Shown here in pieces: positions 1 to 41,848 of a stretch of 41,848 bases of DNA. Within the stretch, counting starts at the first letter, position 1, and every line of letters starts with the position of its first letter. Both the position numbers and the translations under genes were made by a program. The stretch covers positions 1 to 41,848 of the forward strand of contig CAJBLA010000007.1 of assembly GCA_903953815.1 (NCBI GenBank), written 5' to 3'. Below the pieces are notes generated by a model. The model was given only the letters and a program-made list of their open reading frames with translations, searched no databases and was not told where the DNA came from. The stretch comes from an uncultured Bacteroidota bacterium. Lineage in GTDB: Bacteria; Bacteroidota; Bacteroidia; Chitinophagales; Chitinophagaceae.

Positions 1-732
1 AGCAGTCCAGCCGCCATCAACTACCAGATTATGCCCTGTTACATAAGCTGACTCATCTGTTAAAAGATAAAATACTGCAGAAACTATATCTTTCGGCTCA
101 CCCATTCTTTTCAATGGTACCTTATTGTTATAATTATTTACAAATGGTTCAGGCTGATTATCAAATATTCCACCGGGAGAAATTGTATTTATACGTATTT
201 GATATTTGCCAAAATAAGATGCTAAGTACCGGGTAAGATTATTTAGTCCACCCTTTATGGCTGAATAAGCAGCTGGCATTGTCATTTCGGTACCATCATA
301 AATTGTGAAATCTGGACCAATGAGACCATAAATTGAAGACATATTTATAAGTGAGCCCGATCCTTGCTCTTTCATTTGATTTAAAACAACTTGACAACAT
401 AGAAAGTATCCATTTAAATGCATATCTACATTCTTACTCCATGATTCAAATACAATATTTTCAAATTTATTCCCCCAGTCAATTGTTCTTGGATAAGCAT
501 TATTTACCCATCCATCAATTCTATTATATTTCTTTACTATAGCACCAACAACGCTTTTTACTGAATTTTCACTAGTTATATCCATTACAAAATCATCATC
601 GCCTTGTTGTTCAAATTTAATGTCAACAGATATTGCTGTTGCTCCATTTTCCCTGAATGTCTCAATCATTTGTTTCCCTAATAATCCATTACCGCCAGTG
701 ACAACAATTATTTTATTTTTTATGGAAAACAT
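1..732 (-). CDS. ptmA: SDR-family oxidoreductase, PtmA-like (C-terminus truncated by window edge)
   Basis: Minus-strand reading from ATG at 732: MFSIKNKIIVVTGGNGLLGKQMIETF...INMSSIYGL...YSAIKGGLNNLTRYLA...VVDGGWTA. TGGxGLLG nucleotide-binding motif and YxxxK catalytic motif of classical SDRs. Gene context matches ptmA in legionaminic-acid loci. Not listed in the ORF track because it runs off the edge. Confidence 0.85.
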   Translation of the reverse strand, partial: MFSIKNKIIVVTGGNGLLGKQMIETFRENGATAISVDIKFEQQGDDDFVMDITSENSVKSVVGAIVKKYNRIDGWVNNAYPRTIDWGNKFENIVFESWSKNVDMHLNGYFLCCQVVLNQMKEQGSGSLINMSSIYGLIGPDFTIYDGTEMTMPAAYSAIKGGLNNLTRYLASYFGKYQIRINTISPGGIFDNQPEPFVNNYNNKVPLKRMGEPKDIVSAVFYLLTDESAYVTGHNLVVDGGWTA

Positions 733-737
733 TTCTA

Positions 738-2123
738 TTAATTGAATTGTCTGAAAACAGGTTTAATAATATCTGATTCTAATAATTTTTCAATTCCATT
801 TTCTAAAGCATCTTTATATACAACTAAAGCCTTCGTAACAGCTTCGAGTGTGATTGCTAGTTCTTTTTCTTTATGTGCAAATGAAATTGCAATATATGGC
901 ATCAGAATTTGACTTTTCACCATTTCTTGAGCAAACAAGGTTCTAAAGGACATCGAAACATTACCTGTCTTATCTTTTGTTACATATGCAGGTGAACATG
1001 GATGGCCTTCTACATAAAAATATTCATTTATATCTAAATCTTTAGCTATCTGATTCATACCTTTCATTAATTCTTTTCCATAATTCCAGTAATGTTCAAT
1101 CACATTGTCTCTTTTTATTATTTCAGCAGTCTTAATAAATGCTCCCAATGCTGACATTTCAGCCCCATGCGTAGTTGAAGTTAAAAATATTCTCTCAGCA
1201 CCAATCTCTTCAATTCCACCAAGTTTCATTACTTCTCTTTTTCCACCCAATGCAGCAACTGCAAAACCATTAGCCATCGCTTTACCAAAAGTACATAGAT
1301 CAGGAACTACATTATATTTAGTCTGTGCTCCATTAAGATTCCATCTAAAGCCAGTGATCATTTCGTCCAAAATCATTAAAGTGCCATTTAACTTAGTCAA
1401 TTCACGAACTTGGTGTAAAAAGTTTTTTTCTAAATTAGAACAACCTACACATGTGTCATTTTCATGATTGCAGTTATTTGTACATGGTGACTGAATAGTT
1501 GCAGGCTCCAGCATTACAGCAGCGATTTGATTAGGAAATTCTAAAAAAAGTTTCTTTAATGACTCAATGTTATTATAATTAAACTTTAATGTATAATTAC
1601 TTGCTTCTTCAAGAGTACCCAGTTTTATTACTGTAGAACCAATAAACCAATCATCAAATGAGAAAAATGGTTGTTCAACGGGGACGGCTATGAATTTTCT
1701 CCCCGTATAGGCTCTGGCAAGTTTAATAGCAGCTGTAGTAACAGTTGAACCGTGTTTGGCAAACTTTACCATTTCAGCTGATGGAATTAAGTTTACAAAT
1801 AATTCTGCAGCTTTTAATTCGGTTACCGAAGCCCTCGTTAAATTGTTTCCATTAATAATTTCATTATATGCAGCATCTGCTATTTCGCGATTACCATAAC
1901 CAATATTAACAGAACGCAATCCCATTCCATAATCTAAATACGCATTTTCATTTATATCGAAAATATATGCACCTTCACCTCTTACAAAAATAGAAGGAGT
2001 GTTTGACGGAAATTGATCATCTCCTCTTGAGTAAGTGTGTGCTCCACCAGGAATTAAATCGTGTAATTTTTTTGAATATTCATCTTTCATATATAAACTA
2101 TTTTTCGATTTTTTTTTGTTCAT
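738..2123 (-). CDS. Class-III PLP aminotransferase, glutamate-1-semialdehyde aminomutase-like
   Basis: 461 aa; LIPGGAHTYSRGDDQFP, LDYGMGLRSVNIGYGN, LDEMITGFRW, TFGKAMANGFAVAALGG (PLP lysine region). Start may be the internal Met at 2090 (MKDEYSKKLHDLIPGG). Confidence 0.85.
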   Translation of the reverse strand: MNKKKSKNSLYMKDEYSKKLHDLIPGGAHTYSRGDDQFPSNTPSIFVRGEGAYIFDINENAYLDYGMGLRSVNIGYGNREIADAAYNEIINGNNLTRASVTELKAAELFVNLIPSAEMVKFAKHGSTVTTAAIKLARAYTGRKFIAVPVEQPFFSFDDWFIGSTVIKLGTLEEASNYTLKFNYNNIESLKKLFLEFPNQIAAVMLEPATIQSPCTNNCNHENDTCVGCSNLEKNFLHQVRELTKLNGTLMILDEMITGFRWNLNGAQTKYNVVPDLCTFGKAMANGFAVAALGGKREVMKLGGIEEIGAERIFLTSTTHGAEMSALGAFIKTAEIIKRDNVIEHYWNYGKELMKGMNQIAKDLDINEYFYVEGHPCSPAYVTKDKTGNVSMSFRTLFAQEMVKSQILMPYIAISFAHKEKELAITLEAVTKALVVYKDALENGIEKLLESDIIKPVFRQFN

Positions 2124-2850
2124 TAAAATTTTCCCAATACGTTTCGTTTAAGTATTTATTGGCATTACTCCAATCATTTTTAATAATTTTTTCAACCAAA
2201 CACTTATCTGATATTGTATTAATATCTTTACCTATTCCTGTTATTACGTTATTAAAAAAAAGCACATCCTCTTTATAATCTAATGTCATTCTAATGTTTT
2301 CACAATTTAAATTGTTTTCAATTTCAATAGTAACTATATCTTTTTCTTCAAAAATTTTCCCCCAACCAGTTTCTAGTTTTTCAAACGAATTTTGCTTTAA
2401 TGATTTTTCGAGAAATATTGTAGAATATCCCATTACATTCATTCCTAATGGCAAGCCAATAGTTTTCACCAAGTTTCCAGTTTCTAATAATTTTTTTAAT
2501 ACTAGTTTAGACGCTTCAACTGAACATAAAATATCATCCCCATCTACCGAAAGAATATAATCTATATTATTAAATTTTGCACATTCCAAATGCCTCAAAG
2601 GAATATTGGAATCTGATCCATAAAAGATTTCAATATTGGTGTTTTTGAAAATTTTATCGAACAAATGATTTTCTTGATTAATAGATGTTGTAATAAATAT
2701 TTTTATTCTTTGATCTTGTATTTCCTTTTCAAATCCTAAACAATATCTTTCTATCAGCCATTTAATCATCGGCTTTCCATCGATTTCTATCAAGTGCTTT
2801 TTATTGAGTCTTGTCGAACCTAATCTTGCAGTAATAAAAATTCCTATCAT
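2098..2850 (-). CDS. SpsF/NeuA-like cytidylyltransferase family protein, candidate CMP-nonulosonate synthetase
   Basis: 250 aa; N-terminal MIGIFITARLGSTRLNKKHLIEIDGKPMIKWLIERY matches the xxQARxGSTRLPxK signature of the CMP-transferase/SpsF family; sits in the ptmB/legF position. Confidence 0.75.
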   Translation of the reverse strand: MIGIFITARLGSTRLNKKHLIEIDGKPMIKWLIERYCLGFEKEIQDQRIKIFITTSINQENHLFDKIFKNTNIEIFYGSDSNIPLRHLECAKFNNIDYILSVDGDDILCSVEASKLVLKKLLETGNLVKTIGLPLGMNVMGYSTIFLEKSLKQNSFEKLETGWGKIFEEKDIVTIEIENNLNCENIRMTLDYKEDVLFFNNVITGIGKDINTISDKCLVEKIIKNDWSNANKYLNETYWENFNEQKKIEK

Positions 2851-3863
2851 TATAAAGACATGATTTTGTTGTTTAAGTCAGAATTTTCAACAGAATAAAG
2901 TAAATTCAATACGGCTTTATCATGTTCTAAACTATTAGGAAATCTACTCTCTTTATTTATTGCCGATATGAATGATGCTATTTCATCAATATACATTTGT
3001 TCTGTTATGTTTTTATTATAGCCATTTTGTGCAGCTACAATTTCATAGCCGTGAGATTCCCATTCAGAGCTATTAGGGTTAAATATTTTAATTACATTAT
3101 CATCCCAATTCCAATAAAGTTGTTTTTTATCCCCGTTAATTACTAATCTTCGGGTAGCAAATCTTGATACAACATCTACTGATAAGTTAAAAATATTATT
3201 ACCATAATCCATTAATAGATTATAAGTGTCATCTATATTAGTTGCACCTTCAATGTCTATGGTTTTTTTAAAAAATCCCACCACACGTTTAGGCATTCCT
3301 AATAACAATGTTATCCAGGTCAATTCAAATGGTACAATTTCCCTGCCACCACCAGTTTCTTTTTTGGAAACATAATATTCTGAAACTTTTTCGTAATTAT
3401 GCCAGTCAGGCAAATACTGGCCAGAATGATATAGATAATTAGAAATATTTCCAAGTTCTTTTGACTCAACTATTTGTCTAATTTTTTTAATTGCTGGATG
3501 AAAAGATAGTGTACAAGATGGAGCCAATAAAATGTCATATAATTTTGAGTCAGAAATAATACTTTCCAAATCTGTATCTACAACACTAGCTTCAATAAAT
3601 GCAGGTATTTTAAGACTTAATGCAAGTTTCATATATAAATGATGGCCATCTGGCGGAACCGAAATTATCAATGCATTAACCTTGAAATTATTAATGATTT
3701 CGTTGATATCATCATATACCTCTATTGCATATTGCTCTTTTGCCTCTTTTCTCCTATCATCTCTATTATCAAATCCTATTATATTATTAATGCCTAATGA
3801 TTTTAGATTTCTTATTCTTCTTTTACCCATTGACCCCAAACCTACTACTAAAAAAAAACTCAT
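2850..3863 (-). CDS. Gfo/Idh/MocA-family NAD(P)-dependent oxidoreductase (PtmF position)
   Basis: 337 aa; Rossmann motif FLVVGLGSMGKRRIRNLKSLG, followed by DVN..ALIISVPPDGHHLYMKLAL and a C-terminal Gfo/Idh-like domain. Confidence 0.8.
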   Translation of the reverse strand: MSFFLVVGLGSMGKRRIRNLKSLGINNIIGFDNRDDRRKEAKEQYAIEVYDDINEIINNFKVNALIISVPPDGHHLYMKLALSLKIPAFIEASVVDTDLESIISDSKLYDILLAPSCTLSFHPAIKKIRQIVESKELGNISNYLYHSGQYLPDWHNYEKVSEYYVSKKETGGGREIVPFELTWITLLLGMPKRVVGFFKKTIDIEGATNIDDTYNLLMDYGNNIFNLSVDVVSRFATRRLVINGDKKQLYWNWDDNVIKIFNPNSSEWESHGYEIVAAQNGYNKNITEQMYIDEIASFISAINKESRFPNSLEHDKAVLNLLYSVENSDLNNKIMSL

Positions 3864-3874
3864 CGTAAATTAAT

Positions 3875-4924
3875 TTAAAATTTTATATAATTAATATCTT
3901 CTTGTGCCTTATTGTAATCATCGTGTTTCCCTATATCTAACCAATAGCCCCTCAATGGAAAAGATCTAACATTGAAATTATTTTTAATTAAATAATCAAG
4001 TAGGTCAGTTGCATTATATGGTTTATTTAATGGAATTTCACTAATTACTGTTTTTTTCATCAAATAAATACCAGCATTGGCAAAATACGTATAAGTAGGT
4101 TTTTCTTTAAAACTTTTTATTTTTTTATCTGTTGTTTCTAGAATTGCGTATGGAACATTTACATTATAAGGTATTGTAGCAACAGAAAAATCAGCATTAG
4201 AATCTACGAAATCTAAAAAAAATTGCTCATAATCTAGATTAGTTAATATGTCTGAGTTCGTAACAAGCACAAAATCATGTTCAAAGTTAGAAATTTTTGA
4301 CACTGCACCTATAGTTCCTAATGGAATATCCTCGTTAATATAATTTATTTTAACATGTTCTGCACTTCCGTCTCCAATACTTTCTTTTATTTGATCACCA
4401 AGATATCTAATGCTAATCCAAAAATCATCAATACCATAGCTTTTCAACCTATCTAAATTGTGTTTAATTATTGGCTTTTCTCCCACCATTAATAATGGCT
4501 TAGGTATTGAGTCTGTCAAAGGCTTTAAGCGCTCGCCCCTTCCCCCTGCCATAATTACAACATCTATAGGTAAATAAGATTTTAAAAATCTAAAATTAAC
4601 TGCTTTTACAATTTTACCATCTTGATCAATGACAGGAATAATTTTATACCCTTCATTTCTAAACTTAATGATTTCATGAATATTATAGTTTCCTCTTTGT
4701 ATTGACTTAGGATTTGGTTGAATAAACATTCTCACTTCATCTTCTAGACTAAGTCCTTTAAGTATACCTCTTCTAACATCTCCATCAGTTAAGGTACCTA
4801 CCAGTCTATTATTGTTTACAATTACAAATAATATTGCATCAGCAGCTAACTTATTTAATTTTTGTAAACAGCTTTTTATTGGTGTGTCTAACTGGACAAG
4901 ATGCTCGTCAATAATATACTTCAT
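3875..4924 (-). CDS. ptmE: CBS-domain + NTP-transferase nucleotidyltransferase, PtmE-like (GDP-amino-sugar pyrophosphorylase)
   Basis: 349 aa; N-terminal CBS pair (LVGTLTDGDVRRGILKG) followed by VVIMAGGRGERLKPLTDSIPKPLLMVGEKPII nucleotidyltransferase motif; this domain order is characteristic of PtmE. Confidence 0.85.
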   Translation of the reverse strand: MKYIIDEHLVQLDTPIKSCLQKLNKLAADAILFVIVNNNRLVGTLTDGDVRRGILKGLSLEDEVRMFIQPNPKSIQRGNYNIHEIIKFRNEGYKIIPVIDQDGKIVKAVNFRFLKSYLPIDVVIMAGGRGERLKPLTDSIPKPLLMVGEKPIIKHNLDRLKSYGIDDFWISIRYLGDQIKESIGDGSAEHVKINYINEDIPLGTIGAVSKISNFEHDFVLVTNSDILTNLDYEQFFLDFVDSNADFSVATIPYNVNVPYAILETTDKKIKSFKEKPTYTYFANAGIYLMKKTVISEIPLNKPYNATDLLDYLIKNNFNVRSFPLRGYWLDIGKHDDYNKAQEDINYIKF

Positions 4925-4964
4925 TTTTTATTAAATATTATGTAATAGTTAATGTATTATATAC

Positions 4965-6800
4965 TTAATTAATAAAATTTAGTTCTTCAATTAATTTTGA
5001 TATTTCAAAATCATTAAGGCCGTGTGCCTTTGCCCCACTTTCAATATTTTCAGAAAAACTTTTACCACAATTATTACAGTACATTCCATACCTTCTAAAA
5101 ACTAATTCATTGTTTGAATTCATATTTATAAGTTCTGCAATGTTTGAATTTTTACTAATGGTTTTATCTTTAGATGAAAAGCTACAAGAGCTTTGTTTTA
5201 CATAATAGGGCGTTTGTAATAATCTCCAAAAATTTTGATGAAAAATATCAGGGTTTCTTGTAAATCTACACCAATATCCTATGTGAGCTTCGTCCCAAGA
5301 CAAATTGTCTTTAATAATCTTACATATGATAGGCTCTGGTATCCACATTTCTACATCAACCACGCTTGCTTCTTCAATAATTGACAAAATATTTTTCTCA
5401 AAATTACATATTAAAGAATAATTTACTTCTCCTTCATACTTAGACAAAACATTTATCTTAAACTTTAAATCTTCACAAAATATAATTTCAGGAACGTTAT
5501 TAAATTTTAAAAAATAACTTTTTACTTCTTCAATTGAAATCTCATTATCGGTATGTTTAAATTTAGCATGTTTATCATAGTAAGTATTTGCATAAATGAT
5601 TTTATTTTTTTTATCGTGTATTTTATCTCTTTGGTTGTTTGTGTATATTCTTTCAAATTTATTGTTTAGAGAATTCCAATTTTCTCCAGGTAGCAAATTT
5701 ATAACTTCATATTTTGAACCATTAAAATATTCTTTTATTTTGTCTACATTAGTTGACTCTGAAATTTTAACAAATTTCTGATGTAGTGGATCTTGTAATG
5801 TAGTGAATGAGGCAAATGGAATTAGATATTTTGCATTATAGGTTCTCATTGAATTTTCAAGCATACTATACGTTCCATTAACGGCATTTATATAATACTC
5901 CGCTTTTTTATCAATAGAAATATGTTCCCATGTTGCAGGAAACCCCGACGCCGTTGTTGAAAATCCTGTCATAAGTAAATCAACATCACCTACTAAATTT
6001 TTTATTTTTTGATTTATGCCTGCATCATTTGTGTTTAAAATTTTAAACCCATCAATTTCTATAAATAAAATTGAATCATTCCATAAGCTTTGTGGTTCAT
6101 AACATATAATTTGAATTTTATCAGTCAACTTATAAATTTGGCCAAAATTCAAAGGCAACAAATTATTAAACCCCAAATTTTTAAGAACCTTGCCAATTCT
6201 TTTATTGGGAAAGTCTGGAAAACATATTTTTGTATCTTTTGGAAATTTTAACAGTGTTTCTTCATGTAAATGATCTGAATGCTCGTGTGAAATATAAATT
6301 ATATTTGGACTTAAAGATTCGACACACACTTTTGATTCTGGATAGTTTATCCAAGAGCCAAGAAAAGCTGTTCCAAAAAACCAAGGATCTGTTAGAATTG
6401 AAAAATTGTCATATACAATTTCAATAGATGCATGTGAATGTAATTTAAAATCAATCGATTGTTTGCCGGTATGTAATTTTTTAGTTTGAAATTTATTACT
6501 ACTTAAAATAAACACATTATCTTCTATGTATAACTTATCTTCTATTTGTAATAAAATAACAGATGACAATCCGTCACCTTTTACATTAATAGGCTTTCCC
6601 TCTAAATCAAATTTCCAAAAATGAACCGGACATTCTATGCAATCATCTTTAATCAACATGTCTGCGCCTAAATGAGGACATATATTTGAAATTAAAATAT
6701 ACTCATTATTTGCGTTTTTACTTAATATAAATTTTCTATCGTTTATTTCAAGATTGAATGGCAAGCTTAAAATTGAATTGATTGATATAATTTCTTGCAT
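4965..6800 (-). CDS. CMAH-like Rieske [2Fe-2S] + MBL-fold protein (putative CMP-nonulosonate N-acyl hydroxylase) with C-terminal CxxC domain
   Basis: 611 aa; Rieske ligands CPHLGAD...CPVHFWKF; MBL motif ISHEHSDHL; CMAH-like segments GFKILNTNDAG, LLMTGFSTTASGFPATWEH, LSWDEAHIGYWCRFTRNPDIFHQNFWRLL; C-terminal YGMYCNNCGKSF...AKAHGLNDFEISKLIEELN. Confidence 0.85.
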   Translation of the reverse strand: MQEIISINSILSLPFNLEINDRKFILSKNANNEYILISNICPHLGADMLIKDDCIECPVHFWKFDLEGKPINVKGDGLSSVILLQIEDKLYIEDNVFILSSNKFQTKKLHTGKQSIDFKLHSHASIEIVYDNFSILTDPWFFGTAFLGSWINYPESKVCVESLSPNIIYISHEHSDHLHEETLLKFPKDTKICFPDFPNKRIGKVLKNLGFNNLLPLNFGQIYKLTDKIQIICYEPQSLWNDSILFIEIDGFKILNTNDAGINQKIKNLVGDVDLLMTGFSTTASGFPATWEHISIDKKAEYYINAVNGTYSMLENSMRTYNAKYLIPFASFTTLQDPLHQKFVKISESTNVDKIKEYFNGSKYEVINLLPGENWNSLNNKFERIYTNNQRDKIHDKKNKIIYANTYYDKHAKFKHTDNEISIEEVKSYFLKFNNVPEIIFCEDLKFKINVLSKYEGEVNYSLICNFEKNILSIIEEASVVDVEMWIPEPIICKIIKDNLSWDEAHIGYWCRFTRNPDIFHQNFWRLLQTPYYVKQSSCSFSSKDKTISKNSNIAELINMNSNNELVFRRYGMYCNNCGKSFSENIESGAKAHGLNDFEISKLIEELNFIN

Positions 6801-7915
6801 TAATTACTGTTTTTATTAATTATTTTATATAAAACTTCAATAATTCTGGTAGCAGAGTTTCCGGTTCCATACATGTCACTACCCTCAAGTTCCGGTTGAT
6901 TAAATGCAATTTCAACTGCATCAATAATATCTTTTTTAGTAATCTTACAATTTATAATGTTTGGAGTTACTAGCCTACCTTTTTGACGATCTCCTAGATT
7001 AATAACAGGTTTTGGGAAATAGGCGGCTTCCGCAAATCCACTTGATGTATTTCCTAACATCAACTTGCAATACTTCATACATGTAAGGTATCCAATAGTC
7101 CCAAAATTTTCTACTGCGATCGCATTTGTATTCGATTTTACGAAATCTGTTATTTTAGTTCTTATAATATTACTTTCGGGATCAGAATTTGGCATTGTGA
7201 ATACAAACTGAAGATTTTTAATACATTGAAGTGCATCAATTAATTCATTTATGAAAAATTCATTCTGATCTATTGAAACTGTTTCTGGATGAAATGTAAT
7301 AAGTATTGTTGGGACAGAAAGATCTATATTAAATTTTAATTTAAATTCACTCATTGTTAAAAGAGTTAGATTTTTCACATTATCATAACTCAGAGATCCA
7401 ACATTATATACATAATTTGATTCTTGAACTAGTTCAATAACTCTTCTTTTATAAAGTTCTGTAGTCGTAAAATGATATTTAGACATATGTGTAATTGAGT
7501 GTCTAAATTTATTATCAATAGCACCTAATGTTTCCTCTCCACCGTGAATGTGAGCAATATTTAAATTAAAAGGAACGGTGCTAGAAACTGCTGCAAACAT
7601 TTCATACCTGTCACCTAAGCAAAATATTAGGTCGTATTTGTCATTTTGCCATATTTGACTAAAACGCTTAATTGTTTCTCCCATAGACTCAGAAATTGCA
7701 ACTGCTTGATCTGATAATGGATTTGTGTTTATTTTATATTTTATATCAAAGCCGTCTTCAATAATTTTACATAGTGAATTATCAATTTCTTGTGATATAT
7801 GAGAACCAAAGGCAATAATATCAAAATTAAAATTGCTATCTTTTTTCAATTGGACTAATAACGGATAATATATACTATAGTCAGCTCTTGAACTTGTTAA
7901 TATTCCAATTCTCAT
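6800..7915 (-). CDS. legG: NDP-N,N'-diacetylbacillosamine/GlcNAc 2-epimerase (hydrolysing), LegG/NeuC family
   Basis: 371 aa; MRIGILTSSRADYSIYYPLL, LGDRYEMFAAVSS, IAHIHGGEETLGAIDNKFRHSITHMSKYHF, typical NeuC signatures. Confidence 0.9.
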   Translation of the reverse strand: MRIGILTSSRADYSIYYPLLVQLKKDSNFNFDIIAFGSHISQEIDNSLCKIIEDGFDIKYKINTNPLSDQAVAISESMGETIKRFSQIWQNDKYDLIFCLGDRYEMFAAVSSTVPFNLNIAHIHGGEETLGAIDNKFRHSITHMSKYHFTTTELYKRRVIELVQESNYVYNVGSLSYDNVKNLTLLTMSEFKLKFNIDLSVPTILITFHPETVSIDQNEFFINELIDALQCIKNLQFVFTMPNSDPESNIIRTKITDFVKSNTNAIAVENFGTIGYLTCMKYCKLMLGNTSSGFAEAAYFPKPVINLGDRQKGRLVTPNIINCKITKKDIIDAVEIAFNQPELEGSDMYGTGNSATRIIEVLYKIINKNSN

Positions 7916-8940
7916 AAAATAAAATCGCTTTTTGAAATTTTATGTCCTTCAGGCAAGTTAGTCGCAATTTGTTTATTTAAATATAAGTCCATATCCATTG
8001 GAGAAATTCCATCTCCAGGTCTCATCATAATTAAATCTTCTTTTTTTAATATATGCCCCTTTTCTAAAGGCTTAATTATGTGAATACTTTTTCTGGCAAT
8101 TTGTATATTTTTTAATTCTGAATCAGATGGTTTTTTAATTCCACTTCCAGACAAAGCTACCTCAATATTACGAATTGATTTCACCATTTGTTTTAACTCA
8201 AAAGGATCAAGTGATGCTTTATGATCTGGCCCTTCCATATTTTTATCAAGAGTAAAATGCTTTTCGATAACTTTTGCACCCAAAGCAACTGCTGCTATAG
8301 GCACTTCAATACCAAGCGTATGGTCCGAATATCCAATATTTACTTCAAATTCTTCCTTTAAAGTAATCATTGCCTTAAGATTTACATCTAACATGGGAGT
8401 GGGATATTCCGTATTACAATGTAATATTGTTATTAATGTTTTTTGGATTCCGTTTTTTTGCAAAACTTCAATTGCTGCACGCACTTCCTCTAGATTAGCC
8501 ATTCCCGTCGAAATAATAATTGGCTTTTTCTTTTTTGATATATGTTCTAAGAAAGATTTGTTAGTAATTTCTCCTGAAGGAATTTTAAATAAATCAATAT
8601 TGATAGATTCTAAAAAATCTATACTTTCTTCATCGAATCCAGTTGATAAAAATTTAACATTGAGTGATTCTGCATATTTGATTAAATCATAATGCCATTC
8701 TTCAGGCATCTCTAACTTTTTTAACATTTCAAATTGAGATAAACTTTCGTCATTTGTATTTCTCTTTTGATAATCTGCTTTTTCAGCATCTTTTGAAACC
8801 AACTTACTTGCTTTGAAAGTTTGAAACTTTACATAGTCTACGCCAGCTTCAGCACCAGCTAAAATTAATTTTTTAGCGTTTTCATAACTTCCATTATGAT
8901 TAACACCAGCCTCAGCTATTATTAATACTTTATTATTCAT
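7912..8940 (-). CDS. legI: N-acylneuraminate/legionaminate synthase, LegI/NeuB family with C-terminal SAF domain
   Basis: 342 aa; IIAEAGVNHNGSYENAKKLI, DYVKFQTFKASKLVS, IGYSDHTLGIEVPIAAVALGAKVIEKHFTLDKNMEGPDHKASLDP, C-terminal antifreeze-like SAF region. Confidence 0.95.
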   Translation of the reverse strand: MNNKVLIIAEAGVNHNGSYENAKKLILAGAEAGVDYVKFQTFKASKLVSKDAEKADYQKRNTNDESLSQFEMLKKLEMPEEWHYDLIKYAESLNVKFLSTGFDEESIDFLESINIDLFKIPSGEITNKSFLEHISKKKKPIIISTGMANLEEVRAAIEVLQKNGIQKTLITILHCNTEYPTPMLDVNLKAMITLKEEFEVNIGYSDHTLGIEVPIAAVALGAKVIEKHFTLDKNMEGPDHKASLDPFELKQMVKSIRNIEVALSGSGIKKPSDSELKNIQIARKSIHIIKPLEKGHILKKEDLIMMRPGDGISPMDMDLYLNKQIATNLPEGHKISKSDFIL

Positions 8941-9563
8941 TATATAATTCTACCTGGATTTCCTACAATTTTAGTATTACTACTTACATTATTAATAATT
9001 ACCGATCCGGCTCCAATTATAACATCGTCACCAATTTCTACACCTTGTTTTATTACTGAATTTGCACCAATAAATGATCTTTTCCCAATTTTTACATTTC
9101 CGGCAAGAACAGCACCTGGTGCAATATGTACAGCTGTGCTTATTTCACATTCGTGTTCAATAATACAACCTGTGTTTAAAATTGTAAAGTCGCCGATTTG
9201 AGAAAACGCATTTACAAGCACTCCTTTTGAAGCAAAGACGCCAACGCCAATATTTGCTCTTTCAGAAATTATAGAATTTGGATCGATTACAGACTCTATT
9301 ATTTGATGCTTACTTAATAATAATTGTGCTATTTTATATCGTAAATTATTATCGCCTATGCCTAAAATAAAAGCAAAATTCATATCCCATCCTTCAAAAT
9401 TTGGATCAGTCTCACAACCCAAATATGCTAAGCTAAATGGATTTTTTTCTACTTGAATTATGTTTGTGTAATAATTAAGTGAATTGCCATTTGACAAATG
9501 CGACTCTCCTACAACATATGCATGTCCACCATAACCGATTATCGCAGTTTTATTTTCTAACAC
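8940..9563 (-). CDS. legH: LegH/NeuD-family sugar O/N-acetyltransferase (left-handed beta helix)
   Basis: 207 aa; AIIGYGGHAYVVG N-terminus and hexapeptide repeats (IGVGVFASKGVLVNAFSQIGDFTILNTGCIIEHECEIS...IGAGSVIINNVSSNTKIVGNPGRII). Confidence 0.9.
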   Translation of the reverse strand: MLENKTAIIGYGGHAYVVGESHLSNGNSLNYYTNIIQVEKNPFSLAYLGCETDPNFEGWDMNFAFILGIGDNNLRYKIAQLLLSKHQIIESVIDPNSIISERANIGVGVFASKGVLVNAFSQIGDFTILNTGCIIEHECEISTAVHIAPGAVLAGNVKIGKRSFIGANSVIKQGVEIGDDVIIGAGSVIINNVSSNTKIVGNPGRII

Positions 9564-10695
9564 TACTTGGAATATTTACAATTCTGTTTTCTAAATAGAT
9601 TGCATTTTCTTGAGAATCTCTTTGAAAATCGGAATATAAAGGAGATTTAAAAATTAGTTGCCAAATTGGGCGCGTCATCACTTTTTTTTCATTTGTTTCC
9701 TTTAAAAAAGAATCTCTATCTTTTGTATTCTCTAATTCTATACACATTAACCAATAGTTGGCCTTGGTGTTAGGTAATTCTGTTCTAAACTTAACTCCAA
9801 TAGATTCAAAAAAAACACTATACTCAGAAGCTAAATTTCTTTTATTTTGAATAAATGAATTTAATTGTTCAAGTTGGGCGCAAGCTAATGCCGCATTTAA
9901 ATTTGGCATTCTGAAATTATAACCAATTTCATCATGTACATATTCATATGGATGAGGTACTTTTGCAGTTGTGGTTAAATGTTTTGCTTTAATACCAAGT
10001 TGTATATCATTTGTAACAATTGCACCGCCGCCGCCACTTGTTACTATCTTATTACCATTGAAAGAGAAAACACCTAATTTACCAAAACTCCCTGTTGGCA
10101 TTCCTTTATATTCACTACCAATAGACTCTGCAGCATCTTCGACTACAGGAATGTTCCATTTATTACAAATTTCAACTAATTTATCTAGATGAACAGGAAA
10201 TCCAAAAGTATGCATTGGCATGCATGCAGCAATTTTTCTATTTGTTTTTTTATTATAACAAACGCCGTCTCTTATTTCTCCAAATTCTTCTAAAAATGCT
10301 TGTACCGCATTTGGAGATAAGCCCATCGTATCTAAATCAACATCTAAAAATACAGGTGAAGCCCCATTATATATTATTGCATTAACAGTTGCTATGAATG
10401 TTAGTGCTTGAGTTAATACTTCGTCTCCATTTCCTACACCAGACAACCTTAAAGCCACTTGCAGCGCAGAAGTCCCATTTACTACAGCAACTGCTTTTTG
10501 AGTTTTTGATAACTCAGCCATCATTATTTCAAACTTATCTACAAATGCACCAACTGAGGAAACAAATGTTGATTCAATAGTATCCAATACATATTCTTTT
10601 TCTCTGCCAGAGAAATTAGGTTCATGCAAAGGAATAAAATCTTTATTTGGAAATTGACTTTTTATGAAATCAATTGTATCAGTATAATTAGACAT
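9550..10695 (-). CDS. legC: LegC-family PLP aminotransferase (DegT/DnrJ/EryC1)
   Basis: 381 aa; FIPLHEPNFSGREKEYVLDTIESTFVSSVGAFVDKFE, VEDAAESIGSEYKG, GVFSFNGNKIVTSGGGGAIVTND. Confidence 0.92.
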   Translation of the reverse strand: MSNYTDTIDFIKSQFPNKDFIPLHEPNFSGREKEYVLDTIESTFVSSVGAFVDKFEIMMAELSKTQKAVAVVNGTSALQVALRLSGVGNGDEVLTQALTFIATVNAIIYNGASPVFLDVDLDTMGLSPNAVQAFLEEFGEIRDGVCYNKKTNRKIAACMPMHTFGFPVHLDKLVEICNKWNIPVVEDAAESIGSEYKGMPTGSFGKLGVFSFNGNKIVTSGGGGAIVTNDIQLGIKAKHLTTTAKVPHPYEYVHDEIGYNFRMPNLNAALACAQLEQLNSFIQNKRNLASEYSVFFESIGVKFRTELPNTKANYWLMCIELENTKDRDSFLKETNEKKVMTRPIWQLIFKSPLYSDFQRDSQENAIYLENRIVNIPSSVRK

Positions 10696-11704
10696 TGTAA
10701 ATGTCGGATTTGTATTGTTGTAAATTTTCTTTTTTTGAGAACCAATCTATTGTTTCTTTTAAACCATCCTCAAGTGTAAATTTTTGACTCCATCCTGTAA
10801 AAGACTTAAGTTTTTCATTTGAGCCAAAAAGTCTAAACACCTCTGATTTTTCAGGACGTAACCTTAGCGAATCTGTTATGATTTTGGCATTTGGATTGAT
10901 AATATTAATTAAATGTTGAGCTAAATCACCAACAGAAATTTCACTCTGAGTTGCAATATTTACTTCTTGTCCAATTAGTTCATCACATTGAGCAATTTTT
11001 AAAAAACCATTTACTGTGTCTTTTACAAATAATAAGTCCCTTGTAGGAGTAATATCTCCAAGTTTTATTTCTTCGGTACCATTTAATAATTGAGAAATTA
11101 TAGTCGGAATTACAGCTCTTGCAGATTGTCTAGGACCAAAAGTATTAAAAGGTCTAACTATTGTTATTGGCAAATTGAATGACCTATAAAAAGAATCCGC
11201 AATTGCATCAGCTCCAATTTTTGAAGCTGAATAAGGCGATTGTGGCTGTTTTGGATGCAACTCGGTAATTGGAACAAATTGAGCTGTTCCGTAAACCTCT
11301 GAAGTTGAAGTTACAAGGACTCTTTTTACTTTATTATCTCTTGCAGCTTGAATGATATTCAACGTTCCCTTTACATTTGTATCAATATAAGAATCAGGGG
11401 AGTGGTAACTAAATGGTATTGCAATTAAAGCTGCAAGATGAAATACAATATCTACTTCCTTCATTGCTTCTCTAACACCATTAGGATCTCTTATGTCTCC
11501 TGAGAAAAATTCAATTTTGTTTTTTATCTCTTTTGAAACTGTATCTAACCATCCATATGAATTAAATGAATTATAATAAACAAATGCTCTTACATCATAA
11601 CCAGCTTCAACTAAAGCTTCTGTAAGATGTGATCCTATAAATCCGTCAGCGCCTGTAATTAATACTTTTAAATTATTTTTCACTTTTATTGATTTATTCA
11701 ACAA
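10688..11704 (-). CDS. legB: LegB-family NDP-sugar 4,6-dehydratase
   Basis: 338 aa; [78 protein letters not shown]. Confidence 0.92.
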
Positions 11705-12623
11705 TTTTTAAATACTCAAAAACGGTTTTTTTAATTCCATCGAACAGGCTGGTTTTAACATTCCAACCCATCATATTAATTTTACTAGTGTCCATTAATT
11801 TTCTTGGAGTGCCATCTGGCTTAGTTGTGTCAAAAACAAGCTCTCCTTCATATCCAACTTCTGCAACTATCAACTCTGCTAGTTCTTTAATAGAAACATC
11901 TTTACCACAACCTATATTTACTAAGCCTTGTTCGTTATAGTTTTGTAACAAGAAATAGCATGCGTCTGCTAAATCATCTACATGTAAAAATTCTCTTCTT
12001 GGCGTTCCTGTACCCCAAATAGTTACAGTAGGTTCATTATTTTTTTTTGCTAATACAATTCTTCTAATTAATGCAGGAAGTACATGAGAGTTTTCGGGGT
12101 GGTAATTATCATTGGTTCCATACAAGTTTGTAGGCATGGCTGAAATAAAATTACAACCATATTGTGCTCTATAACTATCACACATTTCAATGCCAGCAAT
12201 TTTTGCAATGGCATAGGGTTGATTGGTTGACTCTAGGTATCCACTTAGTAAGTATTCTTCTTTTAATGGCTGTGGTGCCATTTTAGGATATATACATGAA
12301 GAACCTAAAAACAATAATTTGGTAACCTTATTCAAATAAGCCGCATGAATAATATTCGCCTCAATCATTAAGTTATCGTAAATAAATTCTGCTCTATAGG
12401 TATTGTTAGCGTGTATGCCTCCCACTTTAGCAGCGGCAAGTACCACATATGCTGGCTTTTCTTTTTCAAAAAAATCACTGACAGCTTGCTGGTTCCTTAA
12501 ATCTAATTCACTTGAAGTTCTAGTGACAATATTGTTATACCCTTCTTTCCTTAGTTTACGTTCTAATCCTGAACCTACCATTCCTCTATGTCCAGCAATA
12601 TATATTTTAGCAGTTTGCTCCAT
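11694..12623 (-). CDS. fcl: GDP-L-fucose synthase
   Basis: 309 aa; [94 protein letters not shown]. Confidence 0.97.
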
Positions 12624-12625
12624 GA

Positions 12626-13714
12626 TTATAATCCGCTTTGTTTAATATGTAATTCTTTTTTGAACAAAGTAACATCACTAGCTACCATTTCTTTAACTAA
12701 GGCTGCTAAATCATACTTTGGTTTCCAACCTAATTGAGTCATTGCCTTAGTTGGATCTCCGATTAATAAATCAACTTCAGTTGGTCTATAATATTTAGGA
12801 TCTACTTTCACAACTACTTGGCCTTCTTCCAATTTGTATTCGCCTTTATTTTTAACAACATATGCTTCTTCATCTTCATCTTTTCCTCTAAATCCTAATT
12901 CAATTCCTAATTCGGCAAAACTCATTTTTACAAAATCACGAATAGTTGTAGTTATACCTGTTGCTAAAACAAAGTCTTCTGGTTTTTCTTGTTGCAAGAT
13001 CAAATACATTCCTTCTATATAATCTTTTGCATGTCCCCAGTCTCTTTTAGCATCTAAATTTCCTAAATACAAACAATTGTCCATTCCTAAAGCAATTTTT
13101 GCTGTTGCTCTTGTTATTTTTCTTGTCACGAAAGTTTCTCCTCTTTGTGGTGATTCATGATTAAACAAAATACCATTACAAGCATACATATTATAAGCTT
13201 CTCTATAATTTACTGTAATCCAATATGCATACAATTTTGCAACAGCATACGGAGAACGAGGATAAAATGGTGTCGTTTCAGATTGAGGTACCGCTTGTAC
13301 TAAACCATACAATTCAGAAGTTGATGCTTGATATATTTTAGTTTTCTTAGTTAACCCTAATAAACGAACTGCTTCTAAAATTCTTAATGTTCCAATACCA
13401 TCAGCATTCGCTGTATATTCTGGTTCTTCAAAACTTACATGCACATGACTCATTGCAGCCAAGTTGTAAATCTCATCAGGTTGAACTTCTTGAATGATAC
13501 GAATTAAGTTGGTGCTATCAGTTAAATCTCCATAATGTAAATGTAAATGTCTATGAGGTGTATGTGGATCTTCATAAATATGATCTATTCTTTGCGTATT
13601 AAACAATGAAGACCTTCTTTTAATACCATGTACCTCATATCCTTTGTTTAATAAGAACTCTGCCAAATAAGCTCCGTCTTGGCCTGTGATTCCTGTAATA
13701 ATTGCTTTTTTCAC
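12626..13714 (-). CDS. gmd: GDP-mannose 4,6-dehydratase
   Basis: 362 aa; [90 protein letters not shown]. Confidence 0.98.
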
Positions 13715-13732
13715 TATTTTACGTTTTAAAAA

Positions 13733-14154
13733 TTATCTGTTTAACAACCAAGATGATGATTGTATTTTTCCTCCCAACCCATCAATCAATTCAATACCTA
13801 ATGCTTCACAAATTGGTCTTTCTGGTATGGTAGCATTCTTTTGATCTCCTCCATTTGCAAATGCGAGTTGATATTCATTTCCAAATTCATTAAAAATTAT
13901 TTTGATGGATTCTACAACTGTCCTATCCTTATCTATAGAAAGAAAACACTTGTAAACCAATCTCAAGTTTTTAACTATAAACACCCTCTCATTTTCATCC
14001 TGAAATTCTTTGGACCCCTTTAATGCTCTTTGAAAATCATTGTTAACTATCACAAATAACTTATCTCCACTTGCCCTTGCATTCTGAAAATACTCAATAT
14101 GACCTTTATGAATTGGGTAAAATAACCACTAACTATTATCGCTTTAGGCTTCAT
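13733..14154 (-). pseudogene. Cytidylyltransferase-like nucleotidyltransferase with apparent 1-nt frameshift near the N-terminus
   Basis: Minus strand from ATG 14154 reads MKPKAIIVSGYFT.. then leaves frame; the +1 frame continues PIHKGHIEYFQNARASGDKLFVIVNNDFQRALKGSKEF...FANGGDQKNATIPE. The HxGH motif is split across frames at about 14115-14123. Confidence 0.75.
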
Positions 14155-14336
14155 TTCATATATTATTCTCTAAAATATAAGCACCAAACTGCACACCGAG
14201 TACCTACTTTTTAACCACGATTAACTACCTATAAATAAAAAATCAAACTTATAATTAGCTTGATTTTCAGTAGAATGATATTTAACGACTATCTACAAAT
14301 AACCCCTTTACAAATGGACCACACTAATCCAAAATC

Positions 14337-14873
14337 CTACCCCATCAACTTCATAAACACTCCCACATCCTTCAACATTTTCTCAGTAAACTCAAGGGGT
14401 TGGTATAGGGCAACGCGTATTTTTTTATCAATCAAGGTTTCTGCCTTTTCAATTAATTGATATAAATAACTTTTATCAACATCACCCACTATTACTAAAT
14501 CCACAAAGGGATTGTTTTTTCCTAAGGCTAAATCTCCAGTTAGGTAAACTTCATCCACATTACCCAACTTGTCCAATACATTCTCAATAATCTGATCCAA
14601 GCCAACATATTGCATAATAACCCCTCTTAAGGATTTAAACATAGGGTGTTTTGTATTTACTGCGTAATGTTTTGTTTTTGTGTTTTCGTCATCGGTTTGC
14701 TCCTGTATGAGTTGCATGTCCGATAACTTATTTAATTCCAAACGCACTGTATTACTACTTACACCTAAGTCACGTTCTAAACCGCGCAAATACACGGTGC
14801 TAGCGGGGTTGAGTAGCAATTTGGTGAGTAACTGCACTCTTATTTTACCAGTAAAAATTTTATCTAAGATCAT
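14337..14873 (-). CDS. Winged-helix transcriptional regulator fused to minimal nucleotidyltransferase (MNT)-like domain
   Basis: 178 aa; ArsR-like wHTH TVYLRGLERDLGVSSNTVRLELNKLSDMQLI followed by GDLALGKNNPFVDLVIVGD (NTase GS-xxxG...DxD-like arrangement). Confidence 0.7.
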   Translation of the reverse strand: MILDKIFTGKIRVQLLTKLLLNPASTVYLRGLERDLGVSSNTVRLELNKLSDMQLIQEQTDDENTKTKHYAVNTKHPMFKSLRGVIMQYVGLDQIIENVLDKLGNVDEVYLTGDLALGKNNPFVDLVIVGDVDKSYLYQLIEKAETLIDKKIRVALYQPLEFTEKMLKDVGVFMKLMG

Positions 14874-14943
14874 TGGGGTAGATGCGATGTTCGAGAAAGT
14901 ATATGACGGCTTCGCCGTTCTGAGTCACATTTTAATCATGCAA

Positions 14944-14981
14944 ACTCAATATTGTTCAACAAATATAGCGCAATATTGAGT
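14944..14981 (-). promoter_or_regulatory. Putative operator/promoter of the wHTH-MNT gene: 11-bp perfect inverted repeat enclosing a Bacteroidota -7 box
   Basis: Minus strand: ACTCAATATTG-CGC-TATATTTG-TTGAA-CAATATTGAGT; arms are exact reverse complements; TATATTTG matches TAnnTTTG. Confidence 0.6.
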
Positions 14982-15029
14982 AGTTTAATTAATAATTATT
15001 GAGTAAATATTAAGAACAATTAATTTGCC

Positions 15030-16985
15030 TTAGAAATATCTACCCCCCCCCCCCGTCATATCCAATATCTTAGTTTGAAGGCTAGGGTCCAAACGTTCAA
15101 AAATGCTATTATTACTAATAAACTCAGGAACCAGCTCCTTCATTTTACCCACCAGTTCCATTTCATTAGAAATTTTGGAAGCCGAAGTCACTAATAACCT
15201 AAGGTCATTAAAGCTTTCATTAATACTGGTTAGTTCCACCTCTCTTACTTTAGCAATCAATATTTTATCATGGTAAGTAGTTAGGGTATTTTCAGCATCG
15301 TTCAATAATTCCTCATATAATTTTTCACCAGGGCGTAAGCCACTGTAAGTGATATTAATGTCAATATTCGGGATCATACCATACAAACGAATCATTTTTT
15401 TAGCCAAGTCGGCAATAGCAACCGGCTGCCCCATATCAAAAACAAATATCTCACCGCCATTTCCCATACTACCAGCTTCTAATACCAATTGACAAGCTTC
15501 GGGGATGGTCATAAAGTAGCGCGTGATATTGGGGTGCGTTACCGTTAAGGGTCCACCTTTTTCAATTTGTTCCTTAAACCTATTAATTACCGATCCATTA
15601 CTACCAAGTACATTCCCAAAACGGGTTGTAATAAATTTAGTGACAATATTTTTTTCACTAGATAATCCTTGCACGTAAATTTCAGCCATTCTTTTGCTAG
15701 CACCCATAACATTCGTAGGGTTCACCGCTTTGTCGGTGCTGATCATTACAAACCTTTCCGCATTGTATTTTACAGCTAAGTCTGAAACTATTTTTGTGCC
15801 TATCACATTATTTCGAACTGCTTCCGTTGGGCAAAGCTCCATCATAGGAACATGCTTATAAGCTGCTGCATGATACACATAATGTGGTTTAAAGCTTTCA
15901 AATAAACCCTCTATTCTTTTTTCATTAGTGATATCGGCTAAAAACGAAACACAGTTTACACGAGTGCCGCGCTCCTGTAATTCTAATTCAATATTATGCA
16001 GTGGGGTTTCAGCCTGGTCGCACATGATAATCATTTCAGGCGCATAGGGAATTAATTGTCTTACAATTTCACTTCCGATAGATCCTGCTGCACCAGTAAC
16101 CAATACACGCTTGCCTTTTATTTGTGAACGGATTTGATTATTATTAATCACAATAGGGTCGCGTTCCAATAAATCCTCAATTTTAATAGTCTGTAATTGA
16201 TTGCTGCTAAACTTACCTTCAGCCCACTTGCTATATGGCGGTACACTTAATACTTTAATATCATGGTCCAAACAAAAATCAACCAATTCGTTTTTTCTTT
16301 TGGTTGGCATTGTAAAGCTGGCAATAATTAATTCATCAATAGGTTGAATGGCAACTAATTTTGCAAACTCTTCAAAACGAATAACTTGAATACCATTTAA
16401 ATTTTTCTTAGTTTTCTTTTTATCATCATCAACAAAGGCAACAATATTTATGTTGGAGCTACCACTGTTTTCAAGTACACGTTGTGTTGCCACACCTGTA
16501 TCGGCTGCACCAAAAATCACGACGCTCTTTTTTTTCATCTTGTAGTTTTTCGCATAGGCAAACAAAAACTTAACGAGTACACGATAGCTCACTAATAATA
16601 AAAAGCTAAAACTAGTATATACAATTAATATAGAAGTACTTAAAATAAACTGACTTTTTGCCGCAATGGAAATAGTATTAATTAAAAATAACATCACAGA
16701 AGACGCTAAAATTGAAATAGCTATGCGAACAGCATCCTGTAAACCCGTATACCTAACAATACCCGAATAAGTTTTAATCGCATTAAATACCAAGGTATTG
16801 ATTATTAATATTAACCCAACAGAATTAATCACAATTGCCCAATCCACACCAATTAAGGTTAAATTTTGCCTTATAGCAATAGCTAATAGGTAGGAAAATA
16901 AGGTGGCCCCAATGTCAATTAAAAATATCACCCACCTTGGGACAATACTAAAATTTTTAAACATGAATTTATTGTTTTGATGCAT
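15030..16985 (-). CDS. Membrane-anchored nucleoside-diphosphate-sugar dehydratase/epimerase, CapD/FlaA1/WbpM-like
   Basis: 651 aa; N-terminal TM segments, VVIFGAADTGVATQRVL, KRVLVTGAAGSIGSEIVRQLIPYAPEMIIMCDQAETPLHNIELEL, AAAYKHVPMMELCPTEAVRNNVIGT, MISTDKAVNPTNVMGASKRMAEIY. Start probably at internal Met (MFKNFSIVPRW). Confidence 0.93.
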   Translation of the reverse strand: MHQNNKFMFKNFSIVPRWVIFLIDIGATLFSYLLAIAIRQNLTLIGVDWAIVINSVGLILIINTLVFNAIKTYSGIVRYTGLQDAVRIAISILASSVMLFLINTISIAAKSQFILSTSILIVYTSFSFLLLVSYRVLVKFLFAYAKNYKMKKKSVVIFGAADTGVATQRVLENSGSSNINIVAFVDDDKKKTKKNLNGIQVIRFEEFAKLVAIQPIDELIIASFTMPTKRKNELVDFCLDHDIKVLSVPPYSKWAEGKFSSNQLQTIKIEDLLERDPIVINNNQIRSQIKGKRVLVTGAAGSIGSEIVRQLIPYAPEMIIMCDQAETPLHNIELELQERGTRVNCVSFLADITNEKRIEGLFESFKPHYVYHAAAYKHVPMMELCPTEAVRNNVIGTKIVSDLAVKYNAERFVMISTDKAVNPTNVMGASKRMAEIYVQGLSSEKNIVTKFITTRFGNVLGSNGSVINRFKEQIEKGGPLTVTHPNITRYFMTIPEACQLVLEAGSMGNGGEIFVFDMGQPVAIADLAKKMIRLYGMIPNIDINITYSGLRPGEKLYEELLNDAENTLTTYHDKILIAKVREVELTSINESFNDLRLLVTSASKISNEMELVGKMKELVPEFISNNSIFERLDPSLQTKILDMTGGGGRYF

Positions 16986-17034
16986 TCAACGGGGGGATTG
17001 AATAAATTATTTTAATGCGAACTAAACTTTTAAA

Positions 17035-18138
17035 CTAAGCAATCATTTTTTTATACAAACTAGTAAACACCAAATACAATACCGTTAAAAAACCGGCTAA
17101 AAATCCACCTAGTAATAATGATTTTTTCTTGCTTACCCTATCTTTATCCAAAGGCAAAATAGGACGGTCAATAACCTGTATTAATGGTGTTTCCTTGCGA
17201 AGGGAAACTTTTGAAAGCTCAAGGTTGGCCACCAACTGGGTCAGAATAGCTGTATTAGCTTGCACATCTATTTGACGTCTAGTACTAGGTGTTTTTTTAA
17301 TATTAAAAGCTGGGTTTAAATTATATACATTATCACTTGCAGCTGCAACACCAGTGATTGCATTATTTAATTCAGCACGAATACTATCGGCCTGCTTTTG
17401 TAAAATTTCCACATTCATTCGGGATTTTTTACTTTTAATTTCAACATAATAATCGGAAGTTACCTTGGCTAAGGTTTCACAAAATTCTTTTGAAAAACCT
17501 TCTTCAATGGAATTTACAGTAACATTGATAATACTAATTTTTTTATCAGTTTGAGCTACAGATAAATTGTTGGTAACAATTCCAAGAAAAATATTTTTCA
17601 ATATTGAATCCTGTTGTAAAGTAAAATTGCTTCTGTCGCTAGTTACAGGAAATTGAATGTTTTTTAATGATGGACTTTTTTTCCATCCATCTCTCAATTC
17701 ATTAAACGCAATATAGTATTCTGCCAAACTAACGGTTTTGCCTTTGTATGATACGGGTGATAATAATGTTTTTTCAACAATTTTTCGGCTCTTCATGAGT
17801 GCCATTAAATTAGCGCCCGAAAATGCACCCCCTGCGCCACCGCCACCTAAATCAATGCCAAAGGAACTCGCCAATCCAAGTGCACCACTTAAACCACCGC
17901 CGCCGCTTTTTTCATCTTCCATTGCAAAGGTCAAATCTGCTTTGTAAATGGGCTTTTGAAAAAAAGCATAAGTAAGGCCAATCGCACCGCCAATGGCACT
18001 AACTGCTACTATTAGCTTCCATTTAGTTAATAAAAACTGATACCATTCCCGAATTTTAAAAATGAGTTCCTTTAAGGAAATTTCATCATTATCAAAATTG
18101 GTATTGTTTGAAGTATTTTCTGATTGCATGGTTTTCAA
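17035..18138 (-). CDS. Wzz-type polysaccharide chain-length determinant protein
   Basis: 367 aa; two TM segments flanking a coiled periplasmic region, KPIYKADLTFAMEDEKSGGGG, C-terminal PLIQVIDRPILPLDKDRVSKKKSLLLGGFLAG. Confidence 0.85.
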   Translation of the reverse strand: MKTMQSENTSNNTNFDNDEISLKELIFKIREWYQFLLTKWKLIVAVSAIGGAIGLTYAFFQKPIYKADLTFAMEDEKSGGGGLSGALGLASSFGIDLGGGGAGGAFSGANLMALMKSRKIVEKTLLSPVSYKGKTVSLAEYYIAFNELRDGWKKSPSLKNIQFPVTSDRSNFTLQQDSILKNIFLGIVTNNLSVAQTDKKISIINVTVNSIEEGFSKEFCETLAKVTSDYYVEIKSKKSRMNVEILQKQADSIRAELNNAITGVAAASDNVYNLNPAFNIKKTPSTRRQIDVQANTAILTQLVANLELSKVSLRKETPLIQVIDRPILPLDKDRVSKKKSLLLGGFLAGFLTVLYLVFTSLYKKMIA

Positions 18139-20723
18139 TTTTTAACGTACTTGGTTAACAATTTAACTGTAGCTAAGGCTGCAATAAGTTGGGTAATAAC
18201 TGTAAAGTATTGTAAGGTTACGTTTAAGGCTTTGTCCTTTCTTGAATTGGTTTCAGGTATCACTACCTCACTTCCTGGTTTTACTTTGGGGTTGATTCTA
18301 AATAATCCAAAGTCCTTCATTCTTGCCGATTTTCCGTTGGCATATACCACATAAGCTTTATTGCGTCTTGAATATTCCGAAACACCACCAGCTGCCGATA
18401 CACAATCCCCAATGGTTAATCCTTCCTCATATACAATATTCGTAGGCCTTAATACACCACCACTTATTTTAACTTTATTATCTAATTTTGGTACTACGAT
18501 CTCATCTCCGTCCATTAATATTAAATCTGAATTTGTTCCAGGATGTTTGATTACTTCATTTAAATCAATTGCAATTTGATAAACATCGTCCTGCAATTCC
18601 TGATACATCATATTCAGGGTATCCTTTAAATTTTTACGCTGCATTTCATTGAGCTTCGTGCTCATGGTTAAGCTTGTATTGTTGTTAGTACTATTGCCAT
18701 TTTTTATTTCTTCTGCCATTAATTGTTTTTCCTCCTCCAACCTGGCGTTTTGTTGTGCCTTAAATTTTTCAACATAGGCTTTTTCAATATTTGCTTTTGT
18801 TTCATCCGATTTTAAACTATCTAACTCATACCTTTTGCGTTTGATAAAGGCAAATTCACCACTGGATCCATCTATCAATCCACCTGCACGCGTGATAATA
18901 TCACTCACTCTGTCCAACCTACTTGCTAATGCAAAATTACCCGTGTTTTGAACCTGCCCTGTAATTTTTACAATGGCTGGTTGTGTGTAACCTGTTTGTT
19001 TAGTAATAGTAACTACATCCAATGGTTGCAAAATAAAATTTTCGTTCCCTGAATTAAAACTTAAATCCCCGTTAATTTCAGTTTGTAAAATAGTAGCAAC
19101 ATTATTGTTGGTTACTTTATCGCCAAATTTTAATTGCCTAGCTACTTCCACTTTTTTATTCGCGATATACGTAAAGCCACCTGCTAATAATATTAAATCC
19201 TTTACCGTCATGCTATCGATATAATTAAACTTGCCCGGATTTTTTACTTCACCCATTAAATCAATCGCCAATGAATCACGCATTTCCAACACACTGCTGA
19301 TATACAATTCATCTTCACGTTGTAATAAAATATTTTCAGTTGGATCATTTTTTAATGCCTTAGTTAGGTTCAGTGTAATAAGCTCCTTTAATAAATTAGG
19401 CTTTAACCTTATTAACTGTGCACGACCTGTATAAGCGTCCTCCTTTAAACCATCGGCGCGTTGTACCAAATCAGCAACACGCATGCCTGGTGTAAGTTCA
19501 TATAAATCGGGTCTGAAAATGGCACCCGATAATTTTACCCTGTTTTCGTAACGGTCTAAAATTTTGGAGATAAATATTTCATCGCCGCCCTGTGGTTGGT
19601 ATTTTGCAAAATCGATTTTTGCTAAATCTTTTACCGCTTTTTCCTTACCATTTTTTTGAATAATTTTTACCCATGCTGTGTAAGCGGTATCATCAAAGCC
19701 ACTTGCATATTGTAAAAACTGATTAAAATTTTCATTCCCGATTAGTTCAAAAATACCTGGGCGTTTTACTTGACCCTTAATTTCAATTCTATTTTTATAA
19801 GGAGGCACACGTACCACATCGTTGTCCTTTAAGCCAATATTTTGCGACTGATCCCCGTTCTGCATAAATTGATACAAGTCAATTTTCTTAAACGGTTTGT
19901 TGTTTCGGATCAATTCTATTTGTCGGTAACTGCCAATTTCACTAGGGCCACCTGCTTCTGTTAATACACTCAATACATTGGATAAGGAAGATACATTATG
20001 CACGCCACTTTTATTTGCACCTATAACTGTAACATGTATGGTTCGAATATCTCCTAATGTTAACGCTAACTTAGATTCACCCCTTGCAATACTAGGGTAG
20101 GCGGTATTCGCCATTTGTTGTTTTATTTTTTCAATGGCTGCTTCAATGGTTAAACCTGCTACTTTAATAGGGCCTACATTTTGTACCTGTATACGACCTT
20201 CATTGGAAACTGTAATATCCTCGGCATATTCCTGTACGCCATACACCACTAATTTCAATACATCATTAGGTCCAATTTCATAATTCAATGGCGTAGCAAT
20301 ATTTTGATTGGAACTTAAGCCGGTGTTGTTTTGATTAAACAATTCCGATCCATAAATTAATGGATTAATAGGCTTAAAATTAAAGAAGTCCAAACTATCC
20401 GATTTTTTGGAAGAACTATCGTTTCGGCGGTTACTTTGTTTTTTCAACAAGGGGGATTTATTCCCTGAGGTTGGTTTTGCATTAGCCAGCCTTGCTTTTA
20501 GTTTTGCAAACTCACTCGCCGACATTCCTTTGGCCATGGCTTGTTGTTCCACTTGGTCAATAGATACACCGCCTTGTTTAAGCTGTTGTTGAATTTGTCC
20601 AATTTCTGCTTCAGTTAAAGCATCCACTTTAATAGTGCTTAAATCCTTACCGCTTAAAGCCCCTTGTGCAAAGCCTACATTGGTAATAAATAAAAAAGCC
20701 AGAATGAATAATGAAAACCTCAT
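18135..20723 (-). CDS. Wza-like polysaccharide export protein with multiple SLBB domains
   Basis: 862 aa; signal peptide MRFSLFILAFLFITNVGFAQ, YEIGPNDVLKLVVYGVQEYAEDITVSNEGRIQVQNVGPIKVAGLTIEAA, repeated SLBB segments. Confidence 0.92.
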   Translation of the reverse strand: MRFSLFILAFLFITNVGFAQGALSGKDLSTIKVDALTEAEIGQIQQQLKQGGVSIDQVEQQAMAKGMSASEFAKLKARLANAKPTSGNKSPLLKKQSNRRNDSSSKKSDSLDFFNFKPINPLIYGSELFNQNNTGLSSNQNIATPLNYEIGPNDVLKLVVYGVQEYAEDITVSNEGRIQVQNVGPIKVAGLTIEAAIEKIKQQMANTAYPSIARGESKLALTLGDIRTIHVTVIGANKSGVHNVSSLSNVLSVLTEAGGPSEIGSYRQIELIRNNKPFKKIDLYQFMQNGDQSQNIGLKDNDVVRVPPYKNRIEIKGQVKRPGIFELIGNENFNQFLQYASGFDDTAYTAWVKIIQKNGKEKAVKDLAKIDFAKYQPQGGDEIFISKILDRYENRVKLSGAIFRPDLYELTPGMRVADLVQRADGLKEDAYTGRAQLIRLKPNLLKELITLNLTKALKNDPTENILLQREDELYISSVLEMRDSLAIDLMGEVKNPGKFNYIDSMTVKDLILLAGGFTYIANKKVEVARQLKFGDKVTNNNVATILQTEINGDLSFNSGNENFILQPLDVVTITKQTGYTQPAIVKITGQVQNTGNFALASRLDRVSDIITRAGGLIDGSSGEFAFIKRKRYELDSLKSDETKANIEKAYVEKFKAQQNARLEEEKQLMAEEIKNGNSTNNNTSLTMSTKLNEMQRKNLKDTLNMMYQELQDDVYQIAIDLNEVIKHPGTNSDLILMDGDEIVVPKLDNKVKISGGVLRPTNIVYEEGLTIGDCVSAAGGVSEYSRRNKAYVVYANGKSARMKDFGLFRINPKVKPGSEVVIPETNSRKDKALNVTLQYFTVITQLIAALATVKLLTKYVKN

Positions 20724-21054
20724 AGGTTATGTTTTGTTAATTTGAATATTTTAGATATAGCTACGCTTTTCTAAGTCACATAAAATGAACGAGTTATGAA
20801 CTACTTAGAAGCAATAAATTATTTTAGGGGGGTAATGCGAAATTACATTAAAAATGTATAGAAAATGTAATAAGTAATAGTTAATTTTTGACAATATTTA
20901 GGTAACATCATTATAACGATTTATCTCCTTTATTTATTGCTGATAAAGTATACTTACATCATTTCTTTATACGCGTTTGGATTATGAATATTTCCCCCTT
21001 TTTGCCCAAACAAAAATTATTATTCGTTATTTTTACATTATATACAAAAATCAT

Positions 21055-23496
21055 ATGAATTTATTTCGTAAAATATTGATAATCAGTGCATTGTTTTTAT
21101 TCGCCTTAAATGGATTCGCACAAAATGGCAGCATGAATGTGGCCAATATGACCAATGAACAGCTGATGCAATTAGTGAGTCAATACCAATTAACGGGTTT
21201 AACTGGACCTGAATTAGAGGCAAAAGCAAAGGAAAAGGGCCTTTCTAATGACCAAATACAGGCTTTAAAAGCAAGAATGTCTACCTTAAATCAAGGGAAT
21301 TTGGGCAAAAATCAGCAAAATTCTACGGATCCATATACCCAACGCAAAAAGATTGGCATAAAATCGGGTTTATATATGGAAGATGATAGCTTGAGCCTAA
21401 ATACGCTTAAAGTGTTTGGCGCTGATATTTTTGAGGAGGAATTTTTGAATTTTGAACCTAATTTGTCGATTCCTTCACCCAAAAACTACATGATTGGCAC
21501 TAATGATCAAATCATTGTTGATGTATTTGGCGTTAGTGAACGAACACAAAAATTAAATGTAAGTACAGAAGGTTTTATTCGTTTCCCTAACCTAGGTCCA
21601 ATTAAAGTTGCGGGCTTAACCTTGGAGGATGCACAACAAAAAATTAAAATCGCACTTACAAAAATTTACCCCACCATTGGTTCTGGTAAAACACAGGTTA
21701 ATGTTTCCGTAGGCGATATTCGCAGTATTCGTGTCACAGTTGTAGGTGAAGTAAAAAGACCAGGCTCCTATAGCCTTTCTTCTCTTTCTACTTTAATGAA
21801 TGCCTTATATACTTCAGGTGGGCCTAATAACATTGGCTCCTTTCGAAATATTTATTTAATGCGCAATGGCAAGGAACTCGTAAAATTTGATTTGTATGAT
21901 TTTTTATTAAAAGGTGATTTATCTAAAAACAAATTATTAATGGATGAGGATGTAATTCGCGTTGCACCTTATACCAACCGTGTAGCCGTGAAAGGGGCGA
22001 TAAAAAAGCAGGCCTTATATGATGTGGAGGAAAAAGATCATTTGGGGGATATATTAAAATTTGCTGGTGGATTTGCCGATATGGGCCATAAGGATTTTGT
22101 TCGCGTTAAACGCGTAGGTGATAAAAACAAAGAAATACTCACTGCAAAATCAAACCAATTTGACAGCTTTAATTTAATATCAGGTGATACTATTTTGGTG
22201 GATACGATTGCCTCCTCCTATTCGAACAGAGTGCATATTCAAGGTTCCATCTATTATCCTGGTGAATATGGTTTAAATGAAGTGCCTACCTTAAAAGATT
22301 TGTTATTGCTAGCCCAAATTAAAGAGAATACATATTTTGATCGTGGCGCTTTGATACGTTTGAAAGCTGATTTTACCCCAAGTTTTTTAAACTTTAATTT
22401 AAATGAAATTTTATCTGGTAAATCAAATATGCAATTGCAAAAAGAAGATTCCATTTTTATTTACCAAAAGGATGATATCAGGGAACAGTATTATATTTCC
22501 ATTAATGGGGAAGTAAATACCCCAGGCACTTATAACTACAAAGATAGTATGCGCTTAATGGATTTAATATTAATGGCGAAGGGGCCTAAAGATGGTGCTA
22601 CTTTGCAAAAAATTGAAATATCCAGACGCGTTAAAGAATTAGATAACGAAAAAGAAACTTTTAAATACGCGATTGTTAAGGAAATAAATATTGATAAAAA
22701 CTCCGCCTTTTATGAAAACCCCAATTTTTTATTAGCGCCCTTCGATATTGTTTCTGTCCGTAAATCAACCGGATATACTGTTCAAAAAAAGATAAGTATT
22801 GAAGGAGAAATTTTATACCCTGGTGATTATATTTTATCCAATAAAAATGAACGCGCATCTGAAGTTATTAAACGAGCGGGTGGTTTAACAGCTTCAGCTT
22901 ATACCGAGGGTGCGATATTAATTCGTAAACAAGCCATTGGTAACTCAACAACGGATAGTGTGGTGTTTCGTACCAGACAAAATTTAATTAAAAACAGAAC
23001 TGAATTAAAAAGTTTATCTGATACGGCACTTATAAAAAATATTTATAAAGAAAATGAAGAGAAAATTGTAAGTTTTGATTTGAAAAAAGCTTTACAATTT
23101 CCCGGAAGCCCAGATGATTTGATTTTAGAGGAAAATGATATCTTAAGAATTGAAAAAGTATTACAAACTATTGAAACATTTGGGGGTGTAAATATTCCAA
23201 TGAAAATTACTTTTGATAATAATAACGCGGGATTCAAGCACGCTATTCGCGCATCCGGGGGCTTTGCTTCCAATGCAGATAAAACACTATCCTATGTGAT
23301 TGGCGCCAATGGCAAGGTTAGAAGTACGAAAAAGTTTATGTTCATCAAATTTTATCCAAAAATTACCGCAGGATCGCAGGTATATGTGCCAATTAAACCT
23401 AAGAAAGAATTAACCACAGGTGAGATGATTGGTATAGGTACAACAATCGCTTCCTTAGTAGGTCTAGTAATTTCACTTATTAATGCAACAAAATAA
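21055..23496 (+). CDS. Wza-like polysaccharide export protein with multiple SLBB domains (second paralogue)
   Basis: ORF track starts at 20977, but signal peptide MNLFRKILIISALFLFALNGFAQ points to ATG 21055. YMIGTNDQIIVDVFGVSERTQKLNVSTEGFIRFPNLGPIKVAGLTLEDA. Confidence 0.92.
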   Translation: MNLFRKILIISALFLFALNGFAQNGSMNVANMTNEQLMQLVSQYQLTGLTGPELEAKAKEKGLSNDQIQALKARMSTLNQGNLGKNQQNSTDPYTQRKKIGIKSGLYMEDDSLSLNTLKVFGADIFEEEFLNFEPNLSIPSPKNYMIGTNDQIIVDVFGVSERTQKLNVSTEGFIRFPNLGPIKVAGLTLEDAQQKIKIALTKIYPTIGSGKTQVNVSVGDIRSIRVTVVGEVKRPGSYSLSSLSTLMNALYTSGGPNNIGSFRNIYLMRNGKELVKFDLYDFLLKGDLSKNKLLMDEDVIRVAPYTNRVAVKGAIKKQALYDVEEKDHLGDILKFAGGFADMGHKDFVRVKRVGDKNKEILTAKSNQFDSFNLISGDTILVDTIASSYSNRVHIQGSIYYPGEYGLNEVPTLKDLLLLAQIKENTYFDRGALIRLKADFTPSFLNFNLNEILSGKSNMQLQKEDSIFIYQKDDIREQYYISINGEVNTPGTYNYKDSMRLMDLILMAKGPKDGATLQKIEISRRVKELDNEKETFKYAIVKEINIDKNSAFYENPNFLLAPFDIVSVRKSTGYTVQKKISIEGEILYPGDYILSNKNERASEVIKRAGGLTASAYTEGAILIRKQAIGNSTTDSVVFRTRQNLIKNRTELKSLSDTALIKNIYKENEEKIVSFDLKKALQFPGSPDDLILEENDILRIEKVLQTIETFGGVNIPMKITFDNNNAGFKHAIRASGGFASNADKTLSYVIGANGKVRSTKKFMFIKFYPKITAGSQVYVPIKPKKELTTGEMIGIGTTIASLVGLVISLINATK

Positions 23497-23502
23497 TTTA
23501 CA

Positions 23503-24564
23503 ATGTCATTACCAAATAATACCGTTGCACTTACTGATATTATAGCCTCAGCTAAAAATTTTATAAAATTTATTCAATCCAAGTTTAAATTTTTAGGGTT
23601 GTTGATTATTTTTGGTGGCGTATTAGGGTTAGCTTACTATTTTATCACTAGCCCTAAATACCAAGCAACCGCTACTTTTATTGTGGAGGAAAAATCAAGC
23701 GGTAGTGGTTTAGCGGGTATGGCGGGGCAATTAGGTTTTGATATTAGCAGCTTAACTGGAGGCAATGCAGGCTTATTTGATGGTGACAATATTTTAGAAA
23801 TTATAAAATCCAGAAATATTATTGAATCCGTATTATTATCTAAGGTTGATATTGCTGATAGCGCAAATAATAAAACCTTAGCCGATTTGTATTATGAGAC
23901 CAGTGGATTAAAAAATAAATTAGAAGGTAAAAGTAATGACTTAGCTAATTTAAATTTTTCAAGTATAAAAAATGGAGTAGGGCATACCATATTGCAGGAC
24001 AGTGTGCTTTATATGATGATTGAAAAAATTAATAAGGATAATTTAAATGTGCAACGCACCAATAAAAAAGGATCGATAATTAGCATTAGTACAAATTCCA
24101 CAAACCCGCAATTTTCAAAATTATTTTCAGAGCGTTTGTTAAATGAAACAAGCGAAATGTATATAAAAATTAAAGTAGGTAATTTAAGTTCAAATATTAA
24201 TCGTCTTCAAAATAAAGCCGATTCATTACAAGCACTGTTAAACAGAACTTCCTACCAATCTGCTGCTTTAAATACTTTTGATGCGAATGAGGCATATAAA
24301 TCATCCGCTGTGCCTGAGGAAATGTCACAACGAGATAAATTGGTGCTCAATACTTTATATGCCGAAGTGGTTAAAAATGTAGAGATATTGCGTATTTCAT
24401 TGATCAATCAAAAACCAATTATTCAGGTGTTGGATTTACCTAAATTTCCTTTGGTCAATCAACAAAAATCATTTTTAATCATTGAATTGATTGGGTTATT
24501 AGCGGGATTAGTGATTGGACTTTTGTATTTATTGCTAGCCTACACAGGGAACAATAAATCCTAG
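23503..24564 (+). CDS. Wzz-type chain-length determinant protein (second paralogue)
   Basis: 353 aa; SPKYQATATFIVEEKSSGSGLAGMAGQLGFDISSLTGGNAGLFDGDNILEIIKSRNI; C-terminal PIIQVLDLPKFPLVNQQKSFLIIELIGLLAG. Confidence 0.87.
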   Translation: MSLPNNTVALTDIIASAKNFIKFIQSKFKFLGLLIIFGGVLGLAYYFITSPKYQATATFIVEEKSSGSGLAGMAGQLGFDISSLTGGNAGLFDGDNILEIIKSRNIIESVLLSKVDIADSANNKTLADLYYETSGLKNKLEGKSNDLANLNFSSIKNGVGHTILQDSVLYMMIEKINKDNLNVQRTNKKGSIISISTNSTNPQFSKLFSERLLNETSEMYIKIKVGNLSSNINRLQNKADSLQALLNRTSYQSAALNTFDANEAYKSSAVPEEMSQRDKLVLNTLYAEVVKNVEILRISLINQKPIIQVLDLPKFPLVNQQKSFLIIELIGLLAGLVIGLLYLLLAYTGNNKS

Positions 24565-24570
24565 TTTAAC

Positions 24571-25419
24571 ATGAGCACTAAGTCGCATCGCTTATTTTTA
24601 TTACGCGCTTATGGTGATGCTACCATTGCTTTACATTTTTTAGCAAATAGCCCCGAAAAAAATAATTACGAGGTCATTGTTTCCAGCCATTTAAAGTCTT
24701 TAATCAACGCATTAAGAAGTTATATAGATTTAAGTTCCCTTAAAATTGAATTTGTTGAATTTGACATTACAAAATCGCAACTTAACTTATTTACCAACCG
24801 ACATTTAATCTCAACCAACACTTTACAGCAAGTAAATAAATTAAAGCAGTTTGTAAAAAATAATCCGAACAATGGTGGGGTGGATTATGTGGAACAAGAA
24901 AAAAAATCTACACTATTAAATTTATTTACTGGGCATTCGTTTAAAGCCATAGTAAATAAGCAAGTGTATGCCGATATGGGTAAATTTTTTAAATCTTCTA
25001 TTTTAATTCCTAAACCAACTAGTTCAATTAACAAAGTGCTTATAGTACCCAATGCGCGCATAAGTGCTAGACGCATACCTGAAAGGATAATTGAGTACAT
25101 TAAAGCACAATTAACGGGCACTAATAAGTCATTGCAAGTAGCCTATTTTAGTAAGGAAAACGAACAAAAGCTTCAAACGGATTCACAAAATGAAGTAGTT
25201 TCCTATGCTAATTTTGAGGAGTTATTGGCTTTGATTAATGACGCCGATTTTATTTTTGGATCAGATAGCCTACCTATACACTTATGTAATGCCTTACAAA
25301 AACCACATTATATATTATATCCAAATAATGGATCAACTGCCTTTTTTACACCTTTTAGTATGGCAAATAAGTGTTATGCCGATTTTAATAAATTTTCTTC
25401 CTCTCATTTTCCAATATGA
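24571..25419 (+). CDS. Glycosyltransferase family 9-like (heptosyltransferase-like) protein
   Basis: 282 aa; FLLRAYGDATIALHFL N-terminus; FIFGSDSLPIHLCNALQKPHYILYP resembles the GT9 C-terminal D(T/S)xxxHLAxAL motif. Confidence 0.6.
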   Translation: MSTKSHRLFLLRAYGDATIALHFLANSPEKNNYEVIVSSHLKSLINALRSYIDLSSLKIEFVEFDITKSQLNLFTNRHLISTNTLQQVNKLKQFVKNNPNNGGVDYVEQEKKSTLLNLFTGHSFKAIVNKQVYADMGKFFKSSILIPKPTSSINKVLIVPNARISARRIPERIIEYIKAQLTGTNKSLQVAYFSKENEQKLQTDSQNEVVSYANFEELLALINDADFIFGSDSLPIHLCNALQKPHYILYPNNGSTAFFTPFSMANKCYADFNKFSSSHFPI

Positions 25420-26162
25420 TGCAAAACAAAATCCATACTTATGTATTATGTTCCAAGCAGGAACAAGGAAGGGAGGGGCATATCAATTTATTAAAGCAAC
25501 AATTGGGTGATATAAATTGCGTAGAAGCCATTTTTCCTAAATTTGAAAAAGTTCCTTTTATGGAACAATTGGCGGGAGTGTCTAAATCACGAACTGGGAA
25601 AGCACTTAACCAAGGAGAAATTGGTTGTTTATTAGGCCACCGTAAAATTTGGCATTTAATTGCCAAACATACTGCAACACCCAATCAGCATTTTTTAGTG
25701 CTAGAATCGGATAGTAAAATCGTTTTTATTGATGATTTTAAAAAGGCATTTATTGAAATCAACAATACGAATAATAGTCATGACTATGATTTGTTTTTTT
25801 GGGGTGCCTGGAATGGGAATACCAGAATAAAAAAATCTACCCAATCAAAAATTCTTAACAAGTTCAATATTGGTGAACCATTAATAAAATCGGTATATGG
25901 CACTTATGGCTATTCCATAACTCCTTTAGCCGCAAAAGTTTTATTAAAACAAACAGCTAAAATTAGCTACCCCGTCGATTATTTTAAATTTCATTTAAAA
26001 AATAACAATATTCGTATAGGGGCCATTCGGCCTGCGATGATTGATACTTGGAAAACAACCCCTAGCAATATCGTTGTCGAGAATAACTGGGTGAACATAA
26101 AAAGATGGATAATCATCCGCATTTTCGACTTTCGTAATATGATTATTGCTTACTTTTGTTAA
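25416..26162 (+). CDS. Glycosyltransferase family 25-like (LPS biosynthesis) protein
   Basis: 248 aa; YVLCSKQEQGREGHINLLKQQL, LNQGEIGCLLGHRKIWHLIA, FLVLESDSKIVF, YGTYGYSITPLAAKVLL, all typical GT25. ATGA overlap with the upstream gene. Confidence 0.85.
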   Translation: MMQNKIHTYVLCSKQEQGREGHINLLKQQLGDINCVEAIFPKFEKVPFMEQLAGVSKSRTGKALNQGEIGCLLGHRKIWHLIAKHTATPNQHFLVLESDSKIVFIDDFKKAFIEINNTNNSHDYDLFFWGAWNGNTRIKKSTQSKILNKFNIGEPLIKSVYGTYGYSITPLAAKVLLKQTAKISYPVDYFKFHLKNNNIRIGAIRPAMIDTWKTTPSNIVVENNWVNIKRWIIIRIFDFRNMIIAYFC

Positions 26163-26164
26163 CT

Positions 26165-27019
26165 ATGGAGCCAAACTACAAACCTTCAATTGTTGCAGTT
26201 ACTTGGGATGGCGTTACCCCAGCATTATCCCATATTTTTCAAGATGTTCCCCCTCAGTTTGAAATTTTATTGTTTGACAATACCGGTAAAGCAGATAAAG
26301 CATTATTTGCACATTTACCCATCACACATTTTATTTCCCATAAAACAGAATGTAAGGGCGATATTATAGAGCATATCTATTACTATTTTCAAAATAATAC
26401 CACCAACCCTCCTGCTAATTATAAATATATTGGCATTATTGATGATGATGTTTATTTTTCGGTTTCCGATTTAAACAAGCTACTTTTTTTAGCCAGCCTA
26501 GAGGAGTTAGATGTTTTTCAAGCAAGCTTATCCCATGACGGCGTTAACTCACACAGACAATTGGTGCATAAAGCTGGAGTTATCATACAAGAAACCTTAT
26601 GGGTGGAAATTATGGCGCCTTTTTATGATATGGAAATTTTTATGGCAGCCGGTCCATATTACCAACATAGTATTTCAGGACAGGGTATTGATGTATACCT
26701 AATCCCTACCCTACAACGCATATTAAAAAAGAACAAAACAGCAGTGGTGCACGCAGTTCAAATGAAACACCGTCGTCCGTTTAGAACCGATTTTAGACGC
26801 TTTGTAAATGGAAAAGATAATTTAACCGAGATCAATGATATTAAAAATATTTGTTACCAATTAGCAAGTGAACATAAAGAATTATTTGACCAAGCTTTTT
26901 TCGATCATGTGTTAGACATAAAATATATTCGTGCCATTCCTTTAAAAAAGAAATTAAAGCGAATAAAACCCATGTTGAAAAATTTATACAGTTTAATTGT
27001 GGACGCTAGTTACCGTTAA
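26165..27019 (+). CDS. Putative glycosyltransferase, DUF707-like
   Basis: ORF track begins at TTG 26156; ATG at 26165 preferred. YKYIGIIDDDVYFS (DxD-like), FQASLSHDGVNSHRQLVHKAGVIIQETLWVEIMAPFYD resembles DUF707-type proteins. Confidence 0.5.
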   Translation: MEPNYKPSIVAVTWDGVTPALSHIFQDVPPQFEILLFDNTGKADKALFAHLPITHFISHKTECKGDIIEHIYYYFQNNTTNPPANYKYIGIIDDDVYFSVSDLNKLLFLASLEELDVFQASLSHDGVNSHRQLVHKAGVIIQETLWVEIMAPFYDMEIFMAAGPYYQHSISGQGIDVYLIPTLQRILKKNKTAVVHAVQMKHRRPFRTDFRRFVNGKDNLTEINDIKNICYQLASEHKELFDQAFFDHVLDIKYIRAIPLKKKLKRIKPMLKNLYSLIVDASYR

Positions 27020-27028
27020 CAAACTATA

Positions 27029-28486
27029 ATGTCAACACAAAAAAATGTTTTTTATAATATTTTATTTGCGCTAGCGCAGGTTTTATTACCATTAATAACC
27101 TTTCCTTATTTAGCACGTATTTTAGGCCCTTCTTATTTAGGCTCATTAAATTTTGCAGAAAGCTTTGCGCGTTATTTTGTGTTGTTAGCAGCAGTAGGTA
27201 TTCCGGTATATGGCGTCCGAATGATTGCAAAAAATAACCATGACAAAACCGCATTATCGAAAACTTTTTGGGAAATATTTTTAATTAATTTCATTGTCAC
27301 CATTGGGCTTTCGGTGGTTTTTATATTTTCAATTTTTTATATTGAAAAGCTGGCTGGGGATAAAGTTTTATTTACCTGGTCGCTATTATTTTTTATTACT
27401 CAATTGTTTTTGTTTGAATGGCTATTTGCCGGAATGAATCAATTTAAATTTATTGCGCTACGCTATTTTATTATTCGCTTACTTTTCATTGTTGGGGTAT
27501 TTGTTTTTATTAAACAAAATACGGATTATCAAAAATATATGGCTTTGCAAGTAGCAGCAAGTATTATAGTAAGCCTCGTGAATTTTAATTACCTGCGCCA
27601 ATATATCAGTTTCGATAAAAACATTTTTAAGCAATTAAATTTAAAGCAGCATATAAAGCCCCTGCTTATTTTGTTTTTAACTTTATTTTCAATTAGTATT
27701 TATTTGTCCTTGGATACGGTGTTATTAGGCTTTTTAGCGGATAATGAAAGTGTGGGATACTATTCCTCCGTATTGAAATTAAATAAAATAATTATTGCGG
27801 TATTGGCTGCTATTTCAGCGGCCATGTTTCCTAAAATCACCAGCTTATACCAATCAGGTGAAATTGAAAAGTTTACTGAAATGATTCGGAAGGGTTTTTA
27901 CTTGATCATTAGTATTGGTATTCCCACCACAATTATTGTTTTTGGTTGCGCTTCACAAATAGTTTTAATTGTTTTAGGCGAAGGCTTTGAGCGCTCTATA
28001 TTGCCATTGCAAATAACAGCGCCTTTAATTTTAATTGTAAGCCTTTCGAGTATTTTTGGTTTTCAAATATTAAATGCACTTTCCAAGGATCGAGAAATTT
28101 TAATTTCCGCTATTATAGGAATGTTATTAAGCATACTATTGACATTTATTTTAGTAAGTAAATACAAAGAAATTGGCGAAGCCGTCACCATTTTATTAAC
28201 CGAATTAGCCGTTTGTGGGGCTTTTATATATTTCTCAAAAAAGCATTATAATATGAAGCAATTGTTGCCATTAATGTTGGAGCAATTACTTGCAGGCATT
28301 CCCTATATCATTATAATTATATGCATTAAATTATTAATAGCAAATCCTTTTATACAATTAAGTATTGTTGGTATAATTTGTTTAGGCTGGTTTACCCTTT
28401 TTCATTTTATATTATTAAAAAATGGGCTTGTTAAAGAACAGGTTTTATTGTTTTTAAAGAAAGGGGCAAAACAAGTACAGGTGTAA
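27029..28486 (+). CDS. wzx: Wzx-type O-antigen/polysaccharide flippase
   Basis: 485 aa, polytopic; LLPLITFPYLARILGPSYLGSLNFAESFARYFVLLAAVGIPVYGVRMIAK. Confidence 0.92.
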   Translation: MSTQKNVFYNILFALAQVLLPLITFPYLARILGPSYLGSLNFAESFARYFVLLAAVGIPVYGVRMIAKNNHDKTALSKTFWEIFLINFIVTIGLSVVFIFSIFYIEKLAGDKVLFTWSLLFFITQLFLFEWLFAGMNQFKFIALRYFIIRLLFIVGVFVFIKQNTDYQKYMALQVAASIIVSLVNFNYLRQYISFDKNIFKQLNLKQHIKPLLILFLTLFSISIYLSLDTVLLGFLADNESVGYYSSVLKLNKIIIAVLAAISAAMFPKITSLYQSGEIEKFTEMIRKGFYLIISIGIPTTIIVFGCASQIVLIVLGEGFERSILPLQITAPLILIVSLSSIFGFQILNALSKDREILISAIIGMLLSILLTFILVSKYKEIGEAVTILLTELAVCGAFIYFSKKHYNMKQLLPLMLEQLLAGIPYIIIIICIKLLIANPFIQLSIVGIICLGWFTLFHFILLKNGLVKEQVLLFLKKGAKQVQV

Positions 28487-28509
28487 TATGATAAACAAGG
28501 ATTATTATA

Positions 28510-28517
28510 TATCTTTG
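28510..28517 (+). promoter_or_regulatory. Candidate Bacteroidota -7 promoter element (TATCTTTG) upstream of the first Wzi-like gene
   Basis: Exact TAnnTTTG match in the only sizeable gap (28487-28548) of the plus-strand run; no clear -33 TTTG. Confidence 0.4.
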
Positions 28518-28548
28518 TAATATGATTATTTTCACTAGGGGAATCAAT

Positions 28549-30303
28549 ATGCGTATTACAAAAAACATCATTAAAGAACCCTTGATGAAGAAGCTATTAA
28601 ATGCTTCAAAATTGAATCGTATTGTTTACACCCTTTGCCTTTATTTGTTACTGTTTTTTTTATCATTGAGTAATGCATCGGCGCAGGATACTTCAAATTC
28701 AAAAAGTTGGAAGGAAAAATTAATCTCCTGGAAAATATTAAAAAAGCCATTCAATTTTTTACAATCATCCAACATAAAGCAGCCTACCGCAGAAATGTCA
28801 ATTCCTGTTGGTTTTACCGATATTGAGGAATTAATACGCGACCTTCAATTAGCCGGTAAAATAGCCCCTAATAATGCACTCACCATTCGTCCCATATATA
28901 CCAACTCAGATATTACTTACAATAAGCTATTAAATATTATTGACCCTGATATTGAAAATAACAACCAAATAGTCAATAAGCCCAATTTAAATATTGGTTT
29001 ACTTCCTATTAATTTTACACAAAAACTAACTACGCACCATCCCTATGGTTGGAATGATGGCGCTTTTAGTTTGTCAAAAGGATACCAATTTTTAATTGGC
29101 GGTGGTGTTTATTTCCAATGGCATAAATTAAAAATTCAATTACGACCTGAATTTGTAAAAACGGCCAGCGGCAATTATGAAACAAGTAATTATTGGGGTG
29201 CAGTAACGCCTAGTTTTAAAAAAATTATGCCGGGTCAGTCCAGTATTCGCTATGATTTAGGCCCTTTGACTGTGGGCGCATCCACTGAAAATATGTGGTG
29301 GGGGCCTGGTATTTATAATTCCATGTTAATGAGTAATAATGCCCCTGGATTTTTACATTATTCAATTAATAGTAATCGACCCATCAATACTTTTGCAGGA
29401 AGTTTTCAGTTTCAACTACAAGCAGGTTTTTTACAAAAAGATAGCACTCAGGGGTATGAAAATAAAAGATTATACCCTGCGATCATTAATAATGGCAAAA
29501 GATATTATAATTCCATTAATGTTTCCTACCAACCTAAGTTTTTAAAAAATGTGTATTTTGGTTTAACCCGAACCTTTCAAAACTATACCCGATTACAGTC
29601 CAGTAATAGCAATGGTTTTGTTTACAATTATGTGCCGGTATTTGTGGCCTTTTTCAAAAATACCTATAGTGATGATACTGTGAGAAGAGATCAAGTAGCA
29701 GCTGTTAGTGCCCGTTGGATTTTACCCAAGGAAAAAGCAGAAATGTATTTTGAATTTGGATTCAACGATGCCAAACAAAATTTTAGGGACCTAATGATGG
29801 ACATGGCACATTCCTCTGGCTATGTTTGGGGTTTTAAAAAATTAAAATACTTAAATGAAACTCAGTACATTAATTTTAATATAGAAATGGCGCGGCTTGC
29901 ACAAACCACCAGTTATTTACATCGCAATGCGGGCAACTGGTATGAACATGGTGGTATTAGTGAAGGGTACACCAATTTAAATCAAATTATGGGAGGCGTA
30001 AGTGGTTTTGGTAATAATATGCAAGCCCTTGCAGTGAGTTATCATTCAGGTTGGAATAAGATGGGTTTTATTTTTCAGCATATTGTACAAAACCCATATG
30101 ACTTAGTTGCTGGTATTAATGAAGTAGGAATTCGATCCATTAAATGGACCGATTACTCCTTTGGTTTACAAACCAGGTACCATTATAAAAAAATATTACT
30201 CAGTGCCAATATGGAAATAATAAAGGCTAAAAATTATATCTGGAAAAAGGACAATAATCCGACTAACCTTTTCTTTTACATAAATACTATTTATTTATGG
30301 TAA
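28549..30303 (+). CDS. Capsule assembly Wzi-family outer-membrane protein
   Basis: ORF track 28522; ATG at 28549 (MRITKNIIK) or 28585 (MKKLLNASK..., signal peptide) more plausible. ENMWWGPGIYNSMLMSNNAPGFLHYSINSNRPI motif. Confidence 0.87.
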   Translation: MRITKNIIKEPLMKKLLNASKLNRIVYTLCLYLLLFFLSLSNASAQDTSNSKSWKEKLISWKILKKPFNFLQSSNIKQPTAEMSIPVGFTDIEELIRDLQLAGKIAPNNALTIRPIYTNSDITYNKLLNIIDPDIENNNQIVNKPNLNIGLLPINFTQKLTTHHPYGWNDGAFSLSKGYQFLIGGGVYFQWHKLKIQLRPEFVKTASGNYETSNYWGAVTPSFKKIMPGQSSIRYDLGPLTVGASTENMWWGPGIYNSMLMSNNAPGFLHYSINSNRPINTFAGSFQFQLQAGFLQKDSTQGYENKRLYPAIINNGKRYYNSINVSYQPKFLKNVYFGLTRTFQNYTRLQSSNSNGFVYNYVPVFVAFFKNTYSDDTVRRDQVAAVSARWILPKEKAEMYFEFGFNDAKQNFRDLMMDMAHSSGYVWGFKKLKYLNETQYINFNIEMARLAQTTSYLHRNAGNWYEHGGISEGYTNLNQIMGGVSGFGNNMQALAVSYHSGWNKMGFIFQHIVQNPYDLVAGINEVGIRSIKWTDYSFGLQTRYHYKKILLSANMEIIKAKNYIWKKDNNPTNLFFYINTIYLW

Positions 30304-31991
30304 AAAAAATAGCCTCCCTTTTTATTTTAACTTTAGTTGGACTAGCTGGTTATACGCAGTCTGCATTAATGGATGATATTAAATTGATGAATGCCCTGCG
30401 TAATCAACAACTTTTGCATGCTTATGCATCAGACGAGGACGAGGATGATATAGATTCAACCTATTTGAATTCATTCATGATTCGCTCCACCCATGCATTT
30501 CAAAATTTAACTACCAAGCCATTATTTAAATATAAAAGCTTTAGTATCAAAAGCTTGCAATTAATGTACAATAATCAAAATAATAGTTTTTTGCCTTATG
30601 GTTCCAATGATGGTAATATGTACCCCGCGCGTGGTAAACAAGAACGCTTTAGTGCAGGTGCCAATATTAGATGGGGCATTATTGATATTAATGTACAGCC
30701 TGAATTTTTAAAACTTGAAAATATTGAGCAAGAATTTTTTAGAGGCAATGAAAGCGATCGTAACTGGTGGACAAGATACTATAAAATAGTCGCCAACAAT
30801 ATTGACGACTTTAGACAATTTGGTAAACTCCCTATTGAAACAATTTCATTGGGGCAATCAAGGGTGGGGCTTTCCACAAAAACTTGGAGTGCAGGTGTTT
30901 CCAATGAAAACATTTGGTGGGGCCCTGGTCAATTTAATAGCCTTATTTATACCAATAATGCGCCTGGTTTTTTACACGCGTATATTCAAACCAATAAGCC
31001 CATTGAAACTAGGGTTGGTAACTTTGAATTTAAATTGATTTCAGGAAAATTGGACTCCTTAAATTGGATCAACCCTGACCAAAGAATTATGTGTGCTATC
31101 TGGCCGGGTGCTATTATTCCAAAAATTAACCAGCAAAGAGTAATGCAGGCATTGACCATAAATTATAACCCCAAATGGTTCCCTAATTTATACTTGGGTT
31201 ATGCTTATTCCACACAACATTATTCTACGAATACGGATAAATACATTGAGCCTTTTTCAAAAGCAAAAACCAATAATTCCAAATATAGTATTGGGGCATT
31301 AATGATGCGCTTAAAACTTCCCAAGGAAAATGCCGAAATTTATGCCGAATTGGGACAGCCTCGCAGTTTTGCAATGCCATGGCAATTTTTTAACGACACT
31401 GCGCTAAATGGTTTTGTTTTTGGCATTAAAAAGATATACTTAGCGCGTAATAAAAAATCCTACTTTGAATTTAATTTTGAAGCAACCCAAATTCAATTAA
31501 TGGATGCCAAGGAAATTTTTGTGGATGGCGATCCTTTTGGGACCCCTAAAAACAATTCATTTTATACTAGTCCAGTTATTCGACAAGGCTATACCAATGA
31601 AGCCCAATTATTAGGCGCTTCAATTGGGCCAGGTTCCGCAAGCCAAACATTACATGTAAGTTGGAATAAGGGGCTCAGCAAAATTGGGTTAATGGTGGAA
31701 AGAGTAAACCACAACACCGACTTTTACCATGTGGTATATTTAAGCTCCTTAGGTAATTCAATGGCAGATGCTTATTATGTTGATTTAAATACAGGCGTGC
31801 AGGCACAATGGAGCCCACAAAAAAATATTCTTTTGGGTGTTTCCTATATAAATTCAAAAGCGATTAACTATAGGTGGCTTAAACGAATAGTGGATGACAA
31901 ATATGTATTTGGGGATCCTGGGGTAGGTTCGGATAAAAGTAATTCACAATTAACTTTTTCCCTTAAATTTATATTTAATGGAAGCCATTAA
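30297..31991 (+). CDS. Capsule assembly Wzi-family outer-membrane protein (second)
   Basis: 564 aa; signal peptide; ENIWWGPGQFNSLIYTNNAPGFLHAYIQTNKPIETRVG. Confidence 0.88.
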   Translation: MVKKIASLFILTLVGLAGYTQSALMDDIKLMNALRNQQLLHAYASDEDEDDIDSTYLNSFMIRSTHAFQNLTTKPLFKYKSFSIKSLQLMYNNQNNSFLPYGSNDGNMYPARGKQERFSAGANIRWGIIDINVQPEFLKLENIEQEFFRGNESDRNWWTRYYKIVANNIDDFRQFGKLPIETISLGQSRVGLSTKTWSAGVSNENIWWGPGQFNSLIYTNNAPGFLHAYIQTNKPIETRVGNFEFKLISGKLDSLNWINPDQRIMCAIWPGAIIPKINQQRVMQALTINYNPKWFPNLYLGYAYSTQHYSTNTDKYIEPFSKAKTNNSKYSIGALMMRLKLPKENAEIYAELGQPRSFAMPWQFFNDTALNGFVFGIKKIYLARNKKSYFEFNFEATQIQLMDAKEIFVDGDPFGTPKNNSFYTSPVIRQGYTNEAQLLGASIGPGSASQTLHVSWNKGLSKIGLMVERVNHNTDFYHVVYLSSLGNSMADAYYVDLNTGVQAQWSPQKNILLGVSYINSKAINYRWLKRIVDDKYVFGDPGVGSDKSNSQLTFSLKFIFNGSH

Positions 31992-33309
31992 ATCACTTTA
32001 TCTGAGGGCCTATTTTTTTATCATGGCCCTATATGTTTTTTTTAATAAGGGCATAGCTTATAGTTATTTGGTAGAGGCTTTGTGGTTGGGTGGCATTATC
32101 CTACTTATTTTAAATAGGCACAAATACATATTCATTTGGGATAAGCGCATAAAAGTTTTATTATTTTTTTTACTAATCACCCTAGTATACATTTTATGGG
32201 GTGCCAAAAACTATCCGCTAATTGACACCATTCGGGATTCATTCATTTTTGAATACGGTTGGTTTGTATTTATTTTATTTTTATACCAAGATAAACTTGC
32301 TGAAATTTGGGAAGTTTTATTTCATATTTATAAGTGGTTTCCCTTGGTCGCCCTCATTAATTTCATTTTACAATACTACTTCCCATTTTTTGACACCTTC
32401 ACAGTATTTGGTGATGTCACCCTTTTATTATACAAGTATGGTGACATGAGTGTACATTTATTAATTTGTACCATACTTATTTTATTGAATATTAATAAGC
32501 TTTCTAATAAATGGTTGCTTTTCCTAACCTTATTAATAATTTTTGATTTTTTAGTAATAGCTGCATATAGTCGCGCAGGAATGCTGGCATATATAGCAGG
32601 TATTTTTTGTTTTATTTATTTTGCTAAGGACAGCGTGATTAAAGACGCCTTAAAAAGTTTTACAAGATATATTCCATGGGCTTTGGTAATTGTGATCCCC
32701 ATTTATTTAAGTATCCAAGTACGTGAAAATTTTCAGGGACGTACAGCGGGTTTTAACCAAATTAAGGAAAACATTACTTCCTTAACCACTGATTCCGATA
32801 ATAAAATTTTAGAAGATAATTTATTATGGCGTTTTGTATGGTGGGGAAAAATTATTGACTATAGCTTTTCAAAGGAATATTTTTTACATGGAAAAGGGTT
32901 AGGGATGAGCTTAGCGCAATCCGATGATATTGTAATGACCGAAGATGATGTGCGCTCCCCACATAGTTTTCATTTATCCATTATGGCACGGTTTGGTATT
33001 CCACTATTTTTGCTTTGGCTGTATTGGTTAGTTTTAATAATTAAACCCATCTTTCAAAGAAAATTAAGCCACCAACAATTAGCCATTACTTGTATCCTTA
33101 TCGCTTTTATATTTAATGCAAGTTTTGATGTGTATTTAGAAGGCCCCATGGGCGCCTTCCCTTTTTGGACCTGGGTTGGCTTACTTTTTATGAGCGTAGG
33201 GGTCGCAGATGCTAAAGCTGCTGATAGTGCTAGCTTAGATACAGGTTCAGATACTAATAATATTACTGACACTCATCAAGCTGACTCCATTACCCAACCT
33301 AATTCCTAA
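31978..33309 (+). CDS. Wzy/O-antigen ligase-like polymerase, polytopic membrane protein
   Basis: 443 aa; about 10 or more hydrophobic segments, YSRAGMLAYIAGIF, large loop with REN..GRTAGFNQIKEN, LHGKGLGMS, SPHSFHLSIMARFG as in Wzy/WaaL-type proteins. Confidence 0.82.
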   Translation: MEAIKSLYLRAYFFIMALYVFFNKGIAYSYLVEALWLGGIILLILNRHKYIFIWDKRIKVLLFFLLITLVYILWGAKNYPLIDTIRDSFIFEYGWFVFILFLYQDKLAEIWEVLFHIYKWFPLVALINFILQYYFPFFDTFTVFGDVTLLLYKYGDMSVHLLICTILILLNINKLSNKWLLFLTLLIIFDFLVIAAYSRAGMLAYIAGIFCFIYFAKDSVIKDALKSFTRYIPWALVIVIPIYLSIQVRENFQGRTAGFNQIKENITSLTTDSDNKILEDNLLWRFVWWGKIIDYSFSKEYFLHGKGLGMSLAQSDDIVMTEDDVRSPHSFHLSIMARFGIPLFLLWLYWLVLIIKPIFQRKLSHQQLAITCILIAFIFNASFDVYLEGPMGAFPFWTWVGLLFMSVGVADAKAADSASLDTGSDTNNITDTHQADSITQPNS

Positions 33310-33311
33310 CC

Positions 33312-34070
33312 ATGCATACGAAAGTAAATATTTTAGGTATTCAGGTTAGCTCCATTACCCTTCCTACATTATTGAATGAATTTAAGGATACCATTCAATC
33401 AAATTCAAAAGCAAGTGTTTGTATTACACCGGTAAATTCAATTTTAGCCGCAAATAAAAATGCTGTTGTAAAAAATATTTACAATAACGCTACTTATACG
33501 CTTTGTGATGGCGTTCCGGTATTATGGGCTTCCAAATTTTTAGGGACCCCTATTGCGGAACGCATTACTGGATTGGACCTATTACCTGCCTTATTACCCT
33601 TTTGTTCTGAAAATAATTTTAGTTTATTTTTTTTAGGGGCTTCTCCTGGTGTAGGGCTTAGCTTAAAAGCAAAAGCAGAAGAACTTTATCCAGGTTTACA
33701 AATTAGTGGTGTTTATAGTCCGCCTTTTGCGGATAAGTTTGAACAAGCGGAAAATGATATAATGATTGGGCTCATTAATGAAGCAAAGCCGGATTTTGTT
33801 TTGGTAAGCCTAACAGCCCCAAAACAAGATATTTGGATTGCTGAAAATTTACATAAGTTAAATACTAAAATTGCGATTGGTATTGGTGGTGCTTTTGAAG
33901 TGACAGCTGGTTTAATTTCTAGGGCACCCCATTGGATGCAGGTAAATGGCCTTGAATGGCTTTATCGCTTTTTTAAGGAACCTAAGCGTATGTTTAAAAG
34001 ATATTTTATAGAAGCCCCAGTATTCATTCCTTTAATTCTGCTTCAAAAATTAAAATCCATTTTTAAATAA
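33312..34070 (+). CDS. WecG/TagA/CpsF-family glycosyltransferase (GT26)
   Basis: 252 aa; CITPVNSILAANKN, TLCDGVPVLWASKFLGTPIAERITGLDLLPALL, FFLGASPGVG, VSLTAPKQDIWIAENL, IGIGGAFEVTAGLISRAPHWMQVNGLEWLYRFFKEPKRMFKRYF. Confidence 0.95.
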   Translation: MHTKVNILGIQVSSITLPTLLNEFKDTIQSNSKASVCITPVNSILAANKNAVVKNIYNNATYTLCDGVPVLWASKFLGTPIAERITGLDLLPALLPFCSENNFSLFFLGASPGVGLSLKAKAEELYPGLQISGVYSPPFADKFEQAENDIMIGLINEAKPDFVLVSLTAPKQDIWIAENLHKLNTKIAIGIGGAFEVTAGLISRAPHWMQVNGLEWLYRFFKEPKRMFKRYFIEAPVFIPLILLQKLKSIFK

Positions 34071-34077
34071 GTCGTGG

Positions 34078-35730
34078 TTAGTTTAGCCCAAAGGAAACGC
34101 CCAATTGTATTAGGCTATTGGATACTTTTTGTCCTGTAGTATAAGTTTCATTAATTTTTTGATACACGCCCTTTACATATAAGTTATTGATTACTTCATA
34201 AGTGGCTTGTAAGTAAATATCTTTCCTGGTTTTTTCTAAGCCAAATAAAAATGCGGGTTGTGGTTCTGCCGCATATTGTTCCCAAATACTTCCCAACCCA
34301 CCTTTTCGAATACTTTGATAGCGTGCATATAATTTTAACTTAGGCAGCGGTGTATATTTTACAAACAATAATTGCCGATCCATATTCGCACCCATCCAAT
34401 CCCCTAATGAATAATCATATTGCGTATATCTTTGCGCTGGGATCAAGTTATTATATACAAATGGGTTTACCCTTGTATATTCTGCACCTATAGTTAAATA
34501 AGGTATGAAAAAATCAGTGATTGATCCGCCAATGGTATAGCCCAATTGGTTACGACTTTTGGACTTATTGAATACTTCCGTTAATCTTATTTCATCAATA
34601 AATACAGTAGTGTATAAATGGGTGTTTTTTATTTGATTCCTTGAACTTGCCTGCATAAATATTTGCCCATTAGAACCTGCATTGATTAAATAATTGCTTC
34701 GGTTATTATCATATACCTTGAAAAAGTTGATGGGTATTAAAAATCCAACATCCAATTTATCGCTATATACCATGGACTCTCCTAATGCCAAATCCAATCC
34801 TTTCATGGGTGTAACCTTAATACTATGGGTAACTAAAAATTTGGATATATACCTTACGCGCACATCTCCACTTACACCCCCTGTCCAGGTATTATAGGTT
34901 CGCATGGAATCAATTAAATTGGAATTTAACCATGCGTGCATATAGTTAAAGCTTAACCATTGGAGTGGTTTATAGTCTAATCTAAAATAAGGGAAGCTGG
35001 GTGCTTTATCCGAGGATACGATTCGTCCATTTTCACCATAGCCCCATAAAAAATTATCCTTTCCAAAATTGACAGATCCATTTTTCCAACTATAGGAAAT
35101 ATTGCCGCGCACTTCACTATAGTTTAACCTATTGTCGTTGGATAAGCCTACACGTATGATACCTGTATTGGACGTTTCAAAGGTATTAAGTTTGGTTAAA
35201 TCACCCGTCTCCGTATAATCACGGTAGTATAATTGAAACCCAATATTTTTACTTGCCCCCCATAAGCTAAATCCATTGCTTACTTGGTTTATTTTATTGC
35301 CACCATTGCTACTTACTTGTATATTCGTTACTGGATCAATATTGAATTGAAAATCCTTTGCATGTATGGCAATGGTTCGCCAACGTCCATTTTCATCTTT
35401 TTTTAATAAGTCGGCCTTGGTATTGTCCTTATTCGTTAGGCCTTCAATGGTATTGTATTCCTGTAAGTAAAAGTTTAATTCCACTCGCTCTATTTTGCTT
35501 AAGCTAGCTTCATTTTTTTGCAACTCCAATAACGCCATTAATATGGCTTGTCGGCTAATAGGTTGTATATAATCATCAATCGTCACTAAGCCTTTTTGCG
35601 CCATGCGAGAAAGATAAGGATATACCTCAGTGCGATGATTTTCAAATATATTTTGTGCAAGTACCGCTCCCTGAATTTGTAAGAAGAGTAGGCTAAATAG
35701 TAGGCCTTTTATAATTTGATTAGTACGCAT
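34078..35730 (-). CDS. Capsule assembly Wzi-family outer-membrane protein (third)
   Basis: 550 aa; signal peptide; FGKDNFLWGYGENGRIVSSDKAPSFPYFRLDYKPLQWLSFNYMHAWLNS. Confidence 0.82.
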   Translation of the reverse strand: MRTNQIIKGLLFSLLFLQIQGAVLAQNIFENHRTEVYPYLSRMAQKGLVTIDDYIQPISRQAILMALLELQKNEASLSKIERVELNFYLQEYNTIEGLTNKDNTKADLLKKDENGRWRTIAIHAKDFQFNIDPVTNIQVSSNGGNKINQVSNGFSLWGASKNIGFQLYYRDYTETGDLTKLNTFETSNTGIIRVGLSNDNRLNYSEVRGNISYSWKNGSVNFGKDNFLWGYGENGRIVSSDKAPSFPYFRLDYKPLQWLSFNYMHAWLNSNLIDSMRTYNTWTGGVSGDVRVRYISKFLVTHSIKVTPMKGLDLALGESMVYSDKLDVGFLIPINFFKVYDNNRSNYLINAGSNGQIFMQASSRNQIKNTHLYTTVFIDEIRLTEVFNKSKSRNQLGYTIGGSITDFFIPYLTIGAEYTRVNPFVYNNLIPAQRYTQYDYSLGDWMGANMDRQLLFVKYTPLPKLKLYARYQSIRKGGLGSIWEQYAAEPQPAFLFGLEKTRKDIYLQATYEVINNLYVKGVYQKINETYTTGQKVSNSLIQLGVSFGLN

Positions 35731-37126
35731 CTTGATTGCCTCTTATAAAGTTGATGATGGTTTGAATGATGATTTGGCAATCCATCCAAAAGTTCCAACG
35801 ATGTATATAAAACAAATCAAAGTCAACTCTTTTTTGCATATCCTCTGCAGTTTTGGTTTCCCCTCTGCAGCCGTTTACTTGCGCATAGCCGGTGATGCCT
35901 GGTAATACAATATGACGTAGCATATAGTTTTCAACGGTATGCATGGATTCAATATTTAAGGGTGTAGGATGTGGTCTAGGCCCTACGACCGACATATTGC
36001 CTATGAGTACATTCCAAAACTGTGGTAACTCATCAAAATTAGTACTCCTTAACATTTTTCCAATCCTGGTTACTCTTGGATCGCCTTTAAAAGCTTGTTG
36101 GTATTCACCATCATCATTTATATCCGTTGATTCGCGATACATGGTTCTAAACTTATAGCAAATAATTTTTTCATTATTCAAGCCCCATCTTTCCTGTTTA
36201 AATATGGCAGGGCCTTTGGATGTTAGTTTAATTAAAATTATAATTAAGGGCATCAACCATATTCCAAAAAAGATAAAAAACACGGATGCAATAAAAATAT
36301 CAAAGGAGCGCTTTATGATTTTATTTTCTAAACTATCCAAGGGCAAATTACCTACATTGATTACTGGCATTTGTCCAATATTATTTATGTAGATGGTTGA
36401 GTTATTGTATTGTCTTAAATCGGGTAAAATACTTACTTTAATTTTATAGTAATCACATACATCTATACATTTTTGTATTTCAGCTTGTCGGCTCGCAGGC
36501 AAAGCAATGACTACTTCATCTACAGATTGACTTTTAACTACTGATTCTATATTATCTAAATTACCGTAATATTTATAGCCTTCAATTTTGCTTTCTTGTA
36601 TATCTAAAAATCCCACACATTTATAGCCGTAATAATAAAACTGATTAATGGTTTTTAAAAAATTAAGGGCGGATGGCGTTGATCCCACTAACAATACATT
36701 ATCAAACAATTGCCCTTCCTGTAAGTAAGCATGTATCCGCTTTCTGAAAAAATACTTTACCGTCAAAGTACCTACTCCTAAAAAGATTAGAAATAACTTG
36801 ATGAATCGGACGCTGAAAATTACTTGGTTTAATCTTAAAAAAAAGATACCGGCACCGAGTATCACAGTTAATAAAACCATATGATAGCCTACCAATACAA
36901 TTTCCTCTGAAAACTTTTTAGATCGACGATCGGAATATAAATTGGAATACCTGGATACCCATAACCAACCCAAAAATGACATGCCTAAAAAAAGGATGTC
37001 TACTTTATAATATTCATTGAGGTCTGTAAAAAATAAGGATAGCTGATAGCAAATTACAATAAGTGCAAAGTCAATTAAATACCTACCGATTTGCTGAATG
37101 AGCACTTTTCTTTTCATACGAAACAA
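35720..37126 (-). CDS. Exopolysaccharide polyprenyl glycosylphosphotransferase (WcaJ/WbaP-like)
   Basis: 468 aa; N-terminal TMs, KRSFDIFIASVFFIFFGIWLMPLIIILIKLTSKGPAIFKQERWGLNNEKIICYKFRTM, STNFDELPQFWNVLIGNMSVVGPRPH, PGITGYAQVNGCRGET. Confidence 0.96.
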   Translation of the reverse strand: MFRMKRKVLIQQIGRYLIDFALIVICYQLSLFFTDLNEYYKVDILFLGMSFLGWLWVSRYSNLYSDRRSKKFSEEIVLVGYHMVLLTVILGAGIFFLRLNQVIFSVRFIKLFLIFLGVGTLTVKYFFRKRIHAYLQEGQLFDNVLLVGSTPSALNFLKTINQFYYYGYKCVGFLDIQESKIEGYKYYGNLDNIESVVKSQSVDEVVIALPASRQAEIQKCIDVCDYYKIKVSILPDLRQYNNSTIYINNIGQMPVINVGNLPLDSLENKIIKRSFDIFIASVFFIFFGIWLMPLIIILIKLTSKGPAIFKQERWGLNNEKIICYKFRTMYRESTDINDDGEYQQAFKGDPRVTRIGKMLRSTNFDELPQFWNVLIGNMSVVGPRPHPTPLNIESMHTVENYMLRHIVLPGITGYAQVNGCRGETKTAEDMQKRVDFDLFYIHRWNFWMDCQIIIQTIINFIRGNQDAY

Positions 37127-37163
37127 ACTATGTTCAATTTATAAACTCGGGGGAGAAATTACT

Positions 37164-37171
37164 CAAATATA
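37164..37171 (-). promoter_or_regulatory. Candidate Bacteroidota -7 promoter element (TATATTTG) upstream of the glycosylphosphotransferase
   Basis: Minus-strand exact TAnnTTTG, about 40 nt upstream of the start codon; no well-spaced -33 box seen. Confidence 0.45.
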
Positions 37172-37301
37172 GCCCAAAATGTATTTAAAAATAGCTTACA
37201 ACTAATTAGTTATAGGCATTTTATGAAAAATTAACCTATTTGATGATTTTGCTTGATTTTTAGGGGTTTATGGTAATTTTTAGCAGTTTTTTACCCCTTT
37301 C

Positions 37302-37343
37302 CTACTCCACCACCCCGTCTGTTATCACTACATCGCTTAGAGC
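37302..37343. repeat. Imperfect direct repeat, copy A (duplicated 3' end of OB-fold gene)
   Basis: CTACTCCACCACCCCGTCTGTTATCACTACATCGCTTAGAGC matches 38149-38190 at 39 of 42 positions. Confidence 0.85.
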
Positions 37344-37511
37344 CAGCGATTTCTCAACTTATACGAGTCATATATAAACATATTCATTTGTACCCCAAAA
37401 GCCGCTGGTAAATACTTAATAATCAAATGTCTCAGACTTGTACATTACAAATTGATATTAGTAAATCAAACAAAATTAAAAAGCTGGCTAAATTATCTCT
37501 AAATTTGATTA

Positions 37512-37745
37512 ATGAACACCATTCAAGTGAACATATTGAACCCTAAAGCTGACATTATTTTAAAAGATATGGAAAAGCAGAATTTGATATCCATTAAAAG
37601 GACTTCAGATAAAAACTTACGGTCTGTATTAAATAACCTTCGTTCAAATGCAAAAACCGCTCCTTCATTAAAAGAAATTACAAAAGAAGTTGAGTTGGTT
37701 AGAACAAAGCGTTATGTCATTAAAAATAAAAAGGATAATCATTGA
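37512..37745 (+). CDS. Putative antitoxin of PIN-domain toxin-antitoxin module
   Basis: 77 aa small protein immediately upstream of and overlapping a PIN-domain gene; context-based. Confidence 0.65.
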   Translation: MNTIQVNILNPKADIILKDMEKQNLISIKRTSDKNLRSVLNNLRSNAKTAPSLKEITKEVELVRTKRYVIKNKKDNH

Positions 37746-38130
37746 TACTAATCTTTGGATTAGTTTTTTAATAACAAATGATTTCAATAAACTAGATCAA
37801 TTTCTTGATTCAGACAAATACCAGATTGTATTTAGTGAAGAATTGTTTAACGAATTTTTAGAGGTAGTACACAGGGAAAAGTTCAATCGCTATTTCAATG
37901 ATTTGAATATTAAATATTTAATTGAAACAATAAATGATAAGGTTTTGTTTGTAAATGTCTTTTCAGTTGTTGATGTATGTAGAGATGTTAAAGATAATTT
38001 TTTATTATCTCTCGCTATAGACGGCGACGTTGACTATTTAATTACTGGAGATAATGATTTATTATCATTAAAGCATTTTCAAAAGACTTCAATAATCACT
38101 ATTAATGATTTTTTTCAAACTCCTCATTAA
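37714..38130 (+). CDS. PIN-domain toxin/RNase (COG1569-like)
   Basis: ORF track begins at TTG 37690; ATG 37714: MSLKIKRIIIDTNLWISFLI...FSEELFNEFLEVVHREKF...DVCRDVKDNFLLSLAIDGDVDYLITGDNDLLSL; acidic PIN residues present. Confidence 0.88.
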   Translation: MSLKIKRIIIDTNLWISFLITNDFNKLDQFLDSDKYQIVFSEELFNEFLEVVHREKFNRYFNDLNIKYLIETINDKVLFVNVFSVVDVCRDVKDNFLLSLAIDGDVDYLITGDNDLLSLKHFQKTSIITINDFFQTPH

Positions 38131-38148
38131 AAAATTCTGAAATCATTA

Positions 38149-38190
38149 CTACTCCACCACCCCGTCTGTAATTACTACATCGCTTAAAGC
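38149..38190. repeat. Imperfect direct repeat, copy B (native 3' end of OB-fold gene)
   Basis: Begins exactly at the stop codon of the 38149-38565 gene; 39/42 match to 37302-37343. Confidence 0.85.
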
Positions 38191-38565
38191 GCCGGTACAT
38201 AAGCCTTTGATGGTGATGGATTCACCCACTTTTTGAGTAATGGGTGCGGTGCTGATCATGGTGACGGATACATTGGAAAATGAATCGCTTCGGCCAATGA
38301 CTAAGGTTGTTTTTCCTTCCTGATTTTTATCGATACTCAAAATTACCCCGGTTACTACTACCGCTTTATTTAAATATAAGCTATTCGCTAATTTTTCATC
38401 GGCTTGGTACTTGGCAACTAATGAATCAGCGGTAATTACAATGCCAGTTTCAGATTGAACTTGTCTACGATGTTGACTTGAATATACAAATACGTAATAG
38501 TAAATACCAAAAGCAATAGCAGCGATCAAAGCAATCGCAATAATTATTTTATTTTTTGTAGACAT
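38149..38565 (-). CDS. Membrane-anchored OB-fold (tRNA_anti-like) protein
   Basis: 138 aa; single N-terminal TM; DSLVAKYQADEKLANSLYLNKAVVVTGVILSIDKNQEGKTTLVIG...ITIKGLCTGALSDVVITDGVVE, typical of small Bacteroidota OB-fold proteins. Confidence 0.7.
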   Translation of the reverse strand: MSTKNKIIIAIALIAAIAFGIYYYVFVYSSQHRRQVQSETGIVITADSLVAKYQADEKLANSLYLNKAVVVTGVILSIDKNQEGKTTLVIGRSDSFSNVSVTMISTAPITQKVGESITIKGLCTGALSDVVITDGVVE

Positions 38566-38589
38566 AGCATTCGGATTTTAATCACCCTA

Positions 38590-39492
38590 TTAAAACTTTA
38601 AGCTCTTTAACTCCTTGGGCTTTTTTAAAGTAAACACCCTAGAGATATTAAAACCAAATCGTAAATCGCCTTTACCCCAGCTACCTGCTGTTTCATTGAT
38701 AAAGGTACGCTCCGTCATGCCTGTTGAATTACTTACATGTAACTGAAACACATGACCGCCAGTTTCAATGTCAACCCCTACTGATAAAGGATCGTAGTAA
38801 CCATCCAATTTATCAATACGATAAAAATATTCAGTAGTAATATTCACGCGCTTACTGATTCTTTGTCTGAAGCCAATACCCAAAGAATAAAAGTCATTGG
38901 GGATATTTACATTTTCAACAATGTTATAATGTAAAAGGGTTGGCGTTAACTGTAATGAAAAATAGTCATTAAATTTTCGTGCAAATAAAATTTGATGTGA
39001 AAATGAAAACTTATCTGAAACATAAGGTTCATAAGTGGTCGTGGCATCCTTTAGTGATTTATAGATAGCAGTACCCACATAACTAATACTTAAAGGGATA
39101 TTGCGTTCGCCGGTTTGTTGGCTTAATGCTTTATATTTTACAAATCCGTCAAATTGTTTTTGAAATGTGCTACGCCCAATGCCAATCATTAAGTTTTTGG
39201 TAATCCCATAATCCAAGCCCATACGCATAGTCGCCTGATCTAAACCAAAAAATTCGTAGCCTCCCTGATTGATGGCTCCAAAACGGTGTAGTATCCTAAA
39301 ATCCAAAATACCCTCGCCTACATTTTCAATAGATTGTCCATTAACAATTCGAGTGGTTTTAAAAATTCCAGTAGCAATATCCTTTGTCACGGTAGTTGGA
39401 GTTTCGGCAAATAAATCAATTGTTTGCGCTGTTGCGTTCAATTGCATTCCTAAGATGCATAAAAAAAGTAAGCAGGCTTTCAATTTAATCAT
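38590..39492 (-). CDS. Outer-membrane beta-barrel protein (DUF5777-like)
   Basis: 300 aa; signal peptide; RIVNGQSIENVGEGILDFRILHRFGAINQGGYEFFGLDQATMRMGLDYGITKNLMIGIGRS. Confidence 0.65.
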   Translation of the reverse strand: MIKLKACLLFLCILGMQLNATAQTIDLFAETPTTVTKDIATGIFKTTRIVNGQSIENVGEGILDFRILHRFGAINQGGYEFFGLDQATMRMGLDYGITKNLMIGIGRSTFQKQFDGFVKYKALSQQTGERNIPLSISYVGTAIYKSLKDATTTYEPYVSDKFSFSHQILFARKFNDYFSLQLTPTLLHYNIVENVNIPNDFYSLGIGFRQRISKRVNITTEYFYRIDKLDGYYDPLSVGVDIETGGHVFQLHVSNSTGMTERTFINETAGSWGKGDLRFGFNISRVFTLKKPKELKSLKF

Positions 39493-39516
39493 GATGAGGA
39501 TTTTATACTAAAGATA

Positions 39517-40080
39517 TTAATATTTACAATTCAATTTAATAACAGCCTGGTTGGCAATTTTATCTCCAATATACATTCCTGATATCCCATAATCCTTAAT
39601 CTTAACATTAAACTCCCCTTCGATAGTAGGCTTGCCTTGCGCTAAAGTAAGTGTTCCTTTGGTCGTGGTTTTTTGGGCTACCCCATGTATGGTCAATGTC
39701 CCTTCCACTTGAATGGGATAAGCGCCATCCTTTGAAAAATTAATTTCTTTTATGTTCGTGATATAGCCTTTAAAATCTGCCTTGGGATATTGGGTAGATT
39801 CCATATAATTTTCATTAAAATGATCCTCCATTAATTGATTCTCAAACTTGAAACCTTTAATTAACACGCCAAAAATAATTTGTCCTGTGGCATCCACAAA
39901 TTTTGAATCCACTTGATTATTGACTGCTGCAATTTTAACCAACGCACCTGTCGCATTAAAATATATTTGTCCTGATTTGGTTGCAAATACTTTTTGTGCA
40001 TTCAAGGTTTGTGTCAAACTAATGAAAAAAACAATTGCGATAAAAATTGATTTGCTAGATAATTTTGATCTTAGGTTCAT
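39517..40080 (-). CDS. YceI-like domain protein
   Basis: 187 aa; signal peptide; QYPKADFKGYITNIKEI...VEGTLTIHGVAQKTTTKGTLTL, typical YceI core. Confidence 0.85.
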   Translation of the reverse strand: MNLRSKLSSKSIFIAIVFFISLTQTLNAQKVFATKSGQIYFNATGALVKIAAVNNQVDSKFVDATGQIIFGVLIKGFKFENQLMEDHFNENYMESTQYPKADFKGYITNIKEINFSKDGAYPIQVEGTLTIHGVAQKTTTKGTLTLAQGKPTIEGEFNVKIKDYGISGMYIGDKIANQAVIKLNCKY

Positions 40081-40218
40081 ATAATTTTATTTACTTAAAT
40101 ATTTATTTTAAAATCGAATATGGTATAAACAAAGTTCTTTATTATTTTCAATAAACTTTAATTTATAGCCAAGTTTTGCACCCATATGAACATTCATTAT
40201 CGAACTAAGTAATTTTGT

Positions 40219-40608
40219 TCAGTTATTCAATGCACCTTTATTCACCCACAATACCAATTTATTAATAGTGCATTGATCTAGTTTAGCCATATTTTTAGGC
40301 ATCGGAGATGCTTGTCCATTTTGTAATATTGAATTAATCAACTTTCCGTTAGTTACATAAGGCTTTACAGCTGCGTAGGTATGTAAAAAAATTCCGCCGC
40401 CAATCAAATTAGCCGAAGCTGCGCCATGGCAATTATTACAACTGGTATTTAATATATTAGTAACCGTTACAGCGTAAGTGATATTGGAGGTATCGCAGGT
40501 TGCGACTAGTACTTGTGGATATACCAGATCCTTCTTGTCATAATAACAAGCGGTGAATAAAAATATTCCTATGAAAATTATAATTTTATTGCGGATATCC
40601 ATTATCAA
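40219..40608 (-). CDS. Small c-type-cytochrome-like lipoprotein
   Basis: 129 aa; lipobox-like LFTACYYD; one heme motif CNNCH; C-terminal MPKNMAKLDQCTINKLVLWVNKGA. Confidence 0.75.
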   Translation of the reverse strand: MIMDIRNKIIIFIGIFLFTACYYDKKDLVYPQVLVATCDTSNITYAVTVTNILNTSCNNCHGAASANLIGGGIFLHTYAAVKPYVTNGKLINSILQNGQASPMPKNMAKLDQCTINKLVLWVNKGALNN

Positions 40609-41311
40609 TCCATTTTTGTATTTGTAGTATTTTACAATCCACCATTTTACCAGCAGGTGGCATTCTTTTGGAAACTGCTAAGCTGGGTAAATAATTAATT
40701 GAATTTATAAAAATACTTTTATTCGCAGATACATATGCTTTTGTACTTGCGTAGTCACCTAAATAAATATTAGCTGAACCAGGTTTAGATCCATGACAGC
40801 CTCCACAATTAGTAGATAAAATAGTTTGTATTGCACCTGTATAGGTAAAAACAGTGGTATCACATACATTGGTACAATTGGTGTTCAATGCACCTTGCTC
40901 AATCCATTTTTTTATACTGGCCAAATGTGCAGCGGTCATTTGCGGACTTGACCTTGGCGGCATATCATCGCCAATGATGGTATAGTATTCACTTTTAGAA
41001 ACATTATTTGCCCTAATTCCTTGCATAATATAGGCATAGCTAGTTGTAATGACTCCTTCGCGGTGACTGGCTACATCATGACAACCCGCAGATCCGCAAT
41101 AGCTCACATACAAGGGTAAAATTTCAGTATTGAAACAAACGGTATCTGATACAGTTGTTCCGGTACCAGGTGGTGTATTAACTGGGGGTGTAACAACAAA
41201 AACCGTATCCTTTGGGTAATTAGAACTGACATTTATTATGTCATGCTTACAACTAATGAAATTAAGGGTTGGAAAAATAAATACTACAATATATCGGGGG
41301 GTAAAACGCAT
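40586..41311 (-). CDS. Diheme c-type-cytochrome-like lipoprotein
   Basis: 241 aa; lipobox-like LNFISCKH; CGSAGCH (CX4CH) and CGGCH (CX2CH); two related domains each ending in IxxWIxxGxx. Confidence 0.75.
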   Translation of the reverse strand: MRFTPRYIVVFIFPTLNFISCKHDIINVSSNYPKDTVFVVTPPVNTPPGTGTTVSDTVCFNTEILPLYVSYCGSAGCHDVASHREGVITTSYAYIMQGIRANNVSKSEYYTIIGDDMPPRSSPQMTAAHLASIKKWIEQGALNTNCTNVCDTTVFTYTGAIQTILSTNCGGCHGSKPGSANIYLGDYASTKAYVSANKSIFINSINYLPSLAVSKRMPPAGKMVDCKILQIQKWIDNGYPQ

Positions 41312-41327
41312 CTTATTAAATTCTTGT

Positions 41328-41335
41328 CAAAGATA
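41328..41335 (-). promoter_or_regulatory. Candidate Bacteroidota -7 promoter element (TATCTTTG)
   Basis: Exact TAnnTTTG on minus strand, 17 nt upstream of the 41311 start codon. Confidence 0.45.
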
Positions 41336-41382
41336 CAATTTAAATAAGGGGTCCGTTAAATAATTGTTTGTTAAATAAAAAA

Positions 41383-41416
41383 ATGGCCAGATGATTTATA
41401 TCAGTCATCTGGCCAT
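41383..41416 (-). terminator. Intrinsic terminator downstream of TonB-dependent receptor gene
   Basis: Perfect 12-bp stem ATGGCCAGATGA / TCATCTGGCCAT with 10-nt loop, followed on the minus strand by a T-rich run (TTTTTTATTTAA). Confidence 0.85.
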
Positions 41417-41451
41417 TAAAAATTTTAAAAATATTTTATTGCTAATTGCAC

Positions 41452-41848
41452 TTAATCAAACTGCAAAGGGACATTTATTTTTAAACTAAAATTTCGGCCC
41501 ATGTTAAATACACCCATTCGACCTGTGGCCTCATTCGTTGGGCCATATTTTAATCGGTTCAAATGGTTTTGATAAGCAACGTCAGCCATGTTTTGACCAA
41601 CAAGCGAAACATTGAATAATGTTTTATTTTTTCGTTGCACTTGTGTACTAAAGCCAATATTAATTAAATGATAGTTGGGTGTTTGTGTTTCAGTATTATA
41701 TCCCTCGAATGGATTGTTTTGGGCAAACACATTATCTAGTTGAAAATTAATAAAGCTATTTCGGATGGCTTTGGATTTCTTAAACATTTCAATTCTTATT
41801 TCAGACAACCATCTTGCACTTGGTATACCTGGTAAATTAGTTGATCCA
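41452..41848 (-). CDS. TonB-dependent receptor, C-terminal fragment (N-terminus beyond window)
   Basis: Frame is open to the window edge: GSTNLPGIPSARWLSEIRIEMFKKS...NVSLVGQNMADVAYQNHLNRLKYGP..GRMGVFNMGRNFSLKINVPLQFD*, typical TBDR C-terminal strands. Confidence 0.85.
   Translation of the reverse strand, partial: GSTNLPGIPSARWLSEIRIEMFKKSKAIRNSFINFQLDNVFAQNNPFEGYNTETQTPNYHLINIGFSTQVQRKNKTLFNVSLVGQNMADVAYQNHLNRLKYGPTNEATGRMGVFNMGRNFSLKINVPLQFD

Follow-up and report, generated by a model that had tools for sequence, protein, structure and literature searches.

A probable two-stage control region, with autorepression and elongation-factor loading, in a surface-polysaccharide locus of an uncultured Bacteroidota bacterium

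In the JUMPstart/ops leaders of Gammaproteobacteria (RF01707), which are linked to the NusG paralogue RfaH, the 5′ leader of a polysaccharide operon contains a stem-loop and, downstream of it, a GGCG..AGC motif, and the ops motif itself is GGCGGTAGCGT. In Bacteroides, nascent-RNA hairpins help UpxY at its leaders, and B. fragilis has one UpxY per own locus, plus UpxZ inhibitors. The UpxY proteins prevent premature termination in the 5′ leaders of polysaccharide operons (PMC7819879) and also contact upstream duplex DNA (PMC12691694), and in Bacteroides capsule loci the promoter lies between inverted repeats (PMC13114119). The locus described here is compared with these systems and with the autorepressors of the MarR/ArsR type.

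We analysed a window of 41,848 nucleotides (the whole stretch of DNA under study) in which a gene at 14337-14873 (minus strand) encodes a 178-aa regulator that, as judged by sequence and fold, consists of a winged helix and a degenerate nucleotidyltransferase (wHTH-MNT). The reading that we prefer, at a probability of about two in three, is that this gene is preceded by a two-stage control region, in which autorepression by the wHTH-MNT protein would be followed by the loading of a UpxY-type factor at the leader. In the surface-polysaccharide locus to which it belongs, the region would lie where conserved export genes of the wza-wzc-capD type give way to sugar genes that vary between strains. 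In the first stage, the wHTH-MNT protein is predicted to bind half-sites (core ACTCAA/TTGAGT) around its own -7 box and start and, if the sign of regulation is as we suppose, to repress its own gene. In the second, the departing RNA polymerase would transcribe TGTGACTCAG-AAC-GGCGAAGCC-GT, and a polymerase that had escaped may pause at the P2/P3 leader and take up a UpxY-like factor, which would carry the polymerase through the long operon. The computed results on which this reading is based are the conservation, the fixed operator spacing, the gene specificity, the compensated stems, and the upxY linkage.

The C-terminal domain of the 178-aa protein weakly matched the nucleotidyltransferase family in sequence, the HTH Pfam matches were weak across wHTH-MNT orthologues, and no close relative was retrieved from the PDB by sequence. 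A structure model of moderate confidence (pLDDT 69.6) gave Foldseek matches to winged helices of the MarR/ArsR type (OhrR, SqrR, and MepR) and, for the C-terminal domain, to the MNT-type folds HI0073 and MntA. The winged helix is thus indicated by the weak Pfam matches together with the folds matched by the predicted model, and the earlier note's assignment of a wHTH plus a nucleotidyltransferase-like domain was weak from sequence and better from fold. Of the GS/GG motif and D-x-D/E carboxylates of active MNT enzymes, neither was intact in any of the 15 aligned orthologues: all 15 had D125-L/V-x, lacking the second acidic residue, and GS was replaced by GD or, in one, by GQ. Because of this reduction to one Asp and the change of GS to GD, catalysis is unlikely, and the protein is probably not an active enzyme. 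A literature search for a wHTH-MNT capsule regulator returned nothing relevant.

Upstream of the gene, the palindrome ACTCAATATTG-CGC-TATATTTG-TTGAA-CAATATTGAGT at 14981-14944 (minus strand) has two arms of 11 bp that match perfectly and are separated by a 16-nt centre, and within this centre, as the earlier note had described, lies a -7 box of the Bacteroidota type TAnnTTTG (TATATTTG, 14959-14966, minus), equivalents of which were present in many orthologue promoters. The left arm, half-site B (TACTCAATATTG, 14971-14982, minus), is 5′ of the -7 box, and the right arm is half-site C (CAATATTGAGT, 14944-14954, minus). The third half-site that had been proposed at 14999-15006 is present, but slightly displaced, at 15005-14997 (half-site A, TACTCAATA, minus), with 84% identity in close relatives. 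Transcription would start near 14953. Inspection of the sequence 17-23 nt upstream of the -7 box yielded no convincing -33 TTG.

The 11-bp palindrome shape is not rare, and it is position and conservation that bear the weight: the window contains five perfect 11-bp inverted repeats with spacers of up to 30 nt (three of these overlapping), whereas 1.5 are expected per window under a first-order shuffle, and 65% of shuffles had at least one. By its shape alone the palindrome would be compatible with chance; its conservation decides against this. CAATATTG is itself palindromic, and therefore 8 of the 11 arm bases are identical when the arms are read as a direct repeat, the ACTC/GAGT ends being the informative part. 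A search of the 2.62-Mb genome, of the kind that the earlier note had proposed, found only this one site with up to three mismatches allowed.

Phylogenetic footprinting was more informative about the operator. In close relatives (wHTH-MNT protein 84-100% identical) the left arm was kept best, with 94% column identity, and the right arm had 78%. More distant orthologues, 37-65% identical and extending into another family of the same class (L094 is an operator-bearing case), had GAGTA-N7-T[AG]CTC upstream of the gene, with an arm spacing of exactly 7 nt in 19 of 19 distinct cases and, as a rule, a -7 box some 18 nt ahead of GAGTA. When TGAGTA/TACTCA words were counted up to 120 nt upstream of the leader element described below, they were found at 25 of 27 wHTH-MNT leaders, in contrast to 4 of 60 other leader copies (Fisher p = 1.7e-15). 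Exact matches to TTGAGTA-N7-TACTCA in ten whole genomes were almost confined to the wHTH-MNT promoter, the exceptions being one extra match in G096 and an exact match before a sugar dehydrogenase gene in G313. Because the operator words precede nearly all wHTH-MNT genes and few other leaders, the palindrome most likely serves as the operator of the wHTH-MNT gene itself, in a form that has been rearranged in the lineage of the window.

The nature of this rearrangement can be read from the two layouts. The ancestral operator lies just 3′ of the -7 box, with half-sites that face each other 7 nt apart, whereas in the window the half-sites are kept but diverge across the -7 box. Counted from the first base of the -7 box, the GAGT of the window's right arm lies 19 nt downstream, at the position of the ancestral left half-site. 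Our best reading is that the right arm represents this ancestral left half-site, that the ancestral right half has decayed, and that the half-sites 5′ of the -7 box are new. The autoregulatory operator of the earlier note is thus upheld, but not the geometry that it had called ideal for autorepression, and binding at the window operator is the weakest link of our reading because the canonical head-to-head spacing is lost there. The operator would be of an ordinary kind, well supported as a family trait, and its geometry in the window is less certain.

As far as the sequence alone goes, the half-sites might be read by another transcription factor, or the wHTH-MNT protein might activate instead of repressing. 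An activated promoter might lack a clear -33 box, as the window promoter does, and the operator in G313 precedes a sugar dehydrogenase gene instead of a wHTH-MNT gene. We nevertheless consider this rather unlikely: the site accompanies the wHTH-MNT gene in two families, each of the genomes tested has hardly any further copy of it, and its position over the start region fits a repressor. In G313 (locus L060), GAGTA-N7-TACTC and the leader element stand directly before the UDP-sugar dehydrogenase gene, in the position otherwise occupied by the wHTH-MNT gene, which hints at a wider regulon in some species.

The leader element TGTGACTCAGAACGGCGAAGCCGT (14929-14906, minus strand) comprises the 3′ strand of a stem P2 followed by a stem P3, GGC-GAA-GCC. 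It was, beyond the palindrome alone, the best-conserved intergenic piece in close relatives (92% column identity). The short leader hairpin of the earlier note was confirmed as ACGGC-GAA-GCCGT at 14918-14906; it had been given only a passing remark and was thereby underrated, being the more widespread feature. The pattern TGTGACTSA(S)-N3-GGCGAAGCC-RT was found in 57 of 399 family genomes, and the reversed-pattern control gave only a handful of matches; with up to one mismatch, the element was found in 14 of 295 class genomes, other Bacteroidia families included, a few of these matches being chance-like. A sequence logo of 87 non-redundant copies gave the consensus TG[TG]GACTGA[GC]-RRW-GGCGAAGCC-RT; intragenic-looking or chance sites (L088, L091, L104, and L126) were dropped from the leader statistics, and the counts are inflated by related sequences. 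A literature search on the element sequence returned nothing relevant.

The genes behind the element are heads of polysaccharide operons, namely wHTH-MNT genes (27), UpxY-type NusG paralogues (8), Wza/SLBB export proteins, glycosyltransferases, asparagine synthases, NeuA-like proteins, Udg, and others. In a few cases the gene behind the copy is recombinase-like or unrelated; at L050, L051, L093, and L105, it is a tyrosine recombinase-like gene and not a polysaccharide gene. As might be expected of a UpxY-dependent leader, upxY lies within 1.5 kb of 34 of the 87 copies (39%), downstream in 23 and upstream in 11, always on the same strand; the window genome's own upxY lies elsewhere. Given the few upxY genes in a genome of several Mb, such proximity is estimated at well under 1% by chance. 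At the level of whole genomes, a NusG paralogue was present, in a count made by hand, in 46 of 50 element-bearing and 227 of 286 other high-quality genomes (p = 0.047), an association that is weak partly because the paralogue is present in most genomes, and this co-occurrence was set aside as too weak to serve as support.

A second, diverged element, TGTGACTTAGAAAAGCGTAGCTAT, was found in the window at 20757-20780 (minus strand), with a compensated P3 (AGC-GTA-GCT) and with a P2 5′ strand, read from the sequence at 20803-20808 (minus), in which CTAAGT pairs with ACTTAG. The first gene after it encodes a Wza-like SLBB polysaccharide export protein (18135-20723, minus), and a third copy in the same genome precedes another Wza-like gene. 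One more match in this genome (C104:16731) was rejected as chance-like, being in or beside ordinary genes. The genome encodes the housekeeping NusG and one orphan UpxY-like protein, the gene of which is flanked by apparent C-terminal processing protease and MtaB-like genes (annotated by reading).

The RNA fold of the window leader has a predicted energy of -13.8 kcal/mol, with the P2 5′ strand TTGAGT (14944-14949, minus strand) pairing with ACTCAG at 14925-14920. Because the TTGAGT of half-site C doubles as this P2 strand, operator and hairpin overlap in the window. Among the leader copies, the ACTNAS of P2 pairs with an upstream strand: CTCAG occurred upstream of ACTGAG in 8 of 26 copies versus 0 of 31 with ACTGAC, and GTCAG upstream of ACTGAC in 4 of 31 versus 0 of 26 with ACTGAG. 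The mean best-stem score of 9.24 exceeded all 300 partner permutations (7.56 ± 0.25), a test that is inflated by kinship among the sites, and a partner was present at some sites only (score of at least 12 in 23 of 87). Compensatory changes in P3 were found as AGC/GCT in L017 and the window wza copy and as GCC/GGC in L018; an outer extension of P3 by one pair was marginal (p = 0.025), and further pairs gave no signal. The hairpin of L074 has the loop GGC-TTT-GCC.

Two conserved stems near start codons could also belong to a metabolite-sensing RNA or a translational element of polysaccharide operons rather than to a UpxY site. This we regard as unlikely, since the conserved core is short, being mainly a 3-bp stem and a single strand, the proximity of upxY concerns 39% of the copies, and there is no Rfam match, while the upstream stem followed by GGCG..AGC resembles JUMPstart/ops.

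The overlap with P2 also bears on whether the palindrome acts as a DNA operator at all or, as part of the leader, forms a hairpin in the 5′-terminal RNA. In many relatives, GAGTA-N7-TACTC just 3′ of the -7 box would be transcribed as a hairpin, and TTGAGT is also a P2 strand in the window clade. Transcription from the window's -7 box, however, would not include the left arm, which is 5′ of this box. The operator word is specific to wHTH-MNT promoters and missing from other leader copies, and the spacer keeps its length of exactly 7 nt although its bases vary, so that a hairpin in place of the operator appears quite improbable. A capsule-type invertible promoter, as in Bacteroides, is hardly credible and was rejected: although a polysaccharide gene is preceded here, too, by a -7 box that is flanked by inverted repeats, the 16-nt centre carries the -7 box only and is very short for site-specific inversion, and in relatives the arms are found apart, as individual half-sites that are arranged differently.

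Downstream of the wHTH-MNT gene, close relatives differ, having gmd, a sugar isomerase, acyl-carrier and reductase genes, or Udg. Since these genes vary among relatives, the element and the regulator would mark the border of a variable sugar cassette. Between the wHTH-MNT gene and gmd in the window, an apparent cytidylyltransferase-type gene (13733-14180, minus strand) seems to be interrupted by a frameshift, unless the break is an assembly error, and close relatives carry other genes at this position. On the other side, a run of 12 G at 15043-15054 (minus) lies at the 3′ end of a capD/PseB-like gene (15030-16985); relatives have 9-12 G there, and only the last few residues are altered. At the end of this upstream gene, GGGGTAGAT (15038-15046) is exactly complementary to ATCTACCCC (14875-14883), which adjoins the wHTH-MNT start codon; 0.15 matches to this word are expected per window. 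Most close relatives retain both words, and L030 has lost both. Pairing of the two in a read-through transcript could hide the start codon. L074 (genome G408, same genus) has, around 1467-1510, some 20 consecutive C at the start of the wHTH-MNT frame in place of the usual first 15 residues, and the start may therefore be phase-variable there.

Compared with MarR/ArsR autorepressors, the wHTH-MNT regulator shares the winged-helix fold and a short palindromic operator over its own start region, whereas its C-terminal domain is a degenerate nucleotidyltransferase fold (HI0073- and MntA-like) in place of the MarR dimer domain. The leader is apparently a variant of JUMPstart/ops and UpxY leaders that lies outside Rfam: the RF01707 covariance model at gathering score had no match in the window or ten relatives, a JUMPstart search of the region at E up to 10 gave no match, and Rfam gave chance matches only. 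As an analogy of layout, it resembles JUMPstart/ops in its place in polysaccharide 5′ leaders, its upstream stem followed by a GGCG-type motif (here GGCGAAGCCRT), and its linkage to a NusG paralogue, and it is unlike JUMPstart/ops in its sequence, its phylum, and its better-formed 3-bp P3, while the recruitment of a factor is a prediction here. In Bacteroidota it probably plays the part of JUMPstart/ops and would recruit an elongation factor of the UpxY type.

A broader proposal, for and against which we see the balance as even, is that of a widespread Bacteroidota JUMPstart/ops system, in which UpxY-type NusG paralogues, often acting in trans in the manner of RfaH, would recognize one conserved bipartite leader (a nascent-RNA hairpin and a GGC-GAA-GCC non-template hairpin). 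This leader would frequently be gated, in addition, by a wHTH-MNT protein that regulates its own gene, and the operator of this protein would overlap the start site and, in the window's lineage, one strand of the RNA hairpin as well. The known biology of UpxY is that of gut Bacteroides, with a factor for each locus. If a shared short element marks UpxY targets in environmental Bacteroidia, elongation-controlled polysaccharide operons would become findable by sequence, the ops/RfaH strategy would have a counterpart in a second phylum, and the wHTH-MNT operator would be a concrete candidate site for the regulator that adjoins upxY in many loci. The likeness to the Bacteroides capsule leaders is that a UpxY-family NusG paralogue acts in a polysaccharide 5′ leader, known there and putative here. 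Compared by description, the B. fragilis leaders differ in that here one conserved element is present in many operons together with a single orphan UpxY-like protein, and in this respect the system resembles the in-trans action of RfaH more than that of the B. fragilis UpxY proteins.
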